Positions 1 to 64,000 of a stretch of DNA of 64,000 nt are shown here, one piece after another (positions within the stretch are counted from its first letter, which is position 1; every line of letters starts with the position of its first letter). Source of the DNA: Phaeobacter piscinae (lineage in GTDB: Bacteria; Pseudomonadota; Alphaproteobacteria; Rhodobacterales; Rhodobacteraceae). The notes below the pieces were generated by a model. That model was not told the origin of the DNA and ran no database searches. It worked only from the letters and a program-made list of their open reading frames with translations. Made by a program: the position numbers and the translations under genes. The DNA lies in contig NZ_CP010681.1 of assembly GCF_002407245.1 (NCBI RefSeq), positions 310,001 to 374,000 on the forward strand. Direction: 5' to 3'.

Positions 1-115
1 CCACCGCGTTGGGATCATTGGCGTATTGGGCATAGAGCTGCTCAAGATACTCAGCATTGTGCCCCTGCATGAAGGAGGAAGCATGGAAGAGTTCGTTAGG
101 GCTCTGGTCGGTCAT
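1..115 (-). CDS. sucA: 2-oxoglutarate dehydrogenase E1 component, N-terminal fragment (runs off window)
   Basis: Only the first 38 codons are in the window; the rest lies beyond position 1. The visible protein starts MTDQSPNELFHASSFMQGHN and continues with a NAEYLEQLYAQYANDP-type segment, the conserved N-terminal arm that E1o uses to contact the E2 core. E1o decarboxylates 2-oxoglutarate with ThDP in the TCA cycle. The start is supported by AAGAGG 7 nt upstream on the minus strand. It lies downstream of sucC-sucD on the same strand, the usual alphaproteobacterial order. Identification rests on a short segment plus context. Confidence 0.85.
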   Translation of the reverse strand, partial: MTDQSPNELFHASSFMQGHNAEYLEQLYAQYANDPNAV

Positions 116-288
116 GTAAGTACCTCTTGCGGGTTGGGACCGGTTCTAGTGCGACCTGGGGTCATGAGTGACAGCCTGATCAGAAGGCGTTTCGGAAGAG
201 TAAAACGCCTCTGGAATCCTGCAGCAGATAAGATCGGCCTCTGGAGGTAACAATCCTATCGACAAAAGGATCCCTGAAACGGGAAGAA

Positions 289-344
289 GAGCGCCCATGA
301 CAGGCGCTCATTTTCCGGACAGACGGTTCAGATCCGTCCGGAAA
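289..344 (-). terminator. two hairpins between sucD and sucA
   Basis: There are two consecutive inverted repeats: GAGCGCC (289-295) with GGCGCTC (303-309), and TTTCCGGAC (312-320) with GTCCGGAAA (336-344). They lie just after the sucD stop on the minus strand. No strong T tract follows, so they may be a partial terminator or mRNA-stabilising hairpins separating sucCD from sucA. The rest of 116-379 holds no supported gene. Confidence 0.5.
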
Positions 345-379
345 GTGATCTTGGATGCCGTATGAGGCAGGCTGTGGCA

Positions 380-1264
380 TTATTTGCCGATGGCCTTCAG
401 CACGGCCTCGCCCAGTGTGGCGGGGCTGTCGGCGACGACGATACCAGCGGATTTCATCGCCTCGATCTTGTCTTCGGCACCACCTTTGCCGCCTGCGACG
501 ATCGCGCCAGCGTGACCCATGCGGCGGCCCGGAGGGGCTGTGCGGCCTGCGATAAAGCCCGCGATGGGCTTCCAGCGGCCTTTTTTCTTCTGCTCGGCGA
601 TGAATTCTGCGGCTTCTTCTTCAGCGGAGCCACCGATTTCACCGATCATGATGATCGACTGGGTTTCATCATCGTTCAGGAACATGTCCAGCACGTCGAT
701 GTGCTCGGTGCCTTTGATCGGGTCGCCGCCGATGCCGACAGCGGTGGACTGGCCCAGACCGATGTCTGCGGTCTGCTTCACCGCCTCATAGGTCAGGGTG
801 CCCGAGCGGGACACAACACCGACCGAGCCACGCTTGTGGATGTGGCCAGGCATGATGCCGATCTTGCAGGCATCAGGCGTGATCACGCCGGGGCAGTTCG
901 GGCCAATGAGGCGCGATTTGCTGTCTTCCAGCGCCCGCTTGACTTTCATCATGTCCAGAACCGGGATGCCCTCGGTGATGCAGACAATCAACTCCATCTC
1001 GGCATCGATGGCCTCAAGGATGGAGTCAGCTGCGAAGGGGGGCGGCACGTAGATCACAGAGGCATTCGCCTCGGTCACATGCTTGGCTTCATGCACGGAG
1101 TTGAAGACCGGCAGGTTCAGGTGGGTCTGGCCACCCTTGCCCGGTGTCACGCCGCCGACCATCTTGGTGCCATAGGCGATGGCCTGTTCGGAGTGGAATG
1201 TGCCCTGCGAGCCGGTGAAGCCCTGACAGATGACCTTGGTGTTTTCGTCGATGAGGACTGCCAT
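380..1264 (-). CDS. sucD: succinyl-CoA synthetase (ADP-forming) alpha subunit
   Basis: 294 aa, the usual family length. Catalyses succinyl-CoA + ADP/GDP + Pi to succinate + NTP + CoA together with SucC. The N-terminal CoA-binding segment [14 protein letters not shown] lies near residues 15-28. The phosphohistidine loop [14 protein letters not shown] near the C-terminus places the active His at about residue 251. The start is preceded by AGGAG on the minus strand. It normally follows sucC directly; here a lipoprotein gene separates the two by about 470 bp. Confidence 0.97.
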
Positions 1265-1285
1265 TTTAGGAGTCTCCTTGATTTG

Positions 1286-1732
1286 TCAGCTGTTTCCGAC
1301 GTGGACGTTGTAATGGGGAGTGCTTGTAGCAATCAGCGACGGTCGAAAGGTCGTCTTGCCGATTTGGCTCTCGTTTGCCCTAAACGCCTGGTGGAGTTTC
1401 TGAGGATTTTCGTCTGAGGCGAACACCATGGAGCATTCGCCATCTCTTAGTTTCACAGAGAGGTTCAGTTTTGGGTGATAGTAAGTCTTAAACGTCGAAT
1501 GTTGAACAAAGCCCAGCTTTGCAGCTTGTGTGGCAACATTAGATCGATCGCCCCCACACATTTTGCTGAACATTGCTGTTGCAATCGCCGGACTCACAGA
1601 TTGTGATCCTGGTTGGGCATAGGCAGATTGCTGCAGTGTAGTCTGCGGGCGTGTCCCAATCTGAGTGGTCTCGGTTGATTGACAAGCCGAAACCGTCAGA
1701 GCCAAAAGTGCAACTAAAACGACGTTTTTCAA
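1286..1732 (-). CDS. small predicted lipoprotein between sucC and sucD
   Basis: 148 aa, no family recognised. The N-terminus is a lipoprotein signal: MKNV, a hydrophobic core, then a VSAC lipobox with Cys17. A Ser/Gln/Thr-rich linker and a folded-looking domain of about 90 residues follow, with two further Cys (CGGD and GECS) that could form a disulfide. The start lies 5 bp after the sucC stop and the stop 21 bp before the sucD start, so it should be co-transcribed with both. It has no evident link to the TCA reaction. The reading frame is open throughout, so I take it as a real gene of unknown function, probably periplasm- or outer-membrane-anchored. Confidence 0.8.
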   Translation of the reverse strand: MKNVVLVALLALTVSACQSTETTQIGTRPQTTLQQSAYAQPGSQSVSPAIATAMFSKMCGGDRSNVATQAAKLGFVQHSTFKTYYHPKLNLSVKLRDGECSMVFASDENPQKLHQAFRANESQIGKTTFRPSLIATSTPHYNVHVGNS

Positions 1733-1737
1733 CTTTC

Positions 1738-2931
1738 TTAACCCTTAACCGCTTTCACGATTTTCTCGGCGCCGTCAGACAGGTTGTCGGCTGCGATGAC
1801 ATCAAGACCGGAGGTGTTGATGATGTCTTTGCCAGCTTCCACATTGGTGCCTTCGAGACGGACAACCAGCGGTACCTTCAGGCCGACCTCTTTCACCGCG
1901 GCGACCACACCCTCGGCGATGACGTCGCAGCGCATGATGCCGCCGAAGATGTTGACCAAGATGCCTTTGACGTTGGGGTCAGAGGTGATGATTTTGAACG
2001 CCTCGGTCACTTTCTCTTTGGTGGCGCCGCCGCCAACATCAAGGAAGTTCGCAGGCTCAGCGCCGTAGAGTTTGATGATGTCCATGGTGGCCATCGCCAG
2101 GCCCGCACCGTTCACCATGCAGCCGATCTCACCGTCCAGAGCGATGTAGTTCAGATCGTATTTGGAGGCTTCCAGTTCCTTGGGGTCTTCCTCGGTGGTG
2201 TCGCGCAGTTCGGAGATATCAGCGTGGCGGTAAACCGCGTTGCCGTCAAAGCCGACCTTGGCGTCCAGCACTTTCAGATCACCACTGTCGGAGACGATCA
2301 GCGGGTTGATTTCCAGCATCTCCATGTCTTTTTCGACAAATGCCTTGTAGAGTTGGCCCATCAGCTTGACGCATTGCTTGACCTGTGCGCCTTCAAGACC
2401 CAGCGAGAATGCGATGCGGCGGCCGTGGAACGCCTGATAGCCAGTTGCCGGATCAACGGAGAAGGACAGGATTTTCTCGGGGGTGGCTTCGGCCACTTCC
2501 TCGATGTCCATGCCGCCCTCGGTGGAGCAGACAAAGGAGATGCGCGAGGTTTGGCGATCCACCAGCAGCGCGAGGTAGAGTTCGGTCTGAATGCCGGATC
2601 CTGCCTCGATGTAGATGCGGTTCACCTGCTTACCGGCGGGACCGGTCTGATGGGTCACAAGGGTGCGGCCCAGCATCTTCTTGGCTTCGTCAGCGGCTTC
2701 TTCAACCGATTTGGTCAGGCGCACGCCGCCTTTTTCGCCCGCGTCAGCCTCCTTGAAGGAGCCCTTGCCGCGACCACCAGCGTGGATCTGAGCTTTGACC
2801 ACCCAGAGCGGGCCGTCCAGTTCACCTGCTGCGGTTTTGGCATCTTCTGCCTTGAGCACCACACGCCCGTCCGAAACCGGCGCGCCGTAGCTGCGGAGGA
2901 GGGCCTTGGCCTGATATTCGTGGATGTTCAT
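1738..2931 (-). CDS. sucC: succinyl-CoA synthetase (ADP-forming) beta subunit
   Basis: 397 aa, full length. The N-terminal ATP-grasp domain opens with [19 protein letters not shown]; the C-terminal flavodoxin-like domain includes [14 protein letters not shown] and the [10 protein letters not shown] segment. Forms the heterodimer with SucD and carries the nucleotide specificity. First gene of the sucC-lipoprotein-sucD operon; the 112 bp immediately upstream contain no gene and lead to the twin TGTGATCACA sites at 3044-3074. Confidence 0.97.
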
Positions 2932-3043
2932 CTGAAACTGTCCCGTCTGGCTGCAATTATCTTGATCTAATACGCCGTCATAGCGCCAATGTTTAAAGGG
3001 TTTTCTTACAGCTGGTAAAAAAATGCCGAAGATTTATCGATTT

Positions 3044-3074
3044 TGTGATCACGGCTTTCCGACGTGTGATCACA
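3044..3074 (-). promoter_or_regulatory. twin palindromic operator upstream of sucC
   Basis: TGTGATCACG (3044-3053) and TGTGATCACA (3065-3074) are start-to-start 21 bp apart, two helical turns. The proximal edge is 112 bp upstream of the sucC start codon. The same pair with the same 21-bp spacing and nearly the same distance precedes sdhC. GntR-family AkgR, described as a direct activator of TCA genes in Rhodobacter sphaeroides, is a candidate ligand; I do not know its exact motif. Confidence 0.65.
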
Positions 3075-3490
3075 AATTTACGGGAGGTGAACGCGGTTGA
3101 TTCGATAGGAGTGGTTTTGATCAACTCCGACTGTAAGTTACGCGGATGCGGCAACAACCGCATTAAGGTGTAACTGATTTGGCCGCGGTATTGCGGCTTG
3201 GTCCGGATCCGCATGATGGCTTTGGAAATAGTGGGGTGCCGACTGCCAAGGAGGTCGGAAGCACCGATATTATTGCGGACATCAAGACAGGTGATGTGAT
3301 CCCGTCCGAGGCTTTCGGCGGGGAGAATCAAGGCTTCGGACGGGTTATCTGATGCTGGAGTAAGATATTGTTAGTTGGTCGAAAACTGACGTCGTGGCTC
3401 GGGCGGGTCTCATTTTGGCGTGCGTGGGGCTGCACCTGAGGGGGTGCGACGCCGCGTTGAGAGGAGCCATTTAGGGAAGAGGTAAAGGAA

Positions 3491-3515
3491 AAGGCCCGCC
3501 AATCGGGCGGGCCTT
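3491..3515 (-). terminator. rho-independent-type terminator of mdh
   Basis: Perfect 10-bp stem AAGGCCCGCC (3491-3500) / GGCGGGCCTT (3506-3515) with a 5-nt loop, 30 bp past the mdh stop. On the minus strand it is followed by TTCCTTTACC, a moderately T-rich tail. Confidence 0.8.
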
Positions 3516-3544
3516 CACAAAGTTTGTGGTGTTCTGGTCGGATC

Positions 3545-4513
<969 letters not shown>

Positions 4514-4670
4514 TTATCTCCGGTCCGGTTGTGATTGCCGGGAGGACTAAGCCGTTCCGTGGCGTGGCGCAAGATCCCTGCGCGGCGAAGGCCGATGTGC
4601 CGCAGACTGTTCAAATCGGACAGATGCGTTTAAAAAACCGACATATGAGGCACTTAGAGGGATTTCTCAG

Positions 4671-5426
4671 ATGCCTGAGATTACAGTGATGTTTTTTCTG
4701 GTAGCGGTTTTAGCAATTACGTTTGCTGGTGTTTCCAAGGCCGGTTTTGGATCGGGCGCGGCCTTTGCGTCATCTTCGATTCTCGCTGTGATTGTGGAGC
4801 CCGGCGTGGCGCTTGCCTTTATGTTGCCTCTGTTGATGTTGATCGATGTCGCCTCGCTGCGGCCTTATTGGGGGCGCTGGCGGCTGCGGGAGTCGCTCTT
4901 GTTGATCCTCGGCGGTTTGCCTGGCGTTGCATTGGGGGCGGTGTTCTACAAATCCGTCGACGCCGATGCGATGCGGATATTGATTGGTGTCATCTCGGTC
5001 GCGTTTGTGGCCTGGCAGCTGTCCGGGCGGTTGAGGGCACGATTGACCAAGCCGCGCGAAAAGGCGGATGTGACCGGGATTGTGGCCGGCGTGGTTGCCG
5101 GGTTTACAAGTTTCGTAAGCCACGCTGGTGGGCCGCCGGCGGCTGTCTATCTGCTTGGACGCAATATGAGCAAAACAGAATACCAAGCCTCGACCGTATT
5201 GGTGTTCGGTATCCTGAATGCGGCAAAGTTCGTCCCCTATGCGATGCTGGGGATGGTGACGCCCGCGTCATTGACGCTGGATCTGATGTTGGCGCCCTTT
5301 GCCCTGCTTGGGGCTTGGATCGGGGTCCGCTTACATCACAGGGTATCTGAGCCGGTCTTTTTTGGTCTGACCTATGTGCTGTTGGTTACCACCGGGACGA
5401 AGCTGATTTGGGACGGGCTGACCTGA
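4671..5426 (+). CDS. TauE/SafE family membrane transporter
   Basis: 251 aa, almost entirely hydrophobic with about seven to eight predicted membrane segments. The N-terminal VSKAGFGSGAAF and the central SHAGGPPAAVYLL segment are hallmarks of the TauE/SafE (DUF81) family, whose characterised members export sulfite, sulfoacetate or related organosulfonates. The substrate here cannot be deduced. GAGGGA precedes the ATG at suitable spacing. It is not closely linked to sulfur genes. A second family member lies at 29712-30635. Confidence 0.9.
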   Translation: MPEITVMFFLVAVLAITFAGVSKAGFGSGAAFASSSILAVIVEPGVALAFMLPLLMLIDVASLRPYWGRWRLRESLLLILGGLPGVALGAVFYKSVDADAMRILIGVISVAFVAWQLSGRLRARLTKPREKADVTGIVAGVVAGFTSFVSHAGGPPAAVYLLGRNMSKTEYQASTVLVFGILNAAKFVPYAMLGMVTPASLTLDLMLAPFALLGAWIGVRLHHRVSEPVFFGLTYVLLVTTGTKLIWDGLT

Positions 5427-5537
5427 GCAGGGGGCGGATCTTGGGCTGCTGGCAGAGGGCCGTTGTCACACGGCCCCTCCGCCGGCTGGTCAGATCGGAT
5501 GTCTCACCCCTAAGGCTCACCTTGCGAGGAAGCCCGC

Positions 5538-5867
5538 TCAGGCGTCACTGTCGACGACTGGTAAGGCCTCCGCCAGAAACTCATAAGACTGGCCCGAGGC
5601 CACAAGACAGGTCACGCCGCCGGGGGTGGTGATCGTGATGGTCCAGCTGCCGGTATCCGCCGAGGCGAATGTTTCCATCACCACGCCGCGCTGGCCGATG
5701 CCGATGCTCTGCCGACTTTCGCCGTAGCGTTCGGCAAGGCGCTTCACCACCTGATCGCGGGGCGCGCAGTTGTTGCTGGTCTGTGCGACAGCGGGCAGTG
5801 CCATCAGGGCGAGTGCTGCCAAAGCGGCGCTTTTGAGGACTGCAAGTTCAAACGTCTTCTTCAACAT
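5538..5867 (-). CDS. small secreted protein of unknown function
   Basis: 109 aa from the ATG at 5867, chosen over an in-frame upstream start at 5918 because AAAGGG lies 8 nt before it and the signal peptide then starts at the N-terminus. A Sec signal peptide (KK, then a hydrophobic Ala/Leu core) ends near ALPAVAQ, about residue 29. The mature part has two Cys (NNCAPRD and VTCLVAS) and a beta-rich WTITITTPGGVTC stretch. It is probably a periplasmic protein; no function is assignable. Divergent from the HpcH gene. Confidence 0.75.
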   Translation of the reverse strand: MLKKTFELAVLKSAALAALALMALPAVAQTSNNCAPRDQVVKRLAERYGESRQSIGIGQRGVVMETFASADTGSWTITITTPGGVTCLVASGQSYEFLAEALPVVDSDA

Positions 5868-6124
5868 GGGTTTTACCCTTTCCGGAAGATCCGGCGGTGG
5901 GCTTGCCCTTCGGGTCATCTGATCAGACCCGGACAGGGTGTGCGCCGTGCCGGTATCGCGTCATCGTCTGCACGGGCTGCTGCGCCCGCTCCCGGATGTA
6001 TGATGCCGTTTTGGTTCGATCCTCATCCGGTGCAATCAGAGTGGCGAAAAGAAGCTGACATCCTCTTAACGGCCCGTTCTTGGGGGTCGAGTCAAGCGAT
6101 AATAACTGTTTATCAGGGCTTTAT

Positions 6125-6134
6125 TGTGATCACA
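6125..6134 (+). promoter_or_regulatory. single TGTGATCACA palindrome upstream of the HpcH-mch operon
   Basis: An exact copy of the palindrome found paired at sucC and sdhC, here single, 117 bp upstream of the start codon at 6252, matching the 112-113 bp distance at the TCA operons. This suggests the EMC-linked operon shares the TCA regulator. Confidence 0.5.
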
Positions 6135-6190
6135 GCCCTTCGCGCTTGCTGTGTCGACGCGACTTATTCTGCGGTGCGGCATCATTTCAC

Positions 6191-6208
6191 TTGAAAGCTT
6201 CCTTTCAA
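6191..6208 (+). promoter_or_regulatory. inverted repeat TTGAAAG-cttc-CTTTCAA
   Basis: Perfect 7-bp arms with a 4-bp centre, 43 bp before the HpcH start codon. It could be an operator overlapping the promoter or a 5'-leader hairpin. No T tract argues against a terminator. Confidence 0.35.
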
Positions 6209-6251
6209 TTATGTAGCCGTTTGCGCAACAAAATGACTCAGGAGATTACTC

Positions 6252-7106
6252 ATGGATCCGCGCACACGCCCCTATCGGTCGGTTCTGTATATCCCGGGGT
6301 CCAAGCCTCGCGCGCTGGACAAGGCCCGCAATCTGCCGGTGGATGCGATCATCTTTGATCTTGAGGACGCGGTCTCGGCGGATGAGAAAGAAAACGCCCG
6401 CCAGACGTTGGAAGAGGCGCTGCGCGAAGGGGGCTATGGGGCGCGGATGAAGATTGTTCGGATCAACGGATTGGATACCGAATGGGGACGCGCTGATGCT
6501 GATGCTGCGGCCAAGATGGACTGTGATGCGATCCTGTTGCCCAAAGTCTCCTCCCCAGCAGATCTGGAGACTCTGGCAACCATCACAGGGAATAAACCGC
6601 TGTGGGCGATGATGGAAACCCCGCGCGGCATGTTGAACGCCGCAGCCATCGCCGCGCATCCGCTATTGCAAGGCATGGTGATGGGGACCAATGATCTGGC
6701 GAAGGAGCTGCAGGTGCGCTTTCGTCCGGATCGCTTGCCGCTGATGGCGGGGCTGGGTCAGTGCCTGCTGGCGGCCAAGGCGGAAGGAGTGGTCATTGTC
6801 GACGGGGTCTATAACGCCTTTAAGGATGCCGAAGGGTTGGAAGCTGAGTGCAGTCAGGGCCGCGACATGGGGTTTGATGGCAAGACATTGATCCACCCGG
6901 CGCAGGTGGATGTGGCAAATGCCGCCTTCGCCCCTTCCGAGGACGAGATTGACCTCGCGCGACGTCAGATCGCGGCGTTTGACGCCGCAGAGGCAGAGGG
7001 GCAGGGTGTGGCCGTTGTGGATGGCAAGATTGTCGAGAACCTGCACGTGGTCACTGCCCGTGAAATTCTTGCAAAAGCGGATGCAATCGCAGCGGTTTCA
7101 GCCTAG
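6252..7106 (+). CDS. HpcH/HpaI-family CoA ester lyase, probable malyl-CoA thioesterase or (methyl)malyl-CoA lyase
   Basis: 284 aa. CitE/HpcH TIM-barrel features: RSVLYIPGSKPRALDKA at the N-terminus (phosphate/CoA binding), IIFDLEDAV (Mg ligand Glu/Asp) near residues 34-42, and GKTLIHPAQV near the C-terminus. The length is nearer the short Mcl2-type (malyl-CoA thioesterase) than the roughly 318-aa Mcl1 malyl/beta-methylmalyl-CoA lyase, but short lyases also exist. First gene of an operon ending in mesaconyl-CoA hydratase, so a role in the EMC pathway (beta-methylmalyl-CoA or malyl-CoA) is strongly suggested. AGGAGAT precedes the ATG. Confidence 0.85.
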   Translation: MDPRTRPYRSVLYIPGSKPRALDKARNLPVDAIIFDLEDAVSADEKENARQTLEEALREGGYGARMKIVRINGLDTEWGRADADAAAKMDCDAILLPKVSSPADLETLATITGNKPLWAMMETPRGMLNAAAIAAHPLLQGMVMGTNDLAKELQVRFRPDRLPLMAGLGQCLLAAKAEGVVIVDGVYNAFKDAEGLEAECSQGRDMGFDGKTLIHPAQVDVANAAFAPSEDEIDLARRQIAAFDAAEAEGQGVAVVDGKIVENLHVVTAREILAKADAIAAVSA

Positions 7107-7141
7107 GCGTTGGGTCGGTCATAATTCTTTGGGAGACTGAC

Positions 7142-7690
7142 ATGGCATTGTTGCTTCTAGGCATCCTGATTTGGTGGGGCGCCCATTTTTTCAAACGTTT
7201 GGCGCCGGATGCGCGCGCGGCTCTTGGTGATCGTGGCAAGGGGCTGATGGCGCTTATCCTGCTGGCGAGCGTGGTCCTGATGATGATCGGTTACCGCGGT
7301 GCGGAGTCGTTTGATCTGGCCCTGCCGCCGCCGTTTTTCACACATATCAACAACACGTTGATGCTGTTGGCGCTTTACTTCACCAGCCCTGGTCCCAGCA
7401 AAGGCGCGCTGTTTTACAAACTCCGCCATCCCATGTTGCTGGGCTTTGCGATGTGGGCGGTCGCACATCTGCTGGTAAACTGGGATCCGGCCTCCTTTGT
7501 GCTCTTTGGAAGCATGCTGGTCTGGGCGCTGGCGGAAATGGTTGTGATCAACCGCGCTGAGCCAGTCTGGACAGCAAACCCAAAGGGCAGCCTTGCCAAG
7601 GATGCCATGTTCTTTGTCGCGTCGATCGTCCTATTGGGTGTGATCGGCTATGTTCACGGGCTGATCGGCCCCTCGCCGTTTCCGGGGTAA
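7142..7690 (+). CDS. NnrU family integral membrane protein
   Basis: 182 aa with about five hydrophobic segments. The N-terminal LIWWGAHFFKRLAPDARAAL and the HPMLLGFAMWAVAHLL segment with its conserved His are characteristic of NnrU, a family first linked to nitric-oxide/denitrification loci but common in proteobacteria without them. 35 bp downstream of the HpcH gene and 6 bp before DUF1737, so part of the operon. Its role in EMC metabolism is unknown. Confidence 0.88.
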   Translation: MALLLLGILIWWGAHFFKRLAPDARAALGDRGKGLMALILLASVVLMMIGYRGAESFDLALPPPFFTHINNTLMLLALYFTSPGPSKGALFYKLRHPMLLGFAMWAVAHLLVNWDPASFVLFGSMLVWALAEMVVINRAEPVWTANPKGSLAKDAMFFVASIVLLGVIGYVHGLIGPSPFPG

Positions 7691-7696
7691 TCACTG

Positions 7697-7900
7697 ATGA
7701 AACTCTATCGATTTCTGTCTGAGGACGACACCTCGGCGTTCTGTCACAAGGTGACCGATGCGCTGAACAAAGGGTGGGAACTCTACGGAAGTCCGACCCA
7801 GACTTTCGACCCCGTGAAGGGGATCATGCGCTGCGGTCAATCTGTGGTGAAAGAGGTGCCCGGCACCTATACCCCCGAGACCAAACTGGGAGAGCACTAA
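7697..7900 (+). CDS. DUF1737 domain protein
   Basis: 67 aa. The whole protein matches the DUF1737 pattern: MKLYRFLSEDDTSAFCHKVT, then ALNKGWELYGSPTQTFD and the GIMRCGQSVVKEV strand. It is soluble and of unknown function. Its TAA stop overlaps the ATG of mch by one base (TAATG), implying translational coupling between the two. Confidence 0.9.
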   Translation: MKLYRFLSEDDTSAFCHKVTDALNKGWELYGSPTQTFDPVKGIMRCGQSVVKEVPGTYTPETKLGEH

Positions 7901-8931
7901 TGGCCAAGACCAATCCGGGCCGCTTCTTTGAGGATTATGCCGTTGGCGATGTGTTGCACCATGCGGTGCCGCGCACCGTTTCGGGGGGGGAGCGCGCATT
8001 GTATCACGCGCTCTACCCGGCGCGGCATGCGCTCTACTCCTCGGACGAATTTGCGCGCGGATGTGGTCTGACGGGCGCGCCGCTAGAGGATCTGGCGGCG
8101 TTCCACATGGTCTTTGGAAAGACCGTTCCGGATGTCTCGTTGAACGCAGTGGCGAACCTTGGCTATGCCGAAGGGCGCTGGCATCTGCCGGTCTATGCCG
8201 GAGATACCCTGCGCGCCGAAAGCGAAGTGATTGGGGTCAAACAGAATTCCAACGGCAAATCCGGTGTCGTCTATGTTCGCACACGTGGCCTCAACCAGCG
8301 GGGTGACTGCGTGCTGGACTATGTGCGCTGGGTTATGGTGCGCAAAGGCAATCTGGAGGCGCCCGCGCCTGAGACCTGTATCCCCGAGCTCACCCGGGTG
8401 ATCTCGGTTGAGGATCTGGTCATTCCCGAAGGGCTGGATTTCTCCAGCTATGATTTCACGCTCGCGGGGGAGCCGCACCGCTGGGGCGACTATGCGGTGG
8501 GGGAACAGATTGACCACATCGACGGTGTCACGGTCGAAGAGGCCGAGCATATGCTCGCAACCCGGCTGTGGCAGAACACGGCCAAGGTTCACTTTGACAC
8601 CACCGCTCGGCCGGATGGATCGCGGCTGATCTACGGCGGGCATGTGATCTCCATGGCGCGGGCGTTGTCCTTCAACGGCTTGGCCAATGCGCAGATGATT
8701 GTTGGATTGAACGGGGGCGCACATGCAAACCCCTGCACATCCGGTATGACAATCCGTGCCTGGTCGGAGGTGCTGGACAAGGTTGAAACCCGCGCGCCCG
8801 GCATCGGGGCGATCCGCTTGCGACTGGTCGCGACCAGCGGGGGTGCTCCCTTCCGGCTGAAGGGGGACGATGGCAAATATCACCCGGAGGTTCTGCTGGA
8901 TCTCGACTACTGGGCATTAATGCCATTGTGA
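7900..8931 (+). CDS. mch: mesaconyl-CoA hydratase (MaoC-like dehydratase)
   Basis: 343 aa. Reversibly hydrates mesaconyl-C1-CoA to beta-methylmalyl-CoA in the ethylmalonyl-CoA pathway. Two hot-dog halves are visible: the N-terminal one begins GRFFEDYAVGDVLHHAVPRTVSGGE, and the C-terminal one EPHRWGDYAVGEQIDHIDGVTVEEAEH, followed by the GGHVISMARALSFNG helix. The start at 7900 is chosen over an in-frame upstream codon (7774) because that would overlap most of DUF1737 with non-homologous sequence. The reaction partner, the HpcH-family enzyme, opens the operon. Confidence 0.93.
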   Translation: MAKTNPGRFFEDYAVGDVLHHAVPRTVSGGERALYHALYPARHALYSSDEFARGCGLTGAPLEDLAAFHMVFGKTVPDVSLNAVANLGYAEGRWHLPVYAGDTLRAESEVIGVKQNSNGKSGVVYVRTRGLNQRGDCVLDYVRWVMVRKGNLEAPAPETCIPELTRVISVEDLVIPEGLDFSSYDFTLAGEPHRWGDYAVGEQIDHIDGVTVEEAEHMLATRLWQNTAKVHFDTTARPDGSRLIYGGHVISMARALSFNGLANAQMIVGLNGGAHANPCTSGMTIRAWSEVLDKVETRAPGIGAIRLRLVATSGGAPFRLKGDDGKYHPEVLLDLDYWALMPL

Positions 8932-9012
8932 TAACAGCTGGCGGAGGCGGTTTCTGTTTCGAAATCGGCCTTGGCCGGGACCTTCACACAGGCGAAGCGA
9001 TGTGCAAAAGCC

Positions 9013-9645
9013 ATGAACATAGGTGATCCGGGAACAGTTCTTTACATCTCGCATCTGCAGGTGACGGTTGACGCAACAGTTGCGGTGCCGGATTGGGGTT
9101 TATCCGACGTCGGGGCCTTGCGTGTGGCGGAACTGGCGCAGCGCTTCGCTCGGTTGCAGCTGGCAGGAAAGGCGGCGGTGATCTCCAGCGCTGAGCGCAA
9201 AGCCGTCGAGACCGCCGCGCCACTGGCGGCAGCGCTTGGGGCTGCTGTCGACCAGCGCAGGGGACTGCATGAAAACGACCGAACCAGCACGGGCTATCTG
9301 CCAGCGGCCGCATTTGAAGCGCAGGCAGATGCGTTTTTTGCGAGTCCCTTGCAGTCAGTGCGCGGTTGGGAGCGGGCGGTGGATGCGCAAGACCGCATCC
9401 TGCGGGAGATATGCGCCCTCGAGGCGGACCACCCGGACAGCGCTTTGATTGTCTGTGGTCACGGCGCAGTGGGCACTTTGCTTTTCTGTTCCTTGGCAGG
9501 TGTGGAAATTGACCGGCGTTGGGATCAACCGGCAGGTGGTGGCAATTGGTTTGCCTTTGATCGGTTCAGCGGGAAACCATTTGGCCATTGGGCGCCAATC
9601 GAGACCCTGTTTGAGGGTGGCGCAATGGGGTGCGGAAATTTATAG
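9013..9645 (+). CDS. histidine phosphatase (phosphoglycerate mutase-like) family protein, variant motif
   Basis: 210 aa from the ATG at 9013; a TTG at 8971 is an alternative. The fold is indicated by LSDVG, the SSAERKAVETAAPLAAALG segment with Arg and by CGHGAVGTLL near the C-terminus, which carries the second catalytic His. The normal RHG signature at the N-terminus reads ISHLQVT, so the phospho-accepting His is kept but the preceding Arg and following Gly are lost. The substrate is unknown. It sits 81 bp after mch on the same strand. Confidence 0.75.
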   Translation: MNIGDPGTVLYISHLQVTVDATVAVPDWGLSDVGALRVAELAQRFARLQLAGKAAVISSAERKAVETAAPLAAALGAAVDQRRGLHENDRTSTGYLPAAAFEAQADAFFASPLQSVRGWERAVDAQDRILREICALEADHPDSALIVCGHGAVGTLLFCSLAGVEIDRRWDQPAGGGNWFAFDRFSGKPFGHWAPIETLFEGGAMGCGNL

Positions 9646-9677
9646 GGATGCGGGTCGGTTTTGGCTAAGCTCAGGAT

Positions 9678-10367
9678 ATGCGGATCCTTCAACTGATGGT
9701 TTTCATGCTTTTTGCTCAGGTGCCGATACAGGCGCGCGCCTGTGATCTGGCATTGGTGCTGGCAGTGGATGTCTCCGGCAGCGTCGATGTCGAAGAATAC
9801 CGCACACAGATGGAAGGCCTGGCCGCAGCATTGCAAGACGGTGTCGTGGCGGAGGCCCTGGTTCGGGCACAGGCACGGATTGCTTTGATTCAGTGGTCAG
9901 GCAGCGGCCGACAAGAGGTGACTATTAGTTGGCGACATGCTTCGGATTTTCGATCCCTAGACCTGCTGGCGGCTGATATCGCGGCGGCGCCGCGGCCCTG
10001 GCGCAACTATGCAACAGGCATCGGAGAGGCGCTGCAGCTGGCCATTGAGCAATTTCAAACCGTACCCGGATGCCGCCGCCGGGTGATTGATGTCTCTGGC
10101 GACGGGCTGTCTAACGAGGGGGTGGAGCCTGCCGCGGTGCGAGATGCGCTCGGCGCGGCTGGCGTCACGGTGAATGCCTTGGCCATTGAGGAGAGCGAGC
10201 CGGATCTGACGGCCTATTTCTTTGAGCAGGTCATCTTTGGAGCGGACGCCTTTGTTCAGACCGCAGCAGGGTTTGAGGACTATCCGCAAGCGATCCGTAA
10301 AAAGCTGTTACGCGAAGTGGCGCAGCAGAATGCCGGATTGGGCAGCTTTCTCACGGCGATCCCATAA
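9678..10367 (+). CDS. DUF1194 secreted von Willebrand factor A-like protein
   Basis: 229 aa. A signal peptide of about 21 residues (MRILQLMVFMLFAQVPIQARA) precedes a vWA domain. The MIDAS DVSGS is near residues 30-34, the conserved Thr lies in NYATGIGEAL, and the Asp in DVSGDGLSNEG. A predicted metal-binding periplasmic protein, partner unknown. 32 bp after the phosphatase gene. No terminator is evident before the sdh promoter region. Confidence 0.85.
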   Translation: MRILQLMVFMLFAQVPIQARACDLALVLAVDVSGSVDVEEYRTQMEGLAAALQDGVVAEALVRAQARIALIQWSGSGRQEVTISWRHASDFRSLDLLAADIAAAPRPWRNYATGIGEALQLAIEQFQTVPGCRRRVIDVSGDGLSNEGVEPAAVRDALGAAGVTVNALAIEESEPDLTAYFFEQVIFGADAFVQTAAGFEDYPQAIRKKLLREVAQQNAGLGSFLTAIP

Positions 10368-10414
10368 ATTCGCGAACACCATGTGATTCTGTAAGGATTC
10401 CAGCGGCTCTTGTT

Positions 10415-10445
10415 TGTGATCACTTATCGGAAGCGTGTGATCACA
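10415..10445 (+). promoter_or_regulatory. twin palindromic operator upstream of sdhC
   Basis: TGTGATCAC (10415-10423) and TGTGATCACA (10436-10445), start-to-start 21 bp apart, end 113 bp before the sdhC start. A possible -35 TTGTTG (10448-10453) with AAAATA 17 bp later follows directly, placing the sites just upstream of the promoter, as expected for an activator. The arrangement matches that at sucC. Confidence 0.65.
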
Positions 10446-10558
10446 TATTGTTGTTTTAGCGGCATTCCAAAAAATAACTGCACATTTTTACCCCTCGTTT
10501 GCGTGACAGGACGTAAAAAACCGCTAAAACGTCGTCAGCTAACCGGAAAGGAGCCAAC

Positions 10559-10942
10559 ATGGCCGATGTAAATCGGGGCAACCGCCCGCTTTCGCCACAT
10601 TTGCAGGTCTATCGCCCGCAGATCACTTCGATCACCTCGATCCTGACGCGGATTACGGGCAATGCCCTTATCGTGAGCGCGTTGCTGATCGCCTGGTGGT
10701 TCCTGGCGGCGGCAACCTCTGAAGACTACTTCCGCACTGCCAATGCTGTAATGACCAGCTGGTTCGGCGACATCGTGATGAGCCTGTCGGTGCTTGGCCT
10801 TTGGTATCACACGCTGGCCGGTGTGCGTCACCTGATCTGGGACAACGGCAAGATGCTGGATCTGGAACCTGCGCAGAAACTGGGCTGGTTCGTCATTGTC
10901 GGGTCGGTTGTCCTGACTGTCCTCACCCTTGTTATCGTTTGA
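10559..10942 (+). CDS. sdhC: succinate dehydrogenase cytochrome b556 subunit
   Basis: 127 aa. Membrane anchor of complex II with three hydrophobic helices. The N-terminal NRPLSPHLQVYRPQITSITS holds the Ser/Arg of the quinone site, and the heme-ligand His lies in LWYHTLAGVRHLIWD. GGAAAGGAG precedes the ATG. First gene of sdhCDA-(two extra genes)-sdhB. Confidence 0.96.
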   Translation: MADVNRGNRPLSPHLQVYRPQITSITSILTRITGNALIVSALLIAWWFLAAATSEDYFRTANAVMTSWFGDIVMSLSVLGLWYHTLAGVRHLIWDNGKMLDLEPAQKLGWFVIVGSVVLTVLTLVIV

Positions 10943-10960
10943 TCTGAAGGAGCAATCGCA

Positions 10961-11332
10961 ATGCGTTATTTGACAGATCGCAAGCGTGCCGTTGGCATGG
11001 GTGCTGCGAAATCCGGCACGGCACACCACTGGTCGATGCAGGTCAGCTCCATCGGGCTGCTGATCTTGGTGCCGTTGTTCGTGTTTACTTTTGGCTCGGC
11101 GCTGGGCGGATCTTATGAAGAGATCACCGCCTACTACGCTCGCCCGTTTCCCGCACTTGTTGCTCTGCTGACCATCTGGGTCGGCATGATGCACTTCAAA
11201 TCCGGTGCGCAGATCATGATCGAGGACTACGTGCATGGCTTTGCCGGTCGTCTGACGATCATTCTGGTCACCTGCCTGTCTTATGCCGTGGCCGCGGTCA
11301 GCGCCTATGCGCTGATCCGCCTGGCGCTGTAA
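10961..11332 (+). CDS. sdhD: succinate dehydrogenase hydrophobic membrane anchor subunit
   Basis: 123 aa with three membrane helices; the conserved HHWSMQVSSIGLL near residues 22-34 and HFKSGAQIMIEDYVHG match the alphaproteobacterial SdhD pattern, the latter region holding quinone-site residues. AAGGAG lies before the ATG, 18 bp after sdhC. Confidence 0.95.
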   Translation: MRYLTDRKRAVGMGAAKSGTAHHWSMQVSSIGLLILVPLFVFTFGSALGGSYEEITAYYARPFPALVALLTIWVGMMHFKSGAQIMIEDYVHGFAGRLTIILVTCLSYAVAAVSAYALIRLAL

Positions 11333-11347
11333 ATCCCGAGGTTTTCA

Positions 11348-13153
11348 ATGGCTGCTTACGAATACGAAACACATGATTATGACGTGGTCGTGGTTGGCGC
11401 CGGTGGTGCCGGCCTGCGCGCCACCCTCGGCATGGCGGAGCAGGGGCTGCGCACGGCCTGCGTGACGAAGGTCTTCCCGACCCGCTCGCACACCGTGGCG
11501 GCCCAGGGCGGCATTGCGGCGTCCTTGTCCAACATGGGGCCTGACCACTGGCAGTGGCATATGTATGACACGGTCAAAGGGTCTGACTGGCTCGGCGATA
11601 CCGATGCGATGGAATATCTCGCGCGTGAAGCGCCCAAGGCGGTTTACGAGCTGGAGCATTACGGCGTGCCGTTCTCGCGCACCGAAGAGGGCAAGATCTA
11701 CCAGCGTCCCTTCGGCGGCCACACCACCGAATTCGGCGAGGGCCCGGCGGTGCAGCGCACCTGTGCCGCCGCCGACCGCACCGGCCACGCCATCCTGCAC
11801 ACGCTTTATGGCCAGAGCCTCAAGAACAACGCCGAATTCTATGTCGAGTATTTCGCCATCGACCTGATCATGTCCGAGGACGGGCAGTGTCAGGGGGTGG
11901 TGTGCTGGAAGCTCGATGACGGCACCATGCATGTCTTCAACGCCAAGATGGTGGTGCTGGCAACTGGCGGTTACGGCCGTGCCTATTTCTCCGCAACCTC
12001 TGCGCATACCTGCACCGGTGATGGCGGTGGCATGGTTGCGCGGGCAGGCCTTGCGCTGCAGGACATGGAATTCGTGCAATTCCACCCCACAGGGATCTAT
12101 GGCTCCGGCTGCCTGATCACCGAAGGGGCGCGGGGTGAAGGTGGGTATTTGACCAACTCCGAAGGCGAACGCTTCATGGAGCGCTACGCGCCCCAGTACA
12201 AGGATCTGGCGCCGCGTGACTATGTTTCGCGTTCGATGACCATGGAGATCCGCGAAGGCCGCGGTGTGGGTGAACATGGTGATCACATTCACCTGAACCT
12301 CAGCCACCTGCCAGCCGAAGCGCTGGCCGAACGCCTGCCGGGGATTTCCGAAAGCGCGAAGATCTTTGCCGGTGTGGATGTGACCAAGGAACCGATCCCG
12401 GTTCTGCCAACGGTTCATTACAACATGGGCGGTATCCCGACCAACTATTGGGGTGAGGTGCTGAACCCGACAGCCGAGGATCCGACCGCTGTGGTGCCGG
12501 GTCTTATGGCTGTGGGCGAGGCGGGCTGTGCCTCAGTTCACGGGGCCAACCGGTTGGGGTCCAACTCGCTCATCGACCTTGTGGTTTTTGGCCGAGCTGC
12601 GGCAATCCGTGCGGGCAAGGTGGTGGATGCTGATGCGCCCAACCCTGTTCTTAATCAGGCGCAGGTAGACAAAGCCTTCGATCGGTTTGACGGTTTGCGC
12701 TATGCCAAGGGCAGCATCCCAACTGCGGATCTGCGTCTGGAGATGCAGCGCACCATGCAAAGCGATGCCGCGGTGTTCCGCACATCGGAGACCATGGCCG
12801 AAGGTGTGACCAAGATGACCGCCATCGCAGCAAAGATCGACGATCTGGCTGTGACGGACCGATCGCTGGTCTGGAACTCTGACCTGATGGAAACGCTTGA
12901 GCTGACCAACCTGATGCCAAACGCCTTGGCAACAATTGTCGGGGCAGAGGCGCGTCAGGAAAGCCGTGGTGCCCATGCTCATGAGGATTTCACCAGCCGG
13001 GACGATGAGAAATGGCGTGTCCATACCGTGAGCCGTGTTGATGGCAACAAGGTGGATCTGTCCTATCGCCCGGTTATTGTGGATCCTCTCACCACTGAGG
13101 CCGAAGGCGGCATCAGCGAGGCGAAGATCGCCCCCAAGGCGCGGACGTTCTAA
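11348..13153 (+). CDS. sdhA: succinate dehydrogenase flavoprotein subunit
   Basis: 601 aa, full length. Oxidises succinate to fumarate. The FAD-binding [12 protein letters not shown] is near residues 17-28, and the covalent-FAD His48 lies in [11 protein letters not shown]. Catalytic and dicarboxylate residues lie in [11 protein letters not shown] and in the [10 protein letters not shown] region. The C-terminal segment [16 protein letters not shown] is typical. 15 bp after sdhD. A strong 9-bp hairpin follows the stop. Confidence 0.97.
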
Positions 13154-13187
13154 GACCGTGATGCGCGCAGTTCCTGCATATAACATG

Positions 13188-13219
13188 ACACTCAGCGCCC
13201 CCTCGCGGGAGCTGAGTGT
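13188..13219 (+). terminator. hairpin between sdhA and the sulfotransferase-like gene
   Basis: Perfect 9-bp arms ACACTCAGC (13188-13196) and GCTGAGTGT (13211-13219) around a GC-rich loop, 35 bp after sdhA. No T tract follows, so partial termination or 3'-end protection of sdhCDA mRNA is more likely than full termination, since sdhB lies further downstream. Confidence 0.45.
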
Positions 13220-13237
13220 ACATGGTTGGGGGCTGCT

Positions 13238-14152
13238 ATGATGCCACTCGAGCAAGACGTTTCGACACCACCTCCGGCATCTGCTGCAGAACAACCCGGC
13301 GGTTGGCCATCTCTTGGCTGGCAGCCTGACGTCGCACTCCGCCTGTTCGGGATGCGGCGGTCTGGCAATCATGCGGTCGCTAATTGGTTGCAGCGCAACG
13401 CGCCGGGTCAGCAGGCTCTGTTCTTCAACAACTGTAAGTCCGCCCGCATGCCGCTTTCGCATCATCAGGGGATAGAGCGAAATACCGTGGGCCTGTCGCG
13501 GTCAGAGGCGCGTGATCTGCCAGCGCTTGGGGCGTCAATGGCCTCGGGTGGCCTGCTGTTGATTTCTTACGAGGACACTGTTCCGTCGGATTACAGTCTG
13601 GATCGTCCCGTCTCGGGTGATCTGGATGAGCGCCTGCTGAGTGGTGATATTCTGCTGTTGCGTAGGTTTTTGAACTGGTCCGCGTCGTTGTTGAAGAAGC
13701 TTCAGGGCAACCCTGCTTTTTCTCTGGTTCAGCGTAACGCCGTGCTGCTGCGGGCAATTGACAGCTATCGGCGCATGCTGGAGCTGGCCTCACATGCGGA
13801 TGAACTTGCGCTGGTGGTGGTTGACTACGACCGATGGATGCGCAGTGCCCACTATCGGACGGATCTGCTGGATCGCCTGGATTTGCCCTGCGCAGACAAC
13901 ACCCTCGGCAAGATACAAACCTACGGCGGTGGCTCGTCCTTTGACAAGGATCGGGGCGACGCCGATTTCGATCTGAAGACGGATAAACGCTGCCGACAGA
14001 TGGCGGAGGACGCAGAATATCAGGCGATTTTGCACCTCGCGGCCCGTGATGAGGCACTGCTGGCGGCTTTGGCGCGGCACTACCCCGATGATGCGACCCG
14101 GCTTTCACGTGTAACAGAGCACACCCCATTTACGGCAGGGGGGCTGTTCTGA
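13238..14152 (+). CDS. sulfotransferase-like P-loop protein within the sdh operon
   Basis: 304 aa from the ATG at 13238 (ATG 13241 and TTG 13226 are alternatives; GGGGG lies 7-11 nt upstream). The segment RLFGMRRSGNHAVANWL near residues 40-56 resembles the 5'-phosphosulfate-binding loop of PAPS-dependent sulfotransferases, and YGGGSSFDKDRGD near residue 230 may be part of the same site. No membrane segment or signal peptide. Acceptor unknown. It occupies the space between sdhA and sdhB. Codon usage looks like its neighbours, so recent transfer is not obvious. Confidence 0.65.
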   Translation: MMPLEQDVSTPPPASAAEQPGGWPSLGWQPDVALRLFGMRRSGNHAVANWLQRNAPGQQALFFNNCKSARMPLSHHQGIERNTVGLSRSEARDLPALGASMASGGLLLISYEDTVPSDYSLDRPVSGDLDERLLSGDILLLRRFLNWSASLLKKLQGNPAFSLVQRNAVLLRAIDSYRRMLELASHADELALVVVDYDRWMRSAHYRTDLLDRLDLPCADNTLGKIQTYGGGSSFDKDRGDADFDLKTDKRCRQMAEDAEYQAILHLAARDEALLAALARHYPDDATRLSRVTEHTPFTAGGLF

Positions 14153-14286
14153 TGCCGCCCTGCGTCTACGAAATTGCGGCTGGCATGGCCGCGACACCCA
14201 AAGATCTGCGATCCGGCCTGTCCGGGCCGCAGACACCGATCTCCTGCCTCCGCAGCGCCTCGCGCCTGCGGATGGTGGGCAGCTAA
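14152..14286 (+). CDS. 44-codon ORF coupled to the sulfotransferase-like gene
   Basis: The ATG overlaps the stop of the preceding gene (TGATG at 14150-14154), and the frame stays open for 44 codons to a TAA at 14284-14286, 17 nt before the sdhB ATG. The peptide begins [20 protein letters not shown] and has two Cys. No domain is recognised. It may serve only to carry ribosomes toward sdhB. Weakly supported. Confidence 0.35.
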
Positions 14287-14302
14287 GCAAGGAGAACGAT
14301 CT

Positions 14303-15082
14303 ATGGTCGAATTCGCACTTCCGAAAAATTCCAAGATCACCACGGGTAAAACCTGGCCCAAGCCCGAAGGCGCAACCAATGTGCGCAAGTTCAGCATCTA
14401 TCGCTGGAACCCGGACGACGGCAAGAACCCGCAGGTGGATACCTATTTTGTCGATATGGACAAATGCGGTCCGATGGTTCTGGACGCGCTCATCAAGATC
14501 AAGAATGAGATTGATCCAACCCTGACATTCCGTCGGTCGTGCCGCGAAGGGATCTGCGGCTCTTGCGCGATGAACATCGACGGCATCAATACGCTGGCGT
14601 GCATCTACGGGCTGGATGAAATCAAAGGTGACGTGAAAGTCTATCCGCTGCCGCATATGCCGGTGGTGAAGGATCTGATCCCTGATTTGACGCATTTCTA
14701 TGCGCAGCACGCCTCAATCATGCCGTGGCTGGAAACCAAGACCAACCGCCCTGCAAAAGAGTGGAAACAGTCTATCGAGGATCGCAAGAAACTTGATGGT
14801 CTTTATGAATGTGTGATGTGTGCCTCCTGTTCGACGTCCTGCCCCAGCTATTGGTGGAACGGTGATCGTTATCTTGGGCCGGCCGCACTGCTGCATGCCT
14901 ACCGCTGGATCATCGACAGCCGGGATGAGGCGACACCGGAGCGTCTGGACGAACTGGAAGACCCCTTTAAGCTCTACCGCTGCCACACGATCATGAATTG
15001 CGCAAAAACCTGTCCCAAGGGTCTGAACCCGGCCAAGGCGATTTCGCACATCAAGCAGATGATGGTGGAACGCGCGGTCTGA
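14303..15082 (+). CDS. sdhB: succinate dehydrogenase iron-sulfur subunit
   Basis: 259 aa. Start chosen at 14303 (AAGGAG 9 nt upstream); the open frame extends further upstream with unrelated sequence. Three Fe-S sites are visible: the plant-type [2Fe-2S] Cys in [16 protein letters not shown], the [4Fe-4S] [16 protein letters not shown] and the [3Fe-4S] [17 protein letters not shown]. Transfers electrons from SdhA FAD to the quinone site. Last gene of the operon, followed by a clear terminator. Confidence 0.97.
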
Positions 15083-15105
15083 TCTGACTCAGAGTACGTA
15101 TTCTC

Positions 15106-15138
15106 AAACGCCGCTCGGGAACCCTGGGCGGCGTTTTT
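15106..15138 (+). terminator. rho-independent terminator of the sdh operon
   Basis: Arms AAACGCCGC (15106-15114) and GCGGCGTTT (15128-15136), followed by a T run (to 15138), 24 bp after the sdhB stop. Confidence 0.9.
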
Positions 15139-15294
15139 CTTTGTATCGTCAGACTCTGTTTTGTCAGAGATCGCTCGCGTGTGGGGTTGCGCTGCGCGCA
15201 TGGCGATCTTGTTGAAACGGAGGGTGTGTTAGCGCGCTCACAGGCATAAATTCCTGAGCAGGGGAGAGGCATTCTCTTGAGCAGGAGCGATCAC

Positions 15295-15495
15295 ATGACC
15301 GATCAAGCCGCGACGCAATTTTATCAGACGGCTGCCAATTCGTCGGCATCACCGAAAGCAGGGCGAGCTGCCGAAGCACTGGCACATCTGGAACAGGCCT
15401 GGGCTTACTATGTGCCGGAACCACGCGTGGCTTCCCGCGCTATCACAGAGCCTGCGACCACTGAGGGCGTTGTCGATTACTACGCTGCGGCCTGA
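15295..15495 (+). CDS. small soluble protein of unknown function
   Basis: 66 aa from the ATG at 15295, preceded by CAGGAG at 8-nt spacing (a TTG at 15277 would lack this). The peptide is Ala-rich with one amphipathic stretch (AEALAHLEQAWAYYVPEP) and ends DYYAAA. No domain recognised. It stands alone after the sdh terminator. Confidence 0.5.
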   Translation: MTDQAATQFYQTAANSSASPKAGRAAEALAHLEQAWAYYVPEPRVASRAITEPATTEGVVDYYAAA

Positions 15496-15560
15496 TTGGT
15501 CGGAGCAGGGCGGCGTTGGCGACAGTTGCGGCTGAATAAAACGGTAGATAGACAGGCCAC

Positions 15561-15752
15561 ATGCCCGTGTTGATCCTCTTCCTGTTGCTTGGCGTTTTCG
15601 GATATTTCCTTTGGCGGCACAAAACGTCCAGTCTGAGCCGACATTGTCGTTGGCGGCAGGAACGCGCGGCTGACCAATGGAGATGTGCGGCTTGCGGGGC
15701 AGTACAGCCCGGCTCTGCGGCGCCAAAACTATGTCTGCGGCAGGCGGGGTAG
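15561..15752 (+). CDS. small membrane-anchored zinc-ribbon-like protein
   Basis: 63 aa. A single N-terminal membrane helix (VLILFLLLGVFGYFLW) is followed by a basic stretch and a Cys-rich tail: CRWRQ, then WRCAACGAVQ and a late PKLC, four Cys that could bind one metal ion. No family recognised. It lies 65 bp after the previous small gene. Confidence 0.5.
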   Translation: MPVLILFLLLGVFGYFLWRHKTSSLSRHCRWRQERAADQWRCAACGAVQPGSAAPKLCLRQAG

Positions 15753-15854
15753 GTAGGGGCGTTCCCTGAAACCACGATGTTCTATGGCCGGTGAGATCGC
15801 TGAAACACGGCACGTGCGACTATCACGTATAAGTTGAGTGATGGGGCGAAAAAA

Positions 15855-15968
15855 ATGCTTGATCGACTCATTGCTTTGGTGGATACGGCGCACAGACGCC
15901 AACGCACGCGCCTCTGTCCCAAGGGTTATCCCCCATGGTTACGTAGCGACGGTAACGTCTCTGATTGA
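15855..15968 (+). CDS. putative leader peptide (37 aa) upstream of ornithine decarboxylase
   Basis: ATG at 15855 preceded by GGGGCG at 7-nt spacing; the frame runs 37 codons to a TGA at 15966-15968, 40 nt before the decarboxylase ATG and in a different frame. The peptide begins MLDRLIALVDTAHRRQRTRL. It has Arg at 4, 14, 15, 17, 19 and 30, and a Pro-Pro-Trp at 26-28, a context known to slow ribosomes. Ornithine and polyamine biosynthesis genes in other bacteria are controlled by leader peptides (enterobacterial SpeFL), and a speF RNA motif has been described upstream of alphaproteobacterial decarboxylase genes. A regulatory role here is inference. Confidence 0.5.
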   Translation: MLDRLIALVDTAHRRQRTRLCPKGYPPWLRSDGNVSD

Positions 15969-15975
15969 AGTGAGC

Positions 15976-16008
15976 GGTCATAGATGGCCGGGTCTTTTGG
16001 AGATGACC
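15976..16008 (+). promoter_or_regulatory. RBS-enclosing hairpin before ornithine decarboxylase
   Basis: GGTCAT (15976-15981) can pair with ATGACC (16003-16008), directly abutting the ATG at 16009 and enclosing the Shine-Dalgarno GGAG (15999-16002). The left arm starts 7 nt after the leader ORF stop, within reach of a ribosome paused at its end. The stem is only 6 bp, so the structure is tentative. Confidence 0.4.
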
Positions 16009-17184
16009 ATGAACGCAAACGTAACCGGGCAACTTGCCCGTCAAGATGCTATTGTCCCCGTTTCTCGCCACCTGTCTTACATTGCACAGAACGCGTTTGA
16101 CCGACCGACACTGGTGATCGACAGTCAAGCTGTTGCCCGGCAATACGCCGCCCTCGCGCAAGGTCTGGGCCGCGCCCGTATTCACTACGCTGTTAAAGCC
16201 AATCCGGAGCCGCAGATCCTGAGGCGCCTGACCAGCATGGGATCCAATTTCGATGCGGCCAGTCGGGCTGAGATTGAGATGTGTTTGGCTGCTGGCGCAA
16301 AGCCGAAACAGATTACTTTTGGCAACACCATCAAGCGCCCGGCGGACATCGCTTTCGCGCATGAAATCGGTATCACGCATTTCGCCGTTGACGCCTTGGC
16401 AGAGATGGAGAAACTGGCTGAGCACGCGCCGGGTGCGCGGGTTTGTATCCGTCTGCTGGTTGAGGCGACCGGCGCTGATTGGCCGTTGAGCCGTAAGTTC
16501 GGCTGTACCCCTGCGATGGCGCTGACCCTGATGGACCGTGCCCGCGACCTTGGTCTATGCGTATCTGGCCTTTCCTTCCATGTCGGATCGCAGACCCGTG
16601 ATCCGCAGATGTGGGCCGACACGCTTGATCAGGTGGCGCAGGTCTGGCGCGCGGCCAAGAACGCCGGACATGAGTTGACCCTGCTGAACATTGGCGGCGG
16701 TTTTCCCGCCAGCTATGGCACTGAGGTGATGGCGCCGAACCGCTACGCGCAGGACGTAATGGCGCTGGTGAACGCGCGGTTTCCGGACGCCTGCGAAATC
16801 ATGGCGGAACCGGGCCGCGGGTTGGTGGCAGAGGCAGGCGCAATCGCGGCAGAAGTTTTACTGGTGTCGCGCAAGGATGCGGGTGATCTGCACCGCTGGG
16901 TCTATCTGGATATCGGGAAATTCTCCGGTCTGGCCGAAACCATGGACGAGGCGATCCGCTATCGCATCACCACGGATCATGGTGACGGGCAGACCGGTCC
17001 CTGCATTCTGGCGGGCCCATCGTGTGATAGCGCCGATGTGCTCTATGAAAAGCAGCTTTATCAAATGCCGCTGGAGCTGAAAGCCGGAGACCGCGTCGTG
17101 ATCCATGCCTGTGGCGCCTATACGACCACCTATGCATCGGTCGGGTTCAATGGCTTCCCGCCGCTGGATGTGGTGGTGATCTGA
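16009..17184 (+). CDS. ornithine/lysine/arginine decarboxylase, PLP fold-type III
   Basis: 391 aa from the ATG at 16009 (GGAG 6 nt upstream); the upstream extension of the frame (15838) is the structured leader. Alanine-racemase-fold decarboxylase: PLP Lys63 in HYAVKANPEP, FHVGSQ near residue 185, the glycine loop NIGGGFP, EPGRG for PLP phosphate, and the C-terminal catalytic Cys in GPSCDSADVLY. It makes putrescine (or cadaverine) for polyamine synthesis. Ornithine decarboxylase is most likely; lysine activity is possible in this family. The 5' leader suggests translational control. Confidence 0.9.
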   Translation: MNANVTGQLARQDAIVPVSRHLSYIAQNAFDRPTLVIDSQAVARQYAALAQGLGRARIHYAVKANPEPQILRRLTSMGSNFDAASRAEIEMCLAAGAKPKQITFGNTIKRPADIAFAHEIGITHFAVDALAEMEKLAEHAPGARVCIRLLVEATGADWPLSRKFGCTPAMALTLMDRARDLGLCVSGLSFHVGSQTRDPQMWADTLDQVAQVWRAAKNAGHELTLLNIGGGFPASYGTEVMAPNRYAQDVMALVNARFPDACEIMAEPGRGLVAEAGAIAAEVLLVSRKDAGDLHRWVYLDIGKFSGLAETMDEAIRYRITTDHGDGQTGPCILAGPSCDSADVLYEKQLYQMPLELKAGDRVVIHACGAYTTTYASVGFNGFPPLDVVVI

Positions 17185-17276
17185 CGTCAGGCGGCTTGGG
17201 AACGCGGTCGCAATCACCGCTTGTCTCGGGGCGTCGCTTTGGCTTTCATGGCGCAAACAATAAAGAGGTTTGCGCC

Positions 17277-25680: not shown

Positions 25681-26322
25681 ATGCTTCGCTATGTATATGC
25701 ACACGACCTGCACCAGCACCGTGAATTGGCCCATTCGATGTTTGTGGACCGCGCCGATCAATTCAAGACGCGGCTCGGGTGGGATGTCTCGGTAGATGCT
25801 CAAGGAGAAGAGCGCGATGAATATGATGCGCTTGATCCGCTTTATGTGATTTGGGAGCAGGCTGATGGCCGCCACGGTGGCTCGATGCGGTTCCTGCCTT
25901 CCACTGGTCCGATCATGGTAAACGATGTCTTTCCTGAACTGACTGGAGGCGACGCGATCTGTAGCCCGCTGATCTGGGAATGTACGCGGTTCTGCCTGTC
26001 GCGTGATGTCAGTGGTAACGTCGCCGGGGCCCTGACCTTGGCCGGGCTGGAGATCATGCGCAACTTCAACATCGCCCATTTTGCAGGGGTGTTTGACCGT
26101 CGTATGGTCCGGATCTACCGGTCGCTTGGTTTTAGTCCGGACGTCATTGGCACCATGGGCGAGGGGCGGGACCGGATCTGCCTCGGCCTTTGGGATTATT
26201 CGTCGGAAACCTATCACCGCGTTGCACAGAAGGCGGGTATTCAGCCAGAGCTGTCGACATTGTGGTTTGATCGTTCGTTTGGCGGGGCAGAGGAGCCTGG
26301 ACCCGTCGCCCTGACCGGCTGA
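25681..26322 (+). CDS. luxI: acyl-homoserine-lactone synthase (LuxI family)
   Basis: 213 aa. Makes N-acyl-homoserine lactone from SAM and an acyl-ACP. Conserved residues are present: the N-terminal Arg-Phe-Trp triad in DRADQFKTRLGWDV, EYDALDPLYVI, the SMRFLPSTGP strand with its Arg, and WECTRFCLSRD. 94 bp after luxR on the same strand. Acyl chain specificity cannot be read from sequence. Symbol at family level. Confidence 0.93.
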   Translation: MLRYVYAHDLHQHRELAHSMFVDRADQFKTRLGWDVSVDAQGEERDEYDALDPLYVIWEQADGRHGGSMRFLPSTGPIMVNDVFPELTGGDAICSPLIWECTRFCLSRDVSGNVAGALTLAGLEIMRNFNIAHFAGVFDRRMVRIYRSLGFSPDVIGTMGEGRDRICLGLWDYSSETYHRVAQKAGIQPELSTLWFDRSFGGAEEPGPVALTG

Positions 26323-26379
26323 CGGCTGCGCTAAAGAGGACGTTAGAGGCAGACCTGACCGCTGCCAAAACCGGGACAT

Positions 26380-26413
26380 GCAGGGCCGTCTGCTCTGGTG
26401 CAGCCGGCCCTGC
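26380..26413 (+). terminator. GC-rich hairpin between luxI and the RecD-like gene
   Basis: Perfect 9-bp arms GCAGGGCCG (26380-26388) and CGGCCCTGC (26405-26413) with a 16-nt loop, 57 bp after luxI and 17 bp before the next gene. No T tract; it may act as a weak terminator or mRNA stabiliser. Confidence 0.4.
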
Positions 26414-26430
26414 CCCTGTAGGGTCGCGAC

Positions 26431-27969
26431 ATGAGCGCAGCACCCATAAAATTCTCCGATGATCAGGCGGTTGCCTTTGATCGCGTCAGCAGTCTTCTTC
26501 ATGACGCGGGGGTCGATCTGGAAGATGATCTGCTACACCCGCCGCGTGGTGACGGCGGTGCAATGGCTGTGATCGGCAAGGCCGGTTCCGGCAAAACGCT
26601 GTTGCTGGCGGAGCTGTACAAGGCACTGGAGAAAGCCGGTGTTGAAGTCGTATCGGGCGACTATGAAAGCCGGAAGAAAAACGAGGACCGCCGCACGCTT
26701 GCGATCCTGGCGCCGACAAACAAAGCGGCCAGTGTTCTACGCCTGCGGGGTGTGCCTGCAACCACGATTCACCGAATTCTCTACACGCCGGTCTATGATC
26801 CTGAATACGAGCGAATTGCCGAATGGCTAGCCGGTAGCGGTGACGAGCCGGAAATTGAAGGGTTGACCGAGGAGGCGCTGGCCCGTGCCAAAGCCTTCTA
26901 TGAGCGCAATAAATCCATCCCGGGCGCCTTGGCGGCTGCCGGGCTGCGGGGGTCCGATTTCATCACCGGCTGGAAACGCCGAGAGGAGCCGCTGGACATC
27001 GGCTTTATCGATGAGGCCTCCATGCTGGATGACCGCCAGTTTCAGGATCTGAAGGAGATTTTTCCGACATTGTTGCTGTTCGGAGATCCCGCACAGCTGG
27101 CGCCAGTGAACCAATCAGGTGCGATGGTCTTTGAGACACTGCCGGAAGAGCGCAAGCTGATCCTCAACCGCATACACCGCCAGGAGGTCGGCAACCCTAT
27201 TCTGGATCTTGCCCATGCGCTTGCAGATCCCGACGTCGGCTTTGAGGATTTTGAGCGTATGGTCGAAGATCTCTCCCGCCAGGATGAGCGCGTCGTCTGG
27301 GGCCAGCGGGTGGAGGTGGATTTGATGGCGCGTTCCCCGGTCTTGGTCTGGCGCAACAACACCCGAATTCGGCTGATCAACGCCTTCAGAAATGTGCATG
27401 GTGCCCCGGAAGACAGTCTGCTGGCGGGCGAACCGCTGATCTGTGATGGCATTGAACTGCCGATGAAACACCGCAAGAAACGGTTGGATCTGGAGGCCCG
27501 TGGTCTGATCAAGGGCGCCCAGGTGATCTATCTCGGGCCGGGCCGGAAACCGGGGTTTTCGCGTCTTCATGTGATGGGAGCAGAAGATCCGCAGGTGTCC
27601 GCCGCGTCAATTGTGAAGATCGAGAAACCCGAAGAAGAAGAGCCCTTCATTCCGTTTGCCGCGCGTATGGGGGCCGCGTTTCTGCATGGGGCAGCGGTCA
27701 CCATTCACAAGGCCCAAGGGTCGCAGTGGCCAACGGCACAGGTTTTTGCCCCGGACATCTACGCGGCTGCGCGGATGGGACGGGTGGAGGCTGGTCAGCC
27801 CCTGTGGAAGCGGTTGACCTATGTCGCCATCACACGGGCACAGGAACGGCTTATCTGGGTGGTGCGCAACCGTCTGGCAAAGCCAACCGGCCCGCTGCAG
27901 GTGGACGACCTGCGCGCAGCACCAGCCAGCGCTCTGACATTGGAAATGCAGGAGGACAGCCCGGTATGA
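26431..27969 (+). CDS. RecD-like ATP-dependent helicase/exonuclease-type AAA protein
   Basis: 512 aa. Superfamily 1 helicase motifs in order: Walker A IGKAGSGKT near residues 48-56, motif Ia LAPTNKAASVLR, motif II IDEASM, motif III GDPAQLAPV, a UvrD-C2-type C-terminal end with TIHKAQGSQWP and LTYVAITRAQERLIWV. Resembles the RecD2-like exonuclease family often annotated as ATP-dependent exoDNAse; a DNA repair role is likely. Its last bases overlap the SDR start by 4 nt (ATGA). Confidence 0.88.
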   Translation: MSAAPIKFSDDQAVAFDRVSSLLHDAGVDLEDDLLHPPRGDGGAMAVIGKAGSGKTLLLAELYKALEKAGVEVVSGDYESRKKNEDRRTLAILAPTNKAASVLRLRGVPATTIHRILYTPVYDPEYERIAEWLAGSGDEPEIEGLTEEALARAKAFYERNKSIPGALAAAGLRGSDFITGWKRREEPLDIGFIDEASMLDDRQFQDLKEIFPTLLLFGDPAQLAPVNQSGAMVFETLPEERKLILNRIHRQEVGNPILDLAHALADPDVGFEDFERMVEDLSRQDERVVWGQRVEVDLMARSPVLVWRNNTRIRLINAFRNVHGAPEDSLLAGEPLICDGIELPMKHRKKRLDLEARGLIKGAQVIYLGPGRKPGFSRLHVMGAEDPQVSAASIVKIEKPEEEEPFIPFAARMGAAFLHGAAVTIHKAQGSQWPTAQVFAPDIYAAARMGRVEAGQPLWKRLTYVAITRAQERLIWVVRNRLAKPTGPLQVDDLRAAPASALTLEMQEDSPV

Positions 27970-28724
27970 GCGCAATGGACGAAACCTCCAGGCGTACGAT
28001 CCTGATCACCGGTGCAAGTTCTGGTATCGGTCGTGCCGTAGCTGAGGTGTTTCTGGAGAAAGGCTGGCAGGTTGGCCTGTTGGCGCGTCGTGCAGAGCAG
28101 TTGGAAGAAGTCGCACAGGGGCGTGACACAGCTCATGTTCTACCCGCTGATGTGACAGACTCAGACGCAGTGGACCAAGCGTTTGATTGCTTTGCAAAGC
28201 GGGTAGGGCGGTTGGATGTGCTGTTCAACAATGCCGGTATATTTACCCCTTCGGGCACCATTGACGAGATTGAGCTGGAAGATTGGTTTGCCGCTGTCAA
28301 TGTGAACTTAAACGGTATGTTTTTGGCAGCGCGCGCGGCCTTTCGCCAGATGCGCCGGCAATCACCACAGGGCGGCCGGATCATCAACAACGGATCCATC
28401 GCGGCCCATGTGCCGCGCCCAAGATCAACGCCCTATGCCGCGACAAAATCCGCGATTACCGGGCTGACCCGTAGCCTGTCGTTGGACGGGCGCCCCTTTC
28501 AGATTGCCTGCGGGCAAATTGATATTGGAAACGCACGCACCCCCATGGTGGAAGATTTGAGCGCGCGCCAGATTGCAGCAGATCCGACAGCCGCACCAAT
28601 GGAGACTTTTGCTGTGGCAGATGCCGCACAGTCAGTGCTGCATATGGCAGATCTGCCGCTTGAGGCGAATGTGCAATTCATGACGGTCATGGCGACGACC
28701 ATGCCCTATATCGGACGCGGCTAG
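27966..28724 (+). CDS. short-chain dehydrogenase/reductase (SDR) family oxidoreductase
   Basis: 252 aa. Classical SDR: cofactor loop TGASSGIG at residues 15-22, NNAG in LFNNAGIFTPSG, catalytic Ser in NNGSIAAHV and Tyr/Lys in YAATKSA. The ATG overlaps the preceding stop (ATGA), so translation is coupled to the RecD-like gene, an unusual functional pairing. The substrate is unknown. Confidence 0.9.
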   Translation: MSAMDETSRRTILITGASSGIGRAVAEVFLEKGWQVGLLARRAEQLEEVAQGRDTAHVLPADVTDSDAVDQAFDCFAKRVGRLDVLFNNAGIFTPSGTIDEIELEDWFAAVNVNLNGMFLAARAAFRQMRRQSPQGGRIINNGSIAAHVPRPRSTPYAATKSAITGLTRSLSLDGRPFQIACGQIDIGNARTPMVEDLSARQIAADPTAAPMETFAVADAAQSVLHMADLPLEANVQFMTVMATTMPYIGRG

Positions 28725-28790
28725 GCAAGACGCGGGCGGCTCCCGCCCGGTACGATACCAGCAAGCTGGCAACGCACCCGTTGGGGGTGG

Positions 28791-28809
28791 CGCCGCGCTT
28801 TGCGCGGCG
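28791..28809. terminator. GC hairpin in a convergent intergenic region
   Basis: CGCCGCGC (28791-28798) and GCGCGGCG (28802-28809) with a 3-nt loop, between the convergent SDR and TIGR02186 genes. No T tract. Possible terminator for either gene. Confidence 0.35.
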
Positions 28810-28819
28810 GGGGCTGTCC

Positions 28820-29710
28820 TTAACTCCTGCGCAGGAGGCGGAAGGCGGCGGAAGCACCCCAACCTGCGGCGATCGCAATGGCCAATGACATCAAACCGTA
28901 GAGAAACGGCTGTTCGCGCGACATCGCGTAGAGAAAACGCTCCAGCCCCACCTTGCGCACATCTATGCTGGTTTCGTACTGCGCCACCACTGATCCCCCG
29001 CGGGTAAGCAGGATGCGCGTGCTATAAGCCCCTTCGGTCAGGTCGGCAGGCATGTCAATCGCGGTGCGAAACAAGGTCTGCTGATCCACCGCGACGGTAT
29101 TTTCCCGTAGCGAGTAGAGATCATTGTCTGAGCGGATGCGGATCACGGCTTCGGCGAATTGCTGGGCACCACGGATGTGCATCCCCGCCCCAACCGAGCG
29201 GATCGCACGACCCACCGACACCCGATACCGCAGATCTTCGGTATCGCTCAGCACCTGCGAGAGGGGCGCGCTGGTGGCGACCGCATAAAAACTGGGGGCC
29301 GAATCCACCAGAACGCTGTCAGTATTGACCCAAATGCCCAGCTTTTTCTCCTTGCGCCGAACCATCACCGGAGACGCCGGGCCGGACACCGCGACAATCA
29401 CCTCAAGCGGGTCATCCTGCGGGATCGGTGCCTCGCGCTTCACGGCGCCAAAGATCAGGATCTCCGAGCCGTCAAAGTTGGCAGTGATGGCCACACGGTC
29501 CTGGCTGAGTCCCAGGACAACCTCTTCGCGCGGTCCGGCTGCGGGTTCAGTGTCGGCTAGGTTGGTGGCGGTTTGCGCTGCCGTTGGGGCTGAGGCAAGT
29601 GGCGTGAACGGCATCGCCAAGAAGACTGCTGCACAAAGCCGTCGACTGGCGCCGCGCCAGCCTGAGCGCACCTTGATTTGGTGATTACGATGGGTAGCGC
29701 AACGGAGCAT
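28820..29710 (-). CDS. TIGR02186 family exported membrane protein
   Basis: 296 aa from the ATG at 29710, one base after the stop of the exporter gene upstream. The N-terminus has a basic stretch and hydrophobic signal (LCAAVFLAMPFTPLASA). The middle is a beta-rich extracytoplasmic domain (EEVVLGLSQDRVAITANFDG; SVGRAIRSVGAG), and a C-terminal membrane helix (FLYGLMSLAIAIAAGWGASA) follows. This alphaproteobacterial family typically accompanies a TauE/SafE permease, as here, suggesting an accessory role; its function is not established. Confidence 0.88.
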   Translation of the reverse strand: MLRCATHRNHQIKVRSGWRGASRRLCAAVFLAMPFTPLASAPTAAQTATNLADTEPAAGPREEVVLGLSQDRVAITANFDGSEILIFGAVKREAPIPQDDPLEVIVAVSGPASPVMVRRKEKKLGIWVNTDSVLVDSAPSFYAVATSAPLSQVLSDTEDLRYRVSVGRAIRSVGAGMHIRGAQQFAEAVIRIRSDNDLYSLRENTVAVDQQTLFRTAIDMPADLTEGAYSTRILLTRGGSVVAQYETSIDVRKVGLERFLYAMSREQPFLYGLMSLAIAIAAGWGASAAFRLLRRS

Positions 29711-29711
29711 C

Positions 29712-30635
29712 TTAATGGCCCCCGTCGCTGCCGAGCGAGTAGAGCTCGGACGGCATGAGCAAGAGGTCCAGACCAAGCTTGACACAGACCACGATCACCA
29801 TGAGGGCGAGCAGGATACGCAACTGCTCCGCCTTCAGATAAACCCCAATCCGAGTGCCGATCTGCGCACCGATGACGCCGCCGACCAGCAACAGAACCGC
29901 AAGGACGATATCCACAGTGTAGTTCGTGGTGGCGTGTAGCATGGTGGTGAAGGCCGTCACCAGAATGATCTGGAACAGCGATGTGCCCACAACAACTTTG
30001 GTTGGCATGCCTAGAATATAGATCATCGCTGGCACCATGATGAAACCACCACCAACCCCCATGATCGCTGCCAGAATACCAACAACGACACCGACCAGTA
30101 GTGGTGGAATGACCGAAATGTAGAGACCAGACGTGCGAAATCGCATCTTAAATGGCAGAGCATGGACCCAACCACGCTGTCTGCGGGGCGCTGGCGCCGC
30201 ACCTGCGGAGGCCTTGGATTTTCGGATTGCGTTCAGGCTTTCGACGAACATCAACCCGCCAACCACGCCAAGGAAGACGACATAGCAGAGTTTGACCAGT
30301 AGATCGACCTGACCAAGCGCCTTGAGATAGTTGAAGACCACCACCCCGAGCGCAGCGCCCAGCAGACCTCCGGCTTGCAGGACCAGACCCATCTTGATGT
30401 CGACGGTTCGCCGCCTGAAATGCGCAAGAACGCCGGAAAAAGAGGAGGCGACGATCTGATTGGCCTCGGTAGCTACGGCAACTGCCGGGGGGATACCAAT
30501 GAAAAACAAGAGCGGCGTCATCAGAAAGCCGCCGCCAACCCCGAACATGCCGGACAGGATGCCGACCATACCGCCGAGCCCCAGAAGCAGGAATGCGTTG
30601 ACCGACACCTCGGCGATGGGAAGATAAATCTGCAT
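29712..30635 (-). CDS. TauE/SafE family sulfite/organosulfonate exporter-like permease
   Basis: 307 aa from the ATG at 30635; longer frames upstream (to 30833) have no homology character. Two internally repeated halves each carry the family signature: GMFGVGGGFLMTPLL and AIMGVGGGFIMVPAM. About eight membrane helices with a basic cytoplasmic loop (residues near 150) between halves. Translationally coupled to the TIGR02186 gene. Substrate unknown, sulfite or a small organic anion is plausible. Confidence 0.9.
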   Translation of the reverse strand: MQIYLPIAEVSVNAFLLLGLGGMVGILSGMFGVGGGFLMTPLLFFIGIPPAVAVATEANQIVASSFSGVLAHFRRRTVDIKMGLVLQAGGLLGAALGVVVFNYLKALGQVDLLVKLCYVVFLGVVGGLMFVESLNAIRKSKASAGAAPAPRRQRGWVHALPFKMRFRTSGLYISVIPPLLVGVVVGILAAIMGVGGGFIMVPAMIYILGMPTKVVVGTSLFQIILVTAFTTMLHATTNYTVDIVLAVLLLVGGVIGAQIGTRIGVYLKAEQLRILLALMVIVVCVKLGLDLLLMPSELYSLGSDGGH

Positions 30636-30794
30636 ATCAGTGTTAGACCGCAGCACCTGCGTAAAATCAACTGTCGATGCCGCTGTGCAGAAAACAGGAC
30701 TGATGCTGTGGGGAAAACTGGACCTATGATTTTCGGCAGGGGGTCGGTGCTGTTGATTGCTGTTCGACGTGTGCAAGTAGAGTGAAACGCAAAA

Positions 30795-30814
30795 CGCCCG
30801 GCCATGGCCGGGCG
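30795..30814 (-). terminator. terminator of the BMP-type ABC transporter operon
   Basis: Perfect stem CGCCCGGCC (30795-30803) / GGCCGGGCG (30806-30814). On the minus strand it is followed by TTTTGCG. Located about 55 bp after the last permease stop. Confidence 0.85.
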
Positions 30815-30867
30815 CTCGACGATGTTTCCGCACAGTCCCAAGGGACTATGCGGAATGGAGCTGGATA

Positions 30868-31836
30868 TCAGCGCTCCTTGACGTAGGGCTCACCGCCGGC
30901 CTTGGGCGGTACAGCCTTGCCAACAAAGCCAGCCAAAATCACGACTGTCAGAATGTAGGGCAACGCGTCCATCATCTGTACCGGGATCACAAAGGTCCCG
31001 ATTTCGATGTTCTGAAACCGGAGGGCAACCGCTTGCAGGAGGCCGAACAGAAGGCAGGCTCCAAGCGCATGCCACGGACGCCACTTCGCAAAAATCAGCG
31101 CTGCCAAGGCAATGAAGCCCCGGCCTGCGGTCATGTCCTTCACAAACCCGGCCTGAAGTGCGGTCGCAAGATATGCACCTGCGATCCCGCAAAGGAGGCC
31201 GCAGATCATCACGGCAGCGTAACGCAGCCCGACCACGGACACACCGGCGGTATCAACGGCTGCCGGGTTCTCCCCAACGGCGCGCAGGCGCAGGCCAAAG
31301 CGGGTGCCAAACAGGATCCATGCGGTCGCGGGAACCGCTAGGAAGGCCAAGTAAACCAGCACGGAGTGGCCAGACAGCAGCTCGCTATAGATCGGGCCCA
31401 GTACCGGCACATCCGCCAGTGCATCCGCAAACGGCAGATTGAGTGGTTCAAAACGACCACCTGAGAACAGGGACGGGGTACGACCGCCCTGCTGGAACCA
31501 GTCCTGCGCAATCAGCACCGTCATGCCGGCAGCGAGGAAGTTGATCGCCACACCGGAGATCAGCTGGTTGCCACGGAAAGTGATCGAGGCAAGGCCGTGC
31601 AGCCCGCTGAGGACCAATGAAGAGGCGATACCGGCCAAAAGGCCCAGCCAGACATTCCCCGTGGTCGCGGCAACCGCAGCGGAGAAAAATGCAGCCATCA
31701 GCATCTTGCCCTCAAGACCAATGTCGAAAATGCCCGCACGTTCAGAGAACAGACCTGCCAGACAGGCCAGGAGCAGCGGCGTGGCAAGGCGAACGGTGCT
31801 GTCAAGCACCTGGATCAGAGTCAGAAAATCCATCAC
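30868..31836 (-). CDS. ABC transporter permease (BMP/nucleoside-type, second subunit)
   Basis: 322 aa, about nine hydrophobic helices. BPD_transp_2 family features: GLEGKMLMAAFFSA near the N-terminus, GVAINFLAAGMT, and GFIALAALIFAKWRPWHAL. Pairs with the permease encoded just upstream; start overlaps its stop by 4 bases (ATGA). With the two-domain ATPase and the BMP-type binding protein it forms a predicted importer for purine nucleosides or related compounds. Last gene of the operon, followed by a terminator. Confidence 0.92.
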   Translation of the reverse strand: MMDFLTLIQVLDSTVRLATPLLLACLAGLFSERAGIFDIGLEGKMLMAAFFSAAVAATTGNVWLGLLAGIASSLVLSGLHGLASITFRGNQLISGVAINFLAAGMTVLIAQDWFQQGGRTPSLFSGGRFEPLNLPFADALADVPVLGPIYSELLSGHSVLVYLAFLAVPATAWILFGTRFGLRLRAVGENPAAVDTAGVSVVGLRYAAVMICGLLCGIAGAYLATALQAGFVKDMTAGRGFIALAALIFAKWRPWHALGACLLFGLLQAVALRFQNIEIGTFVIPVQMMDALPYILTVVILAGFVGKAVPPKAGGEPYVKER

Positions 31837-32927
31837 GCTTTCCCCCGGCGCAGAGCGAGGAAGATCCGCTCCAGCGGGCCTCTCACCATATTGTCCAATG
31901 CGCCCGTGAACAGGATCACCAGGGCCTGAATGACCACGATCAATTCGCGCGGGATGCTGGTCCAGAGCGCCAGTTCAGCGCCACCCTGATAGAGGAAGCC
32001 GAACAGGATCGCGGCAAGGAACACACCAAAGGGATGGCTGCGCCCCATAAGAGCCACGGCGATGCCGATGAAACCGGCGCCTTCGGTGGAGTTCAGAACC
32101 AGACGCTCTGCCTCCCCCATCACATTGTTGGTAGCCATCATACCGGCCAGACCGCCTGAGATCAGCATGGCAATCATGGTGATCTTGACCGGTGAAATCC
32201 CGGCATAGAGCGCGCCATATTCAGAGTTGCCATAGGCCCGAATTTCATAGCCAAGCTTGGTGCGCCAGATTAGCAGCCAGACGGCGATACAGGCACCAAC
32301 AGCCACAAGAAAACTGACATTTGCTGGCGCCGCCTTGGAAAACTCGATGCCGATAGGCGCCAGAAGTTCATGCAGTGACGGCAGGTGAACGGCTTCAGGA
32401 AAGCGGGCTGTGGCTGGATCCATTGATCCTTCTGGGCGCAGCAGGTTCACCAGCACATAGTTCAGCACCGCAGCAGCGATGAAGTTGAACATAATGGTGG
32501 TGATCACGATGTGGCTGCCGCGCTTTGCCTGAAGATAGGCTGGAATGGCCGCCCAGGCTGCCCCGAACAGCGCAGCACCAAGGCTGGCAAAGATCAATGC
32601 AAGCGACCAATGTGGCCACGGGATATAAAGACAGACCAGGGCGACCCCAAGGCCGCCGAGCATGGCTTGACCTTCACCGCCGATGTTGAACAGCCGCGCG
32701 TGGAAGGCCACGGAGACTGCCAGGCCCGTGAACAGGAAGTTGGTGGCGTAGTAGAGCGTATAGCCCCAGCCATAGGTTGATCCCAGCGCGCCGGATACCA
32801 TCAGGTTCACCGCGGCGATCGGGTCTTCACCAATGCCAAGGATCACCAAGGCAGACAGAATTGCGGCCAATATGAGACTGATCAGCGGGATCAGCACGAC
32901 ATCGGCCCATTTAGGCATCTTATCCAT
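31833..32927 (-). CDS. ABC transporter permease (BMP/nucleoside-type, first subunit)
   Basis: 364 aa with about ten membrane helices. Typical segments are FHARLFNIGGEGQAMLGGLG, IVITTIMFNFIAAAVLNY and GFIGIAVALMGRSHPFGVFLAAILFG. The start ATG abuts the ATPase stop (TAAATG). Operon partner of the gene at 30868-31836. Confidence 0.92.
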   Translation of the reverse strand: MDKMPKWADVVLIPLISLILAAILSALVILGIGEDPIAAVNLMVSGALGSTYGWGYTLYYATNFLFTGLAVSVAFHARLFNIGGEGQAMLGGLGVALVCLYIPWPHWSLALIFASLGAALFGAAWAAIPAYLQAKRGSHIVITTIMFNFIAAAVLNYVLVNLLRPEGSMDPATARFPEAVHLPSLHELLAPIGIEFSKAAPANVSFLVAVGACIAVWLLIWRTKLGYEIRAYGNSEYGALYAGISPVKITMIAMLISGGLAGMMATNNVMGEAERLVLNSTEGAGFIGIAVALMGRSHPFGVFLAAILFGFLYQGGAELALWTSIPRELIVVIQALVILFTGALDNMVRGPLERIFLALRRGKA

Positions 32928-34457
32928 TTACGCGGCCTCCCCCGCGACGCCGGCCATCAACAGGCCCAGCTCTTTCTCATCTGTCTGATCTGCCGGGCGT
33001 TCGCCCATGATCATCCCGTCAAACATCACAGCAACACGGTCGGCGAGCGATAGGATCTCTTCCAACTCGACCGAGACCAAGAGGATAGCTTTTCCCTGAT
33101 CGCGCAGTTCGACGATCTGCTTGTGAATAAACTCGATGGCACCGATATCGACGCCCCGTGTGGGCTGGCCGATCAGCAACAGCTCCGGGTTGCGCTCGAT
33201 TTCGCGGGCCACAACGATTTTCTGCTGATTGCCTCCGGAGAAATTCTTGGCAGCGAGCCATGGATCCGGCGGACGCACGTCAAACTTGGCCATCTTGGCT
33301 TCTGTATCGGCGCGCAGGGCGGCGTTGTTCATCAACAGACCGCGCTGGTACTCAGGGGCGTGGTGATAGCCGAATGCGACGTTTTCCCAGGCGTGGAAGT
33401 CCATGATCAGACCTTCGCGCTGGCGGTCTTCGGGAACATGGGCCACATGGGCTGCGCGACGGGCACGGGCGTCAGATCCGGCACCAGACAATGCCAAGGG
33501 CGCGCCATTAAGGCGAATGCTTCCCTGACCTTCACGCATGCCACCCAAGACTTCCATCAGCTCGGACTGGCCATTGCCCGCAACACCGGCGATCCCCAGG
33601 ATTTCTCCGGCTCGGACGGTCAGATCAATGTTCTTAACACGCGCGACACCGGCCTCATCAACAACGCTGAGATTCTCAATCTCGAGGATCGGTTTGCCAG
33701 GGGTCGCGGGGACCTTGTCGACGCGCAGCAGCACCTTGCGACCGACCATCAGCTCGGCCAGATGCTCGGGGCTGGTCTCGGCGGTCTTTACGGTGGCGGT
33801 CATCTCGCCACGGCGCATCACTGACACCGTGTCGGTATATTCCATGATCTCGCGCAGCTTGTGGGTGATCAGGATGATCGTTTTCCCCTCAGCGCGCAGC
33901 CGGTCCAGAATGCGGAACAGCTGATCTGCTTCTGCCGGGGTCAGCACGCCGGTCGGTTCATCCAGAATCAAAATGTCGGCCTGCCGGTAGAGCGCCTTCA
34001 GAATCTCGACGCGCTGTTGCATACCCACGCCGATTTCGTCGATGCGCGCATCAGGGTCAACGTTCAGCTCATACTCGGCTGCCAGATCCTTCAGCGATTT
34101 TCGCGCCTTGCTCAGCGATGGCTTTAGCAGCCCACCGTCCTCGGCACCCAGAATGATATTCTCCAGCACGGTGAAGTTTTCAACGAGCTTGAAGTGTTGG
34201 AACACCATGCCGATACCGGCTGAGATCGCCGCTTGGCTGTCGGGTATTTCGGTCCGTTTCCCGTGAATCCAAACCTCGCCTTTGTCGGCCTTGTAGAACC
34301 CGTAGAGGATGCTCATCAGCGTTGATTTGCCCGCTCCGTTTTCGCCGATAATCCCGTGGATCGTGCCAGGGGCAACACGGATTGAGATGTCCTTATTGGC
34401 CTGAACCGGGCCAAAGGCTTTGGAAATGCCTTTTAGTTCAATTGCTGGTGCCGTCAT
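32928..34457 (-). CDS. ABC transporter ATP-binding protein, two nucleotide-binding domains (BMP/nucleoside-type)
   Basis: 509 aa. The first domain has Walker A GENGAGKST near residues 38-46, a Q-loop (FQHFKLVENF), an atypical signature GVGMQQRVEI and Walker B ILILDEPT. The second has a degenerate Walker A (GVAGNGQSEL), a canonical FSGGNQQKIVVAREI and LLIGQPTRGVD. This asymmetric two-domain layout is that of sugar/nucleoside CUT2-like importers. It energises the two permeases downstream; the binding protein gene lies upstream beyond two strong hairpins. Confidence 0.93.
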   Translation of the reverse strand: MTAPAIELKGISKAFGPVQANKDISIRVAPGTIHGIIGENGAGKSTLMSILYGFYKADKGEVWIHGKRTEIPDSQAAISAGIGMVFQHFKLVENFTVLENIILGAEDGGLLKPSLSKARKSLKDLAAEYELNVDPDARIDEIGVGMQQRVEILKALYRQADILILDEPTGVLTPAEADQLFRILDRLRAEGKTIILITHKLREIMEYTDTVSVMRRGEMTATVKTAETSPEHLAELMVGRKVLLRVDKVPATPGKPILEIENLSVVDEAGVARVKNIDLTVRAGEILGIAGVAGNGQSELMEVLGGMREGQGSIRLNGAPLALSGAGSDARARRAAHVAHVPEDRQREGLIMDFHAWENVAFGYHHAPEYQRGLLMNNAALRADTEAKMAKFDVRPPDPWLAAKNFSGGNQQKIVVAREIERNPELLLIGQPTRGVDIGAIEFIHKQIVELRDQGKAILLVSVELEEILSLADRVAVMFDGMIMGERPADQTDEKELGLLMAGVAGEAA

Positions 34458-34556
34458 TCGGGCTCCCCTTATTCATCCTCGATCAGTTTGCACAGATCCC
34501 CGTCACAGCGACGGGCGGTTAACATGTGCATTTTAGCCAACCTAGGAAAAACCAAA

Positions 34557-34644
34557 CCCGGAGGCGGCAAAGGCGCAGCCTCCGGGCAATATGAAACCCC
34601 CGGTCACCACCATGATCGCAAGAGGATCACGGTGGGCCGGGGGG
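34557..34644 (-). promoter_or_regulatory. two hairpins between the binding protein and the ATPase genes
   Basis: CCCGGAGGC (34557-34565) / GCCTCCGGG (34578-34586) is perfect. A second, longer imperfect repeat pairs about 34596-34615 with 34624-34644. They stand in the 198-bp gap downstream of the binding-protein stop. Such hairpins commonly protect the upstream mRNA or cause partial termination, giving excess binding protein over the membrane components. Confidence 0.6.
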
Positions 34645-34655
34645 CAGTTCAGTGC

Positions 34656-35651
34656 TTAGAAGGACAGAGCCGGGCAGCTGTCGTCCGACATATAGTCATG
34701 CACAGTGATCTCACCGGTTGCGATCTTGGCGGCCGCAGCATCAGTGGCAGCGGTCATCTCTTCGGTGATCAGTGACGCATTGTTGTCGTCAACTGCGAAG
34801 CCAACACCACCGTTCGACAGGCCCATGACAGAGAAACCAGTTTCCAGTTCAGGACCGTCGGAGAAGGCTTCGAACACAGCGTTGTCGACGCGCTTCATCA
34901 TGGAGGTCAGGACCTTGCCCGGGTGCAGGTGGTTCTGGTTGCTGTCCACACCGATCGACAGGATGCCCTCGTCAGCTGCGGTCTGCAGTACGCCAACGCC
35001 GGTGCCGCCTGCTGCTGCATAGACAACGTCAGCGCCCTGGCTGATTTGCGCTTTGGTCAGCTCGGAGCCTTTGACCGGGTCGTTCCAGGCCGCCGGGGTG
35101 GTGCCGGTCATATTGGCGATCACGGTTGCGTCCGGGTTGGCCGCTTTTACGCCCTCGGCGTAGCCACAGGCGAATTTGCGGATCAGCGGGATATCCATGC
35201 CGCCGATGAAACCAACGGTGCCCGATTTGGATGCCTTGGCTGCCAGCATACCCACGAGGTAGGAGCCTTCGTGCTCATTGAAGACCACAGAGCGGACGTT
35301 GGGTGCATCGACAACCATGTCGATGATCACGAATTTGGTGTCCGGATAGTCTGCAGCGACCTGACCGAGTGCATCGGCGAAGGCAAAGCCTGCCATTACG
35401 ATCGGGTTGGCGCCCGCTTCGGCAAAGCGGCGCAGCGCCTGCTCACGCTGAGCTTCGGACTGCAGTTCGATTTCGCGGAAGCTTTCGCCGGTCTCTTCAG
35501 CCCAACGCTGCGCGCCGGTGAAGGCTGCTTCGTTGAAGGACTTGTCGAACTTGCCGCCCAGATCGAAGATCAGCGCCGGTTCTGCCATCGCAGCACCCGC
35601 TGTCAGCGCCACGGCTGCCGCGGCGCTCATCAGGGATTTCATCAGGGTCAT
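34656..35651 (-). CDS. BMP family ABC transporter substrate-binding protein
   Basis: 331 aa from the ATG at 35651 (GGGAG 8 nt upstream). The signal peptide (MKSLMSAAAAVALTAGAAMA, cleaved before EPALIF) lacks a lipobox Cys, so it is a soluble periplasmic protein. Family motifs: LIFDLGGKFDKSFNEAAF, the NPIVMAGFAFADAL strand, GFIGGMDIPLI, VVYAAAGGTGVGVLQTA and SIGVDSNQNHL. BMP/PnrA proteins bind purine nucleosides; this fits, though some members bind other ligands. Confidence 0.93.
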   Translation of the reverse strand: MTLMKSLMSAAAAVALTAGAAMAEPALIFDLGGKFDKSFNEAAFTGAQRWAEETGESFREIELQSEAQREQALRRFAEAGANPIVMAGFAFADALGQVAADYPDTKFVIIDMVVDAPNVRSVVFNEHEGSYLVGMLAAKASKSGTVGFIGGMDIPLIRKFACGYAEGVKAANPDATVIANMTGTTPAAWNDPVKGSELTKAQISQGADVVYAAAGGTGVGVLQTAADEGILSIGVDSNQNHLHPGKVLTSMMKRVDNAVFEAFSDGPELETGFSVMGLSNGGVGFAVDDNNASLITEEMTAATDAAAAKIATGEITVHDYMSDDSCPALSF

Positions 35652-35780
35652 AGGGGTACTCCCAATTTGTTGTTCTTGATGCGGCCAGTTTGACCGCCCC
35701 AACCCATGTGTTTTTAAAAAGGTGCGACAATTTAGGCCGTAGGCTGCGGAAAGGGTCAACCGTTTTTTGACCTTTTGGTG

Positions 35781-36245
35781 TTATTCTACGCTTTCGGCCT
35801 TGCGTAAACTGACCCTCATGAGCACTGCGTCCACTGCTGCTGTGCCTTGGCGGGGGTAGTATCCGACCCGTCGGCCGCTCTCTGCGAATCCAAAAGCCTT
35901 GTACAGGCTGCGGGCCGGTTGGTTGTCTTCTGCGACCTCCAGAAACCCATCGGTTGCACCATGCGCCAAGGCGACCTCCCACCATCTCTCCAGAATCGCC
36001 TGCGCCAGACCTTGCCGTTGATGATCGGGGTGGGTGGCAATCGTCAGCAGTTCCGCTTCTCCCGCAACGACGCGGCCAAGGGCAAAACTACGCGCATCCC
36101 CGACGGCATAGCTGAAGGGGCTGTCCAGCAGGGCCGCAAATTCGCGTGCTGACCAGGGGCGACCCTGCAGAAAGGCAGCCTGATGGGTGCGGGCCATCTC
36201 CTCCGGCGTCGGAGAGCTCGGGTGGTTATGCACGGGTGTTGTCAT
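35781..36245 (-). CDS. rimI: ribosomal-protein-alanine N-acetyltransferase (GNAT)
   Basis: 154 aa from the ATG at 36245; a TTG at 36272 would overlap tsaB. The GNAT acetyl-CoA loop is IATHPDHQRQGLAQAILE near residues 70-87, followed by EVAEDNQPARSLYKAFGFAESGRRVGYY, the RimI pattern. Acetylates the N-terminus of ribosomal protein S18 or other proteins. Follows tsaB closely, a common tsaB-rimI pairing. Confidence 0.88.
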   Translation of the reverse strand: MTTPVHNHPSSPTPEEMARTHQAAFLQGRPWSAREFAALLDSPFSYAVGDARSFALGRVVAGEAELLTIATHPDHQRQGLAQAILERWWEVALAHGATDGFLEVAEDNQPARSLYKAFGFAESGRRVGYYPRQGTAAVDAVLMRVSLRKAESVE

Positions 36246-36261
36246 GGTCAGCAGGCAGATT

Positions 36262-36858
36262 TTAGCCGTCAATCAGTGTTGGCGGTGCGTCTTTGGCGGG
36301 AGCGGCATCAGCCGCTCGCAGATACAGCGGGGCCGGGGCGGATATAGTGTCTTTGTAGCGCTCTGCAGCCCTGCGCGCGATTGTTTCGGCGATGCGCGGT
36401 GGCGTCGCCTCGGCAACCAATTCCAACCTCAGCGCGGTTGCGATGGCTTGCGCTTCGGCAAGCGGCATCAGCCGAGGGTCTTCTCCGGGGGGGTGCGCGT
36501 AGACCTGATCACGTGGCGCAGGTACCGCGGCGAATGTGCCGGGGTGCTCACGCGCCTCAAACCCGCTGACGCCCACGGCGGAGATTTCCAACCCCAGTGC
36601 CAGGCCTCTCGCAGCTGAGACGGCAATGCGAATGCCGGTGAAGTTGCCCGGACCCACGCCAACTCCCAGCGCATCAAGATCCGCCCAAGTCACTCCGCCC
36701 TGATCCAGCACCTCTTCCAGCAGCGGTATCAGACGCTCGGCCTGTCCGCGCGCCATCTCTTCGCACGCTTGGGCAAGGATGACGTCACCCTGTAACAAAG
36801 CGGCCGCGCAATGCGCGGCCGATGTATCAAATCCAAGGACGAGGGCGTCAGACGGCAA
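36262..36858 (-). CDS. tsaB: tRNA threonylcarbamoyladenosine biosynthesis protein TsaB
   Basis: 198 aa, slightly shorter than the E. coli protein. ASKHA fold: LGFDTSAAHCAAALL at the start and GVGVGPGNFTGIRIAVSAARGLALGL near residues 64-89, which is the family hallmark. Partner of TsaD in t6A formation at tRNA position 37. Start overlaps the nfuA stop by 11 bp. Confidence 0.93.
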   Translation of the reverse strand: MPSDALVLGFDTSAAHCAAALLQGDVILAQACEEMARGQAERLIPLLEEVLDQGGVTWADLDALGVGVGPGNFTGIRIAVSAARGLALGLEISAVGVSGFEAREHPGTFAAVPAPRDQVYAHPPGEDPRLMPLAEAQAIATALRLELVAEATPPRIAETIARRAAERYKDTISAPAPLYLRAADAAPAKDAPPTLIDG

Positions 36859-37411
36859 CGGGGCGTACCTCGGTCACTTCCGGGATGTAGTGACGCAGCA
36901 GGTTTTCAATGCCCATTTTCAGGGTCAGCGTTGAAGACGGACAACCGGCACAGGCACCCTGCATGTGCAGATAGACAACGCCGCGATCAAAGCCATGGAA
37001 CGTGATGTCGCCGCCATCCTGTGCCACCGCAGGGCGGACACGGCTGTCGAGCAGCTCTTTGATCTGGTTGACAATTTCGCCATCCTCGCCAGTGTGTTCA
37101 GCATGGCCCGAGGTTTGCTCACCGCCCTCTGAGATGACGGGCTGGCCGGACTGGAAATGCTCCATCACGGCACCCAGGATCGCGGGCTTGATGTGGTCCC
37201 ACTCAACGGTGTCAGCCTTGGTGACCGTGACAAAGTCATTGCCAAAGAACACGCCGGTGACCCCGGAAACGGCAAAGATTCGCTGCGCCAGAGGCGAGCT
37301 GCCTGCGGCATCGGCGGTTGGAAAATCAGCGGTGCCCATCTCCAGAACAGTCTGGCCCGGCAGGAATTTCAGCGTCGCCGGGTTGGGCGTGGATTCGGTC
37401 TGAATGAACAT
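36848..37411 (-). CDS. nfuA: NifU/NfuA-type iron-sulfur carrier protein
   Basis: 187 aa. N-terminal Nfu domain (MFIQTESTPNPATLKFLPG; FFGNDFVTVTK) then a C-terminal NifU domain (LLDSRVRPAVAQDGGDITFHGF) with the CAGCPSS motif whose two Cys bind a bridging [4Fe-4S] cluster. Delivers Fe-S clusters to target enzymes such as aconitase or, here perhaps, SdhB. Upstream gene of the nfuA-tsaB-rimI set. Confidence 0.95.
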   Translation of the reverse strand: MFIQTESTPNPATLKFLPGQTVLEMGTADFPTADAAGSSPLAQRIFAVSGVTGVFFGNDFVTVTKADTVEWDHIKPAILGAVMEHFQSGQPVISEGGEQTSGHAEHTGEDGEIVNQIKELLDSRVRPAVAQDGGDITFHGFDRGVVYLHMQGACAGCPSSTLTLKMGIENLLRHYIPEVTEVRPVAV

Positions 37412-37573
37412 GTCGGGCCTCCTTAAAGCGTGGCAGAGATATGCGCCTCCGACCCGCTTAAGTCAAGATTTGGAACAATTCTAAATTTGAAAGCCCTATC
37501 GGGCCGTGCTGGCGCGTCCGGGTCCAATCTCCTCAGGAGGAGAAGGGCAACCATGCTGGCAGGTCAGAAGCGA

Positions 37574-38029
37574 TCAGGTGATCGCTTCCAGTTTTTCCTT
37601 GGACAGATCGCCGGGCACAATTGTGATCGGCACCGGCAGGCTGCCGGAAGAGCGGCTCAGTTGAGTAACAAGCGGGCCGGGACCTTTGCGATCATCCCCC
37701 GCGCCCAGCACCAGAACACCGATTTCGGTATCGGACTCGATCTGGGCGATGATCTCGGGCACGGCTTCGCCTTCACGGATCACAAGTTTCGGTTCAATCC
37801 CCTGACGATCACGCATCCATTTCGCAAAAACTTCAAAATGCGCATGTATGCGTTCACGGGCTTCCTCCCGCATCACTTCGCCGACGCCGATCCAGTGGTT
37901 GAACTCATCCGGGGGAATCACCGAAAGGATCTCCACTCCGCCGCCGGTTTTGGCAGCGCGCATGGCAGCGAACCGCATCGCGTTCAGGCATTCCCGGCTG
38001 TCATCCAATACGACAAGAAATTTGCGCAT
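37574..38029 (-). CDS. universal stress protein family protein
   Basis: 151 aa, one UspA domain. FLVVLDDSRECLNAMRFAAMRA at the start is the typical first strand and helix. The ATP-binding loop is LGAGDDRKGPGPLVTQLSRSSGSLPVPITIVPG-like at the C-terminus (Gly-x2-Gly, x9, Gly-Ser). Probably nucleotide-binding; stress role by family. Transcribed alone or with the aminotransferase gene upstream (86-bp gap). Confidence 0.9.
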   Translation of the reverse strand: MRKFLVVLDDSRECLNAMRFAAMRAAKTGGGVEILSVIPPDEFNHWIGVGEVMREEARERIHAHFEVFAKWMRDRQGIEPKLVIREGEAVPEIIAQIESDTEIGVLVLGAGDDRKGPGPLVTQLSRSSGSLPVPITIVPGDLSKEKLEAIT

Positions 38030-38115
38030 ATTGATCCTCTGGTTGTTCCGATTGGATCATGGCGCAAGCGATCCCATGGTGCAATAGACGAGCACGCGGC
38101 GTCACGCGGCCGGGA

Positions 38116-38982
38116 TCAACTGCCGTTGCTTGTGGCCCAGTCCCAGTAAAGGTCGCGGGTTCGTTTGGTGATTGGGCCGATCTGATACTGGCGATCATCA
38201 AAGGAGGTGACCGGGGTGACTTTGCTCATATTGCCCGACATGAAAATCTCATCGGCCTGTTCAAAATCCGTGTAGCCCAGGACGCTCTCGTGAACCGTGA
38301 CACCATCGGCGCGCAGGTTTGCGATATGTCGGGCACGTGTGATCCCGGCAAGAAAGGTGCCGTTTGCGATTGGTGTGAAGACCTCTCCGTCACGCACCAT
38401 GAAGATATTTGCCGTCGCGGTTTCAGCGACATTGCCCATCGCATCCAACGCCAAGGCGTTGCTGAAGCCTTTGGCGCGGGCTTCACGCAGCATACGGGCG
38501 TTGTTAGGATAGAGGCAGCCTGCCTTCGCATTCACCACCGCGCTCTCAAGGATGGGCCGCCGAAAGGAGGTGCGGGTCAGTGTGGCGGAGGCGGTCGGGG
38601 GCGCCATCGGGATCTCTTCCAGGCAGAGTGCGAACTGGGTGCTTTCGGGCCCCGGAGCAATCATCGTGGAATCGCCGCCTGTCGCCCAATACATAGGCCG
38701 GATGTAGACGGCCGCGCCGTGTGCAAAGAGAGATAGGCCGTCTTTGGCGATGGCGACCATATCAGCGACACTGACGGTCGGCGCCATCATAAGCGCCTCA
38801 GCGGAGGCATTGGCGCGGGCGCAGTGCAGATCAAGATCGGGGGTGACCCCATCAAACAGACGCGCCCCGTCAAACACCGAGGACCCGAGCCAGGCCGCAT
38901 GGTCTGCAGCCTTCATGATCGCGACATCGCCATCGTGCCAGCTGCCGTTGAAATAGGTGCGAATGGTCTTGCTGATCGCCAT
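38116..38982 (-). CDS. branched-chain amino acid aminotransferase (class IV, PLP-dependent)
   Basis: 288 aa. Fold-type IV features: SSVFDGARLFDGVTPDL near residues 34-50, PLP Lys in VVNAKAGCLYPNN, AETATANIFMVRDGEVFTP and DEIFMSGNMSKVTPV. Transaminates Val/Leu/Ile or their keto acids; a D-amino-acid or aminodeoxychorismate-lyase-like role cannot be excluded. Most genomes have a second, main IlvE, so the exact role is open. Confidence 0.85.
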   Translation of the reverse strand: MAISKTIRTYFNGSWHDGDVAIMKAADHAAWLGSSVFDGARLFDGVTPDLDLHCARANASAEALMMAPTVSVADMVAIAKDGLSLFAHGAAVYIRPMYWATGGDSTMIAPGPESTQFALCLEEIPMAPPTASATLTRTSFRRPILESAVVNAKAGCLYPNNARMLREARAKGFSNALALDAMGNVAETATANIFMVRDGEVFTPIANGTFLAGITRARHIANLRADGVTVHESVLGYTDFEQADEIFMSGNMSKVTPVTSFDDRQYQIGPITKRTRDLYWDWATSNGS

Positions 38983-39108
38983 GCCGGGCCTCGTCCTGTG
39001 GGTGCTGGAGTGGGGTGACCCTAGGGCGCAATGGGTCAGTCGTCCAGACCTTTTCCTGCCATCTGCGCCTGGGCGTATTGCCAGATCTGAGCGATCACTA
39101 CGCTTTGG

Positions 39109-39876
39109 TCAGGCGGGCTCTGGGGCCTCCAGCCCCAACTCTCGCAGAACGCCGCGCATCTCGCTTTGCCACCTGGTGCGCAGGTCCGCATTGCTGCGGT
39201 GGCGCAGGCCGAGCGCACAGAGGGTCTCGAACTTGTCAGAGGCATCAGCGCCAAAGCTGATGGCCACCCGGGGCCACCAATAGTGGATGGATTCCTGCAA
39301 CATGTTGATGTCGCCTTCCTGCACCAATCGCGACAGCCCTTCGTGGGCAAGACGCGCATGATGGGCTTCGACGGGCTGAATCGCGCGGAAGGCTTCAGCC
39401 AATGGTTGGTAGGAAATCATCGACAACTCTGCCAGCTGCACAGCGACCGCGCGGCCCATCAGAAGGTTCATAACCACAGCATCGGCCCACCCTTCCAGCG
39501 GGTAGTTGAATACCGCAAGGCGCCGGTCGTGTTTGGAACGGCTCTGATCCAGCCCGGCCTCGCGATCCAGGCGCGCAGTCCAGGGGTGATGATCCACATA
39601 GCGTTCGGTGTCGGCACCGAAATCGCCCATGACCTGCAAAACACGATCAGCGTTGGCGGTTTTTTCCAGCACTATCCGGGCCGCAGCCATGCGGGATTTG
39701 ATGCCCGGACCTTCGTTGATGATATCAACGAATCCCGCCGCGCCTGCAAGCGCGCTGTCGACGAAGCTGGCCATGATTGTCATCAACTCAGCGCGGTAGC
39801 GCGGCGGCACATTGGATGGATTGCTAAGGACGCCACCGGCCGCCAGATAGCTCTCGATGCTCATCTCATCATTCAT
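39109..39876 (-). CDS. extra PaaA/PaaC-like ferritin-like protein at the end of the paa operon
   Basis: 255 aa, mainly helical. It resembles the phenylacetic acid catabolic PaaA/PaaC family: the YHWWPRVAISFGA-type C-terminal segment and the VEAHHARLAHEG helix echo the PaaA core. Where PaaA has the metal-ligand pair DEAGH, this protein has EKTAN, so the first ExxH site is lost while the second (EAHH) remains. A catalytic diiron centre is therefore unlikely; a structural or regulatory partner like PaaC is more plausible. 62 bp after paaE. Confidence 0.75.
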   Translation of the reverse strand: MNDEMSIESYLAAGGVLSNPSNVPPRYRAELMTIMASFVDSALAGAAGFVDIINEGPGIKSRMAAARIVLEKTANADRVLQVMGDFGADTERYVDHHPWTARLDREAGLDQSRSKHDRRLAVFNYPLEGWADAVVMNLLMGRAVAVQLAELSMISYQPLAEAFRAIQPVEAHHARLAHEGLSRLVQEGDINMLQESIHYWWPRVAISFGADASDKFETLCALGLRHRSNADLRTRWQSEMRGVLRELGLEAPEPA

Positions 39877-39938
39877 GCCATGGTCTCCTTGGGTCTGCTG
39901 ATGGGGGGCTGTCGCTGCCTGCGCCCTAACCTAATGGG

Positions 39939-41012
39939 CTATTGATCGTAGTCCACCACCACTTTGTCACTGAGCGGATAAGCCTGACAGGACAAGACAT
40001 AGCCTTTCTCGACTTCGTAGTCCTCAAGCGCATGGTTGGCGACCATCTCGACCTCGCCCTCCAGTACCTTGCAGCGGCAAGTGGAGCAGACGCCGGCTTT
40101 GCAGGCGTAAGGCGCGTCCATCGCGTTTTCCAGCGCGGCGTCCAGCAGGGTCATGTCCTTACCCATCTCGATGGTCTGGGTGGCGCCGTCCAGTGTGATG
40201 GCGGCCTTGGTCTGGTTCGCGCCTGAGGCGGCATCGCTTGCGGTGACGGTGCGTTTGGCGCGTCCCGGCTGGGCAGAGGCGAATAGCTCGAACTTGATCT
40301 GACTGTCACTAAGGCCGGCGGTACGCAAGGCACTGGCGATGCCCAGCATCATCGGCTCGGGGCCGCAGATGAAGGCGGTGTCGACCGACTTGATGTCGAT
40401 CCAGTGCTCGAACAGCTGCGCGCATTTGTCCTCGGTCACGAGGCCGGTGAAGAGGTCGATCTCCTGCGCGTCAGACTCCAGCACATGGATCACGTTGAGG
40501 CGGCCCATGTACAGGTTCTTGAGGTCCTCCAGCTCTTCGCGGAACATGATCGTGTTCACGCCCTTGTTGGCATAGACCAGCGTAAAGGAGGCGTTGGGTT
40601 CTGCCGCCAGCGTGGTCTTAAGGATCGACAGCACCGGCGTGATGCCGGAACCGCCGGCAAAACCCAGATAGTGCTTCTCCGCACTTGCATCGAGCGGTGT
40701 GAAGAATGTGCCCATCGGCGGCATCGCCTGCAGGGTGTCGCCGGGTTTCAACTCGGTATTGGCCCAGGTTGAGAAGGCGCCGCCGTCAACACGTTTGATG
40801 CCGACTTGCAGGATACCCTCGCCGCGCCCGGCGCAGATCGAATAGCTGCGGCGCAGCTCCTCGCCGTCGAAGTCGCGGCGGAAAGTCAGGTATTGGCCTT
40901 GGGTGAAATCAAACTCCTCAGCCGCACCGCCCGTGGGCTTCAGGGTGACCACTACCGCATCGCGGATGGTTTTACGGACATCGGTGACTTCTAGGTCGTG
41001 AAAGCGCGCCAT
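39939..41012 (-). CDS. paaE: phenylacetyl-CoA epoxidase reductase subunit
   Basis: 357 aa from the ATG at 41012 (GAGGAG upstream). N-terminal ferredoxin-reductase domains with FAD motif RRSYSIC and NADPH-binding GGSGITPVLSILKT, then a C-terminal plant-type [2Fe-2S] domain with Cys in YACKAGVCSTCRCKV and a final Cys in YVLSCQA. Feeds electrons from NADPH to the PaaABC oxygenase. Confidence 0.96.
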   Translation of the reverse strand: MARFHDLEVTDVRKTIRDAVVVTLKPTGGAAEEFDFTQGQYLTFRRDFDGEELRRSYSICAGRGEGILQVGIKRVDGGAFSTWANTELKPGDTLQAMPPMGTFFTPLDASAEKHYLGFAGGSGITPVLSILKTTLAAEPNASFTLVYANKGVNTIMFREELEDLKNLYMGRLNVIHVLESDAQEIDLFTGLVTEDKCAQLFEHWIDIKSVDTAFICGPEPMMLGIASALRTAGLSDSQIKFELFASAQPGRAKRTVTASDAASGANQTKAAITLDGATQTIEMGKDMTLLDAALENAMDAPYACKAGVCSTCRCKVLEGEVEMVANHALEDYEVEKGYVLSCQAYPLSDKVVVDYDQ

Positions 41013-41022
41013 CAGGGTCTCC

Positions 41023-41496
41023 TCAGATGCACTTGAAATAATCAAAAGGTTCAAGGCAGTCCTGGCAGCGCCAGTGAGCCTTGCAGGGTGTCGAGCCGAA
41101 CTGGCTGACCTTGGTGACTTCTGTACTGCCGCAGTGCGGGCATTTTTCGGGCCCGCCTGCGGCTTGGGGCGGGGCGATGCCGTAGGCCTCCAACTTGGCG
41201 CGGCCCTTGTCGGACAGCCAATCGGTGGTCCAGGCAGGGGAGATCTGGGTCTTCAGTCTCAAATCCGCAATGCCGTGGCCGCGCAGGGCTGTTTCGATAT
41301 CCAGGGCAATCACTGCAGTTGCCGGGCAGCCAGAGTAGGTAGGGGTGACTGACACAACCAGAGTTTCCCCATCCCAGGCCACACCACGGATGACGCCCAG
41401 ATCCACCAGTGAAATCACCGGGATTTCCGGGTCAGGCACAGCGTCGAGCCACTCCCAGATCTGGTCAATGCTTGGCTGAGTTGTCACCTGGCTCAT
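41023..41496 (-). CDS. paaD: phenylacetate degradation protein PaaD (Fe-S assembly, DUF59 plus zinc ribbon)
   Basis: 157 aa from the ATG at 41496 (GAGGAT 8 nt upstream). DUF59/MIP18-like domain: DAVPDPEIPVISLVDLGVIR and the TPTYSGCPAT Cys motif. The C-terminal zinc ribbon has CPHCGS and CQDCLEPFDYFKC. Required for epoxidase maturation, probably inserting iron. 10 bp before paaE. Confidence 0.96.
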   Translation of the reverse strand: MSQVTTQPSIDQIWEWLDAVPDPEIPVISLVDLGVIRGVAWDGETLVVSVTPTYSGCPATAVIALDIETALRGHGIADLRLKTQISPAWTTDWLSDKGRAKLEAYGIAPPQAAGGPEKCPHCGSTEVTKVSQFGSTPCKAHWRCQDCLEPFDYFKCI

Positions 41497-41566
41497 GCGG
41501 TCTATCCTCACTGGCTGTTTCGCCGACCCGAGGTCGGGGGCCGCCCCTAGTACTTTGGCCGTGGCC

Positions 41567-42340
41567 TTACCACTTGGCGCCGGGATAGGCGCGCTGTAGC
41601 CATTGCATTTGGGTCAACAGGTGACCCAGATGTTCCGTGTGCATGGCACCGGTACGCCCGCCTTTGTGGGCAAAGCGGCTCTCCGGGATGGTTAGGGTCG
41701 CATCGCTCAGCACGCGGGAGACCAGCGCATCGTATTCCTCACGTAAGGACGCAGGATCGGGGGCGATGTCCGCCGCTGCCATCTCGGCATCCACAGCGTC
41801 CGACTGGAACATCTCGCCCACATACGGCCACAGATAGTCCAGCGCCTCCTGCATCCGACGGTGGCTTTCTTCGGTGCCGTCACCCAAGCCCACCACAGTG
41901 TCGGCGGAGCGTTCCAGGTGATAGGCAACCTCTTTCGAAGCCTTCTCGGCGATGGCTGCAACCCGCTCGTCCGAGGACTTCATCAACCGGCCCAGCTGGA
42001 TCGAATGCCAGGCGTCGAACAGGAACTGGCGCATCAGGGTGCGGCCAAAGTCGCCGTTCGGCACCTCGCACAGCAACACATTGCGGAAATCCCAGGCGTC
42101 GCGCAGGAAAGCCAGATCATCGGCAGATTTGCCGTTTCCCTGTACCTCAGCCGCGAGGCCGAGCCACATCTGGGTCTGGCCGATCATGTCCAGCGCGGTG
42201 TTGGCCAGCGCGATGTCTTCTTCCAGCACCGGCGCATGGCCGCACCATTCGCTGACCCGGTGGCCGAGGATCAGGGTGTTATCGCCCATCCGCAGCAGAA
42301 ACTGAGTGAATGCGTCTTCCTTGTTAGCAGGGGCGGTCAT
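41567..42340 (-). CDS. paaC: phenylacetyl-CoA epoxidase structural subunit
   Basis: 257 aa. Ferritin-like helical protein pairing with PaaA; recognised by LRMGDNTLILGHRVSEWCGHAP at the start and DLAFLRDAWDFRNVLLCEVPNGDFG. It lacks the metal-ligand set, as in other PaaC proteins. Its start overlaps the paaB stop by one base. Confidence 0.95.
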   Translation of the reverse strand: MTAPANKEDAFTQFLLRMGDNTLILGHRVSEWCGHAPVLEEDIALANTALDMIGQTQMWLGLAAEVQGNGKSADDLAFLRDAWDFRNVLLCEVPNGDFGRTLMRQFLFDAWHSIQLGRLMKSSDERVAAIAEKASKEVAYHLERSADTVVGLGDGTEESHRRMQEALDYLWPYVGEMFQSDAVDAEMAAADIAPDPASLREEYDALVSRVLSDATLTIPESRFAHKGGRTGAMHTEHLGHLLTQMQWLQRAYPGAKW

Positions 42341-42624
42341 TACATCGCCCCCACTTCTTCGGGGATGTCGAAGAAGGTCGGGTGGCGGTAGACCTTGGAC
42401 TCCGACGGCTCATAAAGCGGGCCCTTGTCGCTGGGCGAGGAGGCGGCGATATGGTTGGCCTCAACCACCCAGATCGACACGCCCTCATTGCGGCGGGTGT
42501 AGACGTCGCGGGCGTTCTTGATCGCCATTTCGGCGTCCGGCGCATGCAGGGAGCCGACGTGGCGGTGGCTCATACCGTGCTGGCCACGGATGAAGATTTC
42601 CCAGAGGGGCCATTCGTTTTTCAT
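42340..42624 (-). CDS. paaB: phenylacetyl-CoA epoxidase subunit PaaB
   Basis: 94 aa, the typical length. Starts MKNEWPLWEIFIRGQHGMSH and continues LHAPDAEMAIKNARDVYTRR, the PaaB signature. A small subunit that bridges PaaAC heterotetramers. AGGAGG precedes the ATG. Confidence 0.97.
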   Translation of the reverse strand: MKNEWPLWEIFIRGQHGMSHRHVGSLHAPDAEMAIKNARDVYTRRNEGVSIWVVEANHIAASSPSDKGPLYEPSESKVYRHPTFFDIPEEVGAM

Positions 42625-42698
42625 GTTTCAATTCCTCCTGGCTGAAGGGGGCACCTTCGCAGCGTTCAAAAACGGGCGGAGCGCCAAAATGCTTGGGG

Positions 42699-43676
42699 TT
42701 ACTCGGCGGCGTGCCGACGTGCGGCTTTCTTTCTGGCGTGGGCCAAGAGCCCGTCACGCACCCATTTGCCGTCGTCCCAGGCCTTGTTGCGGGCGGCGAG
42801 GCGGTCTGTGTTGCAGGGGCCGTTGCCCTTCAGTACGTCGTAAAACTCTGACCAGTCCGGGTCGGTGTAGTCATAGTGACCGCGTTCCTCATTCCATTTC
42901 AGGTCCGGGTCGGGGACGGTGAGGCCAAGGTATTCGGCCTGCGGCACGGTCTGGTCGACGAACTTCTGGCGCAGCTCGTCATTGGTGTTCATCTTGATCT
43001 TCCAGGCCATCGACTGGGCAGAGTGGACCGAGTCCTTATCGGACGGTCCGAACATCATCAGCGACGGGTACCACAGGCGGTTCAGCGCATCCTGCGCCAT
43101 CTTCTTCTGTGCGGGCGTGCCCTCCGCCATCTTGCGGATCGCGTCATAGCCCTGGCGCTGGTGGAAGCTTTCTTCCTTGCAGACGCGGATCATCGCGCGG
43201 GAATAGGGGCCGAAGGAGGTCCGCTGCAGCGGGACCTGGTTCATGATTGCGGCCCCATCGACCAGCCAGCCCACCGCGCCGATGTCGGCCCAGTTCAGCG
43301 TCGGATAGTTGAAGATCGAGGAATACTTCATGCGGCCGTCCAGCAACATTTCGGTCATCTCGTCACGCGACACGCCCAGCGTTTCCGCCGCGCAGTAGAG
43401 GTACAGGCCATGGCCCGCCTCGTCCTGCACCTTGGCGAGCAGGATCGCCTTGCGCTCCAACGTCGGGGCGCGGGTGATCCAGTTGCCCTCTGGCAGCTGG
43501 CCGACGATTTCGGAATGCGCGTGCTGGCCGATCTGGCGGATCAGCGTCTTGCGGTAGCCTTCGGGCATCCAGTCCTTGGGCTCGATCTTCTCGCCCGCGT
43601 CGATGCGCGCCTGAAAGGCCGCCAGCTGTTCCGGATCGTCCTGGGTCGCTTCGGATTTGACCATCTGAGCATACAT
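42699..43676 (-). CDS. paaA: phenylacetyl-CoA 1,2-epoxidase catalytic subunit
   Basis: 325 aa from the ATG at 43676 (GGGAGG upstream). Diiron ligands are visible in [13 protein letters not shown] and [12 protein letters not shown] (two ExxH motifs). Epoxidises the ring of phenylacetyl-CoA using O2 and PaaE electrons. 23 bp after the pcaF stop. In Phaeobacter the product pathway also supplies the tropodithietic acid precursor; whether this strain makes it is unknown from this window. Confidence 0.97.
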
Positions 43677-43699
43677 GTCTGGGACCTCCCTTGGGTTTG

Positions 43700-44902
43700 T
43701 TACACGCGTTCCAGGATCAGGGCAGTGCCCTGTCCGACGCCGACGCACATGGTGCAAAGCGCATAGCGCCCGCCGGTGCGTTGCAATTGATAGGCAGCGG
43801 TCAGCACCAGCCGCGCGCCGGACATACCCAGCGGGTGGCCAAGCGCGATTGCACCGCCGTTGGGATTAACATGGGGTGCATCGTCGGCAACGCCAAGTTC
43901 GCGCAGTGTCGCAAGGCCCTGCGAGGCAAACGCCTCGTTCAGTTCGATCACGTCCATCTGTTCGATGGTCAGGCCGGTACGCTCCAAAACCTTGCGGGTG
44001 GCAGGCACCGGGCCGATGCCCATGATGCGCGGCTCGACCCCGGCAGCGGCCATGCCGACGATGCGGGCCATAGGCTTCAGGCCGTTCTTCGCGGCCGCGG
44101 CCTCATTCGCCATCAGGATCGCCGCAGCACCGTCGTTGACGCCGGAGGCGTTGCCGGCTGTCACGCTCTTGTCCGGGCCGTTGACGCCCTTGAGGCCTGC
44201 CAGCTTCTCAGCCGAGGTGCCGGGGCGGGGGTGTTCGTCGGTGTCCACCACTAGATCATCGCCCTTGCGCTGGGGGATGGTGACCGGGGTGATCTCGTCT
44301 TTGAAGATACCGGCCTCATGTGCTGCGGCCCAGCGGGCCTGGCTGCGGGCGGCGAATGCGTCCTGATCCTCGCGGGAGATGCCGTAATCTTCGGCCACAT
44401 TATCGGCGGTCTGCGGCATCGAGTCGGTGCCGTACATCTTCTCCATTTTCGGGTTCACGAAACGCCAGCCGATGGTGGTATCATAGACTGCGTTGGCGCG
44501 GGTGAAGGCGGAAGTCGCCTTGGGCATCACGAACGGCGCGCGGCTCATGCTTTCGACGCCGCCGGCGATGGCCATGTCGTAGTCGCCAGCCTTGATCCCG
44601 CGTGAGGCCATACCGACCGCATCCATGCCGGAGGCGCAGAGCCGGTTGATCGTGGTGCCCGGTACATCCACCGGCAGGCCTGCCAGCAGTGCTGCCATGC
44701 GCGCCACGTTGCGGTTGCTTTCGCCGGCCTGATTGGCATCACCCAGGATCACATCGTCCAGGCTGCTCCAGTCTACATCCGGGTTGCGGGCGGCAAGCGC
44801 GGCAATCGGCAGAGCGGCAAGATCATCGGTCCGCAGCTTGCTGAGCGCGCCGCCGTAGCGGCCGATTGGGGTACGGGTGGCATCGCAGATGAAAGCATCC
44901 AT
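43700..44902 (-). CDS. pcaF: 3-oxoadipyl-CoA/3-oxo-5,6-dehydrosuberyl-CoA thiolase
   Basis: 400 aa. Thiolase with catalytic Cys in [12 protein letters not shown] near residue 90, His in [16 protein letters not shown] and the C-terminal Cys in [10 protein letters not shown]. The N-terminus [20 protein letters not shown] is that of PcaF/PaaJ. Cleaves the last beta-keto intermediate of phenylacetate (and beta-ketoadipate) degradation to acetyl-CoA. First gene of the paa operon; an operator-like palindrome lies 37 bp upstream of its start. Confidence 0.93.
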
Positions 44903-45237
44903 GGGTGTTCGCGTCTCCTCAGTGGCGGCAAGTCATAAGCCGACCATATAGTCGGTAATAGGTTCAGAAGTGATTCTCGGCAAGAGAGATGTAACCATGA
45001 AATTCACTTTCTAGAAAACTTGTAACATATTAATGATCTGCCACCGGCTGATTTGTCGGCGCGGTGCAGTGTTGGTGCGTCCAGCCCGGAAGCCTGTTTC
45101 GCTGAGCGATGAGATGTGGGATAGTTTACATGTTGACTAATTTTGTGCCTGCACGCTGACTGGCAAGGGCCTTGGCCTGCACCTTTGACGAGCGAGTCAG
45201 TAGCAGGCAGAGACTGTCAAAGGCAGAGGAGGGCTTG
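44903..45237. other. divergent intergenic region pcaF / sulfatase-like gene
   Basis: 335 bp, less GC-rich than the genes around it. Holds the operator-like palindrome at 44940-44955 near pcaF and presumably both promoters. I see nothing else that I can name. Confidence 0.5.
44940..44955 (-). promoter_or_regulatory. operator-like palindrome upstream of the paa operon
   Basis: CCGAC-catata-GTCGG, 37 bp upstream of the pcaF ATG. Extending to ACCGAC...GTCGGC it resembles the ACCGA/TCGGT half-sites I associate with TetR-type PaaR repressors of phenylacetate genes. No paaR gene is in the window. Confidence 0.45.
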
Positions 45238-46884
45238 ATGAATATTCTCTACATCATGTTTGACCAACTGAGGTTTGATTATCTCAGCTGTGCGGGGCAC
45301 CCGTACTTGGAGACACCGCACATTGATGGCCTGGCACAGCGCGGGGTGCGGTTTACGCGCGCCTATGTGCAATCGCCGACCTGTGGATCTTCGCGTATGT
45401 CCAGTTACACAGGCCGCTACCCATCAAGCCATGGCGTGCAATTTAATGGCTACCCACTGCGTGTCGGTGAATGGACGATGGGTGACCATCTGCGCAAGGC
45501 CGGGATGAGCTGCCATTTGATTGGTAAAACCCATATGGTTGCAGATGCCGAAGGGATGCAGCGTCTTGGCCTTGCTCCTGACAGCATTATTGGCGTGCGT
45601 CAGACGGAATGTGGTTTTGATCCGTTTGTTCGTGATGACGGGCTTTGGGCCGAAGGACCAGATGGTTTCTACGACAGCAAGCGCAGCCCCTATAATGAAT
45701 ATCTCAAGTCGAAGGGCTATCCGGGTGAGAACCCGTGGAGTGTTTTTGCAAATGCCGGTGCCGAGGGGCAGGATGTCGCCTCGGGCTGGTTCATGGTCAA
45801 TGCAGACAAGCCAGCCAATATTGCTGAGGAAGACAGCGAAACCCCATGGCTTACTCGTGAGGCAATGCGGTTTATTGAGGCGGCGGAACAAGACGGTGAT
45901 CAGCCTTGGTGCGCGCATCTGAGCTATATCAAACCGCATTGGCCCTACATCGTGCCAGCCCCCTATCACGATATGTATGGTGCCGAGCATGTGCTTCCGG
46001 CTGTGCGCAGTGCCGCCGAGCGGGAGGAGGCTCATCCCGTGTTCGAGGGGATGATGAACAATCAGATTGGTCAGGCTTTTTCCCGTGATGAGGTGCGCGA
46101 GAAGGTGATCCCGGCCTATATGGGATTGATTAAACAGGCCGACGATCAGATGGGCCATCTGTTTGCTTGGCTAGAGGCGACGGGACGTATGCAGGACACT
46201 ATGATCGTGCTGACGTCAGACCATGGAGATTACCTCGGCGATCATTGGCTGGGAGAAAAGAACCTGTTCCACGAACCGTCGATCAAGGTGCCATTGATTA
46301 TCTATGACCCGCGAAGTGAAGCGGATGCCACACGCGGAACCACTTGTGATGAGTTGGTTGAGGCGATTGATCTGTTGCCGACATTTCTGGAAGCAGCGGG
46401 AGGGACGCCTGCTCCACATATCCTTGAGGGGCGCTCTCTGATGCCATGGCTACGTGGCGAGATGCCCGAATGGCGCGACTATGCCGTCGCAGAGTTTGAC
46501 TATGCGACGCTGCCGTTGTGCGAAAAGCTTGGATTGGCCCCCAAAGATGCCCGCTTGTTTATGGTGGTCGATAAGCGATGGAAGTTCATGCACGCAGAAG
46601 GCGGTCTTCGCCCCATGCTGTTTGATCTTCAGGACGATCCTGATGAGTTGATAGATCTTGCTAAGGCAGGCGCGCATCAGGAGGTGATTGATCTGATGTA
46701 TGACCGTTTATTGGAGTGGGGACTGCGGATGTCTCAGCGCATCACGCTATCGGACGAACAGATTGCCACGCGGCGGGGAAAGTCAGCCCGGAAGGGGATC
46801 CTCTTAGGAGTCTACGAGGCGTCCGAGGTAGATGACACATTGACTGAGGCCTACCGCCGACCAATCCCAAAACCCGCGAACTGA
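45238..46884 (+). CDS. sulfatase/phosphonate monoester hydrolase superfamily enzyme with atypical signature
   Basis: 548 aa from the ATG at 45238 (GGAGG upstream). Alkaline-phosphatase-superfamily hydrolase: metal ligands Asp9/Gln10 in MFDQLRFDYLSC, TSDHGDYLGDH and the sulfatase signature region PTCGSSRMSSYTGRYP. The usual CxPxR reads Cys49-Gly-Ser-Ser-Arg53, so the Pro is replaced by Ser. If the Cys is still oxidised to formylglycine the enzyme hydrolyses sulfate or phosphonate esters. No signal peptide, so cytoplasmic. Substrate unknown. Confidence 0.88.
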   Translation: MNILYIMFDQLRFDYLSCAGHPYLETPHIDGLAQRGVRFTRAYVQSPTCGSSRMSSYTGRYPSSHGVQFNGYPLRVGEWTMGDHLRKAGMSCHLIGKTHMVADAEGMQRLGLAPDSIIGVRQTECGFDPFVRDDGLWAEGPDGFYDSKRSPYNEYLKSKGYPGENPWSVFANAGAEGQDVASGWFMVNADKPANIAEEDSETPWLTREAMRFIEAAEQDGDQPWCAHLSYIKPHWPYIVPAPYHDMYGAEHVLPAVRSAAEREEAHPVFEGMMNNQIGQAFSRDEVREKVIPAYMGLIKQADDQMGHLFAWLEATGRMQDTMIVLTSDHGDYLGDHWLGEKNLFHEPSIKVPLIIYDPRSEADATRGTTCDELVEAIDLLPTFLEAAGGTPAPHILEGRSLMPWLRGEMPEWRDYAVAEFDYATLPLCEKLGLAPKDARLFMVVDKRWKFMHAEGGLRPMLFDLQDDPDELIDLAKAGAHQEVIDLMYDRLLEWGLRMSQRITLSDEQIATRRGKSARKGILLGVYEASEVDDTLTEAYRRPIPKPAN

Positions 46885-47017
46885 TTGCAATTGCAATGTC
46901 TGAAGAGACGCGCCGTCATAAGTCGCAGATGTTGAGCGACGCTTGGCAAGCCGCAGTGAGGCGCGGCATGATGGGTCTTGTCAGCTTGCGGAGCCATATC
47001 TAGGGTGAGTTCCATGT

Positions 47018-47044
47018 TGCGGAATGATGTTCCGCATTGCGAAA
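47018..47044 (+). promoter_or_regulatory. inverted repeats upstream of the beta-oxidation operon
   Basis: TGCGGAA (47018-47024) and TTCCGCA (47030-47036) form a perfect repeat with a 5-bp centre. The right arm also pairs with TTGCGAAA that follows (to 47044), giving three half-sites. TTCC/GGAA-type palindromes are typical of IclR-family operators. Located about 115 bp before the start codon at 47159. The rest of 46885-47158 is non-coding. Confidence 0.45.
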
Positions 47045-47158
47045 TTGATAGGGCCGAAGCCTGCGCCGACTAAGGATAGTCACGCCGCAGACCGGCTCCG
47101 GTGAGCTGCGCCGTGCTAAAGTCCTGATCGGCACCGCCCGCAAAAAGAGGAAAGTTCC

Positions 47159-49252
47159 ATGACCGAAGCCATTGTCTACGAGCGGATTGGCGACATCGCA
47201 GTTCTTGCCGCACAGAACCCGCCGGTGAATGCACTTGGTATAGATGTGCGCCGCGGTCTGTTGGCAGGAATTGAGCGGGCCGAGACGGAAGGCGCGCGTG
47301 CCGTATTGATCTATGGCGAGGGGCGGACTTATTTCGCGGGCGCTGATATCCGTGAATTTGGCAAACCCATGGAAGAACCAGGCCTGCCGGATCTCTGCAA
47401 CCGTATCGAAGCCGCCAAGCTGATCGTCGTATCGGCCCTGCACGGCACAGCGCTGGGCGGGGGGTTGGAGGTTGCACTTTCCTCGCACTACAGGATCGCC
47501 GTGCCAGGCGCCAAGATGGGGCTGCCGGAAGTCCATCTGGGGATCATTCCAGGCGCCGGTGGAACCCAGAGGCTACCTCGCGTCGCAGGGACAGAGGCCG
47601 CATTGGAGATGATCACGACCGGCCGCCACGTGGCCGCTGCCGAGGCTTTCGATAAGGGCGTTATTGATCGTATTGCTGAGGGCAGCCCGCGCGAGGTTGG
47701 ACTGGCCTATACCCGTGAACTCCTCGAACAGAATGCGCCGCGTCGCCCGATCTGTGACATGCCCGCGCCGGAGCCCGTCGATTTTGATGCCACATATGAG
47801 CGTGTTCTGGCCCGTGGGCGCGGCCAGCTCTCCCCGGCGATTGCGGTGCGTGCGGTCCAGGCCGCCTGCGAGGCGCCAAGTTTTCTTGATGGTGTGCGGC
47901 AAGAACGAGAATTGTTTATGAAGCTGATGCAAAGCGATCAGCGGCAGGGGTTGATCCACGCTTTCTTCTCAGAACGGGCGGTCAGCAAACTGCCCGAGCT
48001 TGCTGATGTAACTCCTCGCGATATTGCCGCAATGGGGGTCATCGGCGGTGGTACCATGGGGGCTGGCATCGCGACAGCTGCGCTGCTGGCAGGACTGTCG
48101 GTTGTGCTGATTGAACGGGACGAGGCGGCCTCGGTTGCGGCACGGGAGCGGATTGAAGGCAATCTCAAGGGCGCGCTGAAGCGGGGCAAGATCAGCCAGT
48201 CACATTTCGACGCTATTCTCAATGAGGCGCTTGAACTGGCAACGAATTATGCTGCTCTGTCGCAGGTCGATCTGGTGGTCGAAGCTGTTTTTGAAGACAT
48301 GGATGTGAAACGCGACGTTTTTGCAGCGTTGGATGAGCATTGCAAACCAGGCGCCATTCTCGCCAGCAACACATCATATCTGGATATCAATGACATTGCG
48401 GCCGCCACCGGTCGGCCATCTGATGTGATCGGACTGCATTTTTTCTCGCCCGCACATGTGATGAAGCTGTTGGAGGTGGTGGTCGCGGATCAGACCGCGC
48501 CTGATGTCGTGGCCACCGGTTTCGCCCTTGGCAAAAGGCTGAAGAAAACCTCAGTACGGTCCGGCGTTTGTGATGGCTTTATCGGCAATCGGATCATGAA
48601 CAGCTATCGCAAGGCCGCTGACTACATGGTTCTGGACGGCGCCTCTCCCTATCAAATCGACAAGGTGATGACCGGGTTTGGCTTCGCCATGGGGCCGTTT
48701 GCGGTCGCTGATCTCGCGGGGTTGGACATTGGCTGGGCCGCGCGCAAGCGTCGCGCGCCGACACTCGACCCACGTGAACGGGTGGTGCATTTCTCTGATA
48801 TGCTATGTGAAGGCGGCGATTTCGGGCAGAAAACCGGTCGCGGTTTTTACGTCTACGAAGAGGGCAAGCGTGGCGGGACGCCGAATCCACAGGTCGCCGA
48901 ATACATCGAACGCGATCAGCGCGATCAGGGCGTGACGCCGCAGGTTTTTGCCAATGACGAGGTTCTGCGCCGCTACATGTGCGCGATGGTCAATGAGGCG
49001 GCAAAGGTCGTCGGTGAGGGCATCGCCCGCCGCCCCCTGGATGTCGATATGGTGCTGCTGTTTGGCTACGGTTTCCCCCGGTTCTGGGGCGGCCCGCTGA
49101 AATGGGCGGACCTGCAGGGGCTGGACAGCATTCTCAAGGATATTCGCCGCTACGCCAAGGAAGATGCCTTCTTCTGGCAACCGGCCCCGCTGTTGGAGCA
49201 ATTGGTTGCCGAAGGGCGCAGCTTTGATGACCTCAACAAGGAGGCCCGCTGA
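47159..49252 (+). CDS. bifunctional enoyl-CoA hydratase / 3-hydroxyacyl-CoA dehydrogenase
   Basis: 697 aa, a FadB/FadJ-type alpha subunit. The N-terminal crotonase domain has oxyanion-hole and Glu residues in [20 protein letters not shown] and [20 protein letters not shown]. The C-terminal dehydrogenase has the NAD loop [18 protein letters not shown] near residue 295, [11 protein letters not shown] and [17 protein letters not shown] (His). Performs two consecutive beta-oxidation steps. First gene of a six-gene acyl-CoA operon; the thiolase starts 1 bp after its stop. Confidence 0.93.
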
Positions 49253-49253
49253 T

Positions 49254-50429
49254 ATGAAACAGGCTGTTATCGTTTCCGCCGCCCGCACCGGTCTGGCCAA
49301 ATCCTTTCGTGGGTCTTTCAATCAGACGCATGGCGCCACTTTGGGTGGGCATGCGGTCGCCGCCGCTGTTGAGCGGGCGGGTCTGGAGGGGGGCGCAGTT
49401 GAGGATTGCATTATTGGTTGCGGCTTTCCCGAAGGGGCGACAGGGCACAATATCGGGCGCCAGATCGCTTTGCGCGCCGGCTTGCCGCAGTCTGCGGCTG
49501 GCATGACGGTGAACCGGTTCTGCGCGTCGGGCCTTCAGACCATTGCGCTGGCGGCGCAGCAAATCACTGCCGAAGGGGCCGGACCGATGGTTGCGGGCGG
49601 TGTGGAGAGTATCTCCATGGTGCAGCCCAATGTGACGCAGGTGCAGGATCCCTGGCTAAAAGAGCATAATCCTGACGTCTACATGGCGATGATTGACACG
49701 GCGGATGTCGTGGCTGAGCGCTATGGTATCAGCCGGGAGGCGCAGGACGCCTATGGCCTGCGCAGTCAGCAGAAGATCGCAGCAGCGCAGGATGCGGGCA
49801 TCTTCGACGATGAAATCGTGCCCATGCAAACGGTTATGGCAGTAAAGGACAGGGACACCGGAGAGATCAGTCATCGCGAGGTCACGGTAAATCGGGATGA
49901 ATGCAACCGCCCGCAGACGACATTGGACGGGCTGGCCGGACTGGAACCGGTGCGCGGTGCAGGCAAATTCATCACCGCAGGGAATGCCAGCCAGCTCTCG
50001 GATGGTGCGGCTGCGGTTGTGATGATGGAGGCCGATGAGGCCAGTCGCCGCGGTCTTGATCCTATGGGGGCGTTTCGGGGATTTTGCGTGGCGGGCTGCG
50101 CGCCCGATGAAATGGGCATTGGTCCCGTGCATGCCGTACCGCGCCTGCTGGAGCGGCACGGGGTGACGGTGGCAGATATTGACTTGTGGGAACTGAACGA
50201 AGCCTTCGCAAGTCAGGCGCTTTACTGCCGCGACAAACTCGGCATTCCGGATGAGATCTGCAACGTCAACGGCGGTTCAATTGCGATCGGCCACCCGTTC
50301 GGCATGACTGGCGCGCGGATGGTGGGGCACCTCTTGCGTGAGGGCCGCCGACGTGGCGCCAAACTCGGGGTGGTCACCATGTGCATAGGCGGCGGCATGG
50401 GCGCGGCGGGCCTGTTCGAGATTTATTGA
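49254..50429 (+). CDS. acetyl-CoA C-acyltransferase (thiolase)
   Basis: 391 aa from the ATG at 49254 (AAGGAGG upstream). Catalytic Cys in [12 protein letters not shown] near residue 89, His in [16 protein letters not shown] and the second Cys in [13 protein letters not shown]. Cleaves 3-ketoacyl-CoA to acetyl-CoA and shortened acyl-CoA. Follows the bifunctional enzyme gene directly, as in fadBA. Confidence 0.93.
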
Positions 50430-50518
50430 TTACAACCGCGCGCGGCTCGCCATGTTGAGGGGAGCGGGACGGACAAGTCAAACATAGCAGCCAATCAGCA
50501 CGGGGAGGTGCGCGGCAT

Positions 50519-51718
50519 ATGGATCTGAATTATTCGACCGAGGACCTTGCCTTTCGCGCTGAGGTCCGCGCGTTTTTGGACGCCAAGCTGCCTCAGGATT
50601 TGTCGGATGCCGTGCGTCTGGGGCGCGGGTTGGGCAAGGAGGGGCACGATCGCTGGCACAGTATTCTGAATGAGCAGGGCTGGTTGGCACCAACCTGGCC
50701 AGAGGAATACGGGGGCTGCGGTTGGAACGCGGTTCAGCGTCATATCTTTGAGGAAGAATGCTGCCGCGCCCATGCGCCACGCATCGTCCCCTTCGGACTG
50801 ACCATGTTGGCGCCTGTTTTGCAGAAATTTGGTTCCGACGAACAGCGCGCCCATTTTCTACCAAAGATCCTTTCGGGGGAACATTGGTGGTGTCAGGGGT
50901 ATTCCGAACCGGGTGCGGGTTCTGATCTTGCCAGTCTGCGCACCCGGGCCGTTCGTGACGGGGATCATTACGTGGTCAACGGGCAGAAAACCTGGACCAC
51001 GCTCGGCCAATACGCCAACTGGATTTTCTGTCTCGTGCGGACCGACCCGGACGCGAAACAGCAGGAGGGCATTTCCTTTCTGCTGATCGATATGGATACG
51101 CCCGGTATTGAGGTGCGACCGATCATCCTGCTTGATGGCACCCACGAGGTGAACGAAGTCTGGTTCACCGATGTGCGGGTGCCGGTTGAAAACCTGGTTG
51201 GCGAGGAAAACAAAGGCTGGACCTACGCGAAGTATCTGCTGACCCATGAGCGTACGAATATCGCAGGCGTGGGGTTCAGCCAGGCGGGGTTGGACGCGGT
51301 GAAGCGGCTCGCACGTCAGCAGATCCATCGCGGCCGCCCGCTGATTGAGAACCCGCATTTCGCGGCGCGGCTGGCCCGCGCAGAAATCGACCTGATGGCT
51401 ATGGCGACCACCAATCTGCGCATCATCTCTGCCGCCGCCCAAGGTCAGGCTCCGGGCGTGGAGAGTTCGATGCTCAAAGTGAAAGGCACCGAAATCCGTC
51501 AGGAAATCAACGATCTGGCGCGCCGTGCTGCTGGCGCTTACGCGCTCCCCTTCGCGGCCGAGGCTTTGGCTGGCGACAACAGCGCCCTTGCTCCGCCGGA
51601 GGGCAGCGACACCGTTGCGGCGCAGTATTTCAACAATCGCAAGCTGTCGATCTTTGGCGGTTCGAACGAAATCCAGAAAAACATCATCGCCAAAGTATCG
51701 CTGGGAGGCCGGACATGA
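50519..51718 (+). CDS. acyl-CoA dehydrogenase family protein
   Basis: 399 aa. Flavoprotein of the ACAD family: KFGSDEQRAHFLPKILSGEHWWCQGYSEPGAGSDLAS is the FAD/substrate-binding core, and FGGSNEIQKNIIAK the C-terminal motif. Oxidises acyl-CoA to 2-enoyl-CoA. Its last 4 bases overlap the start of a second ACAD gene, a layout seen for heteromeric (alpha2beta2) acyl-CoA dehydrogenases; I infer this may be such a pair. Confidence 0.9.
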   Translation: MDLNYSTEDLAFRAEVRAFLDAKLPQDLSDAVRLGRGLGKEGHDRWHSILNEQGWLAPTWPEEYGGCGWNAVQRHIFEEECCRAHAPRIVPFGLTMLAPVLQKFGSDEQRAHFLPKILSGEHWWCQGYSEPGAGSDLASLRTRAVRDGDHYVVNGQKTWTTLGQYANWIFCLVRTDPDAKQQEGISFLLIDMDTPGIEVRPIILLDGTHEVNEVWFTDVRVPVENLVGEENKGWTYAKYLLTHERTNIAGVGFSQAGLDAVKRLARQQIHRGRPLIENPHFAARLARAEIDLMAMATTNLRIISAAAQGQAPGVESSMLKVKGTEIRQEINDLARRAAGAYALPFAAEALAGDNSALAPPEGSDTVAAQYFNNRKLSIFGGSNEIQKNIIAKVSLGGRT

Positions 51719-52860
51719 ACTTTCAGCTGACGGACGAGCGGCAGATGTTGCAGGATAGCCTGCGTCGGTTTCTTGCGGACCGCTATACGGTGGCTGCGCG
51801 AACCGAGGCGATTGCGGATCCTTCGGGGTATTCCCCTGCGATTTGGACACAACTGGCTGACTTGGGCGTGCTTGGCGCCTTGTTGCCCGAAGCGGTCGGC
51901 GGATACGGCGGCGCTGGCTTTGACATTGCGACGGTCTTTGAAGAGTTGGGTCGTGCGGGTGTGGTTGAACCGGTCCTTGATTCAGCAGTGCTCTGCGGTG
52001 CCTTGTTGTGCGGGCCAGGTGATGCGCAGCCGTCGCCCCGTGATCGGGAATATCTTGAGCGGCTGGTTGCGGGAGACCTGCAATTGGCCTTCGCCCATGG
52101 GGAGCCGACCAGCCGCTACGAGCGCACTTGGGTCGAGACCACCGCGACTGGTGATGGACAGGATGTTGTCCTGACGGGCCGCAAAACCGTGGTGGTCAAT
52201 GCTGAGGCGGCGGAGCTGTTGATTGTCTCTGCGCGCGAAGGAGGAGCCTCTGGTGACCGCGACGGCCTGTCACTGTTTCTCGTTGACCCGCAAGCGGCTG
52301 GGGTGCGCATGCAGGGCAGCGCGCTGCTGGCCGGCGGCAGAGCCGCAGAGGTTGAGCTGGACGGTGTCCACCTGCCGCACTCAGCGCGTCTTGGTACAGC
52401 AGGCGGGGCCGCTACCCGGATCGAGACCGCATTGGCTGCAGCGGAGGTTGCGCTGGCGGCAGAGACCCTTGGTGCGATGGAAACGGCTACGCGGCTGACC
52501 ATGGATTACCTCACGACGCGACAACAATTCGGGCGGCCAATTGGGACGTTCCAGGCGCTGCAACATCGTGTTGCTGAGATGCTGATTGAGGTTGAACAGG
52601 CGCGCTCTGCGGTGATCAATGCCGCGGGCCACCTTGAGGATACCCCGCAGACACGCGACCGCCACGTTGCAGCTGCACGCAATCTCATCGGTCGAACCGG
52701 GCGTCATATCGCCGAAGAGGCAATCCAGCTGCACGGCGGCATTGCAATGACCGCAGAATATGAGCTGGCCCATATCGCCAAGCGCATCGTGATGGCCGAA
52801 CATCGCTTCGGCGACGCGGACACTCAGATGGAGCGGTTCATTGACCTCTCGGCAGCTTGA
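51715..52860 (+). CDS. acyl-CoA dehydrogenase family protein (second of pair)
   Basis: 381 aa. ACAD family with a less conserved middle domain (few of the SEPxxGSD residues are visible; LAFAHGEPTSRYE stands in their place) and a C-terminal domain TTRQQFGRPIGTFQALQHRVAEM and LHGGIAMTAEYELAHIAKR that carries a Glu at the position used as base in some ACADs. The ATG overlaps the first ACAD stop (ATGA), supporting co-translation as partner subunits. Confidence 0.88.
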   Translation: MNFQLTDERQMLQDSLRRFLADRYTVAARTEAIADPSGYSPAIWTQLADLGVLGALLPEAVGGYGGAGFDIATVFEELGRAGVVEPVLDSAVLCGALLCGPGDAQPSPRDREYLERLVAGDLQLAFAHGEPTSRYERTWVETTATGDGQDVVLTGRKTVVVNAEAAELLIVSAREGGASGDRDGLSLFLVDPQAAGVRMQGSALLAGGRAAEVELDGVHLPHSARLGTAGGAATRIETALAAAEVALAAETLGAMETATRLTMDYLTTRQQFGRPIGTFQALQHRVAEMLIEVEQARSAVINAAGHLEDTPQTRDRHVAAARNLIGRTGRHIAEEAIQLHGGIAMTAEYELAHIAKRIVMAEHRFGDADTQMERFIDLSAA

Positions 52861-52903
52861 TCCGATATCGCCAACCAACTCGGCTGAGGGCGGAGAGGCG
52901 CCG

Positions 52904-53305
52904 GTGCCGGTTAAATGGATCATTGAGGATCCGGGCTGCCAGCAGCTGGTCGGCTATCGCACTGAAATTGACGCGCGCACTGGAGTCTGCCGTGTCTCAC
53001 TGGAGCTCGCACCGCAACATCTCAACCGCAACGGTCTGTTGCATGGTGGCATCGTCGCGACATTGATGGATGTGGTTTGCGGCAATACTGCCTCGCAGCA
53101 TTTCGATGCGCAGGCGCACCCGCCGGTGGTCACCGTGTCGTTGAACCTCTCTTATGTGGCTGCTGCGCGCAGGGGCCGGGTTGAGGCCACCGCCAAGGCA
53201 ACCGGTGGCGGCGCATCGTTGGCCTATGTCGCAGGCGAATTGGTGGACAGCGGTGGCCATGTGCTCGCCACGGCAAGTGGCGTATTCAAAAGGATACGCG
53301 GTTGA
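52904..53305 (+). CDS. PaaI-family hot-dog thioesterase
   Basis: 133 aa from GTG 52904, chosen because GGAGAGG sits 5 nt upstream; a TTG at 52841 would overlap the previous gene by 20 bp. HotDog motif: LAPQHLNRNGLLHGGIVATLMDVVCG (the HGG loop with nearby Asp) and VTVSLNLSYVAAARRGRVEA. Probably hydrolyses acyl-CoA released in the operon's beta-oxidation, keeping CoA free. Confidence 0.85.
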   Translation: MPVKWIIEDPGCQQLVGYRTEIDARTGVCRVSLELAPQHLNRNGLLHGGIVATLMDVVCGNTASQHFDAQAHPPVVTVSLNLSYVAAARRGRVEATAKATGGGASLAYVAGELVDSGGHVLATASGVFKRIRG

Positions 53306-53368
53306 CGCGCGCCCATTGTTTCTGCGTCGGGTGCTCGACACGGCCCATAAAATCACAGGGGATGATCC

Positions 53369-54874
53369 ATGACGCTATGGCACGAATACCTTGAAGCGCA
53401 CGCGCGCCAACGCCCCACGGCCCCGGCTTTTGGCGACAGTGGTGGCGCGCGCTGGACCTATGGTGACCTCGCGCGGGCCTGCGACGCATTACGGACACAT
53501 CTGGTCGACCTAGGTGTTGGGCCGGGTGATCGGGTGATGCTGCTTTGCGAGAATTGCTGCGCCGCGGTCGCGGCGTTATTTGCCACATCACAGCTGGGAG
53601 CCGTGGCGGTTCCGGTCAACGCCCGGATGAGGGCGCCTGAGGTGGACCGGATCCTCGCTCATGCCAAGCCTGCGGTCGTCCTGTTGACCGCTGCGGCCTC
53701 GCCTGACGCGGCCGCCCATGCCAGCCGTCTCGGCGCGCAGGCCATTGAAGGCGACTTTGGCCGCCTGCATGTTGTTTCTCAGGATGCAGATGGCAGATCC
53801 CACGTGCAGATACCCGAGGGGTTGGCCGTACTCCTTTATACGACAGGCACCACCGGCGCTCCGAAAGGGGTGATGCTAAGCCACGACAATCTGAAATTCG
53901 GCGGCGGCGCCTCGGCACGGTTGCGCGATATGACCGCCGATGACGTGGTCTACGGTGTGTTGCCCCTTAGCCATGTGTTTGGCCTTGCGTCGGTTTTAAC
54001 TGCTTCCGTGATGATCGGAGCCGAGGTGCGGCTTGAGACACGATTCACGGCGGAGCGTTTTTATCAGGCGCTCCGGTCCGGGGTCACGCTGGTCTCTGCG
54101 GTGCCACAGATGCATGCGCTGGTGATGCAATATGCCAAGGAGCAGGGGCTGGACCACCTCGGCAGTCCGGATTTGCGCTATGTGTCGTCAGGTGCTGCGC
54201 CGCTGGATCCCGATTGGAAACGTCGGGCCGAGGCGTTTTATGGCGTTGCCTTGCAAAACGGATACGGCATGACCGAGGCAACCGCAGGCATCTGTGCCAC
54301 ACGCAATGGTTTGGGTGACCCTGATACGTCGGTTGGTCCACCGCTGCCCGGTGTTGATCTGCGTCTGGATCAGAGCGTTCCGGGTGGTGGCGATGGGTTG
54401 GGAGAGATCTGCCTGCGGGGCGGCAATGTCATGCTGGGATATTTCGCCAACCAAGAAGCCACGCAAACCGTCCTTGATCCAGCGGGCTGGTTGCGCAGCG
54501 GCGACATCGGGCGTTTGGACGAGAATGGCAACCTACATATTGACGGGCGTGCCAAGGAACTGATCATCCACGGCGGCTTCAATGTCTTTCCGCCAGAAGT
54601 TGAAGCGGCGCTGAACGCCCACCCTCAGGTGGTTCAATCCGCTGTAGTCGGTCGCCCGCAGGGCGGAGATGAGCAGGTGGTTGCCTTTGTAGAGGTGGCC
54701 GTTGGGGATGAGCCAACGGTGCGTGAATTGCGTGCCTTCGTGGCGGAGCAGCTTGCAGGCTATAAACGGCCCGGTCTCTTCATCCTGACGGAGCAGCTGC
54801 CAGCCGCACCGACAGGGAAGATACTGAAGCACGTGTTGCTGTCACATTTTGCGGATCAACTGCCCGCCGTATGA
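53369..54874 (+). CDS. AMP-forming acyl-CoA synthetase (class I adenylate-forming)
   Basis: 501 aa. P-loop-like motif YTTGTTGAPKGVMLSHDN near residues 153-170, the A5 segment QNGYGMTEATAGICATR, the hinge RSGDIGRLDENGNLHIDGRAKELII and the C-terminal catalytic Lys in PAAPTGKILKHVL. Activates a fatty or aromatic acid to its CoA thioester, likely entering the operon's beta-oxidation. Substrate not deducible. Confidence 0.92.
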   Translation: MTLWHEYLEAHARQRPTAPAFGDSGGARWTYGDLARACDALRTHLVDLGVGPGDRVMLLCENCCAAVAALFATSQLGAVAVPVNARMRAPEVDRILAHAKPAVVLLTAAASPDAAAHASRLGAQAIEGDFGRLHVVSQDADGRSHVQIPEGLAVLLYTTGTTGAPKGVMLSHDNLKFGGGASARLRDMTADDVVYGVLPLSHVFGLASVLTASVMIGAEVRLETRFTAERFYQALRSGVTLVSAVPQMHALVMQYAKEQGLDHLGSPDLRYVSSGAAPLDPDWKRRAEAFYGVALQNGYGMTEATAGICATRNGLGDPDTSVGPPLPGVDLRLDQSVPGGGDGLGEICLRGGNVMLGYFANQEATQTVLDPAGWLRSGDIGRLDENGNLHIDGRAKELIIHGGFNVFPPEVEAALNAHPQVVQSAVVGRPQGGDEQVVAFVEVAVGDEPTVRELRAFVAEQLAGYKRPGLFILTEQLPAAPTGKILKHVLLSHFADQLPAV

Positions 54875-54887
54875 TCCCACAAAGAAA

Positions 54888-54913
54888 AAGAGGCGCCCGA
54901 CAGGACGCCTCTT
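54888..54913 (-). terminator. terminator shared by the acyl-CoA operon and rpe
   Basis: AAGAGGCG (54888-54895) / CGCCTCTT (54906-54913). On the minus strand a T-rich tract (TTTCTTTG) follows, so it is best as the rpe terminator; on the plus strand the tail is poor. Genes on both sides converge here. Confidence 0.75.
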
Positions 54914-54939
54914 ACTCAAGGGGATCTGCCCGCTGGATC

Positions 54940-55629
54940 TTATGCCCAGACACCGCTTGCAGCGGCGCGGATGTTGCGAATGTTCTCGCCGTAGACCTCA
55001 GGGGTATCGACTGAGCCCCCTTTGAAGACGGCGGAGCCCGCTACAAGAACGTCGGCACCGGCTTCGGCAACCAGTGGTGCGGTTTTCGGATCAACGCCAC
55101 CGTCAATCTCGATATGGACCGGACGATCTCCAATCATCGAGCGCAGGCTGCGGATCTTGCTGGTCATATCAATGAACTTTTGCCCGCCAAAACCGGGGTT
55201 GACGGTCATCACGCAAATCAGGTCGGTCAGGTCAAGGAGATGCGCCACTGCTTCAGCAGGGGTGCCGGGGTTGAGTGCGACACCGGCTTTCATCCCGGCA
55301 GCACGGATCGCCTGCAGGGTGCGGTGGATGTGGGGGCCTGCCTCAACATGGGCGGTCAGAACATCGGCGCCCGCATCTGCGTAAGCGTCGATATAGGGAT
55401 CAACGGGTGCGATCATCAGGTGGACGTCCATCACGGCTTTCACATGGGGGCGAAAGGCCTTAACCGCCATCGGACCAAAGGTGAGGTTGGGCACAAAATG
55501 CCCGTCCATCACGTCGATATGGACCCAATCGGCCCCCTGGGCTTCGATGGCCTGAATCTCCTGGCCAAAATTGGCAAAATCGGCGGACAGGATAGACGGT
55601 GCAATCTTGATGGAGCGGTCGAAAGACAT
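54940..55629 (-). CDS. rpe: ribulose-phosphate 3-epimerase
   Basis: 229 aa. TIM-barrel with IKIAPSILSADFANFGQEI at the start, DWVHIDVMDGHFVPNLTFG (metal His/Asp), VMTVNPGFGGQKFI and IEIDGGVDPKTAP, plus VLVAGSAVFK. Interconverts ribulose-5-P and xylulose-5-P in the pentose phosphate pathway. Transcribed alone. Confidence 0.97.
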   Translation of the reverse strand: MSFDRSIKIAPSILSADFANFGQEIQAIEAQGADWVHIDVMDGHFVPNLTFGPMAVKAFRPHVKAVMDVHLMIAPVDPYIDAYADAGADVLTAHVEAGPHIHRTLQAIRAAGMKAGVALNPGTPAEAVAHLLDLTDLICVMTVNPGFGGQKFIDMTSKIRSLRSMIGDRPVHIEIDGGVDPKTAPLVAEAGADVLVAGSAVFKGGSVDTPEVYGENIRNIRAAASGVWA

Positions 55630-55805
55630 GGCAGCGGTTCCTTGGGTTCATGGACAGCGTTTCGCCGCCATATAGCGACTTGGAGGCTGCGCGCCTAGGG
55701 GGCAGTGGTGGGCACGAGGGATGGCGTTACAAAAGCTTCACCGCGATGACACACAAGTTTTGATCTCGGCCCTTAGCTAGTCCCAGACAGAGACGGGAGC
55801 CTCAG

Positions 55806-56624
55806 GTGCTGCGAATTGACAAACTGACCAAGAGATTCGGCGATAAAATCGCGGTGGATACCGCCACGCTGGATATCGATAAGCCTTGCATGATCGGCAT
55901 CATCGGCCGCTCCGGTGCTGGTAAATCCACGCTGTTGCGCATGATAAACCGGCTCGGTGATGCCAGCGAGGGGCGGATCCTTTTCGAAGGGCGAGACGTG
56001 ACCCAATTGCGCGGCAAGGAGAAGCGCGCCTGGCAATCGGATTGCGCGATGATCTTTCAGCAGTTCAATCTGGTGCCGCGCATGGATGTCGTATCCAACG
56101 TGCTGCACGGTACGCTCAACCGACGCTCAACCTTGGCGACGCTGTTCAACCTCTATCCGATGGATGACATCCACCGTGCGATCGACATCCTTGATCGGCT
56201 GGGCATTGCGGAACACGCCGCCAAACGGGCAGAAGCACTCTCCGGCGGTCAGCAGCAACGCGTCGCTATTGCCCGCGCCCTGATGCAGGATCCGGCGATC
56301 ATTCTCGCCGATGAACCGATTGCCTCACTGGATCCGATGAACGCACAGACCGTGATGGAGGCCCTGCGCCGTATCCATGAAGAGGATGGCCGGACTGTGA
56401 TCGCGAATCTGCACACGTTGGACACGGCGCGCCGCTACTGTGACCGCGTTGTTGGCATGCGCGATGGGCGTATCGTCTTTGACGGGCTGCCAGAGCAACT
56501 GACCACGGGTGTTGCCCGCGAAATCTATGGCGCCGGTGATGATTTCTCCGAAGCCGCCACCTCCACCGAGATTGAGACCCTGAACCATACCAAGCCGCGC
56601 CGTCAGCCAGCTGTGGCTGTCTGA
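55806..56624 (+). CDS. phnC: phosphonate ABC transporter ATP-binding protein
   Basis: 272 aa from GTG 55806 (GGGAG upstream). Walker [10 protein letters not shown] near residues 34-42, Q-loop FQQFNLV, signature [15 protein letters not shown] and Walker [11 protein letters not shown]. First gene of phnCDE1E2. Energises phosphonate (or phosphate) import. Confidence 0.95.
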
Positions 56625-56681
56625 TCGCATTTCCAAACCCGGCCGTTTCTGTGCCGGGATGACCAACCAGAGAGATTGAAT

Positions 56682-57590
56682 ATGAAAAACCTGTTTGCTG
56701 CCATTCTGGCGACCACAGCCCTGACCGCACCCGTTCTGGCAGATACCTCGGAGATTCAGGAATTCCGCATCGGTATTCTCGGTGGCGAGAATGCTCAGGA
56801 TCGTTTGAACAACAACGAGTGTCTGCGCCAGAAAACCGAAGATTTGCTGGGTGTTGAAACCAAGCTCTTTGCCCCGGCGGATTACAACGGTGTGATTCAG
56901 GGCCTGTTGGGCGGCACCATCGATATGGCGTGGTTGGGCGCATCGGGTTACGCCAAGACCTACCTGAGCGATCCGGCGGCTGTTGAGCCCATCCTCGTGA
57001 AGGTCAATAACGATGGTGGCTACGGCTACTACTCCGTTGGTTTTGCCCGCAAGGACAGCGGCATCACTTCGCTGGACGACATGCAGGGCAAGACCTTTGG
57101 TTTTGGTGACCCGAACTCCACCTCCGGGTTCCTGATCCCCTCAATCGAGATCCCTGAAGCAACCGGGGCGACGATGACGTCGGGCGACTATTTCGGTGAA
57201 GTGAAATTCACCGGCGGCCATGAACAGACCATCGTCGCGGTCGCGAATGGCGATGTGGATGCGGGCGTCAGCTGGGCCGACGGCCTGGGGGAGTGGGAAG
57301 ATGGCTTCAACTCAGGCGCGCTGCGTCGGGCTGTTGATGCGGGCCTCGTTGACATGAATGATTTGGTGCAGATCTGGCAGTCGAAGCCGATCCCCGAAGG
57401 TCCGGTGGTTCTGCGTACAGAATTGCCCGAGGACGTAAAACTGAAGATGACCGGCCTGATGGCATCCCTGAAATCAATGGATGCGGAGTGTTTTTACGGT
57501 GTCGCAGCAGGTGAGGCCAAAGGTTTCATGCCGATCACCCACGATGCCTATGAGGTGATCATCGAAGCGCGGAAATTGAAGTCCAACTAA
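56682..57590 (+). CDS. phnD: phosphonate ABC transporter substrate-binding protein
   Basis: 302 aa from the ATG at 56682. Signal peptide MKNLFAAILATTALTAPVLA cleaved before DTSEIQ. PhnD features: FRIGILGGENAQDRLNN, TIDMAWLGASGYAKTY and KTFGFGDPNSTSGFLIPS (the Ser/Thr cluster binding the phosphonate group). Periplasmic. Confidence 0.96.
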   Translation: MKNLFAAILATTALTAPVLADTSEIQEFRIGILGGENAQDRLNNNECLRQKTEDLLGVETKLFAPADYNGVIQGLLGGTIDMAWLGASGYAKTYLSDPAAVEPILVKVNNDGGYGYYSVGFARKDSGITSLDDMQGKTFGFGDPNSTSGFLIPSIEIPEATGATMTSGDYFGEVKFTGGHEQTIVAVANGDVDAGVSWADGLGEWEDGFNSGALRRAVDAGLVDMNDLVQIWQSKPIPEGPVVLRTELPEDVKLKMTGLMASLKSMDAECFYGVAAGEAKGFMPITHDAYEVIIEARKLKSN

Positions 57591-57749
57591 TTTCAGTACC
57601 AAAGCGTGCGGGGGCGGAGCGTGAGCGTCGCCTCCGCCATTTTGACGGCCAATTGCCAAGAGCCCGCACAGGTCAGCGAAGATGCTCATCCGATAGCATC
57701 ACTGTCCCGCCGGCTGTTGACACAGTTGCTGCCACACAGGATCCCAGTC

Positions 57750-58619
57750 ATGACACATGCAACAGTCTCGGCCCGGCCAGTGGCTGATATACAGGCCGAT
57801 TATCAGGCACTAATCCAGCGAAAACGCTTGTATGGCGGGGTCATTCTGGCGGTATTTGTCGCCATGATGGCAGCCGGTTTCCGGATTGCAGATGATCGCA
57901 ATGCCGGCTCATTCTGGAATGGCATTACCCATGTTTTCGACTACCCCTCCGAGGTGCTGTCAGAAGCGGTCGAGAAGCTCTCCCTGCTGCCGGCACATGT
58001 TGTGCAGTTCTTCCCCGCGCTGATTGAGACATTGAATATTGCCGCTGCGGCCACGCTGATTGGTGCGATTTTCGGCACTGTTCTGTCGCTGTTGGCGACG
58101 CGGGGGCTGGCCCGCTGGCCCGCCCTGATCCCGGTCTTTCGCTGGTTGTTGGATATCTTCCGCGCGATCCCGGAAATCGTGATCGCGCTGGTCCTGATCT
58201 TTCTACTGGGTGGCGGCCCTGTGCCTGCGATGATTGCGATTGCAATCCACACGGCAGGGGCGCTGGGTAAACTGTTCTCGGAAGTGAATGAAAATGCATC
58301 CTTGAAACCGGTCGAAGGGCTGGCCTCTGTCGGTGCTGGCTGGGCGCAGCGCATGGTGTTGGGCGTTTTCCCTCAGGTTGGCCCAAACTATGTCAGCTAC
58401 GCGCTCTTGCGGTTTGAAATCAATATTCGGGCTTCGGCGATCCTCGGTTTCGTCGGGGCCGGCGGCATCGGGTATGAGCTGCGCAACGCGATGTCCTGGG
58501 GGCAGGGACGCTACGACGAAGCTGCTGCAATCTTTCTTCTGCTGTTTTTCACCATCGTCCTGGTGGATCAACTGTCGGGCCTGCTGCGTGACCGGTTGAC
58601 CCACGGAGCCAAACAATGA
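57750..58619 (+). CDS. phnE: phosphonate ABC transporter permease, first
   Basis: 289 aa from the ATG at 57750; the frame extends upstream to 57606 without a plausible ribosome-binding site. About six membrane helices; the EAA-like loop GLASVGAGWAQRMVLGVFPQVGPNYVSY is near residue 190. The start of the second permease overlaps its stop (ATGA). A long 159-nt gap separates it from phnD. Confidence 0.92.
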   Translation: MTHATVSARPVADIQADYQALIQRKRLYGGVILAVFVAMMAAGFRIADDRNAGSFWNGITHVFDYPSEVLSEAVEKLSLLPAHVVQFFPALIETLNIAAAATLIGAIFGTVLSLLATRGLARWPALIPVFRWLLDIFRAIPEIVIALVLIFLLGGGPVPAMIAIAIHTAGALGKLFSEVNENASLKPVEGLASVGAGWAQRMVLGVFPQVGPNYVSYALLRFEINIRASAILGFVGAGGIGYELRNAMSWGQGRYDEAAAIFLLLFFTIVLVDQLSGLLRDRLTHGAKQ

Positions 58620-59986
58620 CGACTTTTGACACGACCGTCCCGCCGACCCTGCGCAAATTGGATATGGAACGCCTGTTCATGCGCAAGCGTGCCTTGAGCC
58701 TGGCGTTGCCGCTGTTGGTGCTTGCCTATCTTGCCTATGTGTTCGTCGCCTTTGATGTGGCGGGGCTGGCCGAGCGGATGAACCCGAAGAATGCGCGCAC
58801 ATTGGTAGCAGACAGCTACAGTTACAAAACCCACGTCACCCGTGACAACCGCAGCGGTGCCGTCAGCGTGGCCGTTGAGGGAGAGCGCAAGGGCGCCTAT
58901 CCGGACGGGCAGTCTCCGGAGTGGGTGACGCTCCCCGATACCTCTTCGCAGGTGACGATCATCGACCTCGAAGATGGCTATGAGGTCCGGTTCGGTCCTG
59001 AGACCATCACCTTTGATATACCCGGCTATGGCACAATTCGAGCAACGCCAAGCCGCAGCGCCGGTGTGCAGGCGGAATTCCCGGCGGGGGAATTGCCGGA
59101 TTGGATCAATGCCTCCAAGAACCGGCTGGCCGTCACCACGGACGCCGGGCGCCTGACAGTGACCCGCAACCGGGCGGAGGTGTTTCGCTATTTTGCCGGT
59201 TGGGAGCTGTTTTTCTTTACCTTGGACAGCCCGTACCATGGCATGGGCATCGGTGAGTTGATGACGCGGGCTGCAACCGGCGAAGCCGGTGCGATTTTTC
59301 ATGATGTCTGGACCAATAAGATGTGGCGTCATCAGGATGTCGCTTGGGCGATTTTTGAAACACTTCTGATGGCATTCCTGGGAACGATGGGGGCAGGTTT
59401 GATTGCGCTTCCGCTGGCCTTTGCGGCCACCCGGAATTTCATGCCGCTGCGCGCGGTTCGCTTTGCCACCCGTCGCGTGTTCGACTTTGTGCGCGGGGTG
59501 GATTCGCTGATCTGGACCGTTGTTCTGGCACGGGCCTTCGGTCCCGGACCGTTGACTGGGGCGCTGGCAATTTTGGTGACGGACACCGGAACCTTCGGCA
59601 AGATCTTCTCCGAAGCACTGGAAAACGTCGATCAGAAACAAATCGAAGGCGTCGCCTCAACCGGCGCCAAGCCGGCGCAGCGCTACCGGTTTGGCGTGAT
59701 CCCGCAAATTACACCGGTCTTGCTCAGTCAGCTGCTCTACTTTCTTGAGTCGAACACCCGCAGCGCGACAATTATTGGCGCCATCACCGGTGGTGGCATC
59801 GGGTTGCTACTTACGCAGGCAATCATCACCCAGAAAGACTGGGAAGAGGTCGCTTACTACATCGTATTGATCATCCTCATGGTGATGTTGATGGACTGGC
59901 TCTCTGGCTGGCTTCGTCGCCGCCTGATCAAGGGAGAGCCGGGTCGTAAGGCGCGCCGCCAAGGGGCCGCGATGTTGCTGCCCTGA
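58616..59986 (+). CDS. phnE: phosphonate ABC transporter permease, second, with long N-terminal domain
   Basis: 456 aa, far longer than the roughly 270 aa of typical PhnE. After a first membrane helix (about residues 24-45) come some 145 non-membrane residues rich in Asp/Thr/Gly (about 46-190), then a normal permease domain with the loop GVASTGAKPAQRYRFGVIPQITPVLLSQ near 340-370. The extra segment would be periplasmic. Its role, perhaps ligand or PhnD contact, is unknown. Overlaps phnE1 by 4 bases. Confidence 0.88.
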   Translation: MTTFDTTVPPTLRKLDMERLFMRKRALSLALPLLVLAYLAYVFVAFDVAGLAERMNPKNARTLVADSYSYKTHVTRDNRSGAVSVAVEGERKGAYPDGQSPEWVTLPDTSSQVTIIDLEDGYEVRFGPETITFDIPGYGTIRATPSRSAGVQAEFPAGELPDWINASKNRLAVTTDAGRLTVTRNRAEVFRYFAGWELFFFTLDSPYHGMGIGELMTRAATGEAGAIFHDVWTNKMWRHQDVAWAIFETLLMAFLGTMGAGLIALPLAFAATRNFMPLRAVRFATRRVFDFVRGVDSLIWTVVLARAFGPGPLTGALAILVTDTGTFGKIFSEALENVDQKQIEGVASTGAKPAQRYRFGVIPQITPVLLSQLLYFLESNTRSATIIGAITGGGIGLLLTQAIITQKDWEEVAYYIVLIILMVMLMDWLSGWLRRRLIKGEPGRKARRQGAAMLLP

Positions 59987-60032
59987 CTGTCGGGGCTTCG
60001 TCTCACTGATGTATCCCAATGAAAGCTATCAG

Positions 60033-60647
60033 ATGCCTCGTCTCTCTGCCGATCACCCGTATCGGCACCCCAATTGTGCCATCACCAACAGCCAGTTCGG
60101 CGCATTTGTCGAAATCGGCGCAGACAGTCGCGTGCTGAACAGCCGGTTTGGCGACTACAGCTATTGCGACAGAAACTGCGATATCGCCAATGCGGAAATT
60201 GGGAAATTCTCCAATATCGCCAGTGCAACCCGGATCGGGGCCACCGACCATCCCCTGCAAAGGGCTTCCCTGCACCATTTCCTCTATCGGTCGTCGAGCT
60301 ATTGGGACGATGTGGAGGATGACGCGGCTTGGTTTGATCATCGGGCCAGTCGTATGGCTCATATTGGACATGATACCTGGATCGGTCACGGCGCGCTGAT
60401 CAAGCCCGAGGTAACAGTCGGCCATGGTGCAGTTGTGGCGTCGGGTGCGGTGGTGACCAAGGACGTAGCCCCCTATACGATCGTCGGGGGTAATACCGCC
60501 CGGCTGATCCGTCGCCGATACACTGAGACCGTCGCTGAACGAATGATGGCGTTGGCGTGGTGGGACTGGGAGGACACCCGATTGAAGGCTGCGGTTCCCG
60601 ATTTTCGCTTGCTAAGCGCTGAGGCGTTTCTGGAGAAATATGCTTAG
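60033..60647 (+). CDS. phosphonate-locus hexapeptide-repeat acetyltransferase
   Basis: 204 aa from the ATG at 60033 (GAAAG 8 nt upstream); ATG 60009 is an in-frame alternative. Left-handed beta-helix repeats: CAITNSQFGAFVEIGADSRVLNSRFGDY and AHIGHDTWIGHGALIKPEVTVGHGAVVASGAVVTKDV, ending AYTIVGGNTARLIR-like. Resembles the TIGR03308 transferase of phosphonate operons. Probably acetylates an aminophosphonate or a toxic intermediate; inference from context. Confidence 0.85.
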   Translation: MPRLSADHPYRHPNCAITNSQFGAFVEIGADSRVLNSRFGDYSYCDRNCDIANAEIGKFSNIASATRIGATDHPLQRASLHHFLYRSSSYWDDVEDDAAWFDHRASRMAHIGHDTWIGHGALIKPEVTVGHGAVVASGAVVTKDVAPYTIVGGNTARLIRRRYTETVAERMMALAWWDWEDTRLKAAVPDFRLLSAEAFLEKYA

Positions 60648-60690
60648 CCTCCGTCGGGGCCGATCTTAGGTCCGTGTGTGTCGTTGCCGA

Positions 60691-61425
60691 TTAGCCGCGA
60701 TCCGCTGTGCCGCTATTTGGGTCGCTGACCGTCAGGGTGACGCGGTCTCCTGCAAACCAAGTACGCCCGAATTCAACCGGGTCGCCGTTTGGCCCGGCGT
60801 TGATACCGGTGGTTCGCAAGATTGGGCTGCCTTCGGAAATCTTCAGATGGAGGGCCTGCGTCGCAGTTGCAAGCTTGGCGGTGATACGGGTCTCGACCCT
60901 GGTGAAATCAGCAACGCCACAGTGTTTCAGCGCTTCCGTTACTGACTGGGTCTCTTTCAGTGCGGCAAGCAAATCCGGGAAACCGTCTGCCGGAAATACG
61001 CTTTGAAACAGTGCGATGGGTTCACCATCCGCCAGGGACAACCCATCGTAGACATGGACGGCGGCACCGGGATCAAGGCCCAACGCCTCTGCTTCGCGCG
61101 GGCCGGCGGCGCGGGTCTCTAGCGTCAGGATCCTCTTGGCGGGAATGCGCCCCAGACGGGCAACGTTCTGGTGAAACCGCACCCGCTTGCCAATCGGATA
61201 CTCCGTCGGCTGCGCAGCGACGAAGACGCCGGCCCCCCGTCGGGCATGGACCAACCCCTGATCTGCCATCTCAGACAAGGCGCGCCGCACAGTGTGCCGG
61301 TTGACGCCGAAACGACCCGCAAGCTGGACTTCGGGCGGGAGCTTGTCACCGGTCTGATATCGTCTTTGCGCGATGTCGTCGGTGAGGCTGATGGCTATGG
61401 ATTTCCAGACTGGAGTGCGGGCCAT
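60691..61425 (-). CDS. phnF: phosphonate metabolism GntR-family transcriptional regulator
   Basis: 244 aa. Winged helix: LTDDIAQRRYQTGDKLPPEVQLAGRFGVNRHTVRRALSEMADQGLVHARRGAGVFVA at residues about 13-68, then a UTRA (HutC-type) effector domain with LSLADGEPIALFQSVFPA. Divergent from phnG; the intergenic palindrome at 61481-61511 is its likely operator. Converges with the acetyltransferase gene. Confidence 0.93.
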   Translation of the reverse strand: MARTPVWKSIAISLTDDIAQRRYQTGDKLPPEVQLAGRFGVNRHTVRRALSEMADQGLVHARRGAGVFVAAQPTEYPIGKRVRFHQNVARLGRIPAKRILTLETRAAGPREAEALGLDPGAAVHVYDGLSLADGEPIALFQSVFPADGFPDLLAALKETQSVTEALKHCGVADFTRVETRITAKLATATQALHLKISEGSPILRTTGINAGPNGDPVEFGRTWFAGDRVTLTVSDPNSGTADRG

Positions 61426-61480
61426 GTCATGAAACTTTCACAAGGTTGTCGTTGCGTGGTGACGGGCAATTCGGCTAACA

Positions 61481-61511
61481 TTTGTCTAGTTGTATAGATT
61501 AACTAGACAAA
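61481..61511. promoter_or_regulatory. PhnF operator-like palindrome between phnF and phnG
   Basis: TTTGTCTAGTT (61481-61491) and AACTAGACAAA (61501-61511), perfect 11-bp arms with a 9-bp spacer, in the divergent promoter region. GTCTAG/CTAGAC half-sites fit HutC-type GntR regulators. It lies 22 bp before the phnG start and 55 bp before the phnF start, well placed to repress both. Confidence 0.7.
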
Positions 61512-61533
61512 CAAGCCAAGAGGCTTAGACAAG

Positions 61534-62010
61534 ATGAACAGTGAAAAGAGCATGACAGCGGGTGAGAATGGCAATCACGCCAACCGCAAGGCGTGGATGA
61601 GCCTGCTTGCCACGGCAGACGCAAAAGCGCTGCAAGATCTGTGGCAGGACTACGGGTGCAATCCCGATCACACATGGCTTCGTCCGCCGGAGGTTGGTGG
61701 CGTCATGGTCCAGGGACGTATGGGGGCAAGCGGCGCGCCCTTCAATCTGGGTGAAATGACTGTCACGCGCTGCGCGCTGACACTGCCGGATGGCACTGTC
61801 GGGCACGGATATGTGCAGGGGCGCAGCAAGGGTCAGGCAGAGACTGCGGCCAAGGTCGATGCGCTGATGCAGACAGGCGCAGCAGAGGATGTTCGTCGCC
61901 ATATTCTGTCACCGCTTGAGGCTGCAAGGCAGGCGCGAAAAATGAGCCGAGCTGCAAAAGCCGCTGCGACAAAAGTTGATTTTTTCACCATGGTGCGAGG
62001 GGAAGACTGA
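61534..62010 (+). CDS. phnG: carbon-phosphorus lyase complex subunit PhnG
   Basis: 158 aa. Features ANRKAWMSLLATADAKALQ at the start, RPPEVGGVMVQGRMGASGAPFNLGEMTVTRCALTL and GYVQGRSKGQAE. Part of the PhnGHIJ core that transfers methyl-phosphonate onto ATP ribose. The stop overlaps the phnH start (TGATG). Confidence 0.95.
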   Translation: MNSEKSMTAGENGNHANRKAWMSLLATADAKALQDLWQDYGCNPDHTWLRPPEVGGVMVQGRMGASGAPFNLGEMTVTRCALTLPDGTVGHGYVQGRSKGQAETAAKVDALMQTGAAEDVRRHILSPLEAARQARKMSRAAKAAATKVDFFTMVRGED

Positions 62011-62606
62011 TGCCGTCACAAACCCAGGCGTCGCATTTCTCCGGAGGTTTCACCGCTCCGCCGATCCAGTCAGCAAAAGCGTTTCGCGCTGCGATGACCG
62101 CCATGGCGAGGCCCGGTGAGATCAAAGCCATTACTGGCGCCACTCCTCCCGAAGGGCTCTCGGTTGCCGCAGGATGCCTGTTGTTGACGCTCTGCGATCC
62201 AGATACGGGCCTCTATCTTGCCTCCGACGTGGACCGCCCGGCTGTGCGGGACTGGATTACCTTTCACACAGGCGCGCTTTTTGTCAGGCCGGAACAGGCT
62301 GACTTCGCCATCGGCGGATGGTCGGCACTGGCGCCGCTGGATTGTTATCGCATCGGGACGTCGGAGTATCCGGATCGCTCGGCGACCCTGATTGTGGAGT
62401 TGCCGTGCTTTGACACGCCCAACGCCGAGTTGCGTGGCCCCGGCATCAAGGCCAGCACCGAGGTTTGGCTGCCAGACGCCGGTCCGTTTCAGGCCAATTC
62501 CATGCTCTTCCCACTTGGCTTTGACACCTATTTTACCGCCGGTAGCCAGATTTCTGCGCTGCCCCGATCCAGCCGGATCACGCGGCTTTCCAATAAAGGA
62601 GGCTAA
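62010..62606 (+). CDS. phnH: carbon-phosphorus lyase complex subunit PhnH
   Basis: 198 aa. GGFTAPPIQSAKAFRAAMTAMARPGEI at the start and RAPLD-type FPLGFDTYFTAGSQISALPRSSRI at the end are PhnH signatures. Stop 3 bp before phnI, which has AAAGGAGG upstream. Confidence 0.95.
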   Translation: MPSQTQASHFSGGFTAPPIQSAKAFRAAMTAMARPGEIKAITGATPPEGLSVAAGCLLLTLCDPDTGLYLASDVDRPAVRDWITFHTGALFVRPEQADFAIGGWSALAPLDCYRIGTSEYPDRSATLIVELPCFDTPNAELRGPGIKASTEVWLPDAGPFQANSMLFPLGFDTYFTAGSQISALPRSSRITRLSNKGG

Positions 62607-62609
62607 GAC

Positions 62610-63719
62610 ATGTATGTAGCCGTAAAAGGGGGCGAACGGGCGATTGACAACGCCCATGCCTGGCTCGCCGAGGAACGCCGTGGAGACACTTCTGTGGCGG
62701 AGTTGAGCCTCGCCCAGATCCGCGAACAGCTCAGTCTTGCCGTCAATCGCGTGATGGCGGAGGGCTCGCTCTATGACCCTGATCTGGCGGCTCTCGCGAT
62801 CAAGCAGGCGCGCGGGGATCTGATCGAAGCGGTCTTTCTGATCCGCGCCTATCGCACCACCTTGCCACGGTTTGGCACGACACGGCCGGTTGAAACCAGC
62901 CGCATGGCCTGCGACCGCCGGATCTCTGCAACATTCAAGGACGCGCCGGGTGGACAGGTGCTGGGGCCGACGTTCGACTACACCCACCGGCTTTTGGATT
63001 TCAAACTCGCGGCGGAGGCCGATGCAGAACATCAGCCGCAGGCGCAGACAGCCGAGCCTAGGGATGAACACACCCCGCATATTCTGTCCTTCCTTGACGG
63101 TGAGAACATCATTGAGCAGGAACCCCAAACAGATGCCGAACCGGGTGATTTGACGCGGGAGCCGATGTCATTTCCGGCGAGCCGGGCGGTGCGTCTGCAG
63201 TCGCTGACCCGAGGCGATGAGGGCTTTATTCTTGGCATGGCCTATTCGACCCAGCGTGGCTATGCGCGCAACCATGCCTTCGTGGGTGAGTTACGTATCG
63301 GCGCCGTGCCGGTGGAGATGGAGATCCCCGAACTTGGCTTCGCCATCGAGATTGGCGAGGTTGAGTTGACGGAATGCGAGACTGTGAACCAGTTCAAAGG
63401 ATCGAAAACCGTGCCTCCGCAGTTCACCCGTGGCTACGGGCTGGTGTTCGGTCAGTCAGAACGCAAATCTATCGCCATGGCGCTGGTCGATCGCGCCCTG
63501 CGCTGGGAAGAGCTCGGTGAAGACAACCTCGGCGCCCCCGCGCAGGACGAAGAGTTTGTCCTGAGCCATGCGGATAATATTCAGGCCACCGGTTTCCTGG
63601 AGCATATCAAGCTGCCGCACTACGTGGACTTCCAATCCGAATTGGAGCTGGTCCGCAAGCTGCGCCGCGAGGCAGCAGAGTTGGCAGAACAAATGGCAGC
63701 ACGGGAGGCGGCACAATGA
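62610..63719 (+). CDS. phnI: carbon-phosphorus lyase complex subunit PhnI (nucleosidase)
   Basis: 369 aa. MYVAVKGGERAIDNAHAWLAEERRGD at the start, SRAVRLQSLTRGDEGFILGMAYSTQRGYARNHAF and RALRWEELGEDNLGAPAQDEEFVLSH. Catalyses the exchange of the ATP adenine for phosphonate at ribose C1. The stop overlaps a 17-codon ORF that leads to phnJ. Confidence 0.96.
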   Translation: MYVAVKGGERAIDNAHAWLAEERRGDTSVAELSLAQIREQLSLAVNRVMAEGSLYDPDLAALAIKQARGDLIEAVFLIRAYRTTLPRFGTTRPVETSRMACDRRISATFKDAPGGQVLGPTFDYTHRLLDFKLAAEADAEHQPQAQTAEPRDEHTPHILSFLDGENIIEQEPQTDAEPGDLTREPMSFPASRAVRLQSLTRGDEGFILGMAYSTQRGYARNHAFVGELRIGAVPVEMEIPELGFAIEIGEVELTECETVNQFKGSKTVPPQFTRGYGLVFGQSERKSIAMALVDRALRWEELGEDNLGAPAQDEEFVLSHADNIQATGFLEHIKLPHYVDFQSELELVRKLRREAAELAEQMAAREAAQ

Positions 63720-63769
63720 ACGGCTTATGCCACAGGGCCGATTTCAGGAAAGGTGCCCAAGATGTCTGA
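63716..63769 (+). CDS. 17-codon ORF bridging phnI and phnJ
   Basis: The ATG overlaps the phnI stop (ATGA at 63716-63719) and its TGA stop (63767-63769) lies inside the second and third codons of phnJ (ATGTCTGAC). It reads MNGLCHRADFRKGAQDV. It may let ribosomes re-initiate across the 42-nt phnI-phnJ gap. Weak evidence from one genome. Confidence 0.3.
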   Translation: MNGLCHRADFRKGAQDV

Positions 63770-64000
63770 CTATAATTTTGCCTACCTTGACGAACAGACC
63801 AAGCGGATGATCCGCAGGGCGATCCTGAAGGGGCTGGCGGTGCCGGGCTATCAGGTTCCATTTGCGAGCCGAGAAATGCCCATGCCCTACGGCTGGGGCA
63901 CGGGTGGCGTGCAGGTCTCTGCTGCGACGTTGACACCAGATGACACGCTGAAGGTGATCGACCAAGGGGCCGACGACACCACCAATGCGGTGTCGATCCG
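63762..64000 (+). CDS. phnJ: alpha-D-ribose 1-methylphosphonate 5-phosphate C-P lyase, N-terminal part (runs off window)
   Basis: 79 visible codons from the ATG at 63762 (AAAGG 10 nt upstream). Begins MSDYNFAYLDEQTKRMIRR and continues AILKGLAVPGYQVPFASREMPMPYGWGTGGVQ, the PhnJ N-terminus. The radical-SAM Cys cluster lies beyond the window. Cleaves the carbon-phosphorus bond. Confidence 0.95.
   Translation, partial: MSDYNFAYLDEQTKRMIRRAILKGLAVPGYQVPFASREMPMPYGWGTGGVQVSAATLTPDDTLKVIDQGADDTTNAVSI

Follow-up and report, generated by a model that had tools for sequence, protein, structure and literature searches.

A conserved leader RNA upstream of ornithine decarboxylase in Phaeobacter piscinae, probably a riboswitch of the polyamine pathway

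Comparison across the Alphaproteobacteria identifies the leader of the ornithine decarboxylase gene (odc) of Phaeobacter piscinae as a real and deeply conserved cis-regulatory RNA. It occupies positions 15894-16014 of the window, the whole stretch of 64,000 nucleotides that was analysed (NZ_CP010681.1, positions 310,001 to 374,000). Quite likely this stretch forms the 5' leader of the odc mRNA, acting in cis and belonging to a structured RNA family spread across the Alphaproteobacteria. As judged from sequence and predicted folding, this RNA of the polyamine pathway is probably a riboswitch, because of its structure, its expression platform and its regulon; the window would carry a compact translational form of the element. 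Its parts and surroundings are the following:

15859-15864, + strand: predicted -35 box TTGATC; a TTG with an allowed -10 spacing is found in 109 of 110 distinct family leaders
15882-15887, + strand: predicted -10 box GATACG, from the alignment, after a 17-nt spacer; matches TATAAT at 3 of 6 positions
15894-16014, + strand: whole conserved leader RNA including the odc start; match to covariance model R1 (E 3.8e-38, the window being an R1 training sequence)
15895-15898, + strand: 5' strand of stem P1, GACG, pairing with 15956-15959; A15894-U15960 may extend it; covariation in relatives
15903-15912, + strand: core block 1, CGCACGCGCC, from the alignment; mostly CGCACGUGCC in other families
15907-15909, + strand: inner stem CGC, pairing with GCG at 15946-15948; CGU:ACG in other families
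15915-15939, + strand: P2, a hairpin variable in sequence and length in the alignments
15940-15951, + strand: core block 2, TACGTAGCGACG, from the alignment; UAUGCAACGACG and variants elsewhere
15956-15964, + strand: 3' strand of P1 (15956-15959) and anti-Shine-Dalgarno, CGUCUCUGA, able to pair with 15997-16005
15975-15990, + strand: expression-platform hairpin CGGTCATAGATGGCCG, variable in sequence, between the anti-Shine-Dalgarno and the Shine-Dalgarno
15999-16005, + strand: Shine-Dalgarno region GGAGATG, which the predicted default fold sequesters
16009-17184, + strand: ornithine decarboxylase (ODC), fold III, of the Orn/DAP/Arg decarboxylase family (PF02784, PF00278)

From 15894 onwards two blocks, AGACGCCAACGCACGCGCCUCUG and GUAGCGACGGUAACGUCUC, are fixed nearly letter for letter with a variable hairpin between them, and are followed by a second variable hairpin and then mostly by GGAGAUGACC-AUG. 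A close ODC is encoded in 98 of the 295 family-sample genomes (cut-off 1e-100 in the family and 1e-70 in the class, more distant genes falling outside the sample). With one leader at a contig end left out (L050), the structured RNA is present in 97 of 97 testable family leaders, 96 by a fuzzy match to both blocks and one by eye (L239). One of the 96 (L204) is degenerate, with part of core block 2 missing and a Shine-Dalgarno that looks intact.

The best PDB match of the decarboxylase at 16009-17184 is the lysine/ornithine decarboxylase 2plj (E 3.4e-60), and its NCBIfam matches are all below their cut-offs. The reading frame of the gene is open upstream to a GTG at 15838 (15838-17184, + strand; 448 aa), and similar open frames are seen in several relatives. 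Since the frame is open that far, annotation software could extend the ODC protein over the RNA leader.

The conserved TTG of the predicted -35 box stands at -40 to -36 from GACGCC in 106 of the 109 leaders, a count made without a shuffled control. The -10 boxes are weak: in 85 of the 109 leaders they agree with TATAAT at 3 of 6 positions. No promoter came out of a strict scan of the E. coli type. Transcription would start at about 15893-15895 (also given as 15893-15896), as we infer from the sequence. The 5' end of the SmrC45 transcript of S. meliloti has been mapped (PMC2780559); its homology runs through SmrC45 being ar45, an equation made from the names. Further upstream, a GC-rich hairpin with a T-run lies at 15046-15138 (+ strand) and is likely the terminator of the upstream gene ending at 15082, an iron-sulfur protein by eye. 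The Rfam matches P17 and RcsR1 at 15046-15138 are below threshold and outside the leader, and were rejected.

The range of the element was followed with two covariance models. The first, R1, was built from 26 leaders of the Rhodobacterales only and matches 124 of 292 order-sample genomes, once in each. In the class, 37 of 385 genomes have a match at E <= 0.05; among the best 17 of the 35 places outside the family, 14 are upstream of ODC, one is upstream of a 33%-identical decarboxylase and two are without any. Two matches made by R1 only (L093 = L331, L103 = L332) have no polyamine gene and stand outside the R2 count given below. Of 66 class ODC leaders whose length allowed a judgement, 31 have a recognisable core and two more perhaps have it (L140, L146), while over half of the 66 show none that is recognisable; L107, like L050, ends at a contig end. 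The common form of the core in the class is GACGC, CGCACGUGCC, a variable hairpin, AUGCAACGACG and GCGUC.

The second model, R2, was built from 61 core sequences taken from ODC leaders only, its structure consisting of P1, the inner stem and the base of P2. It places the core in 79 of the 385 class genomes, at 94 places, and in 24 of the 200 genomes of the phylum, all of them Alphaproteobacteria, and it revealed second and third copies of the element in several genomes. Three of the 94 places belong to the window's family and 15 are already-known ODC leaders; the 76 others were examined and, with 9 from the phylum scan, make 85 loci, outside which stand six further phylum-scan places of family f174. 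Four loci lie at contig ends (L281, L293, L310, L321), so that 81 of the 85 were counted.

No fewer than 79 of these 81 loci with readable downstream DNA precede polyamine genes. Going by the first gene recognised, 50 loci have ODC, 22 an ODC-like paralog, 6 homospermidine synthase and 1 speD-speE. One homospermidine synthase (L277) has a PDB match with E 9e-177, and the speD-speE locus is above cut-off for TIGR03330 and TIGR00417. The ODC-like paralogs are at 47-86% to that of L276 and match NCBIfam only below cut-off; in several loci homospermidine synthase comes next after the paralog. Such a second, ODC-like decarboxylase of fold III carrying the element is seen at L276, L279, L280, L287, L288, L295, L302 and L305. 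Of the two exceptions among the 81, one precedes a class-I glutamine amidotransferase (L261) and one has no polyamine gene in sight (L275); both are nonetheless strong R2 matches, at 62.8 and 59.9 bits. The steady placement before the genes of one pathway that is expected of a riboswitch is thus found at 79 of 81 loci, and it is the strongest argument for a signal from polyamine metabolism.

The pairing of the core is supported by covariation to different degrees in its different stems. In R2's own alignment neither the covariation score nor the share of cells paired was reached by any of 500 shuffles, and two of the five measures, which count pairs and types, were unremarkable (reached by 170 and 327 of the 500). 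In 67 further R2 matches, 66 of them outside the training set (L290 is the same place as training sequence L137), 88.7% of the P1 cells are paired. In four of the five P1 pairs both partners change, from A-U to C-G in 15 sequences and from G-C to C-G in 12; the changes to C-G come largely from Rhizobiales-type sequences and so represent few events. Covariation over the whole structure is 0.172 against 0.089 in shuffled alignments (reached by 0 of 500), the alignment of the 67 being fitted to the model, which favours the signal, and the pair and type counts were reached by 34 and 67 of 500 shuffles. In the same alignment the signal drops when the partners are slid.

The inner stem pair 36-201 of R2's own alignment is U-A in 31 sequences and C-G in 30 with none unpaired, essentially one change at the level of lineages, and in the 67-match alignment the inner stem is invariant. 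The pairing of P2 is partly supported, with 75-78% of cells paired. Within the Rhodobacterales, P1 and the stem with the Shine-Dalgarno scarcely vary. A test of P1 on the variant class leaders alone gave p 0.11, and over all leaders the Fisher value is 1.1e-6, which treats related sequences as independent and is indicative only; cross-pairing energies for P1 did not separate own from foreign partners. Within the limits set by the number of events and by the count measures, the element has the conserved structured core with covariation that is characteristic of riboswitches.

The 3' strand of P1 has a second complement in the Shine-Dalgarno region of odc. P1 and the sequestration of the Shine-Dalgarno are therefore mutually exclusive, because they share this strand. 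Of the pairing with the Shine-Dalgarno, the first seven pairs, CGUCUCY:GGAGAUG, are intact in 90 of 91 distinct leaders, a count that takes in only leaders fitting the core and Shine-Dalgarno patterns (leaders with another Shine-Dalgarno, such as L236, L239 and L240, are out) and whose Shine-Dalgarno pattern favours the pairing. The stretch from P1 onwards was set against the Shine-Dalgarno region in 91 Rhodobacterales leaders and in 23 from other families whose start is recognisable. The best duplex begins within the first few nucleotides of that stretch, where the 3' strand of P1 lies, and it is built from different sequences in different lineages. Eight class leaders were left out of this test, being either of the type that precedes the speF leader or lacking a clear start. 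Leader by leader the tests are weak, with p from 0.02 to 0.50 in the 23 class leaders and a median of 0.08 in the 91; the combined Fisher values of 1.5e-6 and 3.6e-28 assume independence of related sequences and are indicative only.

In the window the default fold is predicted at -33.7 kcal/mol and the fold with P1 at -30.9 kcal/mol, and the predicted unpaired share of the Shine-Dalgarno region is 0 in the former versus 0.89 in the latter. In 93 Rhodobacterales leaders, the fold with P1 lies on average 6.1 kcal/mol higher than the minimum, as calculated without tertiary contacts. By sequence and predicted folding, the leader thus has a platform that is exclusive with the closing stem, as a riboswitch does, and the folding suggests a translational switch that is off by default and turned on by its signal. 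An earlier note on this DNA had likewise proposed that RNA pairing hides the Shine-Dalgarno, which the predicted folds uphold, and had given GGTCAT (15976-15981) as the partner of ATGACC (16003-16008). That pairing is perfect, but the six-nucleotide arm is found in 17 of 91 distinct leaders, and 66 of the 91 have its first four bases; the arm was rejected as the conserved switch, 15956-15964 being the better conserved partner of the Shine-Dalgarno.

By combining these observations, it is possible to describe how the leader might work. Without the signal the RNA would settle in the fold that sequesters the Shine-Dalgarno. Once a signal stabilised the core together with P1, the Shine-Dalgarno would be freed and the translation of odc switched on. 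As for its sign and identity, we infer that the signal is most likely a small molecule of arginine, ornithine or polyamine metabolism. In Rhizobiales-type relatives a U-run follows P1, and to judge by these sequences P1 may there terminate transcription (OFF), opposite to the ON sign proposed for the window.

The same P1/anti-Shine-Dalgarno switch might instead be the site of a regulatory protein, or of a trans-acting sRNA, that senses the polyamine status of the cell. The evidence on structure and regulon fits such a site equally, and no ligand is reported as bound by the speF leader in the account of Corbino 2005 (PMC1273637), but the near-invariant nucleotides around a variable hairpin look like an aptamer, and we regard a protein or sRNA site as rather unlikely.

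A further alternative depends on how the element is related to two known RNAs of the class, the speF leader (RF00518) and ar45 (RF02347). Rfam 15 gives nothing better than E 4.1 over the leader, and its weak matches there, ES205 (E 4.1) and NPPA-AS1_3 (E 8.1), were rejected. The earlier note had proposed a comparison with the Rfam speF model; RF00518 has no match at E <= 10 in the window at 15840-16030, and none in G000 and the family genomes scanned, while 6 of 190 class genomes do have one. RF02347 has no match in the window or in G000. Neither RF00518 nor ar45 can therefore be used as a direct name for the window element, there being no covariance-model match. A relation of the element to the speF leader region of Alphaproteobacteria, a motif that the earlier note had cited, is supported. 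In the carriers of RF00518 the core is directly upstream of it. In six genomes RF02347 lies on the core, 7-8 nt upstream of RF00518. R2 and RF02347 match the same stretch in G332, G459, G363, G321 and G414; G481 was aligned by its core and is an R2 training sequence, yet it was missed in the filtered scan, and G415 has a subthreshold RF02347 match at the core (20.6 bits). Because RF02347 matches the same stretch in six genomes with the speF leader, ar45 is the counterpart of the core, with which it shares core sequence and the position of P1. The adjacency of ar45 and speF is already in print (PMC7717549, PMC2573895). In the open-licence literature, preprints and supplements aside, we found neither a Rhodobacterales counterpart of ar45-speF or odc leader RNA nor a polyamine-regulon RNA in Alphaproteobacteria.

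The RNA might instead be chiefly a transcription attenuator whose terminated product acts in trans as an ar45-like sRNA. The short distance between RF02347 and RF00518 in the six genomes favours this, as does the RF02347 match of G332, the one place read out, which ends in a U-run directly after the 3' strand of P1; in S. meliloti, SmrC45, again equated with ar45 by name, has mapped 5' ends and a 3' end that was placed at a U-run (PMC2780559). The window, however, has no U-run after P1 (CGUCUCUGAU), and its sole terminator-like site, at 15975-15990 between the core and the Shine-Dalgarno, is weak (1 found, 0.4 expected), which makes attenuation as the chief function improbable. An RNA sensitive to polyamines, Mg or pH, sensing cations in general without a specific pocket, would suit target genes that make polycations and two states a few kcal/mol apart, but it would not need so many near-invariant nucleotides and is very improbable.

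The earlier note had placed the control in a peptide. It described an ORF of 37 codons (15855-15968, + strand) with six Arg, a PPW at residues 26-28 and a Shine-Dalgarno-like GGGGCG (15843-15848) before it, on which a ribosome pausing at the PPW or Arg codons would open the odc start. The letters are correct, and the stop is indeed 40 nt before the decarboxylase ATG at 16009, in a different frame. Yet the ATG is at this exact position in 1 of 110 distinct family leaders, which is the window itself (the 110 are the named relatives and the family sample, duplicates removed); it is missing in the same-genus relative L022, and it sits 4 nt upstream of the conserved TTG of the -35 box. In the 340 nt searched, PPW occurs in the window only, among the window and 17 named relatives (L002 has masked bases there), and in any frame it occurs in 7 of the 110 leaders. 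By chance, 33% of 4000 first-order simulations of 15601-16008 produce an ORF that begins with ATG, runs for 37 codons or more and ends <=100 nt from the gene. The alignment of odc leaders that the earlier note had called for, made from the window and 17 named Roseobacter-group loci, shows no conserved reading frame: the peptide is not kept, and what is conserved is RNA sequence and structure. The start of transcription, moreover, would lie downstream of 15855. In 63 of the 110 leaders some ATG, GTG or TTG at -60 to -5 does begin a frame open beyond core block 2, such as GC-rich DNA readily allows.

Relatives outside the family differ in this respect. A short ORF separate from the enzyme starts 49-87 nt past the RNA core in 54 of 85 distinct relatives, and in 18 of the same 85 no start was found; in aligned Rhodobacterales leaders the equivalent ATG is the decarboxylase start itself. 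The leader ORF has 8-16 codons in 10 of 14 such copies before the ODC-like paralog, 8 before speD and 12-61 before ODC. In 6 of 6 homospermidine synthase copies (L277, L278, L289, L303, L309, L286) it has 14-16 codons and starts 62-82 nt after the core. Near the end of the ODC leader ORFs of L110, L115, L117 and L251 stands GRKNPLSS or GRENPLSS, possibly a conserved peptide end or possibly RNA sequence. By sequence, then, the idea of an upstream ORF would fit these relatives and not the window, where the 37-codon ORF was rejected as spurious. The observation of the earlier note is partly confirmed and its interpretation partly supported, but for the window the peptide reading is wrong, and a leader-peptide attenuator on 15855-15968 is hardly credible.

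The riboswitch reading can be carried further, in a proposal whose odds are a little below even. The element would represent a new riboswitch family of the whole class, in which a metabolite of the polyamine pathway controls ODC, its paralog, homospermidine synthase and speD-speE. The ar45 sRNA and the speF leader would be the two halves of one Rhizobiales version; the Rhodobacterales form would be a minimal, purely translational ON switch, and elsewhere the RNA would gate a short leader ORF. That a single core precedes several polyamine genes in many families suggests which metabolites are worth testing. The roseobacter version, at about 120 nt, with one R1 match per genome and reaching to the start codon, lends itself to simple binding and reporter tests.

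Several known systems can be compared with the window element. SpeFL of enterobacteria also controls ornithine decarboxylase from the 5' leader, but as a conserved peptide that is read by the ribosome, whereas the window leader has no conserved peptide (start codon in 1 of 110).

The speF leader RF00518 (Corbino et al. 2005) is, like the window element, found upstream of alphaproteobacterial ODC. It is described as a 5' conserved stem topped by an insertion, starting near the putative transcription start, and followed by a long bulged stem-loop (PMC1273637). Compared by description, its 5' part would fit the window-type core, whereas the RF00518 matches start past the U-run that follows the core. 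The account given there includes neither a platform sequestering the Shine-Dalgarno nor a wider polyamine regulon (PMC1273637). According to the same account, the A. tumefaciens construct bound none of L-ornithine, L-lysine, meso-DAP, putrescine, cadaverine and spermidine; its ligand list does not extend to arginine, agmatine, homospermidine or SAM derivatives, and what the speF leader responds to was not settled in 2005 (PMC1273637). For the RNA ar45 or SmrC45, independent expression as an sRNA and wide conservation in Rhizobiales are described (PMC7717549); it differs in having no match in the window, and its function is still called unclear in later accounts (PMC12403871, PMC7717549).

The odc1 motif (uORF-25-1, Brewer et al. 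2021) resembles the window in being an alphaproteobacterial ODC leader with its RBS in a stem; it has a pseudoknot near the 5' end, and mutations of conserved nucleotides affect a reporter (PMC8632094). It is set apart, by its description, by twin UUG starts and a conserved 11-aa uORF (PMC8632094), as against the single AUG at 16009 of the window, and a search of 67 class ODC leaders gave no such arrangement at the start of the gene. The spermidine riboswitch, a SAM-I variant, is similar in that one RNA is tied to several polyamine genes (PMC10853860), but differs in fold, the window leader having no SAM-family Rfam match. The SAM-II riboswitches of S. meliloti metA and metZ differ in their known ligand, SAM, and SAM-II has no match in the window. 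In these, as described, one aptamer class is joined to transcriptional as well as translational platforms, and translation is controlled at a distance from an upstream AUG (PMC9373788). By analogy, such regulation at a distance is a possible model for the leader ORFs of the relatives.
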